Positions 1 to 64,000 of a stretch of DNA of 64,000 bases are shown in pieces. Location of the stretch: contig NZ_LT607750.1 of NCBI RefSeq assembly GCF_900090235.1, positions 4,951,001-5,015,000 of the forward strand. Direction: 5' to 3'. The notes below the pieces were generated by a model. The model had not been told where the DNA came from. It saw only the letters and a list, made by a program, of their open reading frames with translations, and made no database searches. Position 1 is the stretch's first letter. The number at the start of each line of letters is the position of its first letter. The position numbers and the translations under genes were made by a program. Origin of the DNA: Micromonospora echinaurantiaca. Its GTDB lineage: Bacteria; Actinomycetota; Actinomycetes; Mycobacteriales; Micromonosporaceae.

Positions 1-918
1 GTGGACGCGCTGGTCGACGCGGCCGCCGCCGGCAAGCAGGTGGTGGTGCTGGTCGAGCTGAAGGCGCGGTTCGACGAGGTGGCCAACATCGGCTGGGCCC
101 GCACCCTGGAGCGCGCCGGCTGCCACGTGGTCTACGGCCTGGTGGGGCTGAAGACGCACTGCAAGACCGCCCTGGTGGTACGCCAGGAGGGCAACCAGAT
201 CCGCCGCTACTGCCACATCGGCACCGGCAACTACCACCCGAAGACCGCCCGGCTCTACGAGGACTTCGGCATGCTCACCGCCGACCCGGAGATCGGCGCC
301 GACCTGACCGACCTGTTCAACGTGCTCACCGGCTACAGCCGGCAGACCGGCTACCGGCGGCTGCTGGTGGCGCCGCAGGGCATCCGCAGCGGCCTGATCG
401 AGCGGATCGAACGCGAGATCGCGCACGTCCGGCTCGGCGTGCCGGGCCTGGTGCAGTTCAAGGTGAACGCCCTGGTCGACGAGGAGATCACCGACGCCCT
501 CTACCGGGCCTCCCGGGCCGGTGTGCACGTCGACCTGCTGATCCGCGGCATGTGCACGCTGCGTCCCGGGGTGCCGGGGCTGTCGGAGAACATCCGGGTG
601 CGGTCGATCCTCGGCCGGTTCCTGGAGCACTCCCGGATCTTCCGGTTCGGCAACAACGGCAACGCCGAGTTCTGGATGGGCTCGGCCGACCTGATGCACC
701 GCAACCTCGACCGCCGGGTCGAGGCGCTGGTACGGGTCAGCGACCCGATCGCCCGGGCCGAGCTGGACCAGGTGCTGACCGCCGCGATGAGCCCGGAGGT
801 GGACGCCTTCGAGCTGGCTGCGGACGGCACCTGGACCCGGCGTACCGGCACCGCGGAGGCGCCCCTGACCCAGCTGCAGGAACTCCTGCTGCATCGGGTC
901 GCTGGCACCGCGAGCTGA
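1..918 (+). CDS. ppk1: Polyphosphate kinase, C-terminal part (5' end outside window)
   Basis: Ppk1 reversibly transfers the gamma-phosphate of ATP to inorganic polyphosphate. Only the last 305 residues are present and the reading frame is open from base 1, so the first GTG is probably not the true start. Visible Ppk1 marks are the HCKTALVVR segment, [20 protein letters not shown], and the second catalytic-His region around [10 protein letters not shown]. This corresponds to the two C-terminal phospholipase-D-like domains. mutT1 follows 24 bp downstream, as in mycobacteria. Identification is firm; only the N-terminal half cannot be judged. Confidence 0.95.
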
Positions 919-930
919 CCGTGGCGCGCA

Positions 931-936
931 TAGGCT
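931..936 (+). promoter_or_regulatory. Putative -10 box for a leaderless mutT1 mRNA
   Basis: TAGGCT lies 6 nt before the ATG at 943. At this spacing transcription would start at or next to the A of ATG, giving an mRNA with no 5' UTR. No Shine-Dalgarno sequence precedes the ATG. No good -35 box is visible, so the call rests on the -10 and its position. Confidence 0.45.
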
Positions 937-942
937 GACCAG

Positions 943-1875
943 ATGCTGGATGAGCGGGATTCGGCCGGCGCGGGCCGGACCGGGCCGGCCGACGATCCCG
1001 ACGACGCGACGCGGATCCGGGCCGCCGGCGGGGTGGTCTGGCGTCCGGGCGGGCCGGACGGCCCGGCGGTCTGCCTGGTGCACCGCCCCCGCTACGGCGA
1101 CTGGTCGCTGCCCAAGGGCAAGCTGGAACCGGGCGAGCGACCGCTGGTGGCCGCCGTCCGGGAGGTGGCGGAGGAGACCGACGTGCGGGCCGTGCCGCAG
1201 GTGCGGCTGCCCACCGTGCGCTACCGCAGCGAGGGCCGGCCCAAGGCGGTCGACTACTGGTCGATGCGGGCGGTGGCGAACGGCGGCTTCGAGCCCGGCA
1301 CCGAGGTGGACGAGGTGCGCTGGCTCGGCGTCGACGAGGCGATCCGGCTGGTCAGCTACCCGCACGACGCGGAGGTGCTGGCCGCGTTCGCCGCGCTGCC
1401 GGCGGTCACCGCGACGGTGGCGCTGGTCCGGCACGCGCACGCCGGCCAGCGGGGCACCTGGACCGGCCCGGACACCGGCCGGCCGCTGGACGCCCGCGGC
1501 TGGTCGCAGGCGCACGCGCTGGTCCCGCTGGTGGCGCTGGTACGCCCGGCGCGGCTGGTGTCGGCCTCGGCGCGGCGGTGCGTGCAGACCCTCGACCCGG
1601 CGGCCGCCGAACTCGACCTGCCGATCGAGGTGGTCGGCGACCTGGACGAGCCACGGCCGGGCCAGCAGCCCGACGAGTGCGCGCTGGCCGCCGCCGCCCG
1701 GCTGGTCGAGCTGGCCGCCCCCGGCGGGTCGGTGGCGGTGTGCAGCCAGGGCAGGGTGATCCCGGGCGCCCTGGCCCGGCTCACCGGGCGGGCGGACGAC
1801 TTCAGCACCCCGAAGGGCGGCGGCTGGCTGCTGGCGTTCGCCGGCGACCGCCTGCTCGCCGCCGACCGCCTCTGA
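943..1875 (+). CDS. mutT1: NUDIX hydrolase fused to histidine-phosphatase domain (MutT1 type)
   Basis: This 310-residue protein has two domains. Residues about 25-150 hold a complete Nudix box (GKLEPGERPLVAAVREVAEE, then TDV), the metal and diphosphate-cleaving motif. Residues about 155-310 form a histidine-phosphatase (SixA-like) domain with RHA at the catalytic position (usually RHG) and a downstream SASARRCVQT segment. The same fusion occurs in mycobacterial MutT1, which sanitises 8-oxo-GTP/dGTP and cleaves dinucleoside polyphosphates. Position next to ppk1 supports the assignment. Whether the phosphatase half is active here is not shown by the sequence. Confidence 0.9.
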   Translation: MLDERDSAGAGRTGPADDPDDATRIRAAGGVVWRPGGPDGPAVCLVHRPRYGDWSLPKGKLEPGERPLVAAVREVAEETDVRAVPQVRLPTVRYRSEGRPKAVDYWSMRAVANGGFEPGTEVDEVRWLGVDEAIRLVSYPHDAEVLAAFAALPAVTATVALVRHAHAGQRGTWTGPDTGRPLDARGWSQAHALVPLVALVRPARLVSASARRCVQTLDPAAAELDLPIEVVGDLDEPRPGQQPDECALAAAARLVELAAPGGSVAVCSQGRVIPGALARLTGRADDFSTPKGGGWLLAFAGDRLLAADRL

Positions 1876-1899
1876 GCCGGCGGGGCCGCGGGCCGCCGC

Positions 1900-1921
1900 C
1901 GGGGCACCTGCTGTTGCCCCG
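1900..1921. terminator. Weak hairpin between convergent genes
   Basis: A 7-bp perfect stem (CGGGGCA/TGCCCCG) with an 8-nt loop sits 25 bp after mutT1 and about 70 bp before the end of the convergent gene. There is no T-tract, so it is only a candidate terminator. Confidence 0.3.
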
Positions 1922-1991
1922 CGCCTCGGCAGGGGCGCTGCGCCGCCCGGACCCGTCGCGCCGCTGCGGCTCCGAGCGCCGGCGGCCCGGC

Positions 1992-3902
1992 TCAGGGCAG
2001 GGTGAGCGTCACCGCGACCGGCAGGTGGTCGCTGGCCTCGCTGCGCGGCGCCACCGCGTCCGTGGCGGCGAGACCGGGCGAGACGAGGACGTGGTCGATC
2101 TGCTGGCGCGGGTCGTCGGCCGGGCTGGTGGGCAGCGGCCGGGCCGCCGCCAGCGCGTCGACCAGGCCGGCCCGGGTGAACTCGGCGAAGGCCGCGTCGC
2201 CCGGTTCGGTGTTCAGGTCGCCGGCGACCACCAGCGGGCGGTCGGCGGCGTACCCGGTGGCGAACTCGGCGACCGCGCGGGCCTGGACCACCGGCTCCTG
2301 GCCGGGCGGGGGTTGCAGGTGGGTGCTCACCACCGCGAGCCGGACCCCGCCACCGAGGTCGAGGTCGACCGCGAGCGCCTGCGCCCCGGTGGGCGCGCCG
2401 ACCGCCGGCAACGCCCGGGTGCGCGGCGCGCTGGTCGGCCAGCGGCTCAGCACGGCGTCACCCCAGACCGGGTCGGCCGCCGGCGCGAAGACGTACGGCA
2501 TGTCGAGCCGCTTCGCCAGCAGGGTGAGCGTGTCGTGGCCGCCGTTGAGCAGCCAGGCCCGGTCCACCTCGCTGAGCACCACCACGTCCGGCCGTTCGGC
2601 GCGGACGACCCGGGCCAGGCCGGTCAGGTCGAACCGCCCGTCCAACCCGAAACCCATCCGCACGTTGTAGGCCACCAGCCGGACGGTCTGCGGCGGACCG
2701 GGACGGTTGCTCGACACCAGCCACAGCCCGTGCCCCCACGCGGCGAGCAGGGTCACCGCGGCCAGCACGGCGGCCGTCCGCACCGGGGGCAGCGTCGCCG
2801 GCGGGCGGTGCGCGGGCGTCGGGGCGGTCACGTCCACCCCGGCGACCAGCGCGGCCACGGCGACCGGCGCCCAGCCGTTGGGGTAGCCGAGGTCGTAGGC
2901 GGCGTAGTAGCCGATGGCGGCGACCGCGAAGACCAGCATCCCGGCGACGGCGGCGTAGCCCCGCCGCAGGTCCGCCCGGCCGTGGCCGGCGGCGTCCTCA
3001 GCCACGGTGGCCGGATCGCCGTCGGGTACGGGCGCGTCGGTGCGGGCCAGGCAGCCGCCGAGGCCGATGGCGGTCAGCAGGACCGCCGGGACGAGCAGCG
3101 CCGGCCGGTCGAGGGCGAAGAGCAGCGCGCCGAGCAGCAGGGCCACCGGCGCGGCCGGCCACCAGCGCCGTACCGGTGCCAGCGCGGCGAGCACGAAGAG
3201 CCCGATCGCCCCGCCGGCCAGCGCCAGGCCCAGCGGCGGTGGCCCGGCGATGCCGTCGCCCGGGCCGGACCAGTAGGACATCGCCGTGCCGGCGAGCGCC
3301 GGGGAGAGCGCGACCATGCCGGCCAGCAGCAGTCCCGGACCGACCAACAGCCAGGCCCGACCGCCACCGGCCGCCGGCTGCGCCGGCCGGCTCGACGGGT
3401 GCGGGAGCGCCGTGGCCAGGAAGAGCGCAACCAGCACGCCGCTGGCCGACCAGGCCAGCCAGTCGCCGCGCCAGACCAGGTCGTACGTGTCGAGCAACGC
3501 GTGCCCGACGGCGGCGAGGGCGAGCCCCAGCGCCAGCCCGGGCACCGGTCGGGGCGTGCCGGCGGCGACGCCGGCCAACCACAGCAGACCGGCCAGCAGA
3601 CCGGCGGTGGCCAGCCACAGTTGGGCCCGGCCGCCCGGGGCGGCGGTCAGCGCCAGCCGGACCGCGGCCAGCAGCACCGCGGCGGCGAGGGTGATCCGCC
3701 GTACGCCGACCCGCCGGACCAGCGGCGGCGCGGCCAGCGCGAGCAGGAACCAGCCGAGCGCGAAGGCGCCCATCAGCTCCGCCGGAGTGGACGCCGCCTG
3801 CCCGAAGATGGTGATGATCGACGGCAGCCAGACCCGCAGCACGTCGGTGAGGAGGACGAGGCCCAGGGCGAGCGCGGCGGTGGTGAGGTGGCGGTAGCGC
3901 AC
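1992..3902 (-). CDS. Polytopic membrane protein with C-terminal endonuclease/exonuclease/phosphatase domain
   Basis: The N-terminal ~380 residues are hydrophobic and form roughly ten membrane segments. The C-terminal ~250 residues are an EEP-fold domain: an RLVAYNVRMGF start strand, VVVLSEVDRAW with the metal-binding Glu, VVAGDLNTEPGD, and a final SDHLPVAVTL with the catalytic Asp-His. EEP proteins are metal-dependent phosphoesterases of nucleic acids, lipids or other phosphodiesters; the substrate here is unknown. I chose GTG 3902 (636 aa) because GAGGG precedes it with good spacing; GTG 3941 would add 13 residues. It sits between mutT1 and hupB, which I recall as adjacent in mycobacteria, so it looks like an insertion in a conserved block. 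Confidence 0.8.
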   Translation of the reverse strand: MRYRHLTTAALALGLVLLTDVLRVWLPSIITIFGQAASTPAELMGAFALGWFLLALAAPPLVRRVGVRRITLAAAVLLAAVRLALTAAPGGRAQLWLATAGLLAGLLWLAGVAAGTPRPVPGLALGLALAAVGHALLDTYDLVWRGDWLAWSASGVLVALFLATALPHPSSRPAQPAAGGGRAWLLVGPGLLLAGMVALSPALAGTAMSYWSGPGDGIAGPPPLGLALAGGAIGLFVLAALAPVRRWWPAAPVALLLGALLFALDRPALLVPAVLLTAIGLGGCLARTDAPVPDGDPATVAEDAAGHGRADLRRGYAAVAGMLVFAVAAIGYYAAYDLGYPNGWAPVAVAALVAGVDVTAPTPAHRPPATLPPVRTAAVLAAVTLLAAWGHGLWLVSSNRPGPPQTVRLVAYNVRMGFGLDGRFDLTGLARVVRAERPDVVVLSEVDRAWLLNGGHDTLTLLAKRLDMPYVFAPAADPVWGDAVLSRWPTSAPRTRALPAVGAPTGAQALAVDLDLGGGVRLAVVSTHLQPPPGQEPVVQARAVAEFATGYAADRPLVVAGDLNTEPGDAAFAEFTRAGLVDALAAARPLPTSPADDPRQQIDHVLVSPGLAATDAVAPRSEASDHLPVAVTLTLP

Positions 3903-4113
3903 CGGCGCCCTCTTCTCGTGACCGGCGGGGTTGGTCGGCACGGCGATTCTGCGCGCGGGACCGCTTTCCGGTCAACGGCTGCCGACTCCGGACCCGGTCG
4001 ACACCGGATCGACGGCCATCATCGCCGAGACAGCGGTACGCCGAGACGGCGATACGCCGATACGCCGAGGGGCGCCCACCACGACGGTGGACGCCCCTGC
4101 GGTACGGGCCGGG

Positions 4114-4716
4114 TCAGCGGCGGGTCGCTGCCTTCTTGGCCGGGGACTTCTTCGCCGGCGCCTTCTTGGCCGCCGCGCTCTTGCTGGCCGTGGCGGTCTT
4201 CTTCGCCGCGGTGGCCTTCTTGGTCGCCGCGGCGCTCTTCGTCGCCGGGGCGGTCTTCTTGGTGGTGGTCTTCTTCGCCGCGGCGGCCTTGGTGGCCGCG
4301 GCACTCTTCTTCGCCGGGGCGGTCTTCTTGCCGGCGGCGGTCGCCTTGGCCCCGGTGGCCTTGGCGCCGGTGGTCTTGGCGGCGGTGGTCTTGGCGGCGG
4401 CCGTGGTGGTCTTCTTCGCCGCCGCCGTGGCCTTCGGCACCTTGCCGCTGGCCACCATCTCCTTGAACCCGGCACCCGGCCGGAAGGTCGGCACGGATGT
4501 CTTCTTGACCTTCACCGCCTCGCCGGTACGGGGGTTCCGCGCTGTTCGCGCGCCCCGGACGCGCTTTTCGAACGCTCCGAAACCGGTGATGGCCACCTTC
4601 TCGCCCTTGGTTACCGCCGCCTGGACCTCAGCGAGGACCGCGTCGAGCGCGGCCGTCGCCGTCTTCCGGTCCCCCAGGCGAACGGCGAGCGCCTCGATGA
4701 GCTCGGCCTTGTTCAC
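4114..4716 (-). CDS. hupB: HU-family nucleoid protein with long Lys/Ala/Pro tail
   Basis: Residues 1-90 are a standard HU fold ([10 protein letters not shown] start, [21 protein letters not shown]-binding arm). Residues about 105-200 are a basic low-complexity tail of KKTA, AAKK, ATKS and PAKK units, as in mycobacterial HupB and Streptomyces HupS. It compacts and organises the chromosome; the histone-H1-like tail adds DNA affinity and is often acetylated in relatives. The start is GTG 4716, behind a strong GGGAGGA Shine-Dalgarno; the longer upstream frame has no family similarity. It is monocistronic, with its own promoter upstream. Confidence 0.93.
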
Positions 4717-4765
4717 GACTTCCTCCCGATTGTGCAACTGACTCGACGCGAGCCATTCTGCGCGC

Positions 4766-4794
4766 ACGGTATGCCCTGTGCTGCCGGGACACAA
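4766..4794 (-). promoter_or_regulatory. Putative sigma-A-type promoter of hupB
   Basis: On the minus strand, TTGTGT (4789-4794), a 17-bp spacer and TACCGT (4766-4771) form a reasonable vegetative promoter. It predicts a 5' UTR of about 43 nt that includes the hupB Shine-Dalgarno. Confidence 0.5.
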
Positions 4795-4833
4795 ACATTC
4801 GGTGGAAAAAAGCCCTTGTGTCGCAACGGATTC

Positions 4834-4860
4834 GCCCCCACCGGCAGAACCGGTGGGGGC
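4834..4860 (-). terminator. Terminator hairpin after leuCD
   Basis: An 11-bp perfect stem (GCCCCCACCGG and its complement) with a 5-nt loop lies 28 bp beyond the leuD stop and upstream of the hupB promoter. There is no long T-tract, which is common for terminators in high-GC actinobacteria. Confidence 0.65.
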
Positions 4861-4888
4861 GGAAACCGATGTGGGCTGGGGCGTACGG

Positions 4889-5476
4889 CTATCCGACGGT
4901 CGGCAGGAACGCCGGCCGGCGCGCCTCGAAAGCGCTGATCTCCGGCTCGTGTCGGAGGGTGAGTCCAATGTCGTCCAAGCCCTCCATCAGCCGCCAGCGG
5001 CTGAAGTCGTCCAGCGGGAACGACCAGGTGGCGTCCCCGGCCCGGACCTGTCGGGCGGCCAGGTCGACGGTGACCGGGGTGGTCGGGTCGGCCTCGACGA
5101 GAGTCCAGATTTCTTCGACCGCCTTCAATTCCAGCTCGACCGGGAGCAGACCTTCCTTGAGCGCGTTGCCGCGGAAGATGTCGCCGAAGCGCGGGGAGAT
5201 CACGGCGCGGAACCCCCAGTCCCGCAGCGCCCAGACGGCGTGCTCGCGGGAAGATCCGGTGCCGAACTCGGGGCCGGCCACGAGAATCGACGCTCCCGAA
5301 TACGCGAGATCGTTCAGCACGAATTGCTGATCTTCGCGCCAGGCGCTGAACAGACCGTCGGCGAATCCGGTCCGGGTCACCCGCTTGAGGTACACGGCCG
5401 GAATGATCTGATCGGTGTCCACGTTGGACCGGCGCAGCGGCACGGCGGTGCCGGTGTGGGTGGTGAACCTCTCCAT
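4889..5476 (-). CDS. leuD: 3-isopropylmalate dehydratase small subunit
   Basis: LeuD pairs with LeuC to isomerise 2-isopropylmalate to 3-isopropylmalate in leucine synthesis. The 195-residue length is normal. Family marks are the N-terminal [31 protein letters not shown] (substrate loop) and [19 protein letters not shown]. The ATG at 5476 is 15 nt after the leuC stop, so the two genes form one operon. It should be controlled with leuC from the divergent ndgR-leuC promoter region. Confidence 0.96.
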
Positions 5477-5491
5477 CTGCGGTGTGCCCTT

Positions 5492-6943
5492 CTACAGATC
5501 GGCGGGAGCGGCCAGCCGGCCCACCACGGCGGTGGCGGCGGCGACCGGCGGGGAGACCAGGTGGGTGCGTCCGCCCCGGCCCTGGCGGCCCTCGAAGTTC
5601 CGGTTGGAGGTCGAGGCGCAGCGCTGGCCGGGGGTGAGGGTGTCCGGGTTCATGCCCAGACACATCGAGCAGCCGGCGAACCGCCACTCCGCCCCGGCGT
5701 CGGTGAAGACCTTGTCCAGCCCCTCCGCCTCGGCCGCCTCACGGACCGCGGCGGAGCCGGGCACCACCAGCATCCGGACGCCGTCGGCGACCCGGTGCCC
5801 GCGCAGCACGTCGGCGGCGGCCCGCAGGTCCTCCAGCCGGCCGTTGGTGCAGGAACCGACGAAGACCACGTCGATCGGCAGTTCGCGCAGCGCGGTGCCG
5901 GGACGCAGGTCCATGTACTCCAGGGCCCGCCGGGCGGCGGTCCGCTCGCTCTCGCTGACGAACTCCTCCGGATCCGGCACCGAGGCGCCCAGCGGCGCGC
6001 CCTGCCCGGGGTTGGTGCCCCAGGTGACGAACGGGGTGATCCGGCTGGCGTCCAGGGTCACCTCGGCGTCGAAGGTCGCCCCCTCGTCGGTGGGCAGCGT
6101 CCGCCACCAGGCCACCGCCGCGTCCCAGTCGGCGCCGCGCGGTGCGTTGGGCCGCCCCTTGAGGTACGCGAAGGTGGTCTCGTCCGGCGCGATCATGCCG
6201 GCCTTGGCACCCCACTCGATGGACATGTTGGCGATGGTCATCCGCCCCTCCATGGACAGCGACCGGATCGCCTCGCCGCGGTACTCCACGACGTGGCCGC
6301 GGCCACCCCCGGTGCCCACCTGGGCGATCAGGGCGAGCACCAGGTCCTTGGCGGTGACGCCCGGGCCGAGCTGCCCGGTGACGTTGACCGCCATCGTCTT
6401 CGGGCGGGCCTGCGGCAGCGTCTGGGTGGCCAGCACGTGCTCCACCTCACTGGTGCCGATGCCGAAGGCGAGCGCCCCGAACGCGCCGTGGGTGGCGGTG
6501 TGCGAGTCGCCGCAGACGATGGTCATGCCCGGCTGGGTGAGGCCGAGCTGGGGACCGATCACGTGCACGATGCCCTGGTTGTCGTCGCCCAGCGGGTGCA
6601 GCCGGATGCCGAACTCGGCGCAGTTGCGGCGCAGCGTCTCGATCTGCGTACGCGAGGTGGGATCGGCGATGGTGAGCAGGTCACCGCGCCGCGACCGGAA
6701 AGCCGGATCGGCGTACCCGGTCGGGGTGTTGTGGTCCTCGGTCGCGATCGTCAGATCGGTGCGGCGCACCCGGCGGCCGGCGAGCCGCAGTCCGTCGAAG
6801 GCCTGCGGGCTGGTCACCTCGTGCAGCAGGTGCAGGTCGATGAAGAGCAGATCCGGCTCGCCCTCGGCGGATCGTACGACGTGCGCGTCCCAGACCTTCT
6901 CGGCCAGGGTCCTGGGCGCCGGCTCGGGAGTGACTCCCACCAT
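5492..6943 (-). CDS. leuC: 3-isopropylmalate dehydratase large subunit
   Basis: The large subunit carries the [4Fe-4S] cluster that binds and activates 2-isopropylmalate. Cluster ligands are visible in FVGSCTNGR and [10 protein letters not shown] near the C-terminus; the active-site segment [20 protein letters not shown] is intact. Length of 483 residues is typical. There is no Shine-Dalgarno before the ATG at 6943. Instead TAGGAT ends 6 nt upstream, suggesting a leaderless mRNA. The divergent neighbour ndgR encodes the likely regulator. Confidence 0.96.
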
Positions 6944-6944
6944 C

Positions 6945-6973
6945 TGGACATCCTAAATTCTGGGAGGTAAATT
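6945..6973 (+). promoter_or_regulatory. Putative ndgR promoter
   Basis: TGGACA (6945-6950), a 17-bp spacer and TAAATT (6968-6973) form a good sigma-A-type promoter. The GTG at 6981 follows the -10 by 7 nt, predicting a leaderless mRNA. AAATT and AATTT form a short inverted repeat across the spacer, a plausible regulator site. Confidence 0.6.
6950..6955 (-). promoter_or_regulatory. Putative leuC -10 box overlapping the ndgR promoter
   Basis: TAGGAT on the minus strand lies 6 nt from the leuC ATG. The -35 region is poor, which fits a promoter that needs an activator. It shares base 6950 with the divergent ndgR -35 box, so the two promoters cannot easily be occupied together. Confidence 0.55.
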
Positions 6974-6980
6974 TCGGCTT

Positions 6981-7679
6981 GTGGGACACAGTATGAGCGG
7001 TGTCGGCGTTCTCGACAAGGCGGTGGTCATCCTGGCCGCCTGCGTCGACGGCGCCAGCCTGGCCGAACTCGTTGAACGCACCAAGCTGCCCCGGGCAACG
7101 GCGCACCGGTTGGCACAGGCACTGGAGATCCACCGAATGCTGGTACGCGACACCCAGGGCCGCTGGCGCCCCGGCCCGCGCCTGGGCGAGCTGGCCAACG
7201 CCGCGCCGGACGTGCTGCTGACCGCGGCGGAGCCGCTGCTGGCGGCACTGCGGGACGCGACGGGCGAAAGCGCCCAGCTCTACCTCCGCCGCGCCGACGA
7301 GCGGATCTGCGTGGCGGCCGCCGAGCGGGCCAGCGGCCTGCGGGACACCGTGCCGGTCGGCTCGGTGCTGCCGATGACCGCCGGGTCGGCGGCGCAGATC
7401 CTGCTCGCCTGGGAGCCGCCGGAGGCGGTGATGCCGCTGCTGCCCCGGTCCAAGTTCACCGGCCGCACGCTGGCCGAGGTCCGCCGGCGCGGCTGGGCGC
7501 AGAGCGTCGCCGAGCGGGAGGCCGGTGTGGCGAGCGTCTCCGCCCCCATCCGCGACCGCACCGGCCGGGTGATCGCCGCGATCAGCATCTCCGGCCCGAT
7601 CGAACGCCTCGGCCGCCGCCCCGGCGAACGCCACGCCATGGCCGTAGTCCGCGCCGGCCAACGCCTCTCCGGCCTCTAA
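6981..7679 (+). CDS. ndgR: IclR-family regulator of leucine/amino-acid genes (NdgR type)
   Basis: The 232-residue protein has an N-terminal winged HTH (VGVLDKAVVILAA, then LPRATAHRLAQALE) and a C-terminal IclR effector domain with GESAQLYLRRADERICVAAA and GLRDTVPVGS. It closely resembles Streptomyces NdgR as I recall it, which controls leuCD and other amino-acid genes. It is divergent from leuC with only 37 bp between start codons. ATG 6993 is an alternative start, but GTG 6981 fits a leaderless transcript. Direct activation of leuCD here is inferred from position and family. Confidence 0.9.
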   Translation: MGHSMSGVGVLDKAVVILAACVDGASLAELVERTKLPRATAHRLAQALEIHRMLVRDTQGRWRPGPRLGELANAAPDVLLTAAEPLLAALRDATGESAQLYLRRADERICVAAAERASGLRDTVPVGSVLPMTAGSAAQILLAWEPPEAVMPLLPRSKFTGRTLAEVRRRGWAQSVAEREAGVASVSAPIRDRTGRVIAAISISGPIERLGRRPGERHAMAVVRAGQRLSGL

Positions 7680-7711
7680 CCCCCCACCGGCCCCCTCCCG
7701 ACCCTCGCCTC

Positions 7712-7772
7712 GTTGATCATGAAGTTATTGGCCCGACACGCCGATGTGCGGAGCAATAACTTCATGATCAAC
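7712..7772. repeat. Palindromic element with 19-bp perfect arms
   Basis: GTTGATCATGAAGTTATTG (7712-7730) and its exact reverse complement (7754-7772) flank a 23-nt spacer. The arms are AT-rich in a GC-rich genome. The element lies between the convergent ndgR and tRNA transcripts, so it could act as a bidirectional terminator. I recall similar motifs dispersed in Micromonospora genomes, which would make it a REP-like repeat, but only one copy is visible here. Confidence 0.8.
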
Positions 7773-7820
7773 CGGGCGGTGGGAGTGCGCGGGGGCGGCG
7801 GGTGGGGAGGGGAAGGGAAC

Positions 7821-7848
7821 AGCCCGCCTCGCGGGAGCGAGGCGGGCT
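7821..7848 (-). terminator. Terminator after tRNA-Glu copy 1
   Basis: A 12-bp perfect stem (AGCCCGCCTCGC and its complement) with a 4-nt loop lies just beyond the tRNA 3' end. A modest T/C-rich stretch follows on the minus strand. Confidence 0.7.
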
Positions 7849-7856
7849 GTTGGGTG

Positions 7857-7929
7857 TAGCCCCGACCGGATTCGAACCGGCGCTACCGCCTTGAGAGGGC
7901 GGCGTCCTGGGCCGCTAGACGACGGGGCC
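7857..7929 (-). tRNA. tRNA-Glu (anticodon CTC), copy 1
   Basis: The 73-nt cloverleaf has acceptor GGCCCCG/CGGGGCT, an anticodon arm CCGCC-CTCTCAA-GGCGG giving anticodon CTC, and a T arm with GGTTCGAATCC. CCA is not encoded. It is identical to the copy at 8081-8153 and reads codon GAG, a common Glu codon in this GC-rich genome. It also feeds the GatCAB-independent Glu pool and tetrapyrrole synthesis in general. Confidence 0.95.
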
Positions 7930-8039
7930 AGGCACTTTCCTGCATTCACCGCCCTCGCGGGCGGCTGCCGCTGTAGTGTAGCGGCGTCCCCTCACCGGGT
8001 GTGGACCGGGTCGGGGCGGGTAGACCGGGCAGAAGCGGA

Positions 8040-8071
8040 ACGGCCCGCCTCACCGAAGCGAGACGGGCCGT
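8040..8071 (-). terminator. Terminator after tRNA-Glu copy 2
   Basis: A 12-bp stem with one mismatch (ACGGCCCGCCTC against GAGACGGGCCGT) and an 8-nt loop lies 10 nt beyond the tRNA 3' end. It resembles the hairpin after copy 1, so the duplication may have included the terminator. Confidence 0.55.
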
Positions 8072-8080
8072 ACCCGGATG

Positions 8081-8153
8081 TAGCCCCGACCGGATTCGAA
8101 CCGGCGCTACCGCCTTGAGAGGGCGGCGTCCTGGGCCGCTAGACGACGGGGCC
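8081..8153 (-). tRNA. tRNA-Glu (anticodon CTC), copy 2
   Basis: This gene is identical over all 73 nt to the copy at 7857-7929, with anticodon CTC and no encoded CCA. The spacer between the two copies is about 150 nt and diverged except for the terminator-like hairpin. A local tandem duplication is the simplest reading. Confidence 0.95.
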
Positions 8154-8288
8154 AGAACCTCTGTGTTGCCATGCCGCTCTGTCGAGCGGCGCCGCTGAAC
8201 CTTACCAGAGACCTCGCCGATCCCTTCGCGGGACCGGCGCGGACTCCAACAGAATCCAGCGACCGACGTTCTCACGAACACCGGTTTG

Positions 8289-8360
8289 CTGGGGTACCAG
8301 GACTCGAACCTAGACTAACTGAACCAGAATCAGTCGGGCTGCCAATTACCCCATACCCCA
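8289..8360 (-). tRNA. tRNA-Gln (anticodon CTG)
   Basis: The 72-nt cloverleaf has acceptor TGGGGTA/TACCCCA with discriminator G. The anticodon arm ACTGA-TTCTGGT-TCAGT gives anticodon CTG, and the T arm contains GGTTCGAGTCC. CCA is not encoded. In actinobacteria this tRNA is normally charged with Glu and then amidated by GatCAB; gatB lies later in the window. Confidence 0.95.
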
Positions 8361-8466
8361 TTGGCCCCTTGCGGCGCCGGGGACAAACTTTACCCTCCCG
8401 GTGCCGACAGGCCAAATCGAGCCCCCCGAAACCGCCCTTGAGCTGCGGAAACGGGCTCTCGACGCG

Positions 8467-9270
8467 TCATGCGACGGGCACCACCGGGTTACTCAGCTCG
8501 CCGATGCCCTCGATTCGTACGGTGACCGTATCCCCGTCCGTGAGCGGGCTAACCCCCGCCGGCGTGCCGGTCAGCACCACGTCCCCCGGCAGCAGCGTCA
8601 TCACGTGCGAGATGTACGACACCAGCGCCGGCACGTCGAAGACCATGTCCCGGGTCCGCCCCAGCTGGCGGACCTCCATCTCCTCCGGCCCGCGCCCCAC
8701 CTCGCACCGGATCTCCAGGTCGCTGACGTCCAGCCCGGTGGTGATCCACGGCCCGATCGGGCAGAACGAGTCGAAGCCCTTGGCCCGGGTCCACTGGCCG
8801 TCGGAGCGCTGCAGGTCGCGGGCGGTGACGTCGTTGGCGCAGGTGTAGCCGAAGATGGCCCGCTCCGCGGCGGCGCGGTCGGCCCGGCGGGCGCCCGGCG
8901 CGCCGATCACCACCGCCAGCTCCGCCTCGTGCTCGACCTGCTTGGAGAAGATCGGCAGCCGGATCGCGTCCCGAGGCCCGATCACCGAGGTGGACGGCTT
9001 GAGGAAGAGCAGCGGCTCCTTGGGCACCTCGCTGCCGTGCTCGGCGGCGTGCTCGGCGTAGTTGCGGCCGACACAGACCACCTTGCTGGGCAGGATCGGC
9101 GAGAGCAGCCGGACGTCGGAGAGCGCCCACCGGGCGCCGCTGAAGGTGAGCTGGCCGAACGGGTGGCCCTCGATCTCGGCGATGGTCAGCCCCTGCGGGC
9201 CGGCCCCCAGCTCCCCCTCGACGACCCCGAACGACATTCCCTTGGCATGAGCGAAACGAGCGATACGCAC
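8467..9270 (-). CDS. Fumarylacetoacetate hydrolase (FAH)-family protein
   Basis: The 267-residue protein has the FAH C-terminal fold: VVCVGRNYAEHA, FLKPSTSVIG, the metal ligands in VEHEAELAVVIG, CANDVTARDLQ, and DVVLTGTPAGV near the end. Members hydrolyse C-C bonds in acylpyruvates or decarboxylate oxaloacetate; the substrate cannot be read from sequence. The GTG at 9270 follows TAGATT by 6 nt with no Shine-Dalgarno, suggesting a leaderless mRNA. In mycobacteria I recall gltX between this gene and the tRNAs; here only 106 bp separate them. Confidence 0.9.
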   Translation of the reverse strand: MRIARFAHAKGMSFGVVEGELGAGPQGLTIAEIEGHPFGQLTFSGARWALSDVRLLSPILPSKVVCVGRNYAEHAAEHGSEVPKEPLLFLKPSTSVIGPRDAIRLPIFSKQVEHEAELAVVIGAPGARRADRAAAERAIFGYTCANDVTARDLQRSDGQWTRAKGFDSFCPIGPWITTGLDVSDLEIRCEVGRGPEEMEVRQLGRTRDMVFDVPALVSYISHVMTLLPGDVVLTGTPAGVSPLTDGDTVTVRIEGIGELSNPVVPVA

Positions 9271-9276
9271 CGGGCC

Positions 9277-9282
9277 AATCTA
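9277..9282 (-). promoter_or_regulatory. Putative -10 box for a leaderless FAH-family mRNA
   Basis: TAGATT on the minus strand lies 6 nt upstream of the GTG at 9270. No ribosome binding site lies between them and no clear -35 is seen. Confidence 0.4.
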
Positions 9283-9444
9283 TCCCCGTTCGGAGCCGTC
9301 CCGGCCGCCGCCACGGCCGGCGAGCGGTACCGGCGCGGCGCCCGGGCACGATACCCGGACCACCGGTCGGCGGGGCGGGATTCCCCGCTTCGTACCCGCA
9401 CGACGTCCGGCCGCCCCTAGCGTCGGCTGCGGAGGTTCGTTCGT

Positions 9445-10731
9445 ATGCCTGCATCGACACGACACCACAAGGCCCTCGCAGTGTTCGTCCACTGCCTCGG
9501 CGTCCTCGCCGCGCTGCCGGCGCTGCACCCGGCCCCGGAGGCGGCCGCCGCCCGGCCACGACCGGCGGCGGCCCCGCAGACACCCGCACCGGCCATGCCG
9601 TCCGCACCGCCGGCGGTGCCCACTCCGACCCGGGCCGCTCCGGCACCGGCCCCGTCACCGGTCACCGTGGCGGTCGCACCGGAGAGCACGCCGGCACCGC
9701 GCTACCGGATCCAGGTGCGCAACACCGGCAGCGCGCCGGTGGACACCACGGTCCGGCAGGAGCTGCCGCCGGGTTCGTCGGCCACCGCGATCTCCTCGGG
9801 CGGACGGGCCGTCCGGTCCGCCGGGCAGGCCTCGCCCATCGAGGTGACCTGGCGGCTCCGGCTGCCGGCCAAGAGCACCACCACCCTCGGTACCGCGCTC
9901 ACCACCGCCGCGCCGGGCCGCCCGCTGACCGCGCCGGCCTGCGCCTTCGCCGGTGACGGCAGCCGGCCGTACGACTGCGCGACGGCGACCTGGAACGCGG
10001 CGCCGGTGCGGGCCGCCGAGGTGACCGAGGCTCCGGTGTGGCGCCAGACACCCGTGGTGCTGGCCGGACTCGCCGCGGTGCTGCTGCTCGCCGCGGTCGG
10101 CACCCTCTGGGTCTGGCGCCGCCGGCGCCGGCCGGTGGCCGCGGCCCTGGCCAGCGACGGGCCCGGCGCCGTGTACCCGCGCCCGGCCGCGCCCCGGCCG
10201 CCGGAGCGTCGCCGCACCCCGCCGGTGTGGCTGCTGGTCGGGGTGGCCGCGGCGGTGCTGGCCGGCACGGTCGGCGCGGCCGGCTGGACGGCCACCCAGC
10301 GGGTCGCCGCGGTCGACACCGACAGCCAGCCGACGAGCGGGGCGTGGATCGGCCGCGGGGTGAACGGCCCGGTCGGCGTGCCGCTGCGCGAGTCGGCCTT
10401 CGAGTTCACCGTCTACCGCCTCGCCTGCGACCCGGGGGTGGGCGGCCGGCGGTGCCAGGCCACCGTGGGGGTGCGCAACGTCAGCCCGGAGCAGCAGAGC
10501 TGGCACGGCCGGCTGCAGCGGGCGTACCTGCCGGACGGCAACTTCGTCAGCACCGACGAGCTGGCCACCCGGGCGGCCAACCAGGGCCGGGACGTCTTCG
10601 CCCGGCCGGTGGCGGCCGGCACCCGGATGGTGCTGCCGCTGGTCTTCACCGTCACCGGGCGGCAACCGCCGACCCAGTTGGAGCTGCGCAGCGGGGTCTT
10701 CTCCGCCGGGGTGCGGGTGGACGTGCCCTGA
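9445..10731 (+). CDS. Pro/Ala-rich membrane-anchored protein, function unknown
   Basis: This 428-residue protein is of unknown function. Residues about 8-35 look like a signal or anchor sequence, followed by a Pro/Ala linker to residue ~75. Residues about 80-180 resemble a DUF11-like beta domain (RYRIQVRNTGSAPVDTTV). Membrane segments lie near residues 198-222 and 258-282. The C-terminal ~130 residues form a second domain with two Cys (LACDPGVGGRRC) that may form a disulphide, somewhat like extracellular DUF4352 domains. The ATG has GGAGG upstream. The next gene begins 34 bp later but has its own -10, so co-transcription is uncertain. Confidence 0.75.
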   Translation: MPASTRHHKALAVFVHCLGVLAALPALHPAPEAAAARPRPAAAPQTPAPAMPSAPPAVPTPTRAAPAPAPSPVTVAVAPESTPAPRYRIQVRNTGSAPVDTTVRQELPPGSSATAISSGGRAVRSAGQASPIEVTWRLRLPAKSTTTLGTALTTAAPGRPLTAPACAFAGDGSRPYDCATATWNAAPVRAAEVTEAPVWRQTPVVLAGLAAVLLLAAVGTLWVWRRRRRPVAAALASDGPGAVYPRPAAPRPPERRRTPPVWLLVGVAAAVLAGTVGAAGWTATQRVAAVDTDSQPTSGAWIGRGVNGPVGVPLRESAFEFTVYRLACDPGVGGRRCQATVGVRNVSPEQQSWHGRLQRAYLPDGNFVSTDELATRAANQGRDVFARPVAAGTRMVLPLVFTVTGRQPPTQLELRSGVFSAGVRVDVP

Positions 10732-10752
10732 CCTGCCGGCGGGCGGCGGTCG

Positions 10753-10758
10753 TACCCT
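10753..10758 (+). promoter_or_regulatory. Putative -10 box for a leaderless downstream gene
   Basis: TACCCT lies 7 nt before the GTG at 10766, and no Shine-Dalgarno is present. This suggests an internal promoter giving a leaderless mRNA. Confidence 0.4.
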
Positions 10759-10765
10759 GGGGTCC

Positions 10766-11710
10766 GTGACCGCCGCCCTCGCCCCCACCGCCGTGCTCGA
10801 CGCCGCGGACTGGCAGGCCCGGCGGCGGGCGCACGAGGAGCGGGTGGACGCCTGGCTGACGCCGCACCTGGCCCGCCGCCGCCGGGGCGAGAAGCACCCG
10901 GTCGAGGACTTCCTCTTCACCTACTACTCGCACCGCCCGGCGCAGCTGCGCCGCTGGCACCCGGGCGCCGGCATGGTGCTGCGGGACGCGGACCCGGCCG
11001 AGTTCGGCCGGGACTACCGCCCCACCGCCGGCGGGGTGACCCTCGACACCGCCACGGTGCGCACCCGCCGAGCCGACTCGGTCGACTGGATCCGCTCGCT
11101 GCTCACGGCGACCGCCGGCCGGCCGGGGCACTTCGGCTGCTTCGGGATGCACGAGTGGGCGATGGTCTACCGGCAGACCCAGGCCGAGGTACGGCACAAC
11201 TCCTGGCCGCTGCGGCTCAGCCCGGAGCAGACCGCGCGGACGGTCGAGGCGAACCGGATCCGGTGCAGCCACTTCGACGCGTACCGCTTCTTCACCGCGC
11301 CGGCCCGGCCGCTGAACCTGCTCACCCCGACCCGGGAGACCCAGCACGCCAACGAGCAGCCGGGCTGCCTGCACGCCAACATGGATCTCTACAAGTGGGC
11401 GTACAAGCTCTCGCCGCTGGTCCCGTCGGAGTTGGTGGCGGACTGCTTCGAGCTGGCCCGGAAAATCCGCACGCTGGACATGCGGGCCAGCCCGTACGAC
11501 CTGGCCGCGCTCGGCTGTCCGCCGGTCCGGGTGGAGACGGCGGAGGGCCGGGCCGAGTACGTGACCGCCCAGCGCGGCTTCGCCGAGCGGGCGGCCCGGC
11601 TGCGGGAACGCCTGTTGGCGGCGGTGCCGGACGAGGGACCGGAGCTCGGCCGAGCCAGCGCGGAGGTCAACCGGCCGGGCGGGCGCGCAAGCCGTCCAGC
11701 AGGAGGGTGA
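10766..11710 (+). CDS. Conserved actinobacterial protein, commonly annotated 3-methyladenine DNA glycosylase
   Basis: The 314-residue protein has conserved blocks HPVEDFLFTYYSHRP, LRRWHPG, HFGCFGMHEWAMVYR and NLLTPTRETQ. As I recall, actinobacterial proteins with these blocks are annotated as 3-methyladenine DNA glycosylase. I see no helix-hairpin-helix motif typical of AlkA/Tag enzymes, so that name should be held loosely. Several His and Asp residues could bind metal. Its last 44 bp overlap the convergent TetR gene. Confidence 0.8.
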   Translation: MTAALAPTAVLDAADWQARRRAHEERVDAWLTPHLARRRRGEKHPVEDFLFTYYSHRPAQLRRWHPGAGMVLRDADPAEFGRDYRPTAGGVTLDTATVRTRRADSVDWIRSLLTATAGRPGHFGCFGMHEWAMVYRQTQAEVRHNSWPLRLSPEQTARTVEANRIRCSHFDAYRFFTAPARPLNLLTPTRETQHANEQPGCLHANMDLYKWAYKLSPLVPSELVADCFELARKIRTLDMRASPYDLAALGCPPVRVETAEGRAEYVTAQRGFAERAARLRERLLAAVPDEGPELGRASAEVNRPGGRASRPAGG

Positions 11711-12263
11711 CGACCGCGTCGAAGTCGTCGTCGAGGTCGGGTTCGGCCCAGTCGGCGACGTGCGCCGGGTGGTGGAACCGCGCGGTGGCCTGGAGCAGGG
11801 CGCGGGCGGCCAGCGCGGGGTCGGCGACGCCGAATTCGCCGGCCGCCACCCCGTCGGCGACGACGATCGCGAGCTGCCCGGCCAGCTCGTCCAGGTGTCG
11901 TGCGACCACCGTGCGGGACTGGGTGGCCAGTTGCTGGAAGTTGTCGAACAGCTCCGGGTCCTCGCGCGCGATCCGGCGCTTGGTGCCACTCAGCTCGGCC
12001 AGCCAGCGGCGTAGCCGGGCCGGCGCGGGGTCGTCGGCGGTGGCCACCGCGACCAGCGGGGTGGAGACCCGGGCCAGCCAGCGTTCGGCGACCGCGTCGC
12101 GCAGCGCGGCCTTGCTCGGGAAGTGCCGGTAGACGCTGCCGTGGCTGACCCCGAGCGCCCGGGCGACGTCCAGCACGGTCGCCTTGGCCGGGCCGAACCG
12201 GCGCAGCACCTCCTCGGCCGTGTCGAGGATGCGCTCGGCGGTGAGGATCGACGGGTCGGTCAT
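11667..12263 (-). CDS. TetR-family transcriptional regulator
   Basis: The 198-residue protein has a typical TetR HTH: AERILDTAEEVLRRFG, then GVSHGSVYRHFPSKAALRDAV. The variable C-terminal half should bind a ligand. I chose ATG 12263, 8 nt after GGGAGG, over GTG 12269. It lies 72 bp downstream of the aldo/keto reductase gene on the same strand, so the two probably form an operon and the regulator may repress it. An inverted repeat at 13388-13409 is a candidate operator. The 3' end overlaps the convergent gene by 44 bp. Confidence 0.92.
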   Translation of the reverse strand: MTDPSILTAERILDTAEEVLRRFGPAKATVLDVARALGVSHGSVYRHFPSKAALRDAVAERWLARVSTPLVAVATADDPAPARLRRWLAELSGTKRRIAREDPELFDNFQQLATQSRTVVARHLDELAGQLAIVVADGVAAGEFGVADPALAARALLQATARFHHPAHVADWAEPDLDDDFDAVVTLLLDGLRARPAG

Positions 12264-12335
12264 CAGCACAGCCTCCCTGACGGCGTGACCGGCCGGGACG
12301 CGGCCCCCACCCGGGGTCGCGTCCCGGTCGCGGGC

Positions 12336-13334
12336 TCACGACCGCTCGCTGTCCAGGTGCGCCATCTGCGCCTCGTCGTACCGGCCGCCGGCCACCTCCT
12401 CGACCGGCACGGCGGCCTCGATCGCGGCGAGGTCGTCGGCGCCCAGGCCGACCTCGAGCGCGCCCAGTGCCTCGGCCAGCCGGTCCCGCCGCCGTGCGCC
12501 GACCAGCGGCACGATGTCCTCGCCGCGGGAGAGCACCCAGGCGATGGCGATCTGCGCGACCGTGACGCCTTTGGCCTCGGCGACCTTGCGCAGGGCGTCG
12601 ACCAGGGCCAGGTTGCGGTCCAGGTTCTCGCCGGTGAAGCGGGGCAGGTAGGTCCGGAAGTCGGTGGGCCCGGTGCCCCGTCCGGCCGTCCAGTGCCCGC
12701 TGATCAAACCCCGGGACAGCACCCCGTACGCGGTGACCCCGACGCCGAGTTCGCGGGCGACCGGGAGGATCTCGGTCTCGATGCCCCGGGAGATCAGGGA
12801 GTACTCGATCTGGAGGTCGGTGATCGGGTGCACGGCGTGCGCCCGGCGCAGCGATTCGGCACTCACCTCGGAGAGGCCGATGTGCCGGACGTGGCCGGCG
12901 GTGACCAGGTCGGCCAGCGTCCCGACGACGTCCTCGACCGGGACGTCCGGGGACAGCCGGGCCGGCCGGTAGATGTCGACGTGGTCGGTGCCCAGCCGGC
13001 GCAGGGTGTACGCCAGGAAGTTCTTGATCGCGGCCGGCCGCAGGTCGATGCCGTTCCAGCCGCCCTCGACGTCGCGCAGCGCGCCGAACTTGACGCTGAT
13101 CACCGCGTTGTCCCGGTTCCGGCCGCGCAGCGCGTCGCGGAGCAGCATCTCGTTGTGGCCCATGCCGTAGAAGTCGCCGGTGTCGAGCAGGGTCACGCCG
13201 GCGTCGAGTGCGGCGTGGACGGTGGCGATGCTCTCGGCCTCGTCGGCGGCGCCGTACAGGTCCGACATACCCATCAGGCCGAGCCCGAGGCGGGAGACGG
13301 TCGGGCCGGTGGTGCCGAGTGTGCGGGTGTCCAT
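12336..13334 (-). CDS. Aldo/keto reductase
   Basis: This 332-residue NADPH-dependent TIM-barrel oxidoreductase reduces carbonyl groups of small molecules. Catalytic tetrad residues are visible: Asp in LLDTGDFYG, Tyr in the same loop, Lys in VISVKFG, and His in RLGTDHVDIYRPARL. The C-terminal region has the NADP-binding segment IVPLVGARRRDRLAEALGAL. It is followed by a TetR gene, a common pairing for detoxification of electrophilic or xenobiotic carbonyls. The physiological substrate is unknown. Confidence 0.93.
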   Translation of the reverse strand: MDTRTLGTTGPTVSRLGLGLMGMSDLYGAADEAESIATVHAALDAGVTLLDTGDFYGMGHNEMLLRDALRGRNRDNAVISVKFGALRDVEGGWNGIDLRPAAIKNFLAYTLRRLGTDHVDIYRPARLSPDVPVEDVVGTLADLVTAGHVRHIGLSEVSAESLRRAHAVHPITDLQIEYSLISRGIETEILPVARELGVGVTAYGVLSRGLISGHWTAGRGTGPTDFRTYLPRFTGENLDRNLALVDALRKVAEAKGVTVAQIAIAWVLSRGEDIVPLVGARRRDRLAEALGALEVGLGADDLAAIEAAVPVEEVAGGRYDEAQMAHLDSERS

Positions 13335-13387
13335 GGGTGCGTCCTCTCACCGTGGTGGTTGACGCGATCGACGCTACATCGTCCGGG

Positions 13388-13409
13388 TGACAGATTCCAG
13401 ATTTTGTCA
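13388..13409. promoter_or_regulatory. Inverted repeat, candidate TetR operator upstream of the aldo/keto reductase gene
   Basis: TGACA and TGTCA arms lie 12 bp apart in an AT-rich stretch about 55 bp before the reductase ATG. A TAGCGT -10 candidate for the reductase lies downstream of it. Position and symmetry fit a TetR-type operator; binding is inferred. Confidence 0.35.
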
Positions 13410-13461
13410 GTCCAACGCATGAGGCGCCGCTCACAGGCGGTACTTCAACGAGGTGGACGCG

Positions 13462-13887
13462 CTAATCGCCGTCGACGCGGCGGTCCCGCTTGCGCTGCGA
13501 CTGGCGCTTCTTCTCGGCCAGCCGACGCTCCTTGGCCCTCCGGGACGGCCGGGTCGGCCGGCGTGGCGGGGGCGGTGGGGCCACCGCCTCGCGCAGCAGG
13601 GCGACCAGCCGCTCCCGGGCGGCCTCCCGGTTGGCCAGCTGCGCGCGGTGCTCGCTGGCGGCGATGGTGAGCACACCGTCGACCAGCCGGTTGGCCAGCC
13701 GCTCCAGGGCGCGCGCCCGCAGCGACGCCGGCACGCTCGGCGACGAGCCGAGGTCGAAGCTCAACTCGACCCGGGAGTCGGCGGTGTTCACCCCCTGACC
13801 GCCGGGCCCGGACGAGCGGGAGAAGCGTTCCCGCAGCTCACCGGCGGGGACGACCCACCGGTCGGTCACCCGCAGTCCGTCGTCCAC
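13462..13887 (-). CDS. arfB: Alternative ribosome-rescue peptidyl-tRNA hydrolase ArfB (YaeJ)
   Basis: ArfB frees stalled ribosomes by entering the empty mRNA channel and hydrolysing peptidyl-tRNA. The 141-residue protein has the catalytic GGQ in SSGPGGQGVNTADSRVEL and a basic C-terminal tail (RRAKERRLAEKKRQSQRKR) that binds the mRNA entry channel. It lacks the codon-recognition domains of RF1/RF2. The GTG at 13887 has no usable Shine-Dalgarno, but TAGCCT (13894-13899) lies 6 nt upstream, suggesting a leaderless mRNA. It is convergent with no neighbour and lies upstream of the aldo/keto reductase gene on the same strand. Confidence 0.93.
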   Translation of the reverse strand: MDDGLRVTDRWVVPAGELRERFSRSSGPGGQGVNTADSRVELSFDLGSSPSVPASLRARALERLANRLVDGVLTIAASEHRAQLANREAARERLVALLREAVAPPPPPRRPTRPSRRAKERRLAEKKRQSQRKRDRRVDGD

Positions 13888-13944
13888 TCCTTGAGGCTAG
13901 CGGCCCGACCGCCCGCCGGTTGTGGCTCGGGGGTGGGCGACCGG

Positions 13945-14241
13945 CTAGCGGCCGGGGCGCCCGCTGGGCGTGACACTCGGGGTGGGCGACGGTTGCGCCG
14001 ACTCGTCGTCGGCGCCGACCGCCGCGTACGCGACCGCGCCGACCAGCAGCAGGGCGATCACGCCGATCTTCGTGGTGACCGCCCGGATCAGCAGCCACGC
14101 GGCGCGACGCGCGCCGGGCACGCTCTTCTTGATGGTCTGGTAGTCGGCCCAACTTCGACGAGCGCGGGCGTACGCCGACCCCACCCCGCACCCGATGACC
14201 AGGCCCACCAGCAGGAGGACCGCGATGAGAGGACGCTCCAC
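13945..14241 (-). CDS. Small membrane protein, function unknown
   Basis: I do not recognise this 98-residue protein. It has an N-terminal membrane segment (residues about 5-22), a basic cytoplasmic loop with ARRSWADYQTIKKSVPGARR, a second membrane segment (about 58-76) and a Ser/Thr/Pro-rich tail. The loop places both termini on the same side. It is probably expressed from its own promoter: GATACT lies 7 nt before the GTG. Codon use matches its neighbours, so I take it as real. Confidence 0.65.
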   Translation of the reverse strand: MERPLIAVLLLVGLVIGCGVGSAYARARRSWADYQTIKKSVPGARRAAWLLIRAVTTKIGVIALLLVGAVAYAAVGADDESAQPSPTPSVTPSGRPGR

Positions 14242-14361
14242 CCACGCCAGTATCCATACTCAGCGTAATATTTCCATGGCCCGATCATTTCGCGCCGGGT
14301 ATCCGACACTTCCCGCTTTCCCAGCATGGCCCGCCGGCCCCGGCCGGCACGGCCGACCGGG

Positions 14362-14387
14362 CCGCCGGGCCGGCACACGCCCGGCGG
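14362..14387 (-). terminator. Terminator after the moxR operon
   Basis: A 9-bp perfect stem (CCGCCGGGC/GCCCGGCGG) with an 8-nt loop lies 12 bp beyond the protease stop on the minus strand. Confidence 0.45.
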
Positions 14388-14398
14388 GCGGCCGGGCC

Positions 14399-15262
14399 TC
14401 AGCCGCCCTTGCCGATGATGGTGTCGGCGGTCTGCTGCACCTGGTCGATCGGGATGGCGAAGCCGATGCCGATCGAGCCGTTGCCGTCGATGGTGGCGAT
14501 GGCCGTGTTCACCCCGACCACCTCGCCGCGCGCGTTGACCAGCGGACCGCCGGAGTTGCCCGGGTTGATCGAGGCGTCGGTCTGCACCGCGGAGTGCCGG
14601 TTGTCCCCGAGCCGGACCTGCCGGTCCAGGGCGCTGACGATGCCGGCGGTGACGGTGCCGGGCAGCCCCAGCGGCGACCCGACCGCGAGCACCGGCTCGC
14701 CCACCCGGGTGGAACCGGGTTTCGCCAGCGGCAGCGCCGCCAGCCCGGCCGACGGCGGCACCTTGAGCACCGCCAGGTCACTGCGCGGCTCCCGGCCGAC
14801 CACCTCGGCGGCGAACCGCCGGCCGTCCGGCAGTTCCACGGTGACCGAGCCGTTGCGGCCCTTGGCCAGGATGTGGTCGTTGGTGATGATGTGCTGCTGG
14901 TCGTCGACGGCGAACCCGGACCCGCTGGCCGACGCGCCGCCGGCCCCGCCGACCAGCACCGACACCACCCCGGGCACGGTCTTCCCGGCGGCGGTGACCA
15001 GCTCGGCCGGTACCGGGGCGGCGGACGCCGGCGTCTCGCCCGGTACGCCGTCCCGGCTGGCCACCCAGCCGCCGGCCGCCCCGCCCGAGACGGTGGCGAG
15101 GGCGACCACCGCCAGCGCGGCCAGCAGCCGGGTCCGCCAGCGCCGCCCCGCCGGATCCCGGCCCGCGCCGGCCCCGTCCCGCCCGCCCCGCCCGTCCGGG
15201 TCCAGCTCCGGCGAGATGAACCACGGGCCGCGCGGCTCGCCCAGTCCGGTCTGCACTGCCAT
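14399..15262 (-). CDS. S1C-family trypsin-like serine protease, membrane-anchored, no PDZ domain
   Basis: The 287-residue protein has a short cytoplasmic N-terminus, one membrane segment at residues about 45-65, and an extracytoplasmic HtrA-like protease domain. The catalytic triad is intact: His130 (ITNDH), Asp162 (SDLAV) and Ser237 (GNSGGP). HtrA/DegP proteins usually end in one or two PDZ domains, but this one stops right after the protease fold. The start is 27 bp after the VWA gene with AGGAG upstream, so it is the last gene of the moxR operon. A role in envelope quality control is inferred. Confidence 0.92.
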   Translation of the reverse strand: MAVQTGLGEPRGPWFISPELDPDGRGGRDGAGAGRDPAGRRWRTRLLAALAVVALATVSGGAAGGWVASRDGVPGETPASAAPVPAELVTAAGKTVPGVVSVLVGGAGGASASGSGFAVDDQQHIITNDHILAKGRNGSVTVELPDGRRFAAEVVGREPRSDLAVLKVPPSAGLAALPLAKPGSTRVGEPVLAVGSPLGLPGTVTAGIVSALDRQVRLGDNRHSAVQTDASINPGNSGGPLVNARGEVVGVNTAIATIDGNGSIGIGFAIPIDQVQQTADTIIGKGG

Positions 15263-15289
15263 GCGTACTCCTCACTGTTGGTGCGGCGG

Positions 15290-16249
15290 TCAGGGCAGGC
15301 GGGAGAACCAGCGCATCGAGCCGGCCGCCGCACCCAGCGCGAACACCAGACCGAGGCCGATGAACCGGGCCGACACGTCCTGCCGTTCGGTGCGGTAGCC
15401 GACCGAGCTGCCGATGTCGTCGTAGACCGCGCGCAGCTCGTCGCTGGTGCTGGCCTCGTGGAAGCCACCGCCGGTCTCCTCGGCGACCGCGCGCAGGGTC
15501 TGGCCGTCCACCGGCACCTGGATCGGCCGGCCGCCCCGGTCGACGAACCCGCTCGGCGTGCCGAACGAGATGGTGTGCACCGGGACCTCGACCGCGACGG
15601 CGTCCGCCGCGGCCTCCATCGGGTCCATCCCGGAGGTGTTCGCCCCGTCGGAGAGCAGGATGACCCGGGCCGGCGGCGGCTCCTTCGCCGCCTGGCTGTC
15701 CAGGCCCCTGACCGCACCGAGCGAGGTGCTGATGGCCTCGCCGATGGCGGTGCCCTGCACGCCGGTGGCGCCCTCGGCGAGCCGCTCGATCCCCTCGTGC
15801 AGCGCCTCCCGGTCGGTGCCCGGCGGCACCAGCACCGCCGCGCTGCCGGCGAAGGCGACCAGCCCGACGTTGAACTCGTCCGGCAGGCCGTCGACGAACC
15901 GGCGGGCCGCCTCCTTGGCCGCGCTGAGCCGGTCCGGTTCGACGTCGGTGGCGAGCATCGAGGTGGAGACGTCCACCGCGACCATCACCGTGGCGCGTTC
16001 CCGTGGCACCTGGACCTCGGCGGTCGGCCGGGCGAAGCCGACCACCAGCAGCGCCAGCATGGCCAGGAACAGCCCGGCGGGCAGGTGCCGCCGCCAGACC
16101 GGCCGTTCCGGCGCCACCCGGTCGAGCAGCCGCAGGTTGGTGAACCGGACGGCGTAGCGGCTGCGGCGCCGTTGGAGCATCAGGTAGCCGACCGCCAGCG
16201 CGAGCACCCCGACCAGCAGCCAGAGCCGTACCGGGGACAGCCAGATCAC
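15290..16249 (-). CDS. VWA-domain membrane protein (BatA-like)
   Basis: The 319-residue protein begins with two membrane segments (residues about 7-25 and 60-78), then a von Willebrand A domain with the metal-binding DVSTSM motif and ILLSDGANTSG. A final membrane segment lies near residues 293-312. VWA domains bind protein partners through a metal-dependent site. The GTG start at 16249 overlaps the stop of the DUF58 gene by 4 bp (GTGA), indicating translational coupling. A longer upstream frame would run through the DUF58 gene and is not supported. Confidence 0.92.
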   Translation of the reverse strand: MIWLSPVRLWLLVGVLALAVGYLMLQRRRSRYAVRFTNLRLLDRVAPERPVWRRHLPAGLFLAMLALLVVGFARPTAEVQVPRERATVMVAVDVSTSMLATDVEPDRLSAAKEAARRFVDGLPDEFNVGLVAFAGSAAVLVPPGTDREALHEGIERLAEGATGVQGTAIGEAISTSLGAVRGLDSQAAKEPPPARVILLSDGANTSGMDPMEAAADAVAVEVPVHTISFGTPSGFVDRGGRPIQVPVDGQTLRAVAEETGGGFHEASTSDELRAVYDDIGSSVGYRTERQDVSARFIGLGLVFALGAAAGSMRWFSRLP

Positions 16250-17259
16250 GCGGCACCTCCCCGGTTCGCGCCGGCCGGGGCGGCCGCGAGCCGGCGCTGC
16301 GCCCGCACGTGCCGCACGATGTCCGCCCCCCAGTCCCGGTCGGTACGCAGCGGCAGGTGCGTCGCCCCGCTGCGGCGGACCGCCTGGCGGACCTGCTCGC
16401 GTTGGGCGGCCGCGGCGGCCGCGTACCGCTCGCGCAGCCGCTCGTCGCCGGTCCACACCTCGCGCCGGCGGCCGGTCTCCGGGTCAACCAGGGTGATCAG
16501 GCCGACGTCCGGCAGCTCCAGCTCGCGCGGGTCGGTGATCTCGACGGCGAGCACCTGGTGCCGGACGGCGAGCCGGCGCAGGGCACGTTCCCAGGGCGGC
16601 TCCTGCGCCGGGTCGTCGGGCAGCCCGTCCAGGAAGTCCGAGACGACCACCACCAGCCCGCGCCGGGTGGCCACCCGGTGCACGGCGTCCAGCGCGTCGG
16701 CCAGGTCGGGCCCCGCTGGCGGTACGTCCGCCTCGTCGTACCCGCCGGCGCGAGGGGCGGCCAGCAGCGTGCGGAGCAACCCGAGCAGGTGGGTACGCCC
16801 GCTGCGGGCCGGATGGCGGCGCAACCCGTCCGGGCCGAGCACCTGCGCGCCGAGCCGGTTGCCGAGCCCGGCGGTGAGGAAGCCGACCGCCGCGACGGCC
16901 GCCACGGCCAGCTCGCGCTTGTCCAGCTCGGCGGTGCCGTACTCCATGCTGGGGCTGGCGTCGACCAGCAGCCAGGTGGTCAGTTCCCGGTCGGCGTCGA
17001 CCTCGCGGACGTGCGGGACGGTGGTCCGGGCGGTCACCGCCCAGTCCATCCGGCGTACCTCGTCCTCACCGGGGCGGTACTCCCGGCTGCCGGCCGGTTC
17101 GCTGCCCGGACCGGGCAGCAGTCCCCGGTACTGTCCGTGCAGCAGGCCGTCGAGGCGCCGGGTCACGGTCAGCTCCAACCGGCGCAGCCGCCGGTCGGGG
17201 GTGAGGTCGGCCAGTCCGGGATCCGCCGGCGCCGGCGTGGTGGCCTCGCGCCACCTCAT
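16246..17259 (-). CDS. DUF58-domain protein
   Basis: The 337-residue protein carries the DUF58 signature: GSREYRPGEDEVRRMDWAVTA and LLVDASPSMEYGT, the latter a degenerate VWA-like metal site. In many bacteria DUF58 proteins are co-encoded with MoxR ATPases and VWA proteins and are thought to help assemble or activate a protein complex at the envelope. The ATG overlaps the moxR stop by 4 bp (ATGA). No membrane segment is evident. Confidence 0.93.
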   Translation of the reverse strand: MRWREATTPAPADPGLADLTPDRRLRRLELTVTRRLDGLLHGQYRGLLPGPGSEPAGSREYRPGEDEVRRMDWAVTARTTVPHVREVDADRELTTWLLVDASPSMEYGTAELDKRELAVAAVAAVGFLTAGLGNRLGAQVLGPDGLRRHPARSGRTHLLGLLRTLLAAPRAGGYDEADVPPAGPDLADALDAVHRVATRRGLVVVVSDFLDGLPDDPAQEPPWERALRRLAVRHQVLAVEITDPRELELPDVGLITLVDPETGRRREVWTGDERLRERYAAAAAAQREQVRQAVRRSGATHLPLRTDRDWGADIVRHVRAQRRLAAAPAGANRGGAA

Positions 17260-18305
17260 GCCGCCGCCAGGTCGTTCGCGTACTCCGGATGGTTGTTGGC
17301 GATCCGCGGTGGTGGCACCGCGTCGACCAGCCGGTGGACCACCGACTCGGCGGCCACCCCGTCGGCGATGGCGTCGAAGGAGAGCACCAGTCGGTGGGCC
17401 AGCACGTCCACGGCCAGTTCCCGGACATCCTCGGGCAGCACGTACTCGCGGCCGCGTAGCAGCGCCTGGGCCCGGGCGGCGGCCACCAGCCCGAGGGTGG
17501 CCCGGGGGCTCGCCCCGTACGCGAGCAGCGAGGCGATCTCCGGCAGCCCGAACCGGCCCGGGTCCCGGGTGGCCAGGATGAGCCGGACCACGTACTCGGC
17601 GATGGCGTGGTGCACGAAGATGTTGCCGGCGCGCACCTGGAGTTGGCGCAGCCGCTGCGGGTCGAGCACCTGGCGGGCGCGCGGCCGGTCGGTGCTCATC
17701 CGGTAGAGGATGGCCAGTTCGTCGGTGTCGCTCGGGTAGTCGACGACGATCTTCATGAGGAAGCGGTCGCGCTGCGCCTCCGGGAGCTGGTAGACGCCCT
17801 CCGACTCGATCGGGTTCTGGGTGGCCAGCACCAGGAACGGCTCGGGCACCGGGTAGCTGCGCCCGCCGATGGAGACCTGCCGCTCGGCCATCGCCTCCAG
17901 CAGCGCCGACTGCACCTTCGCCGGCGCCCGGTTGATCTCGTCGGCGAGCACCAGGTTGGCCATGACCGGCCCCAGCTCGATGTCGAAGGTCTCCTTCGAG
18001 GCCCGGTAGATCCGGGTGCCGACGATGTCGGACGGGACGAGGTCCGGGGTGAACTGGATCCGGGAGAAGGTGCCGCCGACCGCCGTGGCGAGGGTCTGCG
18101 CGGCCAGCGTCTTGGCGACGCCGGGTACGCCCTCCAGCAGGCAGTGCCCGTCGGCGACGAGGGCGGTGAGCAGCCGTTCGACGAGCCGATCCTGCCCGAC
18201 GATCACGCGTTTGACCTCGAAGAGGGTCTGTTCCAGCTCGGCGCCGGTCGCGTCGGGATCGGCCGGGCTGGGCATGCTGGCCAGGGTGTCCGAGATGTCC
18301 GTCAC
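17256..18305 (-). CDS. MoxR-family AAA+ ATPase
   Basis: This 349-residue ATPase heads the operon. Walker A is GVPGVAKT, Walker B is LVLADEINRA, and downstream MoxR marks include FLVLATQNPIESEGVYQLPEAQ and ILATRDP. MoxR proteins act as chaperones that insert cofactors or remodel partner proteins, usually together with VWA proteins. I chose GTG 18305, which has GGGAAG upstream; the longer frame to 18617 lacks family similarity at its N-terminus. Four genes (moxR, DUF58, VWA, protease) are tightly packed. Confidence 0.95.
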   Translation of the reverse strand: MTDISDTLASMPSPADPDATGAELEQTLFEVKRVIVGQDRLVERLLTALVADGHCLLEGVPGVAKTLAAQTLATAVGGTFSRIQFTPDLVPSDIVGTRIYRASKETFDIELGPVMANLVLADEINRAPAKVQSALLEAMAERQVSIGGRSYPVPEPFLVLATQNPIESEGVYQLPEAQRDRFLMKIVVDYPSDTDELAILYRMSTDRPRARQVLDPQRLRQLQVRAGNIFVHHAIAEYVVRLILATRDPGRFGLPEIASLLAYGASPRATLGLVAAARAQALLRGREYVLPEDVRELAVDVLAHRLVLSFDAIADGVAAESVVHRLVDAVPPPRIANNHPEYANDLAAA

Positions 18306-18425
18306 GGTGCTTGCTTCCCGTGGCTGCCCTCGGACAAACGTCGGAATATCCGGCCCTGGGCCACCCATACCGCGCCGAAGCGGCGCGACGACCAGCAACG
18401 CCGCAGGCCGGCAGGAACCGGAGAA

Positions 18426-18455
18426 GCCGGCCCGCACGCTGGCGTGCGGGCCGGC
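18426..18455 (-). terminator. Terminator hairpin after the small secreted-protein gene
   Basis: A 14-bp perfect inverted repeat (arms 18426-18439 and 18442-18455) lies about 30 bp beyond the stop of the secreted-protein gene and upstream of moxR. It should separate the two transcripts. Confidence 0.65.
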
Positions 18456-18484
18456 TCCCGGCGGGGGTCGTCGGGTGGCGGAGG

Positions 18485-18985
18485 TCAGAGGTGTACGACG
18501 AGGTGGAACGGCAGGTCGACGGCCACCCCGGCCGAGTTGCGGGTCTGCACGAAGACCCCGTTCGGGGTGAGCAGCCGGGGCGCGACGGCGACCTCGCCGC
18601 CGGCCGGGATGCAGCACGAGTCCGGCCGGCCGATGGTGGCCAGGTAGACGCCCCTGGTGACGTTGTACGGGAACTGGACCTCGTACTGGCCCACGCCGTA
18701 CTTGATCACGGTGCCGGTGCCCCGGGCCTTGGTGCCGTTGGCGTTGACGATGACGGTGTAGTGGGTGCCGGCGGCGGCGGTCGTCTGGGCGCCGGCGGCC
18801 AGCGCCGCCTTCGCCTTGCGCGCCGACTCCGCGGTCACCGGCGGCTGGCTGCCACCGCTGGCGCGGGCCGCGGGCTGGCTGCCCCCGTCCGGGGCCTTGG
18901 CGACGGCGACCCCGCCGCCGGCCAGGCTGAGCGCCAGGACGGCGAACGCCACCGCCACCGCCTTACGTCTGAAGATCGTGGTCAT
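18485..18985 (-). CDS. Small secreted protein, function unknown
   Basis: The 166-residue protein has a clear Sec signal peptide: basic FRRK, then a hydrophobic stretch ending near AVAKA at about residue 30. A linker with two GGSQP copies follows (residues 35-50). The mature domain is about 90 residues with VIVNANGTKARGTG, a vicinal Cys pair in RPDSCCIPAGG, and NGVFVQTRNSAG. It looks like a small beta-rich extracellular domain, but I do not recognise a family. The ATG has GGGGAG upstream. It is probably monocistronic, with a terminator behind it and an AT-rich upstream region. Confidence 0.8.
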   Translation of the reverse strand: MTTIFRRKAVAVAFAVLALSLAGGGVAVAKAPDGGSQPAARASGGSQPPVTAESARKAKAALAAGAQTTAAAGTHYTVIVNANGTKARGTGTVIKYGVGQYEVQFPYNVTRGVYLATIGRPDSCCIPAGGEVAVAPRLLTPNGVFVQTRNSAGVAVDLPFHLVVHL

Positions 18986-19069
18986 GACAGGTCTCCCCTT
19001 TTTTGACCGTGGTGATACTGCCGCACCCGCGCTGCACGGGACGGTTGATGCCCTTTTCCAGCCGGGACG

Positions 19070-19268
19070 ATAATTGGCCGGAGTCGGCCGAATAATTGCC
19101 CGGCTCGCACCTGAACAGTTGATGACTTGTCGTTTTGCACCCTAGCTGAGCTGCGATAACTACTCACGGCTCCGATGTCTCAACCACGTGGAACGTAGCA
19201 CCGCAAAAAGCTGGGCGTCAATAGTGACCCACCCTTTCCACGGTTGTCGAAGCGCTGTCGGATAATTG
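19070..19268. repeat. Three ATAATTG sites in the AT-rich intergenic region 18986-19355
   Basis: ATAATTG occurs at 19070-19076, 19092-19098 and 19262-19268. The first two are 22 bp apart, two helical turns. This 370-bp gap between divergent genes otherwise holds no ORF I can support. The sites could be regulator-binding elements for the secreted-protein gene; function is inferred. Confidence 0.45.
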
Positions 19269-19343
19269 TGAGAAGCGAATGCATCCCCATTCACGAAAGG
19301 GGCTCGCCGTCCATTGCCGACACCGGAGGAGCCCCGGCGCGGC

Positions 19344-19349
19344 TAGTCT
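19344..19349 (+). promoter_or_regulatory. Putative -10 box for a leaderless EEP-protein mRNA
   Basis: TAGTCT lies 6 nt before the GTG at 19356, with no Shine-Dalgarno between. Confidence 0.4.
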
Positions 19350-19355
19350 TCCTCC

Positions 19356-20345
19356 GTGATCACGGAGAACCTGTCGCGGCCGGCGGGCACCCACTCCGAC
19401 CGGGTCCGCACGGCGCTCTGCTGGGTCGTCGTGGCGCCCGGGGCGGTCTGGGCCGCGGTGCGGCTGGCGGGGGTGGAGCGCGGGCCGCTGGTGCAGGCGC
19501 TCGCGTTCACCCCGTATGTGGCGGCGTGGAGCCTGCTGCCCCTGCTGCTCGCGCTCGGCCTGCGGCGCCGCTGGCCGGCGGTGGTCGCGGCGGTGACCGC
19601 GGTCGCGCTGGTCGCCGTGGTGGCGCCCCGGGCGCTGGGCTCGGCACAGCCGGCGGCCGCCGGGCCGACCCTGCGGGTGCTCACCGCGAACCTGCTGGCC
19701 GGCTCCGCGGACGCGGCGGCGCTGGTCGACCTGGTCCGCGCGCACCGGGTCGACGTGCTGGCCGTGCAGGAGTTCACCCCGGGCGCACAGGCCGAACTGG
19801 ACCGCCTCGGCCTCGACCGGCTGCTGCCGCACCGGCAACTGAACCCGCAGGTGGGCACGCCCGGCTCCGGCCTCTACGCCCGCTGGCCGATCAGCGACGG
19901 CGGCGTACGGCAGCTGCGCGGCGGCTGGGGCTTCACCCAGGCGCACGGCACGGTGGCGGTGCCGGGCGGGCCCGCGGTGCGGGTCGAGTCGGCGCACCCG
20001 GCGGCGCCGTACGCGGTCGACCAGGTCGGCTACTGGCGGGACGACCTCGCGGCCCAGCCGCCGGCCACCCCGGACGGCCCGCTGGGCATCCTGGCCGGGG
20101 ACTTCAACGCCACCCTCGACCACGCCCCGCTGCGCGCCCTGCTGGCCACCGGGTACGTCGACGCGGCCGACGCCGCCGGCGCGGGCCTGCGCGGCACCTG
20201 GGGCCCGTACGACGGCGACCCGATCCCCCCGGTGACCATCGACCACGTGCTGGTCGACCGCCGGATCGCCGTCCGCGCGGTGGAGGTGCACCCGCTTGCG
20301 CGCACCGACCACCGCCCCGTCCTGGCCACCCTCACCCTCCCCTGA
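19356..20345 (+). CDS. Endonuclease/exonuclease/phosphatase-family membrane protein
   Basis: The 329-residue protein has about three N-terminal membrane segments (residues about 25-95) and a C-terminal EEP domain: LRVLTANLLAG, VDVLAVQEFTP with the metal Glu, GILAGDFNATLDHAP, and a final RTDHRPVLATL. The catalytic Asn, Asp and His residues are present, so it is likely an active phosphodiesterase or phosphatase facing outside. It shares architecture with the larger protein at 1992-3902. Substrate unknown. Confidence 0.88.
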   Translation: MITENLSRPAGTHSDRVRTALCWVVVAPGAVWAAVRLAGVERGPLVQALAFTPYVAAWSLLPLLLALGLRRRWPAVVAAVTAVALVAVVAPRALGSAQPAAAGPTLRVLTANLLAGSADAAALVDLVRAHRVDVLAVQEFTPGAQAELDRLGLDRLLPHRQLNPQVGTPGSGLYARWPISDGGVRQLRGGWGFTQAHGTVAVPGGPAVRVESAHPAAPYAVDQVGYWRDDLAAQPPATPDGPLGILAGDFNATLDHAPLRALLATGYVDAADAAGAGLRGTWGPYDGDPIPPVTIDHVLVDRRIAVRAVEVHPLARTDHRPVLATLTLP

Positions 20346-20373
20346 CCGGGCCGCTCCATGCTCGACGGACGGG

Positions 20374-21957
20374 TCAGACCCGGGTGCGGTCCAGGCCGTA
20401 GGTGAGTGCGTCGACCAGGGCGTGCCAGCTCGCCTCCACCACGTTCGGGTGCACGCCGACCGTCGTCCAGTCGCGGCCGGTGCCGTCGGCGGTCTCCAGC
20501 AGCACCCGGGTCACCGCGCCGGTGCCGGTGGTGCCCTCCAGGATCCGCACCTTGAAGTCCGCCAGCTCGAAGTCGCGCAGCTCCGGGTAGTGCCGGGCCA
20601 GGGCGACCCGCAGCGCCTCGTCCAGGGCGTTGACCGGGCCGTTCCCCTCGGCCGTGGCGATCACCCGCTCGCCGCGTACCCTGATCTTGACGGTCGCCTC
20701 GGAGACCACCGCCCCGTCTTCGCGGTGCTCCACCAGCACCCGGTACGACTCCAGCGCGAACGGCCGTACCGGGGCGGCGTCCGGCAGCTCGGAGCGGACC
20801 AGCAGCTCGAACGAGGCGTCCGCGGCCTCGAACGACCAGCCGCCGGCCTCCAGTTCCTTGACCCGCCTGGTCACCCGGGACAGCGCCTCCGGATGGCCGG
20901 CCAGATCCAGCCCGAGCTCGCGGCTCTTGAGCTCGACGCTGGCCCGGCCGGCCATCTCGGTCACCAGGATCCGCATGTCGTTGCCCACCACCTGTGGGTC
21001 CACGTGGTTGTAGAGCAGCGGATCCACCTTGATCGCGCTCGCGTGCAGCCCCGCCTTGTGGGCGAAGGCCGCGGCCCCGGCGTACGCCTGGTGGGTGTCG
21101 GGGGCGATGTTGGCGATCTCGGCGATGGCGTGGGAGACCCGCACCATCTGTTCCAGGCACCCCTCCGGTAGGACGGGCAGCCCGAGCTTGAGCTGGAGGT
21201 TGGCGACCACCGCGAAGATGTCGGCGTTGCCGGGGCGCTCGCCGTAGCCGTTCGCGGTGCCCTGGACGTGGCGCACCCCGGCCTCGACCGCGGCGACGGT
21301 GTTGGCCACCGCGCACGCGGTGTCGTTCTGGGCGTGCATGCCGAACAGTTCCGGGCCGACGCCGAGCCGGTCGGTCAGGTCGGCGATCGCCGTGGTGACC
21401 TGCGACGGGAGCATCCCGCCGTTGGTGTCGCAGAGCACCACCCGCTCGGCGCCGGCGGCCAGCGCGGTCTCCACCACGGCGGCGGTGTACGCCGGGTCGT
21501 GCCGGTAGCCGTCGAAGAAGTGCTCGCCGTCGACGAAGACCCGCCGGCCCTGGCCCACCAGGTGCGCGACGGTGTCGTGGACCATCGCGAGGTTCTCCGC
21601 GGCGGTGGTGCGCAGCGCGCGCTCGACGTGCCGCAGGTCGGCCTTGGCGACCAGGGCCACCGCCGGGGTCTGCGCGTCGAGCAGGCCGCGCACCTGCGGG
21701 TCGTCGGCGACCGCCACCCCGGCCCGCCGGGTGGCGCCGAACGCGACCAGCACCGCGTGCTTCAGGTCGAGTTCGCCGTACGCCCGGCGGAAGAACTCGG
21801 TGTCCTTGGGCACCGCGCCCGGCCAGCCGCCCTCGATGAAGCCGACGCCGAACTCGTCGAGCAGCCGGGCCACCGCGAGCTTGTCGACCACCGAGTAGCT
21901 GAGCCCCTCACGCTGCGCGCCGTCGCGCAGCGTGGTGTCGTACACCTGGAACGTCAT
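20374..21957 (-). CDS. cimA: (R)-citramalate synthase
   Basis: CimA condenses pyruvate and acetyl-CoA to citramalate, feeding 2-oxobutyrate to isoleucine without threonine. The 527-residue protein starts with YDTTLRDGAQREG, has the metal-binding FGMHAQND, and VQGTANGYGERPGNAD. A LeuA-type allosteric dimer domain occupies about residues 385-527, where isoleucine normally inhibits. Length and the GWPGA loop fit citramalate rather than isopropylmalate synthase. AAAGGA precedes the ATG. Upstream lies an attenuator with an Ile-rich leader peptide, which supports a role in isoleucine synthesis. Confidence 0.93.
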   Translation of the reverse strand: MTFQVYDTTLRDGAQREGLSYSVVDKLAVARLLDEFGVGFIEGGWPGAVPKDTEFFRRAYGELDLKHAVLVAFGATRRAGVAVADDPQVRGLLDAQTPAVALVAKADLRHVERALRTTAAENLAMVHDTVAHLVGQGRRVFVDGEHFFDGYRHDPAYTAAVVETALAAGAERVVLCDTNGGMLPSQVTTAIADLTDRLGVGPELFGMHAQNDTACAVANTVAAVEAGVRHVQGTANGYGERPGNADIFAVVANLQLKLGLPVLPEGCLEQMVRVSHAIAEIANIAPDTHQAYAGAAAFAHKAGLHASAIKVDPLLYNHVDPQVVGNDMRILVTEMAGRASVELKSRELGLDLAGHPEALSRVTRRVKELEAGGWSFEAADASFELLVRSELPDAAPVRPFALESYRVLVEHREDGAVVSEATVKIRVRGERVIATAEGNGPVNALDEALRVALARHYPELRDFELADFKVRILEGTTGTGAVTRVLLETADGTGRDWTTVGVHPNVVEASWHALVDALTYGLDRTRV

Positions 21958-21980
21958 GGGGAGTCCTTTCGGGGAGCAAC

Positions 21981-22011
21981 AAAAAGACCCCCCGCGGGAT
22001 GCGGGAGGTCT
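21981..22011 (-). terminator. Intrinsic terminator of the cimA attenuator
   Basis: An 11-bp stem with one G-U pair (5' arm 22001-22011, 3' arm 21985-21995), a 5-nt loop and a run of five T on the minus strand (21981-21985). It ends 24 nt before the cimA ATG and 29 nt after the leader-peptide stop. GC-rich tracts between leader and terminator (a C6 run opposite the G6 in the 3' arm, and paired GCGCGC blocks at 22012-22017 and 22035-22040) offer alternative pairings. Confidence 0.85.
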
Positions 22012-22039
22012 GCGCGCTCGGCGGAGGGGGGCCGGCGCG

Positions 22040-22078
22040 CTAGCTGCGAATAATCAGGACGGTGCTGGTCACGATCAC
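22040..22078 (-). CDS. cimA leader peptide (Ile-rich)
   Basis: This 12-codon ORF encodes M-I-V-T-S-T-V-L-I-I-R-S, with GTG start and TAG stop. Six of twelve residues are Ile, Val or Leu, and the last two Ile are tandem ATT codons, unusual in a genome that prefers ATC. GGAGAG lies 10 nt upstream. The position directly before a U-tract terminator and cimA is that of a transcription-attenuation leader: ribosome stalling at Ile codons would prevent terminator formation. The peptide itself probably has no other function. Confidence 0.8.
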   Translation of the reverse strand: MIVTSTVLIIRS

Positions 22079-22293
22079 TACTCTGCCACTCTCCGTTGGT
22101 TTTGGGAGGCAAAATCCACATGTCGGGACGGTGACGCAGAGTCGCGGCCCTGCGCAGTACCCGACTTCGGGACACAATCCGCCCCCGGTGATCGACTTCA
22201 CAAATCACCCGGCCGCCATCAGGCGGAAACAACGCTGAGGAAGCATCTGGAACTGATCCAGTTACGGCCTCGTGCCGCTGTCAAGGAGGACCT

Positions 22294-22854
22294 GTGCTCA
22301 CTGTCGGTGACCGCTTCCCCGAGTACGAACTCACCGCCTGCGTGTCGCTGGAGGCCGACAAGGCGTTCGAGACGATCAACCACAAGTCCCACGAGGGCAA
22401 GTGGCGGGTGGTCTTCTTCTGGCCCAAGGACTTCACCTTCATCTGCCCCACCGAGATCGCGGAGTTCGGCCGGCTCAACGGCGAGTTCGCCGACCGGGAC
22501 GCCCAGGTCCTCGGTGTGTCGGTGGACAACGAGTACGTCCACTACGCCTGGCGCAAGGACCACCCGGACCTGCGCGAGCTGCCCTTCCCGATGCTCAGCG
22601 ACATCAAGCGCGAGCTGACCAGCGCCTGCGGCGTGCTCGGCGAGGACGGCGTGGCGCAGCGGGCGACCCTCATCGTCGACCCGAACAACGAGATCCAGTT
22701 CGCCATGGTGACCGCCGGCTCGGTCGGCCGGAACGTCTCCGAGGTGCTGCGGGTGCTGGACGCGCTGCAGACCGACGAGCTCTGCCCGTGCAACTGGAAC
22801 AAGGGGGGCGAGACGCTCGACGCCAACGCGCTCCTCGCCGGCGCCGGGGCCTGA
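22294..22854 (+). CDS. ahpC: Alkyl hydroperoxide reductase, peroxiredoxin subunit
   Basis: AhpC reduces organic peroxides, hydrogen peroxide and peroxynitrite. The 186-residue protein has the peroxidatic Cys in DFTFICPTEIAEF and the resolving Cys near the end (DELCPCNW). The GTG start follows AAGGAGGA. ahpD begins 2 nt after the stop, so both are one operon. In actinobacteria AhpD, not AhpF, is the electron donor. No oxyR gene lies nearby; a short palindrome (AACTG-ATC-CAGTT, 22251-22263) in the leader is the only operator-like sequence. Confidence 0.96.
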   Translation: MLTVGDRFPEYELTACVSLEADKAFETINHKSHEGKWRVVFFWPKDFTFICPTEIAEFGRLNGEFADRDAQVLGVSVDNEYVHYAWRKDHPDLRELPFPMLSDIKRELTSACGVLGEDGVAQRATLIVDPNNEIQFAMVTAGSVGRNVSEVLRVLDALQTDELCPCNWNKGGETLDANALLAGAGA

Positions 22855-22856
22855 GC

Positions 22857-23387
22857 ATGGGCCTGGACGCGGTCAAGGCGGCTCTGCCCGAGTACGCCAA
22901 GGACATCAAGCTCAACCTCGGCTCCACCATCGGCACCTCGACGCTGAAGCCGGAGCAGGCGTGGGGCACCGCCCTGGCCTGCGCGGTCGCCGCGCGCAAC
23001 CCGGTGGTGCTGCGGGAGATCGCCGCCGAGGCGGCCGACCACCTCAAGCCGGAGGCGATCGAGGCGGCCAAGGGCGCCGCCGCGATCATGGCGATGAACA
23101 ACGTCTACTACCGGGCCAAGCACCTGATCGGCGACGAGCAGTACCAGTCGATCCCGGCCCGGCTGCGGATGCAGATCATCGCCCGGCCCGGCGTGGAGAA
23201 GGCCGACTTCGAGCTGTGGTGCCTCGCCGTCTCGGCGATCACCGGCTGCGGCGTCTGCCTGGAGTCGCACGAGAAGACGCTGCGCGCGGCGGGCTTCAGC
23301 CGTGAGCAGGTGCACGAGGGGCTGCGGATCGCCGCGGTCGTGCACGCCGCGGCGGTCACCCTGGACGCGCAGGCAGCGCTGGCCTGA
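22857..23387 (+). CDS. ahpD: Alkyl hydroperoxidase AhpD
   Basis: AhpD is the CxxC carboxymuconolactone-decarboxylase-like partner that relays electrons from lipoyl proteins to AhpC. The 176-residue protein carries the active site CGVCLESHE and the conserved KHLIGDEQY region. The ATG at 22857 is 2 nt after the ahpC stop and in the frame that ends at 23387. Two hairpins follow, closing the operon. Confidence 0.95.
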   Translation: MGLDAVKAALPEYAKDIKLNLGSTIGTSTLKPEQAWGTALACAVAARNPVVLREIAAEAADHLKPEAIEAAKGAAAIMAMNNVYYRAKHLIGDEQYQSIPARLRMQIIARPGVEKADFELWCLAVSAITGCGVCLESHEKTLRAAGFSREQVHEGLRIAAVVHAAAVTLDAQAALA

Positions 23388-23402
23388 GCGACCTCGCGAG
23401 GA

Positions 23403-23436
23403 CCTGTCGGGCGATCCCGCGGGGTCGCCCGACAGG
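23403..23436 (+). terminator. First terminator hairpin after ahpCD
   Basis: A 12-bp perfect stem (CCTGTCGGGCGA and complement) starts 15 bp after the ahpD stop; the loop can extend the stem further. Confidence 0.6.
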
Positions 23437-23441
23437 CCAGC

Positions 23442-23472
23442 GGGCCGGCCGGGTGCACCGGCCGGCCCTTTT
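23442..23472 (+). terminator. Second terminator after ahpCD, with T-tract
   Basis: An 11-bp perfect stem (GGGCCGGCCGG/CCGGCCGGCCC), a 5-nt loop, then TTTT at 23469-23472. This is a standard intrinsic terminator, in tandem with the previous hairpin. Confidence 0.8.
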
Positions 23473-23566
23473 CGTGGGGCACAGGTGTAGCGATCTCGAC
23501 ACCGGGTAGGACATGGGGCTGACAGGGCACCAACCCCCGATCAGTCGAGTAGAGGAGTGAAACGCC

Positions 23567-24025
23567 ATGGAGCGGCTCGACCCTCGAACGACCCACGGGA
23601 CGCCGGATCCGCTCGTGCAGGGTGGTCAGGGCGCCTTCCCGGGCGGCACGCCCGGCGGCACCTTCGACCCGTGGCGCTACCGCGACGACGCCGGGGTGAC
23701 CGGCGCCGACCTGGTGGGCTACAAGGTCGAGGCGAGTGACGGCGGCATCGGCAAGGTGGACCGGGCCAGCCACGAGGTGAACTCCAGTTACCTCGTGGTC
23801 GACACCGGGCCATGGATCTTCGGCAAGAAGGTCATGATCCCTGCCGGCACCGTCAACCACGTCGACCACGACGAGCGGAAGGTCTACGTCGACCGGAGCA
23901 AGGACCAGATCAAGGCCGCGCCCGAGTACGACGAGACCGCCGACACCGACCCGGCCTACCGGGACAAGCTCGGTGGTTACTACGGCGACACGTACTCGGC
24001 CATCCCGCCGGGTACCGCCAGGTAA
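23567..24025 (+). CDS. PRC-barrel domain protein
   Basis: The 152-residue soluble protein has a Gly/Pro-rich N-terminus and a PRC-barrel at about residues 40-110 (DLVGYKVEASDGGIGKVDRAS, WIFGKKVMIPAGTV). PRC barrels occur in photosynthetic reaction centres, RimM and many actinobacterial stress proteins, and mediate protein or RNA contacts. The C-terminal tail is acidic and Tyr-rich. The specific role is unknown. It has its own terminators on both sides, so it is monocistronic. Confidence 0.85.
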   Translation: MERLDPRTTHGTPDPLVQGGQGAFPGGTPGGTFDPWRYRDDAGVTGADLVGYKVEASDGGIGKVDRASHEVNSSYLVVDTGPWIFGKKVMIPAGTVNHVDHDERKVYVDRSKDQIKAAPEYDETADTDPAYRDKLGGYYGDTYSAIPPGTAR

Positions 24026-24042
24026 CGGTTGATCCTGTTTGG

Positions 24043-24073
24043 ACGGCCGGTGGGGCTCCGCCCCACCGGCCGT
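24043..24073 (+). terminator. Terminator after the PRC-barrel gene
   Basis: A 14-bp perfect stem (arms 24043-24056 and 24060-24073) with a 3-nt loop, followed by TT. It abuts the -10 box of the next gene at 24074. Confidence 0.75.
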
Positions 24074-24079
24074 TACCGT
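24074..24079 (+). promoter_or_regulatory. Putative -10 box for a leaderless phosphatase mRNA
   Basis: TACCGT starts at the base after the terminator stem and ends 6 nt before the GTG at 24086. This supports 24086 as the start and a leaderless transcript. Confidence 0.5.
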
Positions 24080-24085
24080 GTCAGG

Positions 24086-24823
24086 GTGGACGCCATCGAG
24101 GTCAATCGCCGGATCCCCTTCTCCGCCATGTTCAACTTTCGGGACGTCGGCGGCTACGCCGGCCACGACGGCCGGACGGTGCGCCGAGCCCGGCTCTACC
24201 GCTCCGACTCGCTGCACCGCATCGACGAAACCGACCGGGAGGCGTTCGCCGCGCTCGGCATCCGGACCGTCATCGACCTGCGCCGGCCGTACGAGATCGA
24301 GCGCGACGGCCGGGGCCCCGACTTCCCCGGCCTCACCTGGCGGCACGTCGCGCCCGAGCACGACGAGTGGCACCTGTGGCCGTACCAGCCGGGCAGCGAC
24401 CTGGCCCGCTACCTCGCCGACCGGTACGCCGACCTGGCCGAGACGGGCACCGCCGGGCTGGCCGAGGCGGTCGGGCTGATCGCCGAGGCGGGCAACGGCC
24501 CGGTGGTGGTGCACTGCGTGGCCGGCAAGGACCGCACCGGCACCGTCTGCGCGCTGACCCTCGCCGCGCTCGGCGTCGACGACGAGACCATCGGCGCCGA
24601 CTACGCGCTCAGCACCGAGGCGGGTGAGCGGTTCCTCGCCTGGTTCGCCGGTACCGGCCAGCGGACGCCGTCGGGTCTGCCGCCGCTCGCCTGCCCGCCC
24701 GAGGCCATCACGCTCTTCCTGACCGAGCTGCGCGAGCGGCACGGCTCGGTGGAGGACTACCTGCGCCACGCCGGCGTCACCGACGCCCAGCTGGCCGCGC
24801 TCCGCGACCACCTGTTGGAGTGA
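24086..24823 (+). CDS. Tyrosine phosphatase (DSP/PTP-like, Y_phosphatase3 type)
   Basis: The 245-residue protein has the CX5R signature in VHCVAGKDRTGTVCAL, with catalytic Cys and Arg, plus FNFRDVGGYAGHDG and ARLYRSDSLHRI typical of the MptpB-like family (PF13350). MptpB enzymes dephosphorylate phosphotyrosine and phosphoinositides; the target here is unknown. GTG 24086 is chosen because an upstream in-frame TTG at 24029 would place the preceding terminator inside the coding region. Confidence 0.92.
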   Translation: MDAIEVNRRIPFSAMFNFRDVGGYAGHDGRTVRRARLYRSDSLHRIDETDREAFAALGIRTVIDLRRPYEIERDGRGPDFPGLTWRHVAPEHDEWHLWPYQPGSDLARYLADRYADLAETGTAGLAEAVGLIAEAGNGPVVVHCVAGKDRTGTVCALTLAALGVDDETIGADYALSTEAGERFLAWFAGTGQRTPSGLPPLACPPEAITLFLTELRERHGSVEDYLRHAGVTDAQLAALRDHLLE

Positions 24824-24965
24824 CGGCCGGGCCGCACCCGTGGGCCCGGCCGGGCCGCGGGCCGGGCCGCACCGCAGGCCGCACCGCATTGCGGGCCGCA
24901 CAGCACCGCGGGCCGGCGCCCGTCGGCACCGCGGCGACCCGCGAGGGCCGCCGCGGCGACCGGGG

Positions 24966-26063
24966 TCAGATGACCCGGGTGACCCAGCCGTGCGGGTCGG
25001 CGACCTCGCCCCGCTGGAGGCCGACCAGCTGCCGGCGCAGGGCCATGGTGACCCGCCCCGGCTCGCCGCCACCGATCAGGAACTCGCCGTCCGGGAACCG
25101 CACCTCGCCGATCGGGGTGATCACGGCCGCGGTGCCGCAGGCGAACACCTCGCGCAGCCGGCCGCTGGCCGCGTCCGCCTGCCAATCGGCGAAGGTCACC
25201 GGCCGCTCCTCGACCCGGTGCCCGCCCTCGGCGGCCAGCGTGAGCACCGACTCCCGGGTGATGCCGGGCAGGATGGTGCCGGTCAGCGGCGGGGTGACCA
25301 GGGTGTCGTCGTCGTAGACGAAGAAGACGTTCATCCCGCCCAGTTCGTCGACGAACCGGCGCTCCACGGCGTCCAGGAAGACCACCTGGTCGCAGCCGTG
25401 CTCGATCGCCTCGGCCTGGGCGACCAGCGACGCGGCGTAGTTGCCGCCGCACTTCGCCGCGCCGGTGCCACCGGGCGCGGCGCGGGTGTAGTCGGGCGAG
25501 ACCCAGACCTTCACCGGCTGGACGCCACCGGAGAAGTACGCCCCGACCGGCGAGGCGATCAGCACGTAGAGGTATTCGTTGGCCGGCCGGACACCGAGGA
25601 ACACCTCGCTGGCGAACATGAACGGCCGCAGGTAGAGGCTGCCGTCCTCGCCCTCCGGGATCCACTCCCGGTCGATCTCGATGAGCCGGTGCAGCGAGTC
25701 GACGAACGCCTCCGGCGGCAGCGGCGGCATCGCCATCCGTTGGGCCGAGGCCACGAACCGGGCCGCGTTGGCCTCCGGGCGGAACATGGTGACCCCGCCG
25801 TCGGCGGTGCGGTAGGCCTTCAACCCCTCGAAGATCTCCTGCGCGTAGTGCAGCACGGCGCTGGCCGGATCCATCGGGATGGGCGCCCGCGCCTCGACCC
25901 GGGCGTCGTACCAGCCCTTGCCGTCGGCGTACCGGATGGTCACCATGTGATCGGTGAACACCCGGCCGAACCCCGGGTTGGCCAGCAGGGCAGCCCGGTC
26001 GGCGACGGATACCGGCGCGGGATTCGGACGGATCTCGAACTCGATCTTGTCACCACCGCTCAT
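24966..26063 (-). CDS. ilvE: Branched-chain amino-acid aminotransferase
   Basis: IlvE performs the last step of Ile, Val and Leu synthesis using PLP and glutamate. The 365-residue protein has the class-IV fold: [27 protein letters not shown], the PLP Lys in [29 protein letters not shown], and [16 protein letters not shown] 26063 is preceded by GGGAGG at 8 nt; the longer in-frame start at 26105 lacks this. It is separate from leuB (169 bp upstream gap) and has its own promoter with a SOS-box-like palindrome. Confidence 0.95.
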
Positions 26064-26124
26064 CGCGCTGACCTCCCTGCTGGGCAACGGCATGCGGGAC
26101 CACACGCCGGGAAACTGTGCCAGA

Positions 26125-26146
26125 AACTTACCCCGAACGGTCGTTC
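26125..26146 (-). promoter_or_regulatory. ilvE promoter region with GAAC-N4-GTTC palindrome
   Basis: On the minus strand TAAGTT (26125-26130) is a -10 candidate about 60 bp before the ilvE ATG. GAACGACCGTTC (26135-26146) sits in the -10/-35 spacer and matches the core of the actinobacterial LexA box (GAAC-N4-GTTC). By base composition this 8-base match is expected about once per 150 kb, so chance is not excluded. Confidence 0.35.
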
Positions 26147-26232
26147 AGCGGGTAGCGCCGCCCGGGCGTACCGGGACGGCCGAACCGGTCACGGCCCGCC
26201 GGGCAACGCCCGCCGGGCCAACGAAGACCCGC

Positions 26233-27264
26233 TCAGGCGACGGCGTAGGCCGCCAGCCGGTCGCCTACCTCGGCGGTGTGCAGCGGTACGCCCGGCGTCC
26301 GGGCGGCCAGCTCCTGACCGACCGCGGCGGTGACCCGGGCCGCGGCGTCGGCGTGGCCGAGCTGGTCGAGCAGGAGGGCGGCGGAGAGCACCGCCGCCAC
26401 CGGGTCGGCCACGCCGCGCCCGGCGATGTCCGGCGCGGAGCCGTGCACCGGCTCGAACATCGACGGGTACGTCCCGTCGGGGTTGATGCTGCCGCTGGCG
26501 GCCAACCCGATGCCGCCGGTGACCGCGGCGGCGATGTCGGTGAGGATGTCGCCGAAGAGGTTGTCGGTGACCACCACGTCGTAGCGCTGCGGCTGGGTGA
26601 CCAGGAACATCGCGGCGGCGTCGACGTGCTGGTACTCGGTGGTCACGTCCGGGTGCTCGGCGGCGACCGCCTCGAACGTGCGGGCCCACAGCGAACCGGC
26701 GTGGGTGAGCACGTTCGTCTTGTGCACCAGGGTGACCTTGCGCCGCTCCCGGCGCCCGGCGCGGGCGAAGGCGTCGCGGACGACCCGTTCCACCCCGTGC
26801 CGGGTGTTCAGGCTCTCCTCGGTGGCGATCTCGGCCGGGGTGCCGCGGTGCAGCGCGCCGCCGGCGCCGGCGTAGAGGCCCTCGGTGCCCTCGCGCACCA
26901 CCACCAGGTCGACCTCGCCGGGCTTCACGCTGCCCAGCGGGCCGGCCGTGCCCGGCCAGAGCCGCGACGGGCGGAGGTTGACGTACTGGTCGAAGGCGAA
27001 CCGGAGCTTGAGCAGCAGGCCACGCTCCAGCACGCCGGGCGGGACGGTCGGGTCGCCGACCGCGCCGAGCAGGATCGCGTCGTGCCCGGCCAGCTCGGTC
27101 AGCACCGACTCGGGAAGCACCTCGCCGGTGCGGTGGTAGCGGGCCGCGCCGAGGTCGTACTCGGTGGCGGCCACTCCGGGCAGCACGGCGTCGATGACCT
27201 TGCGGGCCTGCGCGACCACCTCGGGTCCGATCCCGTCACCGGCCACCACCGCGATGCGTGCCAC
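26233..27264 (-). CDS. leuB: 3-isopropylmalate dehydrogenase
   Basis: LeuB oxidatively decarboxylates 3-isopropylmalate to 2-oxoisocaproate with NAD. The 343-residue protein begins [12 protein letters not shown] and contains the family marks [48 protein letters not shown] and [13 protein letters not shown]. The GTG start is behind GAGGGAG. It is divergent from apbE and upstream of ilvE on the same strand. Confidence 0.96.
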
Positions 27265-27404
27265 GTCCTGTGCTCCCTCGATTCGCCGTCGCCCCGACGG
27301 TACGCCGCCATCCCGCCCCCCGGTACGGATCTTCCAACATTCGGGAATCGGTGATGCTCAGGAGGCTCCCAGGTGGGATTCATGCTGCGGTCAACTCCGC
27401 TGAC

Positions 27405-27410
27405 TAGCGT
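27405..27410 (+). promoter_or_regulatory. Putative -10 box for a leaderless apbE mRNA
   Basis: TAGCGT lies 6 nt before the ATG at 27417. There is no Shine-Dalgarno and the -35 region is weak. Confidence 0.4.
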
Positions 27411-27416
27411 GGCACC

Positions 27417-28262
27417 ATGCGGATCGACGAGCAGCCCCGGACCCGCTGGGTGGACCAGTCGGCCTTCCACAGCCGCCGCCCGGACCTGCGACTCGGCCCA
27501 CGCAGCCCGCGGTTCGACCGGCCCGGTGCGGTGACCGGCGACCGGATCGCCGTGCGACACACCGTCAGCACCTCCACCGCCGAATACGCGCTGCTGCTCA
27601 ACGCCCCGGAGTGGCTCGGCCACCGCGGCGTCGGCGAGGCGCTGCGGGACGCGGTGGCCGAACTGCGCGCGATCGACCTCACCTACGGCCCCAACCGCCC
27701 GGAGAGCCTGGTCTCCCGGCTGCGCCGGGGCGAGATCAGCCCCGAGTCGTACCCGCCGCTGGCCGACCTGGTGGACCGGTGCGCCGCGATGCGGGCGGCC
27801 ACCGACGGCTGGTTCGACGCCTGGGCGGTGCCCGGCGGCTTCGACCCCGGGGGCCTGCTCGGCGGCTGGGCGGTGGAGCGGGCGGCGGCCCGGTTGCGCG
27901 CCGCCGGCATCCACGACTACGCCGTGCTCACCGGCGCCGACCTGGTGGTACGCGGGCACGCCCCGCACGGCGGCCCGTGGCGGGTGGCGGTGCACCACCC
28001 CACCGACCGGCGCCGGGCACCGCTGGTGCTGGAGATGACGGCGGGCGCGGTCGGCACCTCCGGGGTGACCGGCCGGCAGGGACACGTGGTGGACCCGCAC
28101 ACCGGGGAGCCGGTCGACCAGATGGTGGCAGCCACCGTCGTCGGCCCCGACCTCGCGGTGGCCGACGCGTACGCCACCGCGCTCTACGCCGCCGGCCCCG
28201 CCGGGCTGGCCTGGTTCGGCAACGGTTCGGACTACCGGCCGCTCTTCGCCCACCGCCGCTGA
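27417..28262 (+). CDS. apbE: FAD:protein FMN transferase (ApbE family)
   Basis: ApbE enzymes attach FMN covalently to Thr/Ser of target proteins such as NqrB-type or RnfG-type subunits. The 281-residue protein has the family marks VDRCAAMRAATDGWFDAW, FDPGGLLGGWAVERAA (usual DPSGLVKGWAV), GAVGTSGVTGR, HVVDPHTGEPV and the metal-binding DAYATAL. There is no signal peptide or lipobox, so it should act in the cytoplasm, unlike many secreted ApbE proteins. No flavinylation target gene lies next to it. Confidence 0.9.
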   Translation: MRIDEQPRTRWVDQSAFHSRRPDLRLGPRSPRFDRPGAVTGDRIAVRHTVSTSTAEYALLLNAPEWLGHRGVGEALRDAVAELRAIDLTYGPNRPESLVSRLRRGEISPESYPPLADLVDRCAAMRAATDGWFDAWAVPGGFDPGGLLGGWAVERAAARLRAAGIHDYAVLTGADLVVRGHAPHGGPWRVAVHHPTDRRRAPLVLEMTAGAVGTSGVTGRQGHVVDPHTGEPVDQMVAATVVGPDLAVADAYATALYAAGPAGLAWFGNGSDYRPLFAHRR

Positions 28263-28580
28263 GCGTGGCGCCGGATGTGCTGGCCCGCGATCGGCCCCCA
28301 CGGCCGCGGCAACGACAGTGGAGGCCGGTCAGCGACGAGTGCGCGTGGCTCGCGCAATCGAGGGGTGCGGGCCGGTCGGGCCGGACGTCGACCTCGCCAC
28401 CCGAAGACGGGCCGCCGCCGCGAGCTCGGCCAGTGACCGCACAGGTACGCTAGCGAATCGACGCAACTCGACGCAAGAGTCTCCACAGCGGACCGTCCCG
28501 ACAGGAGGATGGCAGGCCGGCGGCCGACCCGCGGCGGGGCAGTTTCGACATGGTGAACGACTGATGGCACGCTGTCCGCC
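28263..28580 (+). other. Intergenic region 28263-28580
   Basis: No convincing gene is present. A tandem pair of TCGACGCAA units lies near 28458-28477, and CACGCT lies 7 nt before the next GTG, a weak -10 candidate. I see no clear hairpin terminator after apbE. Confidence 0.5.
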
Positions 28581-28934
28581 GTGAGTTTCGATCTGAGCGT
28601 GTGGGCCCTCGCGGACGGGGCGACACCCGAGGACGTCCGGGGCGCGGTGCAGCGGTGCCGGCAGGGACAGCACCAGGACCGGCACCCGGACCCCCGGGTC
28701 GTGGGCTTCTACCGGGCGATTACCGCCACCTACCCGGACCGGCACCCGGGGCCGGACACCCCGTGGGCGGTCACCCCGCTGCACGCGGCCCACGACCACG
28801 TCGAGCTGAACCTGCACCCGACCTGCGAGGACCAGGTGCTGCTCGACATCGAGCGGCTGGCCGGCGAGCACGGGCTGATGCTCTTCGACGCCCAGGACGG
28901 CACCGTCTACCCGCCCCCGGCGCGGCTGCCCTGA
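28581..28934 (+). CDS. Small conserved protein, function unknown
   Basis: The 117-residue soluble protein starts MSFDLSVWAL and contains WAVTPLHAAHDHVELNL and LLDIERLAGEHGLMLFDAQDG. I do not recognise a named family, though the MSFDL-VW opening with a short alpha/beta layout recurs in small bacterial proteins of unknown role. It is followed by a strong hairpin and is convergent with serA. Confidence 0.75.
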   Translation: MSFDLSVWALADGATPEDVRGAVQRCRQGQHQDRHPDPRVVGFYRAITATYPDRHPGPDTPWAVTPLHAAHDHVELNLHPTCEDQVLLDIERLAGEHGLMLFDAQDGTVYPPPARLP

Positions 28935-28973
28935 GCGCCCCGACCGGCACCACGGCCCGGTCGGCGTACGACA

Positions 28974-29002
28974 GCGGGGCCCGGCGGATCGCCGGGCCCC
29001 GC
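28974..29002. terminator. Bidirectional terminator between the small gene and serA
   Basis: A 13-bp perfect stem (28974-28986 with 28990-29002) with a 3-nt loop lies between two convergent stops (28934 and 29019) and can serve both transcripts. Confidence 0.75.
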
Positions 29003-29018
29003 CTCGTCGTGCCCGCGA

Positions 29019-30617
29019 CTACTCGTCGCGCAGGTCGGCGGCGCTGGCCGCGGCCGCGCCGATCGACTCCGCGGCCGAGGTGAGCAGGTCGGCGCCGAGC
29101 GCCTGGTCGACGGTGAGCGTCATCAGCGTCTCGCCGCCGGCCTCCCGGCGGGCCACCTGCATGGCCGCGATGTTGATGCCGGCCTCGCCGAGCAGCGTGC
29201 CGACGGTGCCGACCACGCCCGGACGGTCGACGTAGCGCAGGAAGAGCAGGATGCCCTCGGCGCCGATCTCCACGTCGAAGCCGTCGACCTCGGTCAGCTT
29301 GATGATGTCCCGGGTGCCGGCGGTGGTCACCGTGCCGGAGACGCTGACCGTACGGCCGTCCGGCAGCGCGCCGCGGACGGTGACCAGGTTCGGGTGGTCG
29401 GCCGTCTCGGCCTGGGTGACCAGGCTGACCTCGACCCCGCGCTCGGCGGCCAGGTGCGGCGCGTTGACGTAGGTGACCTGCTCCTCGACCACCGAGCTGA
29501 ACAGCCCCTTGGTGGCGGCGAGCTTGAGCACCGAGACGTCGTGGTTGACGATCTCGCCACGCACCTCGACGGTGACGCTGGCGGCGACCCCGCCGGCGAC
29601 GGCGGTGAAGGCCCGGCCGAGCTTCTCGGCCAGCGGCAGCAGCGGCCGGACGTCCTCGGCGACCACGCCGCCGGCCTGCACGTTCACCGCGTCCGGCACG
29701 AACTCGCCCTGCAGCGCCAGCTTGACGCTCTTGGCCACGGCCAGGCCGGCCTTGTCCTGCGCCTCGTGGGTGGAGGCGCCCAGGTGCGGGGTGGCCACCA
29801 CGTTGTCGAAGGCGAACAGCGGCGAGGAGGTGCAGGGCTCCTTGGCGTAGACGTCGACGCCCGCGCCGGCGACCCGGCCCTCGGCGATCGCGTCGGCCAG
29901 CGCCTGCTCGTCGATCAGGCCGCCGCGGGCCGCGTTGACGATCCGTACGCCCGGCTTGACCAGGGCCAGCTCCTTCTCGCCGATGAGCCCGACGGTCTCC
30001 GGGGTCTTCGGCAGGTGGATCGAGATGAAGTCACTCTCCCGCAGCAGCTCCTCCAGGCCCACCAGACGGACGCCGAGCTGCGCCGCGCGGGCCGGCTGGA
30101 TGTACGGGTCGTACGCGATCAGCCGGGTGCCGAAGGCGGCGATCCGCTGCGCGAAGAGCACGCCGATGCGGCCGAGGCCGACCACGCCCACGGTCTTGCC
30201 CTGGATCTCCACGCCGGTGTACTTGGACCGCTTCCACTCCCCCGCCTTCAGCGCCGCGCTGGCGCTGGCGGTGTTCCGGGCCACCGCGAGCAGCAGCGCG
30301 ACGGCCTGCTCGGCGGCGGAGACGATGTTGGAGGTGGGCGCGTTGACGACCATGACACCCCGGGCCGTGGCGGCCGGCACCTCGACGTTGTCCAGCCCGA
30401 CACCGGCGCGGGCGACGACCTTCAGCCGCGGCGCGGCGGCGATCGCCTCGGCGTCGATCTGGGTGGCGCTGCGCACGATGACGGCGTCGGCCTCGGAGAG
30501 CGCCGAGAGCAGGGCCGGGCGGTCGGTGCCGTCGACGTGGCGGACGTCGAAGTCGTGGGCGAGCACCTCGATGGCGGCGGGAGCGAGTTCTTCGGCGATC
30601 AGTACGACAGGAGTCAT
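29019..30617 (-). CDS. serA: D-3-phosphoglycerate dehydrogenase
   Basis: SerA oxidises 3-phosphoglycerate in the first step of serine synthesis. The 532-residue length is the long type with catalytic, intervening (ASB) and C-terminal ACT domains (ACT about 455-532, where serine inhibits). The NAD site is GVVGLGRIGVLFAQR; catalytic Arg (NAARGG), Glu (GVDVYAKEP) and His (TPHLGAST) are present. GAGGA precedes the ATG. It lies downstream of ilvC but is separated by 454 bp with a terminator, so it is probably independent. Confidence 0.95.
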   Translation of the reverse strand: MTPVVLIAEELAPAAIEVLAHDFDVRHVDGTDRPALLSALSEADAVIVRSATQIDAEAIAAAPRLKVVARAGVGLDNVEVPAATARGVMVVNAPTSNIVSAAEQAVALLLAVARNTASASAALKAGEWKRSKYTGVEIQGKTVGVVGLGRIGVLFAQRIAAFGTRLIAYDPYIQPARAAQLGVRLVGLEELLRESDFISIHLPKTPETVGLIGEKELALVKPGVRIVNAARGGLIDEQALADAIAEGRVAGAGVDVYAKEPCTSSPLFAFDNVVATPHLGASTHEAQDKAGLAVAKSVKLALQGEFVPDAVNVQAGGVVAEDVRPLLPLAEKLGRAFTAVAGGVAASVTVEVRGEIVNHDVSVLKLAATKGLFSSVVEEQVTYVNAPHLAAERGVEVSLVTQAETADHPNLVTVRGALPDGRTVSVSGTVTTAGTRDIIKLTEVDGFDVEIGAEGILLFLRYVDRPGVVGTVGTLLGEAGINIAAMQVARREAGGETLMTLTVDQALGADLLTSAAESIGAAAASAADLRDE

Positions 30618-31071
30618 TGGTCCTCGTAGATGTCGTCAGAGCGGTCGGCCGGGCCGCCGGGCGCCGCACTGCGCCCCGCGCTGATCCGTGCCTTATGCCG
30701 TCAGGTGCCGGCTACGCACCTACCCGCGATCGTAGGGGGCGGGCCGGCCGGCATGTCGCGGACCGTGGGGTGAGTGCCCTCACAACCGCCGGTGACCGGC
30801 CGGTGAACGGCGACCGGCGCGCATACCCGGCTCGGCGTCCGGCGGCCCGGCAGCCCGGCGGGCGGGCTGAGGCGTTGGTCACCCGGTCCCAGCAGGTAGG
30901 CGACCGGCGCGGTGGTCCTGGCGGTCGCCGCCGGCCGGTCCCCTCGGCCGAACCGTGCGAACGGGCACCGACGCCCGACGGCCCCGGCCCGGCGCCGGGG
31001 AGAGCGCCGGGTCGGGGCCGTCGGTGCGGCGCCCGGTCGTACGCCGACGACCGGGCACCGCGGGCAAAGCG
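30618..31071 (-). other. Intergenic region between ilvC and serA
   Basis: No gene is supported in this 454-bp stretch. It contains the ilvC terminator (30975-31024) and a serA promoter candidate with TACGAT on the minus strand at 30729-30734, about 110 bp before the serA ATG. No leader peptide or terminator-like attenuator is evident before serA. Confidence 0.5.
30975..31024 (-). terminator. Terminator of the ilvBNC operon
   Basis: A 21-bp stem with one mismatch (arms 30975-30995 and 31004-31024) and an 8-nt loop begins 47 bp beyond the ilvC stop. It is the longest hairpin in the window and lacks a T-tract. Confidence 0.75.
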
Positions 31072-32677
<1,606 letters not shown>

Positions 32678-32758
32678 GCCACGACCTCGCTTCGCTCGGT
32701 CGCGCCCTGACGACCACGTCGACTGATCTTGATGATTCGTTCGCTTCGCGCACTCATG

Positions 32759-34645
32759 TCAGACATCGTCCTCATCGAAGACCGGGCGGACGCCGCGGGC
32801 GAACATGATCTCGTCGTTGCTGGTGCCGGCGGCGACCATCGGCCACACCATCGCGTCCTTGCCGACCACGAAGTCGATCACCACCGGGGCATCGTTGATC
32901 TCCATGGCGGCAGCGATGGTCCCGTCGACGTCCTCGGCCGTCTCGCAGCGCAGCCCGACGCAGCCGAGCGCCTCGGCGAGCTTCACGAAGTCGGGGATGC
33001 GGTGCTTGTGGGTACCGAGGTCGGTGTTGGAGTAGCGCTCCCCGTAGAACAGGGTCTGCCACTGCCGCACCATGCCGAGGTTGCCGTTGTTGATCAGGGC
33101 GATCTTGACCGGGATGCCCTCCAGGGCACAGGTGGCCAACTCCTGGTTGGTCATCTGGAAGCAGCCGTCGCCGTCCACCGCCCAGACCACCGAGTCGGGC
33201 CGGCCGACCTTGGCGCCCATCGCCGCCGGCACCGCGTAGCCCATCGTGCCGAGGCCGCCGGAGTTCAACCAGGTGTGCGGCTTCTCGTACGAGATGAACT
33301 GCGAGGCCCACATCTGGTGCTGGCCGACGCCGGCGACGTAGATGGCGTCCGGACCGGCGATCTCGCCCAGCCGCTTGATCACGTACTGCGGGGAGAGCGT
33401 GCCGTCGGCCGGCTCCTCGTAGCCCAGCGGGTAGCGCTTGCGCAGGTCGTCGAGCTGGGCCCACCAGTCGGCCAGGTCGGCACGCCGGCCGGCCTCCTGC
33501 TCCGCCGTCACCGCGCTGATCAGCTCGTCGATCACGTGCCGGGCGTCGCCGACGATCGGGACGTCGGCGTGCCGGTTCTTGCCGATCTCGGCCGGGTCGA
33601 TGTCGGCGTGCACCACCGTCGCGTCCGGGGCGAACGAGTCCAGCTTGCCGGTGACCCGGTCGTCGAAGCGCGCGCCGAGGGCCACGATCAGGTCGGCCTT
33701 CTGCAACCCGTAGACCGCGGCGACCGTGCCGTGCATGCCCGGCATGCCGAGGTGCTGCGGGTGCGAGTCGGGGAATGCACCGAGCGCCATCAGGGTGGTG
33801 ACCACCGGGATGCCGGTCAGCTCGGCCAGCCGGCGCAGCCCCTCGGTGGCGCCGGCCTTGAGCACGCCGCCGCCGACGTAGAGCACCGGCCGCCGGGCGG
33901 CGGTCATCAGCCGGGCCGCCTCCCGGATCTGCTTGCCGTGCGGGTGCAGGGTCGGCCGGTAGCCCGGCAGGTCCAGCGTCGGCGGCCAGGCGAACGTGGT
34001 GGCAGCCTGGAGGACGTCCTTCGGGATGTCGACCAGCACCGGGCCGGGCCGGCCGGTGGCGGCCAGGTGGAACGCCTCGGCCAGCACCCGCGGGATCTCG
34101 TCGGCGCTCTGCACCAGGAAGTTGTGCTTGGTGATCGGCAGGGTGATGCCCTGGATGTCCGCCTCCTGGAAGGCGTCGGTGCCGATCGACGGCCGGGCCA
34201 CCTGGCCGGTGATCGCGACCACCGGCACCGAGTCCATGTACGCGTCGGCGATCGGGGTGACCAGGTTGGTCGCGCCGGGGCCGGAGGTGGCGATGCAGAC
34301 GCCGACCTTGCCGGTGGCCTGCGCGTAACCGGTCGCCGCGTGCCCGGCGCCCTGCTCGTGCCGGACCAGGATGTGCCGGACGGTGGAGTCGTAGAGCGGG
34401 TCGTAGGCGGGCAGGATCGCGCCGCCCGGGATGCCGAAGACGACGTCCACGCCGAGCGCCTCGAGCGAGCGCACCAGCGAACCGGCGCCGGAAACCTGGG
34501 CCGGGGCGGGTGGGCGTACCCCCGGAACGGCCGGGGTGGCCGCGGCGCGGACGGCCGCGGCGTGGTCGGCGTCGCTCGCCGGCTCGGCGGCCGTGCGCGC
34601 CCGCCGGGCGGAGTGGGCGAGTGTTTCTGGCGTGGGTCTGGTCAT
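32759..34645 (-). CDS. ilvB: Acetohydroxyacid synthase large (catalytic) subunit
   Basis: IlvB is the ThDP- and FAD-dependent enzyme that makes acetolactate and acetohydroxybutyrate, the first common step to Val/Leu/Ile. The 628-residue protein has an Ala-rich N-terminal extension, then [15 protein letters not shown], the catalytic Glu in [31 protein letters not shown] and the ThDP motif [14 protein letters not shown]...NN. Transcription passes through an attenuator with a leader peptide located in the 180 bp upstream. Confidence 0.97.
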
Positions 34646-34733
34646 GGCGGTTCAGGCCTTCGGCTGGAGTGGGTGAGGCTCTTCAGGCATTGGAACGCGG
34701 GCGGGGCCCGCTCCGACGGGTTTCGATGGCAAC

Positions 34734-34763
34734 AAAAAAGCCCTCGTGCAGGATGCACGGGGC
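34734..34763 (-). terminator. Intrinsic terminator of the ilvB attenuator
   Basis: The 5' arm (34754-34763) and 3' arm (34740-34750) form 6 bp, a bulged A, and 4 bp around a 3-nt loop, followed by six T on the minus strand (34734-34739). It lies 88 nt before the ilvB ATG. Confidence 0.85.
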
Positions 34764-34765
34764 CA

Positions 34766-34792
34766 GCGCACTCTCAGCGGAGGAGAGTGCGC
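34766..34792 (-). promoter_or_regulatory. Leader hairpin of the ilvB attenuator
   Basis: A 10-bp perfect stem (GCGCACTCTC/GAGAGTGCGC) with a 7-nt loop starts at the base after the leader-peptide stop and ends 3 nt before the terminator. A ribosome at the stop codon would block it, as expected for a pause or anti-antiterminator hairpin. Confidence 0.7.
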
Positions 34793-34822
34793 TCAGGTAA
34801 GTACTCGCAGCGACCGGGACAT
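34793..34822 (-). CDS. ilvB leader peptide
   Basis: The 9-residue ORF encodes M-S-R-S-L-R-V-L-T with ATG start and TGA stop. Two Leu and one Val are regulated amino acids. No Shine-Dalgarno is present; the promoter at 34830-34858 would start transcription at the A of ATG, so the leader is probably translated as a leaderless mRNA. The arrangement leader-hairpin-terminator-ilvB is classical attenuation. Confidence 0.75.
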   Translation of the reverse strand: MSRSLRVLT

Positions 34823-34826
34823 GGGG

Positions 34827-37244
34827 TCAAGCCTGACGCATCTCACGCGATGAGTCAACTGATCCCACATGTTGGTTAACGGACTTCGGCGCGTCGCCGC
34901 CCGACACGCCTGCGGCACCCGGCCCGACCTGCCCGGACGCGGCCTCGGCCGGGCGCGGGGCGGGCGGCCGGACCGGCCCGACCACCGGCGGGGTCGGGAA
35001 CGGGGCGGACGGCCGGGCCGGGCGGGCGCCCGGCGAGGTGGCCGCCTCCAGCATCGCCTCCAGGTGCTCGGCCGGTACGCCCCAGCCGCAGAGCGCGCCC
35101 TGGCCGAACCGGCAGCCGGCGGCGACCACCGCGGCCAGCTCGGCCGGGGTGGTCACCCCCTCGGCGATCACCTCCAGACCGAACTGGTGGCCGAGCCGCA
35201 TCACGATGTCGACCATCGGCGCGAACGCGGGACCGTCCCGCCCCACCGGCCGGACCGGCTCGTGCTCGGCGACCAGGCTGTGGTCGATCTTGAGGATGTC
35301 GATCGGCAGGCGGCGCAGCTGCCCGAGCGACGAGTAGCCGGCTCCGAAGTCGTCCAGCGCGATCCGCACCCCGGTCAGCCGCAGCGCGGTCAGCCGGCGG
35401 ATCAGCTCGTCGAGGTCGGTGGCCACGGCGTGCTCGGTGACCTCCAGCACCAGCCGCTGCGGCGGGACGTGGTGGGCGCGCAACGCCTCGGCCACCTGCA
35501 CCACGTACTCCGGGGCGTGCAGTTCACGTGGCGAGACGTTCACCGACACCCAGACGTCGTGCCCGTCGGCCAGCCAGCGGGAGAGCTGGTGGCACGCCTG
35601 GTGCAGCACCCAGGCGCCGAGCTTGGCGATCATCCCGCACTCCTCGGCCAGCGGGATGAACTCGTCCGGGCGGACGTTGCCCAGCTGCGGGTGGTGCCAG
35701 CGCAGCAGCGCCTCCGCGCCGACCGGGCGTACCGAGGGCAGCGAGGCGACCGGCTGGAACACCAGCCGCAGCTCGTCGCGCTCGATCGCGCCGCGCAGCT
35801 CGTGCTCCAGCGTGGTACGCCGGCGCAGCAGCTGGTCGTAGGCCGCGTCGTAGCGCTCGATCCGGTTCTTGCCACGCTGCTTGGCGTGCCGCAGCGCCAG
35901 GTCGGCGTGGCGCTGGAGCAGCTCCACGTCGGGCTCCCCGGCCCAGCCGGCCAGCCCGATGCTCACCGAGAGGAAGACCGGCCCCTCGGACTGGTCGTAG
36001 GCGCGGCCGAGCACACCGAGCAGCCGCTCGGCGACCCGGTCCGCCTCGGCCGGGCGGCCGTGCAGCAGCACCGCGAACTCGTCCCCGCCGAGCCGGGCGG
36101 CCACGTCGCCGGGGCGCAGGTTGCCGCGCAGCCGCCGGCCCACCTCGGCCAGCACCGCGTCGCCCACGTCGTGGCCGCGCATGTCGTTGACGTTCTTGAA
36201 GCCGTCCAGGTCGAGGCCGAGCAGCACGCACGGGGTGCCGGCCGCGGCGCAGCGGTGCAGCGCGCGGAGCAGCCCGCGCCGGTTGGCCAGCCCGGTGAGC
36301 GCGTCGGTGTGCGCCAGCTCGCGGAAGTGCGCCTCCCGCTCGGCCAGCCGGCCGGCGTAGCCGCGCACGTCGTGCAGGGTCAGGAACTGCCGGGTCACCA
36401 GGGCGAAGCCCTCCACGCTGCCGGCCGCGACGGCCAGCGCGCCGAACCGGCCGTCCTGGGACAGGTGGTAGACCGCGGAGGCGGCCATCGCGACGATCGG
36501 GAGCAGGGCGTACTCGCCGTCGCGGCCGATCAGGTCGAGGTCGGCCCGGTCCGGCGGGTCGACCCGGCGCAGCGCCAGCGCCCCGGTGAGCGCCCCGGCG
36601 GCGAGCAACGCCGCCGAGCTCACCGCCACCGTCGGCCCGGCCTGGCAGAGACCGGTCGCCATGCCCATCCCGCCGCAGGTCAGCGCGATGGCACCGGCGC
36701 CGGCGGCGGCGAGTCGGGCGCGCGACTGCGGCGCGCGGAAGACCACGATGAGGGCCACCCCGGCGGTGAGCGCCGCGGCCACCGTGGCGATCAGGATCGC
36801 CGGGCAGGCCATCGGGGTGGCGTCGCCGAGCAGCCGGGTCGGCTCGGTGAAGAGCACCCAGCCGACGAACCAGAGCGCGCCGGCCATGATCAGCCCGTCG
36901 AGGACCAGCCGGGCAGCCGCCGCGCGGGTCGGGGCGACGCCGGGCAGTCGGAGCAGCCCGGCGCAGAAGAGCAGCCCGCCGGCCGCGGTGCCGACCGAGA
37001 CCAGCGTGGCCCAGTCGGTGCGGGAGCCCTGCTCGTGCTCCCAGTGCGCGGCCGCGTCGGACACCTCGGCGAGGCCGACCAGCACGGTCGCCACCGCCAC
37101 CGCCCCGGCGGCGGCGAAGAGCAGGTGGGCCGGGCGCCGGGGGGCCGCGCGCCGCCGGGCGGTGGCGGCCAGCAGCACCGCGGCCGAGGCGGTCGCGAGC
37201 CCGCTCAGCACCGCTACCGCGACCATGCCCGGGGGGAGATGCAC
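34827..37244 (-). CDS. Membrane GGDEF-EAL protein (c-di-GMP synthase/phosphodiesterase)
   Basis: The 805-residue protein has about eight N-terminal membrane segments (residues 1-290), a GGDEF domain (~310-475) with intact RLGGDEFAVL, and an EAL domain (~485-735) with EALLRW, VSVNVSPRE, LEVTEHA, LDDFGAGYSSL, ILKIDHSL, AEGVTT and QGALCGW. All catalytic residues of both domains are present, so both making and breaking c-di-GMP are possible. The Pro/Ala-rich tail ends inside the ilvB promoter. The GTG start is preceded by CAGAGT at 6 nt. It is divergent from ilvD. Confidence 0.93.
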   Translation of the reverse strand: MHLPPGMVAVAVLSGLATASAAVLLAATARRRAAPRRPAHLLFAAAGAVAVATVLVGLAEVSDAAAHWEHEQGSRTDWATLVSVGTAAGGLLFCAGLLRLPGVAPTRAAAARLVLDGLIMAGALWFVGWVLFTEPTRLLGDATPMACPAILIATVAAALTAGVALIVVFRAPQSRARLAAAGAGAIALTCGGMGMATGLCQAGPTVAVSSAALLAAGALTGALALRRVDPPDRADLDLIGRDGEYALLPIVAMAASAVYHLSQDGRFGALAVAAGSVEGFALVTRQFLTLHDVRGYAGRLAEREAHFRELAHTDALTGLANRRGLLRALHRCAAAGTPCVLLGLDLDGFKNVNDMRGHDVGDAVLAEVGRRLRGNLRPGDVAARLGGDEFAVLLHGRPAEADRVAERLLGVLGRAYDQSEGPVFLSVSIGLAGWAGEPDVELLQRHADLALRHAKQRGKNRIERYDAAYDQLLRRRTTLEHELRGAIERDELRLVFQPVASLPSVRPVGAEALLRWHHPQLGNVRPDEFIPLAEECGMIAKLGAWVLHQACHQLSRWLADGHDVWVSVNVSPRELHAPEYVVQVAEALRAHHVPPQRLVLEVTEHAVATDLDELIRRLTALRLTGVRIALDDFGAGYSSLGQLRRLPIDILKIDHSLVAEHEPVRPVGRDGPAFAPMVDIVMRLGHQFGLEVIAEGVTTPAELAAVVAAGCRFGQGALCGWGVPAEHLEAMLEAATSPGARPARPSAPFPTPPVVGPVRPPAPRPAEAASGQVGPGAAGVSGGDAPKSVNQHVGSVDSSREMRQA
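34830..34858 (-). promoter_or_regulatory. ilvB promoter nested in the 3' end of the GGDEF-EAL gene
   Basis: TTGACT (34853-34858), a 17-bp spacer and CAGGCT (34830-34835) lie on the minus strand, 7 nt upstream of the leader-peptide ATG. The whole promoter is inside the last codons of the upstream gene, whose stop is at 34827-34829. Confidence 0.7.
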
Positions 37245-37341
37245 GTCTCAACTCTGCCGGATGAGCGCTCCCCGTGGGGGATCGGGTGCGCAACTGTTGG
37301 GACACGGCCCGCGCACCCGCCGGCCGGTGCGGTGGCGGTGC

Positions 37342-37347
37342 CAGACT
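37342..37347 (+). promoter_or_regulatory. Possible -10 box for a leaderless ilvD mRNA
   Basis: CAGACT lies 7 nt before the ATG at 37355. It resembles the CAGGCT of the ilvB leader promoter. No Shine-Dalgarno and no clear -35 are present, so confidence is low. Confidence 0.3.
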
Positions 37348-37354
37348 GGTAGTC

Positions 37355-39202
37355 ATGCCTGAGCTGCGGTCGAAGACCTCCACGCACGGTCGGACGATGG
37401 CCGGCGCCCGGGCCCTCTGGCGGGCCACCGGGATGACCGACGACGACTTCGGCAAGCCGATTGTCGCCATCGCCAACAGTTTCACCCAGTTCGTACCCGG
37501 TCACGTGCACCTCAAGGACATGGGCGGCCTGGTCGCCGAGGCGGTGGCCGAGGCCGGCGGGGTGGGCCGCGAGTTCAACACCATCGCGGTCGACGACGGC
37601 ATCGCCATGGGCCACGGCGGGATGCTCTATTCGCTGCCCAGCCGGGAGTTGATCGCCGACGCGGTGGAGTACATGGTCAACGCTCACTGCGCGGACGCCC
37701 TGGTCTGCATCTCGAACTGCGACAAGATCACCCCGGGCATGCTGCTGGCCGCGCTGCGGCTGAACATCCCGACCGTCTTCGTCTCCGGCGGGCCGATGGA
37801 GGCCGGCAAGACGACGGCGATCGAGGGGGTCGTGCACAGCAAGATCGACCTGATCGACGCGATGATCGCCTCGTCCAACGAGGCGGTCACCGACGGCCAG
37901 CTCGGCGAGATCGAGCGGTCGGCCTGCCCCACCTGCGGCTCCTGCTCGGGCATGTTCACCGCCAACTCGATGAACTGCCTCACCGAGGCGATCGGGCTGG
38001 CGCTGCCGGGCAACGGCTCGACGCTGGCCACCCACGCCGCGCGCCGCTCCCTCTTCGTCGAGGCCGGGCGCACCGTCGTGGAGATCGCCAAGCGGTGGTA
38101 CGACGGCGACGACGCCTCCGTGCTCCCCCGCACGATCGCCAACCGGGCCGCGTTCGAGAACGCGGTCGCCCTGGACGTGGCGATGGGCGGCTCGACCAAC
38201 ACGATCCTGCACCTGCTCGCCGCCGCCCGCGAGGCCGAGCTGGACTTCCACGTCGCCGACATCGACGAGATCTCCCGCCGGGTGCCCTGCCTGGCCAAGG
38301 TCGCCCCGAACTCGCCGCAGTACCACATGGAGGACGTGCACCGGGCCGGCGGCATCCCGGCCATCCTCGGCGAGCTGGACCGGGCCGGCCTGCTGCGCCG
38401 GGACGTGCACGCGGTGCACTCCCCCTCGCTGTCGCGCTGGCTGGCCGACTGGGACGTCCGGGGCGGCTCGGCGACGCCGGAGGCGGTCGAGCTGTTCCAC
38501 GCCGCCCCGGGCGGGGTGCGCACCACCGAGCCGTTCTCCACCACCAACCGCTGGTCGTCGCTGGACACCGACGCGGCCGGTGGCTGCGTGCGGGACCGCG
38601 AGCACGCGTACTCGGCCGACGGCGGCCTGGCCATCCTGCACGGCAACCTGGCGCCGGACGGCTGCGTGGTGAAGACCGCCGGGGTGCCCGAGGAGTGCCT
38701 GACCTTCCGCGGCCCGGCCAAGGTCTACGAGTCCCAGGACGCCGCCGTCGAGGCCATCCTCAACAAGCAGGTCGTCGCCGGTGACGTGGTGGTGATCCGC
38801 TACGAGGGGCCGAAGGGCGGCCCCGGCATGCAGGAGATGCTCTACCCCACCTCGTTCCTCAAGGGCCGGGGCCTGGGCCGGGCCTGCGCGCTGCTCACCG
38901 ACGGCCGGTTCTCCGGCGGCACCTCCGGGCTCTCCATCGGGCACGTCTCGCCCGAGGCCGCCTCCGGCGGGCTGATCGCGCTGGTCCGGGAGGGCGACGA
39001 GATCGTGATCGACATCCCGGGCCGCTCGATCGAGCTGAACGTGCCCGAGGACGTCCTCCAGGCCCGCCGCGTCGCCGAGGAGAAGCGGGACCGCCCGTAC
39101 ACCCCGGCCGACCGGCAGCGGCCGGTGTCGGCGGCGCTGCGCGCGTACGCGTCGATGGCCACCTCGGCCAGCGACGGCGCCTACCGCCGCGTCCCGGAGT
39201 AG
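37355..39202 (+). CDS. ilvD: Dihydroxy-acid dehydratase
   Basis: IlvD dehydrates dihydroxy acids to the 2-oxo acids of Val and Ile, using an Fe-S cluster. The 615-residue protein has cluster and substrate motifs [11 protein letters not shown] and [17 protein letters not shown], then [15 protein letters not shown] and [19 protein letters not shown] near the end. ATG 37355 matches the family start ([15 protein letters not shown] follows); the frame is open upstream but unlike the family. It is divergent from the GGDEF-EAL gene and not in the ilvBNC operon. Confidence 0.96.
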
Positions 39203-39259
39203 CGCGCCCCCACGCCACCCTCCGGCGCCGGTATGGTCCGGCGTCGGGGGTGGGCGATC

Positions 39260-39970
39260 ATGAGCTACGCGGGACTGGTCCGGCCGGTCGTCGACCGGGT
39301 GTACGTGGGCGCCCGGCAGGCGGCCCGGAGCCGGATCACCGCCTACTACGCCGAGCGCGGGCTCCGGCCCGGGTTCGAGGTGAGTTTCAACTTCGGGCTG
39401 CTGGCCCGGCCGATGCCGGCCCGGGCGCTCGACGACGTGCTGGTCTACGTCGGCGCGGACATGAGCGCCGAGCTGGCGCAGGGCGTGGCCGAGGTGGACG
39501 CCGACGGCGCCTGGCGGCTCACCGGGCTCGGCCGCGAGCTGGCGGCGGCCGTGCAGCGGATGACCGGCGAGGCGGCCGAGGAACGCTGGGCGGCCGCGCC
39601 CGCGTACCTGCCCGGCCTGGCCGCGGTGCCCCGGCTCGCCGACCTGGTCGGCCGGCTGCTGGCGCACGGGCTGACCACCGGCGGGACCGGGTTTCGGGCG
39701 ATGGCCCCGGTGTACGAGCCGCCGGACGCCTCCCCGGCACTGCGGCTGACCTCGCGGCTGGGTGCGCTGCGGCACCACCGCGGCGACGCCCACCGGGCGG
39801 CGTGGCGGGCGGCCGGGCTGACCGTTGCGGAGATCACGGCGCTGCCGGACGGGTCCGCCCGCCGGGCGATCGAGGCCGAGACGGACCGCCTCGACGAGCC
39901 GGTCTACGCGGCGCTCACCGCCGAGGAACGCCTGGAGCTGCTGGCCGGGCTCGGCGCCCTGCCCGGCTGA
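39260..39970 (+). CDS. SCO6745-like winged-helix protein, function unknown
   Basis: The 236-residue protein resembles the actinobacterial SCO6745 family: RPVVDRVYVGARQAARSRI and AWRAAGLTVAEITALPDGSARRAIEAETDRL. The family has a winged-helix-like fold but no defined ligand or operator. ATG 39260 has GGGGGTGG upstream and is preferred over ATG 39233; TATGGT near 39231-39236 could be the promoter -10. It ends convergent with the ROK gene. Confidence 0.8.
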   Translation: MSYAGLVRPVVDRVYVGARQAARSRITAYYAERGLRPGFEVSFNFGLLARPMPARALDDVLVYVGADMSAELAQGVAEVDADGAWRLTGLGRELAAAVQRMTGEAAEERWAAAPAYLPGLAAVPRLADLVGRLLAHGLTTGGTGFRAMAPVYEPPDASPALRLTSRLGALRHHRGDAHRAAWRAAGLTVAEITALPDGSARRAIEAETDRLDEPVYAALTAEERLELLAGLGALPG

Positions 39971-39996
39971 CCCAGCGGCGTCGGACCGGCACGAGA

Positions 39997-40040
39997 TCCT
40001 GGTGAGGACGGCCCTTGACGGGGGCCCTGTCCTACCAGGA
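39997..40040. terminator. Long imperfect hairpin between convergent genes
   Basis: TCCTGGT/ACCAGGA, AGGAC/GTCCT and GGCCC/GGGCC stems stack with small bulges around a short loop. It lies between two convergent stops (39970 and 40064) and probably terminates both. Confidence 0.6.
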
Positions 40041-40063
40041 CCTGGAAGCCGACCCGCCGACCG

Positions 40064-41245
40064 TCAGGCGGGGTCGACGACGCGGTCGACGACCAGTTGG
40101 GCCGCGCCCATGATGCCGACGTCGGGGCCGGTGACGACCCGCTCGATGAGCAGCGCCTGGGTGGCCAGCGGCAGGCACCGCTCATAGAGGGTGGCCCGCA
40201 TGCTGGCCAGCAGTGGCTCGCACTCGGCGAGCCGGCCGCCGATGGCGACGACCTGCGGGTTGAAGAAGTTGACCACGACCGCGAGGATCTCGCCGATCGA
40301 CCGGCCTGCTCGGCGGGCCAGCGCGGTGGCGTGCCGGTCGCCGTCGTCGATCAGCCGCATCACGCCGGTCAGGTCCTCGACCGGTACGCCCTGCTCGCAC
40401 AACGCCGCGACCAGGGCCGCGCCGCTGGCCACCGCCTCCAGACAGCCGGTGTTGCCGCAACTGCACAGCGGCCCGGGGTCGGCCACCACCCGGCAGTGGC
40501 TGATGTCGCCGGCGGAGCCCTGGGCCCCCCGGTGCAGCCGGCCGCCGGAGATGACGCCGGCGCCGATCCCGGTGCCGGCCTTGACGTAGACCGCGTGGTC
40601 GAGGTCGCCGTGCACCGCCCGGTGTTCGCCGAGCGCCATCAGGTTGGCGTCGTTGTCCACCACCACCGGCACGTCCGTCCGGCGGGCGCAGAACTCGCGG
40701 ACGTCGAAGCCGTTCCAGCCGGGCATCCGAGAGGGGCTGACGATCCGGCCGGTGTCGTACTGGACCGGGCCGGGGATGCCGATGCCGATGCCGCGCAGCC
40801 CGCTGCCGGCGGTACCGCCGCGCTGACCGGGCACCGTGGCGGCGGGCGCCAGCGCGGCGACCTCGTCGAGCAGCGCGCCGAGCACGGCCTCCGGCCCGTC
40901 CTCGATGCGTACCGGCCGGGTGCGGGCCTCGACGACCCGCCCGGTGAGGTCGAGGGTGCCGAGCCGGGCATGGTGCGCGCCCAAATCGATCGCCCCGATC
41001 AGCGCGCCGCCGGTGGGCACCGCGAGCTGCCGGGGCCGACGGCCGCCGCGGGACTTCCCGGCGCCCGTCTCCTGGAGCAACCCTTCGCTGATCAGTGCCT
41101 CGACCCGCTGCGAGACGGTGGACGGCGAGAGCCCGGAGAGCCGGGCGAGATCCGCACGACTGACCGCCGCTCCGCTGGCCACCAACCGGAGCAGCTCCCG
41201 TGGACCGCCGCGTAGGCCGTCACGCGGGGCGTCGTCAATCGTCAC
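40064..41245 (-). CDS. ROK-family transcriptional repressor
   Basis: The 393-residue protein has an N-terminal winged HTH (SRADLARLSGLSPSTVSQRVEALISEG) and a ROK sugar-binding domain with VVDNDANLMALGEH, KAGTGIGAGVISGG and the zinc motif CSCGNTGCLEAVAS. ROK repressors usually sense sugars or sugar phosphates. GTG 41245 is chosen because it starts the family alignment; the much longer upstream frame is antisense to the ABC ATPase gene. It is divergent from the ABC-asparaginase-CutC operon and is its likely regulator. Confidence 0.92.
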   Translation of the reverse strand: MTIDDAPRDGLRGGPRELLRLVASGAAVSRADLARLSGLSPSTVSQRVEALISEGLLQETGAGKSRGGRRPRQLAVPTGGALIGAIDLGAHHARLGTLDLTGRVVEARTRPVRIEDGPEAVLGALLDEVAALAPAATVPGQRGGTAGSGLRGIGIGIPGPVQYDTGRIVSPSRMPGWNGFDVREFCARRTDVPVVVDNDANLMALGEHRAVHGDLDHAVYVKAGTGIGAGVISGGRLHRGAQGSAGDISHCRVVADPGPLCSCGNTGCLEAVASGAALVAALCEQGVPVEDLTGVMRLIDDGDRHATALARRAGRSIGEILAVVVNFFNPQVVAIGGRLAECEPLLASMRATLYERCLPLATQALLIERVVTGPDVGIMGAAQLVVDRVVDPA

Positions 41246-41264
41246 GCGAGGTTCATAGCATCCG

Positions 41265-41350
41265 AACTTTCTTCCGGCAAGCTGTTGACTTAGTTTGTGC
41301 TCTCGCATTAGATGGCCCCGTTGATTCGAGAAGTGCATAACTTTGTTCGG
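41265..41350. promoter_or_regulatory. Direct repeats in the ROK/ABC divergent region, candidate operators
   Basis: AACTTTCTTC (41265-41274) and AACTTTGTTC (41339-41348) flank the ABC promoter. TTAGTTTGT overlaps the -35/spacer and resembles half-sites of ROK regulators of the XylR type. Assignment to the ROK repressor is inferred from position. Confidence 0.35.
41285..41313 (+). promoter_or_regulatory. Promoter of the ABC-asparaginase-cutC operon
   Basis: TTGACT (41285-41290), a 17-bp spacer and TTAGAT (41308-41313) form a strong sigma-A-type promoter. It predicts a 5' UTR of about 55 nt before the GTG at 41375. Confidence 0.65.
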
Positions 41351-41374
41351 ACGTCGTAGAAAGTGAGGCGAGCT

Positions 41375-42166
41375 GTGGCACCGACGGCGGCACCCGACCT
41401 CGCGGGCCGGAGCGAGCCCACCCGCCCGGGCCGGCCGATGGTGGCCGTCCGCGGCCTGCAGAAGTGGTTCGGCCCGCTGCACGTGCTCAAGGACGTCGAC
41501 CTGACCGTGGCCGCCGGCGAGGTGGTGGTCGTGATCGGCCCGTCCGGTTCCGGCAAGTCGACGCTCTGCCGTTGCCTCAACCGCCTCGAGGTCGCCGGCG
41601 AGGGCAGCATCGAGATCGACGGCGAACCGCTGCCGGCCGAAGGACGCAAGCTCGCCCGGCTGCGCGCCGACGTCGGCATGGTCTTCCAGGCGTTCAACCT
41701 CTTCGGCCACCGGACCGTGCTGGACAACGTCACGCTCGGCCCGGTACGCGTCCGCCGGATGCCGAAGGCCGAGGCGCGCGAGCAGGCGCTGGCCCTGCTC
41801 GACCGGGTCGGCATCGCCGACAAGGCCGACCACTACCCGGCGCAGCTCTCCGGCGGCCAGCAACAGCGGGCGGCGATCGCCCGGGCGCTGGCCATGCGGC
41901 CGAAGGTGCTGCTCTTCGACGAGCCGACCTCGGCCCTGGACCCGGAAATGGTCAACGAGGTCCTGGACGTGATGGTCTCCCTCGCCGCGGAGGGGATGAC
42001 CATGATCGTGGTGACCCACGAGATGGGCTTCGCCCGCCGCGCCGCGGACCGGGTCGTCTTCATGGACGACGGCCGGATCGTCGAGTCCGGCACCCCCGAC
42101 GAGTTCTTCGCCGCCCCCAGCACCGAGCGGGCGCGCGACTTCCTCTCCAAGATCCTCCAGCACTGA
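41375..42166 (+). CDS. Polar amino-acid ABC transporter ATPase (GlnQ type)
   Basis: The 263-residue ATPase has Walker [11 protein letters not shown]-loop VFQAFNLF, signature LSGGQQQR and Walker [15 protein letters not shown], with [13 protein letters not shown] typical of polar amino-acid (PAAT) importers. It energises import through the two permeases downstream. GTG 41375 has GAGG upstream; GTG 41363 is also in frame. It is the first gene of a six-gene operon. Confidence 0.95.
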
Positions 42167-42183
42167 CCCCCGAGGAGGGTGGC

Positions 42184-43137
42184 ATGTCATTTCTCCACAC
42201 GAGCTTCACGCGACGCCGCGCGCTGACCGTGGCCGCGACGGCGGTGACCGTCGCGCTCGCCGCCGCCGGCTGCGGCGACGGCGGCTCGGCCCCGACCCTG
42301 CCCGGCAAGTCCGGCGGCGAGAAGGTGGCCCAGTCGGTGTTCGACGCCGCCCCGGTGGCGTCCGACGCCGAGATCCCGGCCGGCTCCACCATGGACATGA
42401 TCCGCAAGCGTGGCTACCTGAACGTCGGCGGCTCGCTGGACGCCCCGCTGCTGTCCCAGCAGAACCCGGTCACCGGTGAGATCGAGGGCTTCGACGCCGA
42501 CATGGCCAAGCTGCTGGCCAAGTACATCATCGGCAAGCCCGAGGTGAAGACGGTGACCATCGGCACCCAGACCCGGGAGGCGATGCTCCAGGCCAAGTCG
42601 GTCGATGCGGTCTTCCAGACCTACACGATCACCCCGCAGCGGGCCACCCAGGTCGCCTTCGCCGGGCCGTACCTGACCTCCGGCCTGGCCGTGGCGGTCC
42701 GCAAGGACGAGACCGGCATCAAGGGCGTCCAGGACCTGGCCGGCAAGACCGTCATCGTCGGCGCGAACACCCCGGCGGTCACCGCGCTGCCCACCGCCGC
42801 CCCCGGTTCGAAGCAGGTCGCGTTCGCCACCGACCCGCAGGCCGTGCAGGCGCTGCTGCAGAAGCGCGGCGACGCCTACGTGCAGGACTTCACCCTGCTC
42901 GCCTCGGGCGCCAAGGCGAACCCGGGGATGAAGGTGGTCGGCGAGCCGTTCACCACCGAGGCGTACGGCATCGGCCTGAACCGCGAGGACGCCCAGTTCA
43001 AGGAGTTCGTCAACAACTGGCTCAAGAAGATCCAGGCGGACGGCACCTGGGCCAAGGTCTGGGAGAGCACCCTCGGCTCGGTGGTGGAGGGTGGCACCCC
43101 GACCCCGCCGGCGATCGGCTCGGTCGAAGGTTCCTGA
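42184..43137 (+). CDS. ABC transporter substrate-binding lipoprotein (family 3)
   Basis: The 317-residue protein has a signal peptide with TRRRALTV (Tat-like) and lipobox LAAAGC, so it is anchored outside the membrane. The mature part is a type-2 periplasmic fold: RGYLNVGGSLDAPLLSQ, GEIEGFDADMAKLLAKY, FAGPYLTSGLAVAVRKDE, YGIGLNREDAQFKEFVNNWL. PAAT binding proteins take amino acids or opines; the exact ligand is not readable. It starts 17 nt after the ATPase stop. Confidence 0.94.
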   Translation: MSFLHTSFTRRRALTVAATAVTVALAAAGCGDGGSAPTLPGKSGGEKVAQSVFDAAPVASDAEIPAGSTMDMIRKRGYLNVGGSLDAPLLSQQNPVTGEIEGFDADMAKLLAKYIIGKPEVKTVTIGTQTREAMLQAKSVDAVFQTYTITPQRATQVAFAGPYLTSGLAVAVRKDETGIKGVQDLAGKTVIVGANTPAVTALPTAAPGSKQVAFATDPQAVQALLQKRGDAYVQDFTLLASGAKANPGMKVVGEPFTTEAYGIGLNREDAQFKEFVNNWLKKIQADGTWAKVWESTLGSVVEGGTPTPPAIGSVEGS

Positions 43138-43152
43138 GGACCCCCACCCGCC

Positions 43153-43797
43153 ATGGACGCCCTCACCGCCCACCTCGACGAACTCGGCCACGGGTTGGTC
43201 ACGACGGTCCAGCTGACCGTCGTGACCACCCTCGGCGCGCTGTTGCTCGGCGTCGTCGTGGCCACCCTGCGGGTCTGCCCGGTGCCGCTGCTGCGCACCG
43301 TCGGCATGGTCTACGTCGAGGTGCTGCAGAACCTGCCGCTGCTGGCCCTGCTGGTGCTCTTCGTCTTCGCGCTGCCCACGATCGGCATCACGTTCCCGCT
43401 GTTCACCTCGGCGGCCATCGTGCTCGCCGCCTACGAGGGGGCGTACCTGGCCGAGGCGATCCGCGCCGGGATCAACACGGTGGGGGTGGGGCAGGCGGAG
43501 GCGGCCCGCGCCATCGGACTCACCTTCAGCCAGTCCCTGCGGTACGTCATCCTGCCGCAGGGACTGCGCGCGGTGATCCAGCCGATGGGCAACATCTGCA
43601 TCGCGCTGCTGATGAACACCTCGCTGGCCGCCGCGGTCGGGGTGGTCGAGCTGACCCAGGCCGCCAACAACGTCAACCTCGTCGAGGCCCAGCCGATCGC
43701 CGTCTTCACCGGCGCCGGCCTGGCCTACATGCTGCTGGCGCTGCTGATCGGTCGGCTCACCGGCACGCTGGAACGAAGGTTGGCGATCGTCCGATGA
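43153..43797 (+). CDS. PAAT ABC transporter permease 1
   Basis: The 214-residue permease has about five membrane segments and the EAA loop EAARAIGLTFSQSLRYVILPQ that docks to the ATPase. It is 15 nt after the binding protein and its stop overlaps the next ATG by 4 bp. Confidence 0.94.
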   Translation: MDALTAHLDELGHGLVTTVQLTVVTTLGALLLGVVVATLRVCPVPLLRTVGMVYVEVLQNLPLLALLVLFVFALPTIGITFPLFTSAAIVLAAYEGAYLAEAIRAGINTVGVGQAEAARAIGLTFSQSLRYVILPQGLRAVIQPMGNICIALLMNTSLAAAVGVVELTQAANNVNLVEAQPIAVFTGAGLAYMLLALLIGRLTGTLERRLAIVR

Positions 43798-44657
43798 GCT
43801 CGAACCAGCAGATCCTCTTCGACGTGCCGGGCCCGCGAGCCCAGCGCCGGATCCGGATCGCCACCGTGCTGGGCGCGCTCGCCGTCCTCGGCGGGCTCGC
43901 CTGGGCGGTGCACCGGTTCGCCAGCTACGGCGAACTCGCCGCCGACCGGTGGCAGCCCTTCACCACCTGGCCGATCTGGCGCTACCTGCTCGACGCGCTC
44001 TGGAACACCCTGCTCGCCGCCGCGGCGACCGCCGTGCTCAGCTCCGTGCTCGGGCTGCTGCTCGCGCTCGGCCGGCTGTCGGCGCACCGGCCGGTACGGT
44101 GGCTGGCCGGCGCGTACGTGGAGGTCTTCCGGACCGTACCGGCGCTGCTGCTGATCTACGTGACGCTCTTCGCACTCCCCCGGTACGGCCTGAACTTCCC
44201 GCTGTTCTGGAAGCTCGTGGTGCCGCTGGTGATCTCCAACTCGGCGGCCTTCGCCGAGATCTTCCGGGCCGGCATCAAGGCGCTGGACCGGGGCCAGACC
44301 GAGGCCGGCCTGGCCATCGGGTTGCGCCGGGGGCAGGTGATGCGGTTGGTCGTCCTGCCGCAGGCCCTGCTCCAGCTCACCCCGTCCCTGGTCAGCCAGC
44401 TGGTCGGGCTGCTCAAGGACACCTCGCTCGGCTTCGTGGTCAGCTACACCGAGCTGCTCTACAGCGGTCAGGTGCTCGCCTCGTACACCAACCTGCTGAT
44501 CCAGACGTTCCTGGTGGTGGCGCTGATCTACCTGGTGGTCAACGCCTCGCTGTCGAAGTTCGCCCGCGTCCTGCAGGCCTGCAACGGGCGGTTCACCGCC
44601 CGCGGCCGGTCGGCCGGACCGGATGCGACCGTGCTCACCCGAGGGGGTAACCGGTGA
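43794..44657 (+). CDS. PAAT ABC transporter permease 2
   Basis: The 287-residue permease has a longer N-terminus, about five to six membrane segments, and the EAA loop EAGLAIGLRRGQVMRLVVLPQ. It pairs with permease 1. Its ATG overlaps the previous stop (ATGA) and its own stop overlaps the asparaginase GTG (GTGA), so translation is coupled along the operon. Confidence 0.94.
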   Translation: MSSNQQILFDVPGPRAQRRIRIATVLGALAVLGGLAWAVHRFASYGELAADRWQPFTTWPIWRYLLDALWNTLLAAAATAVLSSVLGLLLALGRLSAHRPVRWLAGAYVEVFRTVPALLLIYVTLFALPRYGLNFPLFWKLVVPLVISNSAAFAEIFRAGIKALDRGQTEAGLAIGLRRGQVMRLVVLPQALLQLTPSLVSQLVGLLKDTSLGFVVSYTELLYSGQVLASYTNLLIQTFLVVALIYLVVNASLSKFARVLQACNGRFTARGRSAGPDATVLTRGGNR

Positions 44658-45670
44658 CCGACCGCCCGTACGCCGAACTGGCCCGGGTGACCCGCAACGG
44701 CTTCGTGGAGAGCCGGCACCACGGCAGCGTCGTGGTGCTCGACCCGACCGGCGCCGTCGCGCTGCGGGCCGGCGTACCCGACGAGCCGGTGCTGCCCCGC
44801 TCCACCCTCAAGCCGGTGCAGGCGCTGGCCTGCCTGACCGCCACGGCGGCCGCCGACTCCCCGCTGGCCGGCGTGCTGACCGGGCCCGCGCTGGCCATCG
44901 CCGCCGGCAGCCACACCGGCGACGACCGGCACGTGACCGTGGTACGCGACCTGCTGACCGCCGCCGGGCTGACCGAGGACGCGCTCGGTTGCCCGGTCGA
45001 CTGGCCCGAGGACGAGGCCACCCGGGAGCGGCTGATCCGCACCGGCGAGCGGCGCAGCCGGATCCGGATGAACTGCTCGGGCAAGCACGCCGCCATGCTG
45101 GTCGCCGCCGTCGCCCGGGGCTGGTCGACGCCGGACTACCTCGACCCGGCACACCCGGTGCAGCGGGAGATCGCCGCCGCCGTGGCGCGGCTGGCCGGCA
45201 CCCCGGTCAGCACCGTGGCGGTGGACGGCTGCGGCGCGCCGCTGTTCGGCCTGCCACTGACCGGGCTGGCCCGCACCTTCCAGGCGCTCGCCCAGGCTGC
45301 GCCGGGCAGCGTCGAGGAACGGGTGGCCGAGGCGATGCGCCGCCATCCGGAACACGTCGGAGGGTGGCACGGCCACCCGAACACCGACCTCATGCGGGCG
45401 CTGCCCGGGGTGCTCGCCAAGGGCGGCGCCGAGGGCGTGCTGGGGGTGGCGACCCCCGACGGCTACGCGGTCGCCGTGAAGGCGATCGACGGCAGCCCCC
45501 GCGCCACCACCGTGATCGCGCTCGCCGCGCTGGCCGAGGCCGGCGCGGCGGTCGACGGCGCCCCGGAGCTGCGCCGGGTGCCGGTACTCGGCGGGGGCGA
45601 ACCGGTGGGCGCCGTCACCGCCGCCATCGACTGGACCGCGGGACCGGCCCGCACGGAAGAGGAAGACTGA
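44654..45670 (+). CDS. L-asparaginase, Rhizobium etli type II (ReAV-like, class 3)
   Basis: The 338-residue protein belongs to the asparaginase II family (PF06089), unrelated to E. coli asparaginases. The paired Ser-Lys tandems of R. etli ReAV are recognisable: Ser50/Lys53 (RSTLKPVQ) and Ser86 (GSHTGDD) with Lys256 (LAKGGAE). The zinc-site residues Cys141/Lys144 (NCSGKHA) and Cys193 (DGCGAP) are also conserved. It should hydrolyse L-asparagine or a related amide in the cytoplasm. GTG 44654 overlaps the permease stop by 4 bp, so it is produced with the transporter. Confidence 0.9.
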   Translation: MTDRPYAELARVTRNGFVESRHHGSVVVLDPTGAVALRAGVPDEPVLPRSTLKPVQALACLTATAAADSPLAGVLTGPALAIAAGSHTGDDRHVTVVRDLLTAAGLTEDALGCPVDWPEDEATRERLIRTGERRSRIRMNCSGKHAAMLVAAVARGWSTPDYLDPAHPVQREIAAAVARLAGTPVSTVAVDGCGAPLFGLPLTGLARTFQALAQAAPGSVEERVAEAMRRHPEHVGGWHGHPNTDLMRALPGVLAKGGAEGVLGVATPDGYAVAVKAIDGSPRATTVIALAALAEAGAAVDGAPELRRVPVLGGGEPVGAVTAAIDWTAGPARTEEED

Positions 45671-46413
45671 TGACGACATTCGAGATCTGCATCGACAGCG
45701 TCGAGGGAGCGATCGCCGCCGAGGCGGCCGGCGCCGACCGGGTGGAGCTCTGCTCCGCACTGTTCGACGGCGGGCTGACCCCCAGCATCGGCACCATCGA
45801 GACCGCGCTGCGCAGCGTGGACCGGATCCGGGTGCACGTCATCGTCCGCCCCCGGGCCGGTGACTTCATCTACTCGCCGGCCGAGGTCGACGCGATGGTG
45901 CGCGACGTGCAGGCCGCCGTGGCGGCCGGCGCGCACGGCGTGGTGATCGGGGCGCTGACCCCGGAGGGAGACGTCGACGTCCCCACCACCCGCAAGCTGA
46001 TCGAGGCGGCCGGCGACGTCAGCATCACCTTCCACCGGGCGTTCGACATGGTCCGGGATCCGTTCCAGGCGCTGGAGCAGCTCGTCGAGCTGGGCGTGCA
46101 CCGGGTGCTGACCTCGGGTCAGGAGGTGAGCGTGCTGGAGGGGGCCCCGCTCATCGCCGAGCTGGTCCGCCGGGCCGGCGACCGCATCGTCGTCATGCCG
46201 GGTGGCGGCATCACCCCGCGCAACATCGCCCGGATCATCGAGGCCACCGGCGCCCGGGAGTACCACTTCGCGGCGCTGGTCAGCTCGGACAGCCCCGCCG
46301 TGCACCGCAACCTCCGGCCGCTGATGGGCGGGGCCCTGAACCGGCCCGAGTACGAGCGCTCCGGCACCTCCGGGGAGCTGGTCGGCCAGGTGCTCGCCGC
46401 GGCCCGCGGCTGA
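45670..46413 (+). CDS. cutC: CutC-family TIM-barrel protein
   Basis: The 247-residue protein matches the CutC family: FEICIDSVEGAIAAEAAGADRVELCSAL, VHVIVRPRAGDFIYS, GVVIGALTPEGDVD, TFHRAFDM and MPGGGITPRNIARI. CutC was named for copper tolerance in E. coli, but the barrel looks like an enzyme and its chemistry is unclear. The ATG overlaps the asparaginase stop by 1 bp (TGATG). The operon context points to metabolism of the imported compound rather than copper. Confidence 0.92.
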   Translation: MTTFEICIDSVEGAIAAEAAGADRVELCSALFDGGLTPSIGTIETALRSVDRIRVHVIVRPRAGDFIYSPAEVDAMVRDVQAAVAAGAHGVVIGALTPEGDVDVPTTRKLIEAAGDVSITFHRAFDMVRDPFQALEQLVELGVHRVLTSGQEVSVLEGAPLIAELVRRAGDRIVVMPGGGITPRNIARIIEATGAREYHFAALVSSDSPAVHRNLRPLMGGALNRPEYERSGTSGELVGQVLAAARG

Positions 46414-46439
46414 CCGCCCGGCCACCGAAGGCCTGACCG

Positions 46440-46475
46440 GACGATCCGGCGGGGAGGCGCCCCCGCCGGATCGTC
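46440..46475. terminator. Bidirectional terminator between cutC and sulP
   Basis: A 15-bp perfect stem (46440-46454 with 46461-46475) and a 6-nt loop, followed on the plus strand by GTCTTTCC. It separates two convergent operons. Confidence 0.8.
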
Positions 46476-46584
46476 GTCTTTCCGCCGACCGGCGCCGTCG
46501 GCTTCGACCCGAGCCCCAACCGAGCACGACGCCGACCGCGCCGGGAGCGCCTGGGAAGATCCGTTCGCCGGCCGGCCTCCCCGG

Positions 46585-48284
<1,700 letters not shown>

Positions 48285-48288
<4 letters not shown>

Positions 48289-48623
48289 CGGGCGGACCCG
48301 TCGGCCCGCAGCTCGCCGAGCAGCCCGTCCCGGTCGGTGAGGACCGCGCCGAGGATCCGCCGCCCGGCGGCGAGCAGGTCGGCCACGTCCGGGGTGCTGA
48401 GCGCGTACATGACCAGGGAGCCGTCCCGCCAGGTGCTGACCATGCCGGCCCGGCGCAGCACGGCCAGCTGCTGGGAGAGGTTGGACGCCTCGACGTCGAT
48501 GGCCGCGAGCAGGTCGCGGACCGGTTTCGGCCCGTCCTGGAGCAGTTCCAGCACCCGGATCCGCACCGGATGCCCGAGCGTGCGGAACAGCTCGGCCTTC
48601 GCCTGGTACAGCGGCACTGACAC
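48285..48623 (-). CDS. ArsR-family transcriptional repressor
   Basis: The 112-residue winged-helix protein (RTLGHPVRIRVLELLQDGPKPVRDLL, SNLSQQLAVLRRAGMVSTWRDGSLVMYAL) has no cysteine, so it is not a thiol-based arsenic or persulphide sensor. GGGGGAGG precedes the GTG. It is translationally coupled to the SulP gene and probably controls it. An inverted repeat at 48680-48699 overlaps its promoter region. Confidence 0.92.
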
Positions 48624-49123
48624 GCCGTCGCCTCCCCCTGCCGCATGGCCACCCGCCGCACGACCCTGAAGACTTTAGCACTTGCAGAATTTTTCAAGTC
48701 GACAGCGCGATCCGGCCACCTCACCCTCCGCATTTTGGAAACGCTCCCGTAGATCGAGATACGTTGACTTAACCGGATAAGTGATGCCACCGTACGGTCC
48801 GGTTGCGGCAGTGTCAACGATCGATTACCGCCGACCTGTCCGATTACTCCGAGGGGTCATGGGAGCACGACCATCAGTGCTAGCCGGTGCTAACGGCGGC
48901 AGCTCCGCCACCACTTCGGCCTACTGGCAGGAGGTACTTAACCGAGAAAGCTCCCTGCCTCACGGCGGGCAGCGTCGGCGCGGCAGCCGAGCACCGGCCA
49001 GGTGCAGTACCGTGATCTCCGCCGGCCGCCCGGCGGGCGCGTCCCCGGGGCGGGCGGTTCCGCCGCGGGCGGGCAGGCAGCGCGCCGTCCCGCCGGCGGG
49101 CGGGAGGGAGGAGGAGCACGCCG
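48624..49123. other. Divergent intergenic region between arsR and the LacI gene
   Basis: This 500-bp gap holds no gene I support. It contains the arsR inverted repeat, a TTGAAA -35 candidate for arsR, a LacI-like imperfect site GGAAACGCTCC (48737-48747), and TTGACT (48764-48769) as a possible -35 on the plus strand. The GTG-proximal 60 bp are a GGGAGGGAGGAGGAG purine run serving as ribosome binding site for the LacI gene. Confidence 0.45.
48680..48699. promoter_or_regulatory. Inverted repeat, candidate ArsR operator
   Basis: ACTTG and CAAGT arms flank a 10-bp AT-rich centre, about 57 bp upstream of the arsR GTG and overlapping a TTGAAA -35 candidate. This size and position fit an ArsR/SmtB dimer site; autoregulation is inferred. 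Confidence 0.4.
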
Positions 49124-50143
49124 GTGAAGCGGCCGACCATCGCCGACGTCGCCCGACGGGCCGGGGTCTCCAAGGGCGCGGTGTCGTACGCGCTGAACGG
49201 CCAGCCCGGCGTCTCCGCGGCCACCCGCCAGCGGATCCTCGACATCGCCGCCGAGATGGGCTTCAGCCCGAGCAGCGCGGCCCGGGCGCTCTCCGGAGCC
49301 AGCGCCGAGGCGGTCGGGCTGGCTCTGTGCCGCCCGGCCCGGACGCTCGGCATCGAGCCGTTCTTCATGGAGCTGATCAGCGGCGTCGAGGCGGAACTCG
49401 CCGCCCGGTCGTACGCCCTCACCCTCCAGGTGGTGACCGACCCGGCGGCCGAGATCGCTGTCTACCGGCGCTGGTGGGGTGAGCGCCGGGTCGACGGCGT
49501 GCTCGTCTGCGACCTGCGCACCGACGACCGGCGGGTGCCCGTGCTGGAGGAGCTCGGCCTGCCGGCGGTGGTGATCGGCGGCCCGGCCGGCACCGGCCGG
49601 CTGGCCAGCGTCTGGTCCGACGACGCGGCCGCGCTGGTGGAGACGGTGGAATACCTGGTCGCACTCGGGCACCGGCGGATCGCCCGAGTCGGTGGCCTGC
49701 CCGACCTGCTGCACACCGAGATCCGCACCGAGGCGTTCGACCGGGCGTGCCGGCGGCTCGGGCTCGCCGACGCGGTCACCGTGCCGTCGGACTACACCGG
49801 CGAGGAGGGCGCACGGGCCACCCGCCGGCTGCTCAGCTCCGCCGCCCGGCCCACCGCGGTGATCTACGACAACGACGTGATGGCGATCGCCGGCCTGTCG
49901 GTGGCCCAGGAGATGGGGCTGGCGGTCCCCGCCGACCTGTCCATCGTGGCCTGGGACGACTCGCCCCTCTGCCAGCTGGTGCACCCGCCGCTGACCGCGC
50001 TCAGCCGGGACATCCCGGCCTACGGCGCGCACGCCGCCCGGCAGCTGCTGGCGGTGATCGGCGGCGCCGACCCGGCCGGACTCCAGGACGAGACGGCACA
50101 CCTCACCCCGCGCGGGAGCACCGCACCGCCGCGGAGCGGCTGA
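49124..50143 (+). CDS. LacI-family transcriptional regulator
   Basis: The 339-residue protein has a LacI HTH (TIADVARRAGVSKGAVSYALNGQPGVSAATRQRI split over residues 4-37) with the hinge ARALSGASAEAVGLAL, and a periplasmic-binding-like effector domain (MELISGVEAELAARSYALTL, VVIGGPAGTG, IVAWDDSPLCQLVHPPLTAL). It should bind a sugar or nucleoside-like ligand. No sugar transporter or catabolic gene lies nearby, so its regulon is elsewhere or it controls itself. Confidence 0.93.
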   Translation: MKRPTIADVARRAGVSKGAVSYALNGQPGVSAATRQRILDIAAEMGFSPSSAARALSGASAEAVGLALCRPARTLGIEPFFMELISGVEAELAARSYALTLQVVTDPAAEIAVYRRWWGERRVDGVLVCDLRTDDRRVPVLEELGLPAVVIGGPAGTGRLASVWSDDAAALVETVEYLVALGHRRIARVGGLPDLLHTEIRTEAFDRACRRLGLADAVTVPSDYTGEEGARATRRLLSSAARPTAVIYDNDVMAIAGLSVAQEMGLAVPADLSIVAWDDSPLCQLVHPPLTALSRDIPAYGAHAARQLLAVIGGADPAGLQDETAHLTPRGSTAPPRSG

Positions 50144-50161
50144 ACCGACACCGGTGGCGCC

Positions 50162-51814
50162 TCAGCGGAACGCGGACGGGAACTCCTCGAAGTACGCCTC
50201 GACCCGCTCGGCGGTGGCCGGCCGGGCCAGCGCGAACCCCTGGCCGTACCGGCAGCCGGCCCGGCACGCGCCGTCGACGTGGGCTGCCGACTCCAGCTCC
50301 TCGGCGACGATCTCCAGCCCCAGCCGGTCGCCCACGTTCACCACCACGTCGATCAGCGGACGCTCCGGATCCGCCGGGTCGACCAGCTCCGGGCCGACCT
50401 TCAGCAGGTCGATCGGCAGCCGGCGCAGCTGGGCGAGCGAGGCGTGCTCGGCCCGGAAGTCGTCCAGGGCGGTCCGGATGCCGAGCGACCGCAACCCGGC
50501 CAGCCGGGCCACCACGGTCGGCAGCTCGGCGCCCACCCGCGGCTCGGCCACCTCGACCACCAACCGGTCCGGCGGCACCCCGAACGCGTCGAGCACCGCC
50601 GCGGTGCGCGGCACGAAGTCCGGCGAGACGAGTTCGGGAACGCTGACGTTGATCGCCATCCAGAGCTCCCGGCCGCCGGTGGACCAGGCGGCGAGCTGGC
50701 GGCAGGCCCGCTCCAGCACCCAGCAGCCCACCTCGCCGACGAGGCCCAGGTCCTCGGCCACCGGCAGCAGCTCGGCCGGCAGGACCGTGCCGAAGACCGG
50801 GCTGCGCCAGCGCAGCAGCGCCTCCGCGCCCACCGGCAGCCGGTCGGCCAGCCCGATCACCGGCTGGTAGACCAGGTCCAGCTCGCCCCGGGCGAGCGCC
50901 CCCGGCAGCTCCCGCTCCAGGTCCAGCCGGCGGACCAGCTGTTCCTCCAGGTAGGCGTCGTACCACTCGACCCGGTCCCGGCCGAGCTGGACGGCCCGCC
51001 GCCGGGCCAGGTCGGCCTGGCGCAGCACGTCCTCCGGCCCGGATCCGGCGACCTCGGCCAGCCCGATGCTCGCCCGCAGCCGCAGCACCGCCCCGGGCAC
51101 CTGGTAGGGCTGGGTGAGCGCGGCCAGCAACCGGCTGCCCAGCGCGTACGCCAGAACCGGTCCGGCGGGGGTGAGCACGGCGAACCCGGCGCCGCTCGGC
51201 TCGGCGAGCAGGTCCCGGGGGCCGAGCACCGCGCGGGCCCGGCGGAACGCCTCGGTCAGCACGTCGTCGCGGACCGCGAACCCGGGCCCCTCGGCGGCGC
51301 CGGTCAGTTCGACGACCAGCAGCGCCCCGGACGGCGCGGGCGCGTCCCGCAGCGCGTCGAGGGCACGCAGCAGTTCCGCCCGGCCGGCCGGCACCGACGC
51401 GCGGGCGGCCGGCGGATCGGCCGGGGCCGGCCGGGCACCGAGCAGTCCGCGGAGCAGCAGCGGCGGCACCACCGCGAGCGCGAGCAGGACGGCCGTCGGG
51501 TCCGCCGCGCCGACGCGGAGCTGCTGCCCGGCGCCCAGCACGGCCAGCCCGAGCACGCTGGACGCACCGACCAGTTGACAGCGTCCCACTCCGCCGTACC
51601 GGTAAGCCTCGGTCAGCGTGACGAGCGCGCAGGCGGTCGGCGCGCCGAGGGCCGCCGCCACGGCGAGCCGGGTCGGGCCGGTGAGCGGGTCGGGCAGCAG
51701 CAGCCAGGCGGCGAGGACCAGCGCCACCGCCGGGCCGGCCGCGTCGGCGGCGTGGCGCCGGAGGCGTCGGGGCGCCGGCGGGAGGGAGGCGAGGGAGGGG
51801 TACGGAAGGGGCAC
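50162..51814 (-). CDS. Membrane protein with degenerate GGDEF and EAL domain
   Basis: The 550-residue protein has four to six N-terminal membrane segments, a GGDEF-like region (~150-290) where GGDEF is replaced by PSGAGFAVL, and an EAL domain (~295-545). The EAL domain keeps EALLRW, AINVSVPEL, VVEVAEP, LDDF, LLKV, AEELES and QGF, but DFGxGYSSL reads DFRAEHASL and KID reads KVG. It is probably not a c-di-GMP synthase; phosphodiesterase activity is uncertain and it may be a sensor. GTG 51814 is the chosen start; several are possible. Confidence 0.85.
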   Translation of the reverse strand: MPLPYPSLASLPPAPRRLRRHAADAAGPAVALVLAAWLLLPDPLTGPTRLAVAAALGAPTACALVTLTEAYRYGGVGRCQLVGASSVLGLAVLGAGQQLRVGAADPTAVLLALAVVPPLLLRGLLGARPAPADPPAARASVPAGRAELLRALDALRDAPAPSGALLVVELTGAAEGPGFAVRDDVLTEAFRRARAVLGPRDLLAEPSGAGFAVLTPAGPVLAYALGSRLLAALTQPYQVPGAVLRLRASIGLAEVAGSGPEDVLRQADLARRRAVQLGRDRVEWYDAYLEEQLVRRLDLERELPGALARGELDLVYQPVIGLADRLPVGAEALLRWRSPVFGTVLPAELLPVAEDLGLVGEVGCWVLERACRQLAAWSTGGRELWMAINVSVPELVSPDFVPRTAAVLDAFGVPPDRLVVEVAEPRVGAELPTVVARLAGLRSLGIRTALDDFRAEHASLAQLRRLPIDLLKVGPELVDPADPERPLIDVVVNVGDRLGLEIVAEELESAAHVDGACRAGCRYGQGFALARPATAERVEAYFEEFPSAFR

Positions 51815-52021
51815 GGCGATCGCCTTCGTGAGGGGGCACGGGGGCGGTGCGGGGCGCGGACGGCGGCGCGGAGCCGAGTCCACCGTCCACCTGAGCCGAA
51901 CGACGGGCGGCCCGCCGGGTGACGGGCACCGGACAGTGACCCGCGTCACTACCGAGTCGATGTCCGGGCCGGGTTCCCGCCCGGCGGGAACGGCACCGGG
52001 CCGGGGTGGGATCATCGGAGG

Positions 52022-52399
52022 GTGAGCCGCTCCGACACCGTCCGCTTCCGCCACAACCAGGCGATCCTGGCCGCCGCGGTCATCGCGACCATCGGCGCCC
52101 TGCCGCTGGCCAGCGCCCGCTGGTACCTGCTGCCGGTGCTGCTCGTGCCGGTGGCGGTGGCGCTCTGGGCGTGGCGGGCCGGCACCGACGCCGACGCCCG
52201 GGAGCTGCGGCTGCGGGCGCTCGCCGGGCAGCGCCGGATCGGCTGGGAGCACGTCGTGGAACTGGCCACCGACCCGCGCGGGCGGGCGGTCGCCCGGCTC
52301 GACGACGGGCAGCAGGTGGTGCTGCCGGCGGTACGCGGCGCCGACCTGCCCCGGCTCGTCTCGGCCACCGGGCAGGCCCTGCCGGGCTCGGCCGGCTGA
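52022..52399 (+). CDS. Small membrane protein with PH-like domain
   Basis: The 125-residue protein has two membrane segments (residues ~14-32 and 35-50) followed by a bacterial PH-like beta domain (LRLRALAGQRRIGWEHVVELATDP, VARLDDGQQVVLPAVRGADL). Such proteins are common and uncharacterised in Micromonosporaceae. GATCAT lies 6 nt before the GTG, and GGAGG directly abuts it, too close to act as a ribosome binding site; a leaderless mRNA is possible. Confidence 0.75.
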   Translation: MSRSDTVRFRHNQAILAAAVIATIGALPLASARWYLLPVLLVPVAVALWAWRAGTDADARELRLRALAGQRRIGWEHVVELATDPRGRAVARLDDGQQVVLPAVRGADLPRLVSATGQALPGSAG

Positions 52400-52485
52400 G
52401 CGGGAGCCGACCGCCGCGCCGCGGCGGCGTCCGGCGAAACCCACCACAGCGGCTGGGCGACCTGCGGCACGGGCCCGCGGCTCGC

Positions 52486-52509
52486 GGGCTGGTGGGCTGG
52501 TGGGCTGGT
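52486..52509. repeat. Short tandem repeat GGGCTGGT x3
   Basis: Three perfect copies of an 8-bp unit lie 4 bp beyond the stop of the minus-strand dehydrogenase gene. It is probably a neutral microsatellite. Confidence 0.8.
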
Positions 52510-52512
52510 GGC

Positions 52513-53439
52513 TCAGTAGCCGTCGACCACGGCGTTGATCAGCGGCTCTCCGGCCGCGAACCGCCGCACCTGGTCACCGACCAGCCGGTACGCGCGCGGC
52601 AGCAGCCCCCGCACCGAACCGGCCACGTGCGGGGTGAGCAGCACGTTCGGCATCGCCCAGAGCGGGTGGTCGGCGGGCAGCGGCTCCGGGTCGGTGACGT
52701 CCAGCGCGGCGGAGATCCGGCCGGTGGACAGCTCGGCGACCAGCGCGTCGGTCCGGGTGACCGGCCCGCGAGCGGCGTTGACCAGCAGCGCGCCGTCCCG
52801 CATCGCGGCGAGGAACTTCTCGTCGACCAGACCCCGGGTCTGCTCGGTCAGCGGCAACAGCAGCACCACGACGTCCGCCTCCGGCAGCAGCCGCGGCAGC
52901 TCGTCGACGGCGTACACCCCCTGTTCGGGGCGGGCGGTGCGGGCGACCAGGGTGAAGTCGACCTCGAACGGGGCGAGCCGGACCCGCACCGCCGTGCCGA
53001 TCGAGCCGGCCCCGACGATCAGGACCCGCTTGCCGGCCAGCTCGTCGGTCGGCGCCTCCGCGTCGTACGCCCACTCCCGGCGGGCCTGCGCCCGGGCGAA
53101 GGCGGGAAAGGCGCGCAGCTGGGACAGGATCGCGGCGACCACCCACTCGGCGGTGGACGGGTCGTGCACCCCCCGCGCGTCGCAGAGCGTCACCCCGCCC
53201 GGGATCCGGCCGACCCAGGCGTCCGCTCCGGCGGAGAGCAGCTGCACCACCTCGAGGTCCGGCAGCTCGCGCACCAGCGCCGCGGCGGCCGGACCGGCCA
53301 GGAACGGCGGCACCCAGAACCGGACGCCGGCCACCTCCGAGGGGAGCCGGGTCGGGTCCTCGGCCACCTCGACCGTGACGCCCGGCGGCGGCTCGCCGAG
53401 CAGCGCCCGCCCGGCCTCGTGCGGGATCCATACCTTCAC
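52513..53439 (-). CDS. D-2-hydroxyacid dehydrogenase
   Basis: The 308-residue NAD-dependent enzyme has the nucleotide site VLIVGAGSIGTAVRVRL and the catalytic Arg (NAARGPV), Glu (DVTDPEPLP) and His (LLTPHVAGS). There is no ACT domain, unlike SerA. The substrate could be glyoxylate, hydroxypyruvate or another 2-oxo acid. GTG 53439 follows TAGTGT by 8 nt; GTG 53451 is an alternative. The very long upstream open frame is antisense to the SpoIIE and sugar-dehydrogenase genes and is rejected. Confidence 0.92.
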   Translation of the reverse strand: MKVWIPHEAGRALLGEPPPGVTVEVAEDPTRLPSEVAGVRFWVPPFLAGPAAAALVRELPDLEVVQLLSAGADAWVGRIPGGVTLCDARGVHDPSTAEWVVAAILSQLRAFPAFARAQARREWAYDAEAPTDELAGKRVLIVGAGSIGTAVRVRLAPFEVDFTLVARTARPEQGVYAVDELPRLLPEADVVVLLLPLTEQTRGLVDEKFLAAMRDGALLVNAARGPVTRTDALVAELSTGRISAALDVTDPEPLPADHPLWAMPNVLLTPHVAGSVRGLLPRAYRLVGDQVRRFAAGEPLINAVVDGY

Positions 53440-53664
53440 GTCCGCCGACACTAGGCCCCCGCCCCGGCGCCAGGGCGGTCGGGGCGGGTCCCGGCACCCG
53501 GACGGGTGCCGCACGGTGGGCGAGCCGCCCCGGGCCGTCGGCGGGGTGACGCAGTCGGCGAGCGGGACCGCCCGACGGCACGCGTCGCGGGTGAGCAACC
53601 GGGGTAAGGGGGTGGCCGGAGCGCCGGTCGGCCTCCCTCCGCCCGCTCGCCAGACAGGTGCACG

Positions 53665-55485
53665 ATGACCGACGGCCCCCGTGCAGAGCGCATCCCGCGC
53701 TCCCTGCCGATCACGGCGCTGGCCGACCCCGGCCGGCTGCGTTCGCTGGACGAGACCGGGCTGGGGCCGGCGGCGGACGAGGCGTTCGACCGGTTCGCCC
53801 GGCTGGTCGGTGACCTGCTCGACGTGCCGGTGGCGCTGGTCTCGCTGGTCGCCGCCGACCGGCAGTTCTTTCCCGGGGCGGTCGGCCTGCCGGAGCCCTG
53901 GGCCGCGCTGCGGCAGACGCCGCTGAGCCACTCGTTCTGCCAGCACGTGGTCGACCTCGAGGCGCCGATGGTGCTGCCGGACGCCCGGCTCGATCCCCGG
54001 GTGCGGGACAACCTGGCGGTGCCCGACCTGGGCGTGGTCGCGTACGCCGGGATGCCGCTGACCGACCTGCGCGGCCGGGTGCTCGGCGCGCTCTGCGCCA
54101 TCGACAGCAAACCGCGCGCCTGGACCGCCGACCAGCTGCGTACGCTCGCCGACCTGGCCGCCGCCTGCTCGTCCGAGCTGCGGCTGCGGATCGCGCTGGA
54201 CGGCGCCGAGCAGGCCAAGCGGCGGGCGGAGGAGGCGCACGCCCGGCTGGAGATGCTGGCCGGGTTGAGCGAGACGCTGGCCGGCACGCTGGAGGTGTCC
54301 GCCGCGCTGCGCCGGCTCGGCGCCACCATGGTGCCGCTGCTGGCCGACTGGTGCCTGGTGACGCTGGTCGGGCCGGACGGCTCGCCGTACGAGGTGGCCA
54401 CCACCCACCGGGACCCGGCCCACGCCGCCGACGTGGCCCGCTTCGCCGAGCTGATGCGCACCCGGCTCAGCCCGGAGTCGATCACCCGCGCGGTGCTGCG
54501 GACCGGCCGGCCGGTGCTGGGCGGCACCGGCGGCCTCGCGGACGTCCGGCGCGGCAGCATCGGCCCGGAGATGCCGGAGATCGCCGCCCGGGTCGGCTTC
54601 GCCTCGCACCTGACCGTGCCGGTCGCCGACACCGGACGCGGCCGGGTGCTGGGCACCATCACCCTGGTCAACGGGCCGGGGCGGCGGAGCTTCGACGACG
54701 GCGACCTGCTCACCGCGCTGGACGTCGGCCGCCGCGCCGGGCAGGCGATCGGCAACAGCTCGATCTACGGCGAGCAGCGCCACGTCGCGCACGTCCTGCA
54801 ACACAGCATGCTGCCGCGACTGCCGAAGACCCGGGACCTGGAGCTGGCCGCCCGGTACCAGCCGGCGGCCGACCGGGTGGAGGTCGGCGGCGACTGGTAC
54901 GACGCGTTCGTCCAGCCCGGCGGGGACCTCGTCGCGGCCATCGGAGACGTCGCCGGCCACGACATCGAGGCGGCGGCGACCATGGGACAGCTGCGCAACC
55001 TGGTCCGGGGCAACGCCTTCGGCCGGCCGTACGCCCCCGGCGAGCTGATGACCCACCTGGACGAGGTGATCCGCGGACTGGGCATCCCCGCCGCCGCCAC
55101 CGCCACCCTGCTCCGGCTGCGCCGCGACGGCGCGGGCGGCTGGTCGGTCAGCTGGTGCAACGCCGGGCACCCGGCCCCGCTGATGGTGCGGGCCGACGGG
55201 ACGGTCCGGCCGCTCGCCGGGCGGCCGGAGCCGCTGCTCGGGCTGGCCCGGCCGGTGCCCCGCACCACCCGGACCACCGACCTCGCCGCGGGCGACACCC
55301 TGCTGCTCTACACCGACGGGCTGGTGGAACGCCGGGACCGGTCCATCGACCACGGCACGTCGGAGCTGCTCGACCGGCTGGCCGACCTCCACGCCCTGCC
55401 GCTGGCCGAACTCTGCGACCTGCTGCTGGCCGGCGCCGACAGCCGGGAGGACGACGTCGCGCTGCTCGCCGTCCGGGCCCGCTGA
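53665..55485 (+). CDS. GAF-GAF-SpoIIE (PP2C-type) serine phosphatase
   Basis: The 606-residue protein has two GAF domains (~25-190 and ~205-365; the first with FCQHVVDLEAPMVLPDARLD) and a C-terminal SpoIIE/PP2C domain (~385-605). Metal and catalytic residues are visible in GGDWYDAF, IGDVAGHDIEAAATMG, LLLYTDGLVERRD and REDDVALLAVR. Such phosphatases usually dephosphorylate anti-sigma-factor antagonists in response to a GAF ligand or redox signal. No anti-sigma or STAS partner gene is adjacent, so targets are encoded elsewhere. Confidence 0.93.
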   Translation: MTDGPRAERIPRSLPITALADPGRLRSLDETGLGPAADEAFDRFARLVGDLLDVPVALVSLVAADRQFFPGAVGLPEPWAALRQTPLSHSFCQHVVDLEAPMVLPDARLDPRVRDNLAVPDLGVVAYAGMPLTDLRGRVLGALCAIDSKPRAWTADQLRTLADLAAACSSELRLRIALDGAEQAKRRAEEAHARLEMLAGLSETLAGTLEVSAALRRLGATMVPLLADWCLVTLVGPDGSPYEVATTHRDPAHAADVARFAELMRTRLSPESITRAVLRTGRPVLGGTGGLADVRRGSIGPEMPEIAARVGFASHLTVPVADTGRGRVLGTITLVNGPGRRSFDDGDLLTALDVGRRAGQAIGNSSIYGEQRHVAHVLQHSMLPRLPKTRDLELAARYQPAADRVEVGGDWYDAFVQPGGDLVAAIGDVAGHDIEAAATMGQLRNLVRGNAFGRPYAPGELMTHLDEVIRGLGIPAAATATLLRLRRDGAGGWSVSWCNAGHPAPLMVRADGTVRPLAGRPEPLLGLARPVPRTTRTTDLAAGDTLLLYTDGLVERRDRSIDHGTSELLDRLADLHALPLAELCDLLLAGADSREDDVALLAVRAR

Positions 55486-55601
55486 CCGCGCGCCCGTTCG
55501 AGCCGGGGCGAACCGGACTCGCTGGGGCACCCCGGCGGCGCCCGCCTCGACCGCGCACCGCGGGTCGGCTCCGTCGGGCCGGTTTCCGGGCGCCAGCGGG
55601 C

Positions 55602-55607
55602 TAACCT
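55602..55607 (+). promoter_or_regulatory. Putative -10 box for a leaderless sugar-dehydrogenase mRNA
   Basis: TAACCT lies 7 nt before the GTG at 55615 and no Shine-Dalgarno is present. Confidence 0.45.
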
Positions 55608-55614
55608 TGGGCCG

Positions 55615-56790
55615 GTGAGCGCCCGTCCCCCGTACCCCCGCACCCGCCGCCTCCGGGCGGCCATCGCGGCGCCGTGCGCGGCGCTGCTGCTGGCGGCGAC
55701 CGGCTGCAGCTTCGGCGAGCCGGAACCCGACCCGGCCGGCGAGCCACCCAACCTGCCGACCCCCTCGGCGACGGCCAGCCCCGGCGGGGCCGGCCAGCAG
55801 GTGGTCACCACCGTGCTGGCCAAAGGGCTGCGGGTGCCCTGGGGCATCGCCTTCCTGCCCGACGGCGGCGCGCTGGTCACCGAGCGGGACACCGCCCGGA
55901 TCCTCAAGGTCGGCCCCGAGTCGGGGCCGGACGGGCTGAAGGTCACCGCGGTGCAGACCATCGCCGACGTGGCCGCCGCCGGCGAGGGCGGGCTGATGGG
56001 GATCGCCGTCTCCCCCGACTACGCCAAGGACCGGGCGGTCTTCGTCTACTACACCACCGAGCGGGACAACCGGATCGCCCGGCTGCGGCTCGGCGAGGAA
56101 CCGACCCCGATCCTGACCGGCATTCCCAAGGCCGGCATCCACAACGGCGGCGGCCTCGCCTTCGGCCCGGACGGGCGGCTCTACGCCAGCACCGGCGACG
56201 CGGGTGACCGGCCGCAGTCGCAGGACCCGAAGCGGCTCGGCGGCAAGATCCTGCGGATCACCGCCGACGGCAAGCCGGCACCCGGCAACCCGTACCCCAA
56301 CTCCCCCGTCTGGTCGATCGGCCACCGCAACGTGCAGGGCCTGGCCTGGGACGCCGGCAAGCGGATGTACGCGGTGGAGTTCGGCCAGAACACCTGGGAC
56401 GAGATCAACGAGATCACCAAGGGCCGCAACTACGGGTGGCCGCAGGTCGAGGGGCGCGAGGACGACAAGCGCTTCGTCAACCCGGTCGTCCAGTGGCCCA
56501 CCTCGGACGCGTCCTGCTCGGGAATGGCGGCGGTCGACCGGTTGTTGGTCACCGGGTGTCTGCGGGGCAAGCGGCTCTGGCTGGTCGAGCTGACCGACAC
56601 CGGCACCGTCCTCGGCCAGCCGCGGGAGCTGCTGACCAACCGGTACGGCCGGCTCCGGGCGGTGGTCGCCGCGCCGGACGGCTCGCTCTGGGTGAGCACC
56701 TCCAACCACGACGGGCGGGGCGACCCGGCGCCCGAGGACGACCGGCTGCTGCGGTTGGTCTTCGCCGACGGCGGGGCCGGCCGAAGCTGA
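55615..56790 (+). CDS. PQQ-dependent sugar dehydrogenase-like lipoprotein
   Basis: The 391-residue protein has a lipoprotein signal (lipobox LAATGC, Cys at about residue 31), a Pro/Ser/Thr linker and a six-bladed glucose/sorbosone dehydrogenase-type propeller: VPWGIAFLPDGGALVTERD, HNGGGLAFGPDGRLYASTGDAGD, GHRNVQGLAWD and EFGQNTWDEINEI. It should act outside the membrane. Many actinobacterial members are annotated as PQQ enzymes although the organisms lack PQQ synthesis genes; substrate and cofactor are unproven. Confidence 0.9.
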   Translation: MSARPPYPRTRRLRAAIAAPCAALLLAATGCSFGEPEPDPAGEPPNLPTPSATASPGGAGQQVVTTVLAKGLRVPWGIAFLPDGGALVTERDTARILKVGPESGPDGLKVTAVQTIADVAAAGEGGLMGIAVSPDYAKDRAVFVYYTTERDNRIARLRLGEEPTPILTGIPKAGIHNGGGLAFGPDGRLYASTGDAGDRPQSQDPKRLGGKILRITADGKPAPGNPYPNSPVWSIGHRNVQGLAWDAGKRMYAVEFGQNTWDEINEITKGRNYGWPQVEGREDDKRFVNPVVQWPTSDASCSGMAAVDRLLVTGCLRGKRLWLVELTDTGTVLGQPRELLTNRYGRLRAVVAAPDGSLWVSTSNHDGRGDPAPEDDRLLRLVFADGGAGRS

Positions 56791-56839
56791 CGGCAACCGC
56801 GGGTTTGTCAAGATCCTTCACTGGGCAGGTCGGTAACAC

Positions 56840-58417
56840 ATGGATGGGCAGCAGAACGAGCAGCACGGCGACGGCGGCGAGGAGACTCCGGTGACCGGCC
56901 ACGCCCCCGACGTGCCGTTCGGCGCGCGCCCGCGCTCCCGGCCCGACTGGCGCCGGCCGCTGCGCCGGCTGGGGGTGACCCTGGCCGTGCTGGTCGTCAC
57001 CCTGGTCGGAGTGGTGGTCGGGGTGCTGGCCGGCGGGCAGGTAGGCACCGACATCGGGCCGTTCCACGCCGACCTGCGGGTGTCCCCGGCGGTCAGCGGC
57101 GGCACCACCGTCGACATCCCGCCGTTGGGCGCGCTCCTGCTGGACAGCCACGACGGGCCGACCCACCTGACCGTGGAGCTGGGCGCGCTCGACCAGGGGC
57201 GCACCGAGGCGCTGCTCGACGACCCGGCGAGCATCAACCGGGCGAGCCAGTCGGCCGTCGACGACGTCCGCGAGGGAGTGATGCGGCTCGGCCTGCGTAC
57301 CGTCGCCTCGGCCGTGCTGGTCACCCTGGTGCTGGCGCTGCTGGTGTTCCGGAACACCCGGCGGGCGGCCTGGGCCGGCACGCTGGCGTTGCTGGTCACC
57401 GCCGGCAGCCTCGGCACCGCCGCGGCCACCCTGCGCCCGCAGTCGATCGAGGAGCCCCGCTACGAGGGGCTGCTGGTCAACGCTCCGGCGATCGTCGGCG
57501 ACGCGCGCCGGATCGCCAACGACTACACCCGCTACGCCGAACAGCTCCAGCGGCTCGTCGGCAACGTCAGCCAGCTCTACACCACGGTGTCGGCGCTGCC
57601 GGTCTACGAGCCCGAGCCGGACACCACCCGGGTGCTGCACGTCTCCGACATGCACCTCAACCCGACCGGCTGGCAGCTGATCCGCACCGTGGTGGAGCAG
57701 TTCGGCATCGACGTGGTGATCGACACGGGCGACATCACCGACTGGGGCAGCGAGCCGGAGGCCAACTACGTCGGCTCGATCGGGCTGCTCAAGAAGCCGT
57801 ACGTCTTCATCCGGGGCAACCACGACTCGGGCCGGACGGCGGCCGCGGTGGCCCGCCAGCCGAACGCGATCGTGCTGAACAACAGCACCACGACGGTCGC
57901 CGGGCTCACCATCGCCGGCATCGGCGACCCGCGCTTCACGCCGGACAAGAACACCTCGCCGGCCGGCAGCGGCCTCACCAAGCAGGTCGCCGACCAGGTG
58001 ATCGGCGCCGGCGAGCAGCTGGCGGCGACGGTACGCAGCTCGCCGCGGCCGGTGAACATCGCGCTGGTGCACGACCCGGCCTCGGCGGGCCCGCTCTCCG
58101 GGACCTGCCCGCTGGTGCTCGCCGGGCACACCCACAACCGGCAGGTGTCGAAGCTGCCGGAGGTGGCCGGGCAGATGCCGACCCAGCTGATGGTGCAGGG
58201 CTCGACCGGCGGCGCCGGGCTGCGTGGCCTGGAGGGCGAGAAGCCGACCCCGCTGACCATGAGCGTGCTCTACTTCGACAAGGACAAGCTGCTCCAGGCG
58301 TACGACGACATCACCGTGGGCGGCACCGGCCAGGCCCAGGTGAACTTGGAACGGCACATCGTGGAGGACCCGAAGGCCGGCGCCCCGGTCCCGGTCACCC
58401 CCACCCCGACCCGCTGA
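56840..58417 (+). CDS. Membrane-anchored metallophosphoesterase
   Basis: The 525-residue protein has three membrane segments (residues ~48-66, ~155-172 and ~178-196) with a 90-residue extracellular beta-like region between the first two, then a calcineurin-like phosphoesterase domain (~260-500). Metal ligands are intact: SDMHLN, DTGDITDWG, RGNHDS, VHDPA and AGHTHN. The domain is on the side opposite the short extracellular loop or outside, depending on topology. Substrate unknown. Confidence 0.9.
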   Translation: MDGQQNEQHGDGGEETPVTGHAPDVPFGARPRSRPDWRRPLRRLGVTLAVLVVTLVGVVVGVLAGGQVGTDIGPFHADLRVSPAVSGGTTVDIPPLGALLLDSHDGPTHLTVELGALDQGRTEALLDDPASINRASQSAVDDVREGVMRLGLRTVASAVLVTLVLALLVFRNTRRAAWAGTLALLVTAGSLGTAAATLRPQSIEEPRYEGLLVNAPAIVGDARRIANDYTRYAEQLQRLVGNVSQLYTTVSALPVYEPEPDTTRVLHVSDMHLNPTGWQLIRTVVEQFGIDVVIDTGDITDWGSEPEANYVGSIGLLKKPYVFIRGNHDSGRTAAAVARQPNAIVLNNSTTTVAGLTIAGIGDPRFTPDKNTSPAGSGLTKQVADQVIGAGEQLAATVRSSPRPVNIALVHDPASAGPLSGTCPLVLAGHTHNRQVSKLPEVAGQMPTQLMVQGSTGGAGLRGLEGEKPTPLTMSVLYFDKDKLLQAYDDITVGGTGQAQVNLERHIVEDPKAGAPVPVTPTPTR

Positions 58418-58520
58418 TCCGGGCCGCCGAGACCTGCGGGGCGACCGCGCGGCCCGGCGACCCGGCGGCCCGGCGGCTCGCGGAGACCCGAGGCCGGAGC
58501 GAGGGCTGGCCAGCCTGCGG

Positions 58521-60878
58521 TCAGCGCAGGGCGAGGGCGGCCAGGGCGGCGTTGACGATGCTGCCGGGCAACAGGTCGTGCAGCTCGTACAGCTCGCCGA
58601 CGCTGCCGGACTGACCGAACTCGTCCACCCCGAGCGGCACCGCCGGGGCGCCGAGCGCCGAGCCGAGCCAGGCCATCGCGTGCGACGCGGCGTCGTGCAC
58701 GGTCACCACCGGCACCCGGTCGGCGAAGGCGGTGCGCAACGCGCCCGGCACGCTCGGCACTGTCGCGGTGCGGACGCCCTGGCGCAGGGTGCGCTGCCAG
58801 GCCCGGTAGAGCCGGTCCAGGCTGGTCACGTCCACCACGTGGGCGGCGATGCCCTCGTCGGCCAGCTCCGCCGCCGCCGCCAGCACCTCGGGCAGCACCG
58901 CGCCGGACGCGGCCAGCTGCACCACCGGCGCGTCCGCCAGGTGCGGGTACGCCTGGTGCGCGTCGACCAGCCGGTACGCCCCGGCGACCGCCTGCCGGCG
59001 CAGCACCGCGTCGCCCAGCCGGGCCCGGGCCGCCTCGAAGGGCGCCTGGTCGATCGGGCGGGTGCTGAGCCGGAAGTAGTACGCCCCGTCCTCGGCCGGC
59101 GCGGCGGTGGCCGACGGGCTCGCCCCGCCGGCGATCTGACCCAGCGCGTCGCAGAGCAGCCAGTCCAGGGTGGCCGCGTACGCGGGCTCGACGAAGGTCA
59201 CGCCGGGCAGCTCCAGCCCCACCGAGGCGGTGATGGTGGACTGGTGGGCGCCGCCCTCCGGGGCGAGGGTGATCCCGGACGGAGTGCCGGCGACCACGAA
59301 CCGGGAGCCGGAGTAGGTGCCGTACAGGAAGGCGTCCAGGCCGCGCAGCACGAACGGGTCGTAGACCGTGCCGACCGGCAGCAGCGGCTGGCCGGACAGG
59401 TCCCAGGCGAGGCCGAGCTGGCCGAGCAGCAGGAACAGGTTCATCTCCGAGATGCCCAGCTCGATGTGCTGGCCGGCGGGGCTCTCGGTCCAGCGCAGCA
59501 TCCGGTCCTCGGTCCAGGAGCGCTGCTCGGTCGGGGCGAACACCCCGGTCTTGTTGATGAACCCGGCGAGGTTGGTCGAGGTGGCCACGTCCGGGGCGGT
59601 GGTCACCAGGTACTTCCCGACCTCGGGGTCGCGGGCCAGGTCCACCAGCACCCGGCCGAAGACCTCCTGGGTGGAGATCGGCTTGGTGGCGCGTACCCGG
59701 GTGGTCTCCGGGACGGTGACGCCCAGCGCCCGCTGCCGCGGCGGGCGGGACAGCGCCTCCCGGCGCTCGCCGGCCCGGATGCCGGCCGGAGACGCCGGGT
59801 CGAGGCGGTCCCACTCGGTCTCCGGCGCCAACCCGTGCGCGGCGCGCAGCGTGCCGACCTGCTCGGTGGTGAGCAGCGCCGAGTGGTTGCGCGGGTTGCC
59901 GGCGATCGGCAGCCCCCAGCCCTTCACCGTGTACGCGAAGACCACGCTGGGCCGGTCGGTGACCGCGTCGCACTGGGCGTACGCGTCGAGCAGCGCCGCC
60001 ATGTCGTGCCCGCCGAGGTCGGTGACCAGCGGCCCCAGTTCCTCGTCGGGGATGTCGCCGATGAACTCCGCGATGCCGGCCGGCGCGCCGTCGAGGAACT
60101 GCTTACGCAACGCCGGGCCGGCCAGCCCGAACAGCGACTGGTACTGCTCGTTGGGCATCGCGTCGATCCAGGACCGCAGCGCCGCGCCGCCCGGGCGGGC
60201 GTACGCCTCGGCGAGCTTGCGGCCGTACTTGACCTCGACGACGTGCCAGCCGGCCGCCTCGAACTGGCCACGCCACTGGTTGATCCGCACCCCGGGGACG
60301 ACCCGGTCCAGCGACTGGCGGTTGAAGTCGACCAGCCACATGACGTTGCCCAGCCCGGTGGTGGCCGGGTCGGCGACCGCCTCCCAGATGTTCCCCTCGT
60401 CCAACTCGGCGTCGCCGATCAGCGCGATGAACCGGGACCGCGGGCGCGGCCCGAAGTGCGCGTCCACGTAGCGCCGGGTGGCGGCGGCGAACAGCGGCGC
60501 CGCCGCGCCGAGCCCGACCGAGCCGGTGGAGAAGTCCACCCCGTCCGGGTCCTTGGTGCGCGACGGGTACGACTGGAGGCCGCCCCGGGCCCGCAGCTGC
60601 GTCAGGTACGACCGGTCCAGGTTGCCGAGCAGGTACTGGATGGCGTGGAACACCGGCGACGCGTGCGGCTTGACCGCCACCCGGTCCTCGGCGTCCAGGT
60701 GCGCGAACCAGAGCGCGGTCATCGCGGTGACCAGCGACGCGCTGGACGCCTGGTGCCCGCCCACCTTCACCCCGTCGCCGGTGTCGCGGTCGTGGTTGGC
60801 CGCGTCGACGATCCGGGTGGCGAGCCAGAGCACCCGCCGCTGGATCTCGTCGAGGACGTCGAGGTCGTGCTGGTTCAC
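58521..60878 (-). CDS. AceE-like homodimeric pyruvate dehydrogenase E1 / transketolase-like protein
   Basis: The 785-residue ThDP enzyme has the E1/transketolase layout: VKVGGHQASSASLVTAMTAL, AVKPHASPVFHAIQYLLG, the ThDP segment IGDAELDEGNIWEAV with downstream FNRQSLD, and a pyrimidine-binding domain (ELGISEMNLFLLLGQLGL). It is about 100 residues shorter than standard AceE and reads GDA where GDG is usual. No E2 or E3 gene is near. It may act on another 2-oxo acid. GTG 60878 has GGAG upstream. Confidence 0.85.
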   Translation of the reverse strand: MNQHDLDVLDEIQRRVLWLATRIVDAANHDRDTGDGVKVGGHQASSASLVTAMTALWFAHLDAEDRVAVKPHASPVFHAIQYLLGNLDRSYLTQLRARGGLQSYPSRTKDPDGVDFSTGSVGLGAAAPLFAAATRRYVDAHFGPRPRSRFIALIGDAELDEGNIWEAVADPATTGLGNVMWLVDFNRQSLDRVVPGVRINQWRGQFEAAGWHVVEVKYGRKLAEAYARPGGAALRSWIDAMPNEQYQSLFGLAGPALRKQFLDGAPAGIAEFIGDIPDEELGPLVTDLGGHDMAALLDAYAQCDAVTDRPSVVFAYTVKGWGLPIAGNPRNHSALLTTEQVGTLRAAHGLAPETEWDRLDPASPAGIRAGERREALSRPPRQRALGVTVPETTRVRATKPISTQEVFGRVLVDLARDPEVGKYLVTTAPDVATSTNLAGFINKTGVFAPTEQRSWTEDRMLRWTESPAGQHIELGISEMNLFLLLGQLGLAWDLSGQPLLPVGTVYDPFVLRGLDAFLYGTYSGSRFVVAGTPSGITLAPEGGAHQSTITASVGLELPGVTFVEPAYAATLDWLLCDALGQIAGGASPSATAAPAEDGAYYFRLSTRPIDQAPFEAARARLGDAVLRRQAVAGAYRLVDAHQAYPHLADAPVVQLAASGAVLPEVLAAAAELADEGIAAHVVDVTSLDRLYRAWQRTLRQGVRTATVPSVPGALRTAFADRVPVVTVHDAASHAMAWLGSALGAPAVPLGVDEFGQSGSVGELYELHDLLPGSIVNAALAALALR

Positions 60879-60954
60879 GGTGGCTCCATCCGGGCGTCGC
60901 CGTTGACGCCCTGCCGAGGGGTGGCGCGGATCGCGCGCGTTGCGGAAGTCGGCG

Positions 60955-60990
60955 GGACGGGCCGCCACCGGTCCCGGCGGCGGCCCGTCC
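60955..60990 (-). terminator. Terminator after gatB
   Basis: A 12-bp perfect stem (60955-60966 with 60979-60990) with a 12-nt loop that contains its own ACCGGT palindrome, 10 bp beyond the gatB stop. Confidence 0.7.
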
Positions 60991-60999
60991 GCGGGTGGT

Positions 61000-62502
61000 T
61001 CAGCCCTGGACGCCGAGGCGCGCCAGGATCAGCTCGCGGACCGTCTTCGCGTCCGCCTGGCCGCCGGTGGCCTTCATGACCGCGCCGACGAGCGCGCCGG
61101 CCGCGGCGACCTTGCCGCTGCGTACCTTTTCGGCGATCGCCGGGTTGGCGGCGATCGCCTCGTCCACGGCGGCGGTGAGCGCGCCGGTGTCCGAGACGAC
61201 CTCCAGGTTGCGGTTGGTCATGATCTCGGTCGGCGAGCCCTCGCCGGCCACCACGCCCTCCAGCACGACCCGGGCCAGCTTGTCGTTGAGCTTGCCGGCG
61301 TCGACCAGGCCCTGCAGCTCGGCGACCTGCGCCGGGGTGGCCCCGACGTCGGCCAGCTCCACGCCGGTCTCGTTGGCCCGCCGGGACAGCTCGCCCAGCC
61401 ACCACTTGCGGGCGGCGGCCGGGCTGGCCCCGGCGGCCACGGTCTGCTCGATCAGCTCGACCGCGCCGGCGTTGAGCACCGACTGCATGTCCAGGTCGGA
61501 CAGGCCCCACTGCTCCTGCAGCCGGCGCCGGTGCAGCCGGGGCAGCTCCGGCAGGGCGGCCTTCAGCTCGACGACCCAGGCCGGGTCCGGCGCGAGCGGC
61601 ACCAGGTCCGGCTCCGGGAAGTATCGGTAGTCGGTGGCGGTCTCCTTGGACCGGCCGGGCGTGGTGTCGCCGGTGTCCTCGTGGAAGTGCCGGGTCTCCT
61701 GGGTGATCCGGCCACCCGCGTCGAGCACGGACGCCTGCCGGATGATCTCCGACCGGACGGCCCGCTCGACCGACCGCAGCGAGTTGACGTTCTTGGTCTC
61801 GGTGCGGGTGCCCCACTCCTGCCCCGGCAGGTTGAGGGAGGTGTTGACGTCGCAGCGCAGCGACCCCTCCTCCATCCGCACGTCGGACACGCCCAGCGAG
61901 CGGATCACGTCACGCAGCTCGGTGACGTACGCCCGGGCCACCTCGGGGGCGAGCGCGCCGGTGCCGGCGACCGGCTTGGTGACGATCTCGACCAGCGGGA
62001 TGCCGGCGCGGTTGTAGTCGACCAGCGACTCGGTCGCGCCGTGGATCCGGCCGGTGGCGCCGCCGACGTGCAGCGTCTTGCCGGTGTCCTCCTCCAGGTG
62101 CACCCGCTCGATGCCGATCCGCACCAGCTCGCCGTTCACCTCGACGTCCAGGTAGCCGTCGACGCAGAGCGGCTCGTCGTACTGGCTGATCTGGAAGTTC
62201 TTCGGCATGTCCGGGTAGAAGTAGTTCTTCCGGGCGAACCGGCACCACTCGGCGATGGAGCAGTTCAGCGCCAGGCCGATCCGGATGGTCGCCTCGATCG
62301 CCGCCTTGTTGGCCACCGGCAGCGAGCCGGGCAGGCCCAGGCAGACCGGGCAGACCCGGGTGTTCGGCGCGCCGCCGAAGTCGGTCGGGCAGCCGCAGAA
62401 CATCTTGGTGTTCGTGCCCAGCTCGACGTGGGTCTCCAGGCCGATCACCGGCTCATAACGCTCGACAACCTCGTCGTACGACGGCAGGACGATCGTGCTC
62501 AT
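61000..62502 (-). CDS. gatB: Aspartyl/glutamyl-tRNA amidotransferase subunit B
   Basis: GatB phosphorylates and transfers ammonia to Glu-tRNA(Gln) or Asp-tRNA(Asn). The 500-residue protein starts [20 protein letters not shown] and has the zinc ribbon with CGCPTDFG and [25 protein letters not shown], and a C-terminal YqeY-like tRNA domain ([20 protein letters not shown]). GGAG precedes ATG 62502. gatC and gatA are not adjacent; an ABC transporter lies upstream on the same strand. Together with tRNA-Gln this fits the indirect Gln-tRNA route. Confidence 0.96.
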
Positions 62503-62677
62503 CGGTACTCCAGCTCTCGACACCCGGACAGACCCGACCAAGCCTAGTGGCTGGTCCGGCCCGACCTCGCGCGGGATTGTCCGACGCCCGGAATATCGCG
62601 TATCACCGGCTCGGGCACGAAGTGGGCTGGCGGTGCGGCGACGATCGCGCGGGGCGCGCCCGCCCACCCGGTGGCGC

Positions 62678-63445
62678 TCACGCGTCGCGTCGATTCAGCA
62701 CCAGGTAGCCGCCGACGAGGGCGGCGGCGGCCCAGAGCGCGAGGATGCCCAGTCCGGCCCAGGGGCCGTACGCGCGGGCCCAGCGCGGATCGTCCGGCGG
62801 CCCGGCCAGGTGCATGATCACCCAGCCGGCCTGGTCCGGCAGGAACTGCGTCACGGTCTTCAGCTTCGGGATGTTGCCGAGCCCCTGCCCACCGAGGAAG
62901 AGCAGCGGGATCAGGATCCCGAGCGACAGCGCCGAACTGCGCAGCATCGTCGCCACCCCCATGGCGAACACACAGATCAGCGTCAGATAGAGCCACGCGC
63001 CGACGATCGCCTGCGGCACCCCGTCCGCGCCGAGGGTCGTACCGCGCGGGCCGAGCGCCGCCTGCGCCACGACGAAGGTGGCCAGCACGGTGACCAGCGA
63101 GACGCCCGCGACCAGCAGCGCGCCGGCGAGCACCTTGCCGCCGTAGAACACGCCCCGGCGGGGTACCGCCGCCAGCGACGTGCGGATCGTGCCGGAGCCG
63201 TACTCAGCGCCGACCACGAGCACCGCGAACGCCACCAGCGCGAGTTGGCCGAGGGTGAGGCTGTAGAACGTGGCGAAGAGCGGGTCGAAGTATGCCGATC
63301 CGGTGGGCGAAGGCTTGCGGAAGCTGAGCCCGAACAGGGCGGCGAGGCCGACGCAGAGGGTGAAGCCCAGCAGGAGAAGCCAGCCGGTCGACCGGACAGT
63401 CCGTATCTTGGTCCATTCGGAGGTGAGGACTGCCCCGGCGCTCAT
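62678..63445 (-). CDS. ABC-2 type transporter permease
   Basis: The 255-residue protein has six membrane segments of the ABC-2 type ([41 protein letters not shown]). It forms an exporter with the ATPase encoded just upstream; the ATG overlaps that stop by 4 bp (ATGA). Substrate unknown; such pairs often export lipids, peptides or drugs. Confidence 0.92.
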
Positions 63446-64000
63446 CGCTGCCCTCCGACGGCCCGGTACTCGACGGTGTCCTCGGTGAGCCTCATGAACG
63501 CCTCCTCCAGCGTGGCCGACTGGGTGCTGACCTCGTGGACGGTCAGACCGTGCGCCGCCGCCAACTCGCCAATTTCCGGGGCTTGCGCCCCGTGTGTCTC
63601 CAACGCGCCGTCCGCCGCCTGCCGAACCCCGATGCCGGCCGCCGTCAGCGCGTCACGCATCCGCTCCGGCTCCGGCGTACGGATCCGGACGTACGAGTGG
63701 GCGTAGGCCTCGATGAAGCCACCAACGGTGGTGTCGGCGAGCAGCCGACCACGGCCGATCACGATCAGGCGTTCCGCGGTGAGCGCCATCTCGCTCATCA
63801 GGTGGCTGGAGACGAAGACCGTGCGTCCCTCGGCGGCCAGCCCTTTCATCAGGTTCCGGATCCACCGCACGCCCTCCGGGTCCAACCCGTTGACCGGCTC
63901 GTCGAACAGCAGCACCGGCGGGTCGCCGAGCAGCGCCGCGGCGATGCCGAGCCGCTGACCCATGCCGAGCGAGAAGCCCTTGACCCGTTTCCTCGCCACG
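63442..64000 (-). CDS. ABC transporter ATPase, C-terminal part (5' end outside window)
   Basis: The visible 185 residues start just before the signature (FSLGMGQRLGIAAALLGDP), followed by Walker B (VLLFDEPVNGLDPEG), the H-loop SSHLMSEM and a DUF4162-like C-terminal extension. Walker A lies outside the window. It partners the downstream permease. The open frame reaches the window edge, so the GTG near 63999 is not the true start. Confidence 0.93.
   Translation of the reverse strand, partial: VARKRVKGFSLGMGQRLGIAAALLGDPPVLLFDEPVNGLDPEGVRWIRNLMKGLAAEGRTVFVSSHLMSEMALTAERLIVIGRGRLLADTTVGGFIEAYAHSYVRIRTPEPERMRDALTAAGIGVRQAADGALETHGAQAPEIGELAAAHGLTVHEVSTQSATLEEAFMRLTEDTVEYRAVGGQR

Follow-up and report, generated by a model that had tools for sequence, protein, structure and literature searches.

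The cimA gene of Micromonospora echinaurantiaca is preceded by a short element that is likely to be a ribosome-controlled transcription attenuator sensing the supply of isoleucyl-tRNA. The element lies in the window analysed here, i.e., a stretch of 64,000 nucleotides belonging to a genome made up of one contig of 7.2 Mb, and its parts follow one another, from 5' to 3' on the minus strand, in the order: -10-like box, GTG codon, ten codons, TAG stop, hairpin A:B, intrinsic terminator C:D, and ATG of cimA (Table 1). The comparison of related sequences shows the conservation of the leader, its reading phase, its isoleucine codons, both hairpins, and the fixed spacing between them. An attenuator had been proposed at this place in an earlier note on the same DNA, made from the sequence alone; this interpretation is supported by the data reported below, from which we infer the control of read-through by isoleucine.

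The identity of cimA as a citramalate synthase gene was assigned by profile search (TIGR00977, 601.9 bits vs. a cut-off of 450); the best named match among those listed was from Micromonospora thermarum (94% identity). Genes about 66% identical to the cimA of the window also occur in two records (L140 and L144) titled as Bifidobacterium breve MAGs, whose titles may be wrong. A divergent pair of genes lies beside the cimA promoter (22294-23387, plus strand), coding for an AhpC-like peroxiredoxin (134 bits, well under the AhpC cut-off of 272) and for AhpD (259.7 bits vs. a cut-off of 191.95).

Table 1. Features of the cimA element and of its ilvB counterpart, with their positions in the window and the basis of each assignment.
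Feature	Position	Strand	Basis
cimA, citramalate synthase; downstream gene controlled in the proposed switch	20374..21957	-	TIGR00977
Intrinsic terminator C:D with T-run, adjoining hairpin A:B	21981..22011	-	terminator scan, fold, paired changes
Hairpin A:B (arm A 22040-22031, arm B 22022-22012)	22012..22040	-	fold, paired changes
Leader stop TAG	22042-22040	-	sequence
Tandem ATT-ATT isoleucine codons, proposed sensor	22049..22054	-	isoleucine codons in relatives
Leader ORF, ten codons (M-T-S-T-V-L-I-I-R-S) plus TAG	22040..22072	-	sequence, phase in relatives
-10-like hexamer CAGAGT, putative leader promoter	22080..22085 (22085-22080)	-	[TCG]ANNNT spacing in relatives
ilvB	32759-34645		TIGR00118, 777.3 bits
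ilvB sister element	34734..34835	-	sequence, layout in relatives
ilvB sister terminator	34764-34734	-	sequence
ilvB sister hairpin	34792-34766	-	sequence
ilvB sister leader MSRSLRVLT	34822-34793	-	sequence
ilvB sister -10-like CAGGCT	34835-34830	-	sequence

A cimA match was retrieved from 197 out of the 200 Micromonosporaceae genomes sampled, and 100 of the corresponding upstream regions were examined, namely 30 loci from the genus (the genome itself and 29 others) and 70 hand-picked for genus spread, all drawn from the better-matching cimA genes listed, with the weakest matches outside the set. The leader, hairpin A:B, and the terminator were found in all 100 regions. In 91 of them, the leader start has a hexamer [TCG]ANNNT at a distance of exactly 7 nt on its 5' side; since this -10-like hexamer would place the start of transcription at or beside the GTG, the leader message is probably leaderless, and its most likely start is the second GTG (22072). 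The 12-codon ORF with three isoleucine codons described in the earlier note is present as a frame from GTG to TAG (22078-22040), and ten codons are the likelier length on the basis of the hexamer spacing. Because of the position of the -10 box, the first two codons and one of the three isoleucine codons are probably untranscribed, which leaves the tandem ATT. Likewise, the GGAGAG (22094-22089) that had been read as a Shine-Dalgarno sequence sits in, and probably belongs to, the promoter spacer, as those first two codons probably belong to the promoter; Shine-Dalgarno-like 4-mers occur 5-14 nt upstream of the leader start in 2 of the 100 Micromonosporaceae regions.

After correction of five of the 100 leader starts, which preceded the length and codon counts, 97 leaders are 8-12 codons long and three have 16 codons; the start codon is GTG in 99 and ATG in one. 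In the three 16-codon leaders (L086, L099, and L102), a change in the usual TAG lets the ORF run on to a stop inside the hairpin, an arrangement also seen in many other families.

Moreover, in the 97 regions out of 100 where the -10 box was found, its distance from the isoleucine codons is 16, 19, 22, 25, 28, or 31 nt in 94; such steps of three are the pattern of a translated frame. This bears on the possibility that what is conserved is a promoter with a terminator, or the operator of a protein, the ORF being incidental. The strong nucleotide-level conservation of the promoter and of the hairpin cores in the alignment would fit this idea, which we nonetheless consider extremely unlikely: the indels between the -10 box and the isoleucine codons are multiples of three in those 94 cases, isoleucine is retained across ATT/ATC changes in the leaders of relatives, and the identity of the codons switches with the gene (Ile-Ile for cimA, GTA-CTT for ilvB).

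The expectation of the earlier note that the leader should be conserved and isoleucine-rich in relatives was borne out. All 100 Micromonosporaceae leaders carry at least one isoleucine codon and 96 carry two or more (one in 4 leaders, two in 89, three in 6, and four in 1), and the distance from the last one to the stop is exactly two codons in 92; the element would therefore include a small ORF that is translated and in which codons for the amino acid made by the pathway abound. ATT accounts for 184 of the 204 isoleucine codons of these leaders. In cimA genes of the same genus (L005-L033), it accounts for 3 of 430, and five window genes have no ATT among their 54 isoleucine codons.

Hairpin A:B opens at the G of the leader TAG stop and corresponds to the two GCGCGC blocks that the earlier note had listed among alternative pairings. 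It is followed by the terminator, which the terminator scan resolved into the stem of 11 pairs (22011-21985) and the T-run described in that note, with 23 nt from the T-run to the cimA ATG (21957); an intrinsic terminator is predicted between the leader ORF and the gene in 100 of 100 relatives. The fold of the 128-nt leader is more stable than those of its dinucleotide shuffles (z = -5.9; none of 200 shuffles was as good). No Rfam family, T-box models included, reached its cut-off in the leader region; a relaxed Rfam search of the leader yielded three matches, all far under their cut-offs.

The two hairpins were then compared in an alignment of 68 of the 94 distinct Micromonosporaceae elements. 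RNAalifold returned both of them, with 15 pairs, six of which are changed on both sides; when the full A:B plus C:D structure was specified, 93.4% of the cells paired. According to the latter structure, 10 out of 21 pairs changed on both sides vs. a mean of 3.1 in shuffled alignments (0 of 500 as high, with shuffles that ignore the relatedness of the sequences). The number of further pair types is only slightly above that of the shuffles (14 vs. 11.8; 34 of 500 as high), and sliding the structure by one column (+1) gave more double-change cells (35 vs. 18), yet just 45.9% of the cells paired. About 71-79% of the sequences have the inner A:B pairs, a figure partly due to a one-base alignment shift in some lineages. 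One terminator pair (alignment column 85) is U-G in 59 of the 68 sequences and U-A in 9, and never C-G, despite the GC-rich genomes. In many Micromonosporaceae folds, leader bases form an enclosing helix with a GUUGC lying after the U-tract; this helix was set aside because it requires RNA past the termination site.

The gap between A:B and the terminator is 0-1 nt in all 100 Micromonosporaceae regions, which, being selected by cimA from the better-matching genes listed, are the only unbiased set for this feature. Outside the family, where the loci were picked by a covariance model that already encodes the spacing, the gap is 0-1 nt in 90 and 0-2 nt in all of 91 other cimA elements, and 0-2 nt in 17 of 18 elements not associated with cimA. 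As a rough control, we considered 32 unrelated terminator-like sites (37 sites sorted as other, minus five mis-sorted elements: L030, L138, L158, and L119 twice): a stable hairpin lies within 0-1 nt of the terminator at 7 of them, vs. 111 of 130 element-like sites. Since 7 of the 32 unrelated sites show an abutting hairpin, the adjacency of the two structures says little by itself where the DNA is GC-rich.

The constancy of the gap is relevant to a further explanation, according to which A:B would only make the polymerase pause and so keep it in step with the ribosome, antitermination taking place elsewhere or the terminator being constitutive. The E. coli trp attenuator uses an RNA polymerase pause hairpin and offers a precedent, and a polymerase held by A:B would stand in the C arm; pausing alone, however, yields no read-through and has no need of a constant gap of 0-1 nt, and we consider this explanation very unlikely.

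The following scenario can be depicted, in which the leaderless start, the geometry of the ribosome on the leader, the response to isoleucine with its sign, and the steric step are inferred. Transcription would begin at or beside the GTG, and the ten-codon leader would be translated leaderless. When isoleucine is ample, the ribosome would reach the stop codon and sit on arm A, keeping A:B open; the terminator C:D would form and RNA polymerase would halt ahead of cimA. During a shortage of isoleucyl-tRNA, translation would stall at the two rare ATT codons, with the leading edge of the ribosome touching only the start of A, and A:B would fold; placed at the base of the terminator, the folded hairpin would hinder the closure of C:D in the RNA exit channel, allowing read-through into cimA. 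The sign of this response is taken by analogy from published work on ilvB, mainly the mycobacterial ilvB1, and the steric step, that is, the hindrance of terminator closure by A:B, is proposed tentatively, as less likely than not.

A:B and C:D have no bases in common, and in the isoleucine-stalled state the terminator belongs to the minimum-energy fold in 100 of the 100 regions; when its pairs are penalised, its loss costs 6.4-21.8 kcal/mol (median 19.2). With arm A masked, as by a ribosome at the stop, the terminator remains best in 98 of 100 and its loss costs 0.3-17.3 kcal/mol (median 6.3), the lower cost being due to the A:B loop, which can pair with D. These energies imply that base-pair competition fails to explain antitermination by stalling at the isoleucine codons and, taken alone, leans the opposite way.

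Energy folding with the penalty, which is pseudoknot-free, predicted no competitive overlapping antiterminator, i.e., none of comparable stability of the classical trp type, in the 100 Micromonosporaceae regions. A trp-type design might still operate through a base-sharing antiterminator that the energy calculation misses, such as a pseudoknot, a kinetic trap, or a structure in which few bases are shared. The last case resembles ilvBNC of C. glutamicum, whose antiterminator lies next to the terminator with GCC in common, according to the part of the article available (PMC11857589), and in many of our sequences D can be drawn in a pairing with the loop or in an enclosing one. On the other hand, mismatches keep A:B from growing outwards into the terminator in the sequences inspected, and the best alternative in the isoleucine-stalled state is worse by the 6.4-21.8 kcal/mol given above (pseudoknot-free calculation); we hold this design to be unlikely.

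The same energies could suggest a reverse logic, in which A:B acts as an anti-antiterminator, stalling at isoleucine codons favours termination, and full translation leads to read-through. With A masked, the loop does pair with D and the median advantage of the terminator falls to 6.3 from 19.2 kcal/mol; nevertheless, in 98 of 100 no other fold beats the terminator, and the C-rich loop is unconserved, with at least five consecutive C in 12 of the 100 regions. The pairing of six C with six G of the terminator, put forward in the earlier note, is likewise not conserved. The reverse logic would, furthermore, switch off a biosynthetic gene during starvation, and M. tuberculosis ilvB1 acts the opposite way in the available part of the report (PMC13236596), so we give it a very low probability. 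The attenuator with a steric step, in turn, would represent a second actinobacterial design, in which a hairpin governed by the ribosome blocks the terminator without base-pair competition and whose codons are interchangeable, shared by cimA, ilvB, and some leuA genes; we advance this generalisation as a possibility, less likely than not.

The phylogenetic distribution of the element was analysed with a covariance model built from the cimA leader element and used on genomes and loci. In the own genome, a search with E up to 10 gave one copy, at cimA only, with no paralogue. In a phylum sample, 42 of 296 genomes matched at E 0.01 or better. Out of 30 loci fetched from this sample, 12 lie ahead of cimA (two in Micromonosporaceae and ten outside); in 11 of the other 18, the downstream frame has the start of an acetolactate synthase, and all four candidates tested scored above the TIGR00118 cut-off. 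The element of locus L116 precedes leuA, with the leader MSQNLLLT (Leu-Leu-Leu), and, by eye, those of L124 and L130 sit before other genes.

Starting instead from cimA, the element is directly upstream of the gene in 81 of 110 further loci. Among 80 named loci with a cimA relative, 59 have it (E 1.7e-4 or better; four of the 59 are from Micromonosporaceae), and so do 22 of the 30 best-scoring loci of a class sample, where cimA is present in 234 of 296 genomes. The other genera harboring it include Streptomyces, Amycolatopsis, Kutzneria, Nonomuraea, Pseudonocardia, Cellulomonas, Kribbella, and Demequina; it is not genus-wide, as one Streptomyces locus (L207) and one from Nakamurella (L175) are misses. 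The upstream region is readable in 28 of the 29 loci without a model match. In 16 of them, cimA follows a frame with an ilvE-like end (by eye), and for this reason no leader of its own is expected. Twelve lack this explanation: five share a V(R/L)P(Y/F)DPESLHI start and seven are unexplained. One of these seven (L210, Nitriliruptorales) has another isoleucine-rich frame, seen by eye (MPVELTIIIRPLP), without a clear terminator.

The starts of the 81 leaders were called by a script that prefers a position 5-9 nt behind a -10-like hexamer, present in 60 of the 81, and several are probably called too far upstream. Their isoleucine codons are 109 ATT and 93 ATC, and those of the cimA genes in the named-locus set are 189 ATT, 1168 ATC, and 17 ATA. 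Sorted by the end of the peptide, 45 leaders have their stop just behind arm A and 33 have it at or before A, with 3 at other places. The footprint of a ribosome extends about 11-15 nt past the P-site codon, and on this basis a ribosome at either of the two main stop positions would cover A, and one at the isoleucine codons would leave most of A free.

A sister element was found in the window by inspecting the region upstream of ilvB, and not by the covariance model (Table 1). Its leader carries the rare codons GTA-CTT (Val-Leu), and its hairpin, located at the leader stop, is followed by one unpaired base and then by the terminator. The ilvB gene is present in 38 of 41 Micromonosporaceae genomes, and 30 loci were fetched; the script found a terminator in 26, all of which show, by eye, GTA-CTT before the stop and the following hairpin, and one of the remaining four (L273) still shows the leader. 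The presence of GTA-CTT at ilvB vs. Ile-Ile at cimA implies that the regulatory codons vary with the gene and the layout stays constant. The elements of both genes have the stop at A, hairpin A:B, a gap of 0-2 nt, and a terminator, and we propose to group them as actinobacterial abutting-hairpin attenuators of branched-chain amino acid genes. The leuA gene of the same genome (L251, 1240-1320) has a leader (MWRAFLLLGCRDEA) and a hairpin with no evident terminator, like LEU elements.

Among the closest known systems is M. tuberculosis ilvB1, which, in the available part of its description, shares a short ORF with branched-chain amino acid codons, the masking of an anti-terminator by a ribosome that has reached the stop, and a Rho-independent terminator, and differs from the cimA element in its mixed L-V-V-I codons, longer leader, and different gene (PMC13236596). 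In the proposal of its authors, a ribosome stalled at L-V-V-I allows the anti-terminator, and the change of L-V-V-I to alanine gave low, dose-independent expression, as far as the same source can be followed (PMC13236596). In eight genomes of the same order, taken as Mycobacteriaceae, we found L-V-V-I in five of the eight; a hairpin abuts the terminator with zero gap in four of the eight folds, the gap is 5 in another, and three fold otherwise in the cut window. The C. glutamicum ilvBNC attenuator and the ilvB-II motif, in the accessible portions of the two papers, likewise have a leader peptide, in which CUU and GUA serve as the control codons, and hairpins on adjacent bases, and a leaderless start is discussed for them; unlike the cimA element, ilvBNC has an antiterminator and a terminator that share GCC, three hairpins, and a different gene (PMC11857589, PMC10272879).

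Leaderless short ORFs are also described in S. lividans before ilvBHC, leuA, leuS, trpE, and other genes, several of them with hairpins and a U-rich stretch; Table 4 of that work, on leaderless leader peptides, has no cimA entry in the available text (PMC8079986). The word cimA is absent from PMC1262725, PMC8079986, PMC10272879, PMC11109978, and PMC13236596 in the text available, and the literature searched (titles and the starts of abstracts, with subscription papers mostly outside) gave no report of an actinobacterial cimA attenuator; an earlier mention of the cimA leader elsewhere is possible, e.g., in Wolf et al. 2017, which is cited for leader peptides in the accessible part of PMC8079986.

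LEU elements, as far as the available part of their description goes, resemble the cimA element in having an amino-acid-specific leader, and their leuA belongs to the enzyme superfamily of cimA; their description includes a pseudoknot but no terminator, unlike the cimA element, whose terminator is strong (PMC1262725). The cimA leader, isoleucine-rich and with a terminator present, does not fit a LEU element, which would have a leucine-codon leader, a pseudoknot, and no terminator. In the S. coelicolor ilvB leader, codon substitutions left regulation unaffected, which counts against codon sensing, according to the available text of PMC1262725. Abutting hairpins that do not overlap raise the question of how one hairpin silences its neighbour without common bases, and this design may bear on the odd results obtained in S. 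coelicolor when codons of the ilvB and leuA leaders were substituted (cited in PMC1262725, available in part). If the scenario proposed here is true, the cimA element would represent an isoleucine-specific control point on the citramalate route, common to many actinobacterial families, including antibiotic producers.
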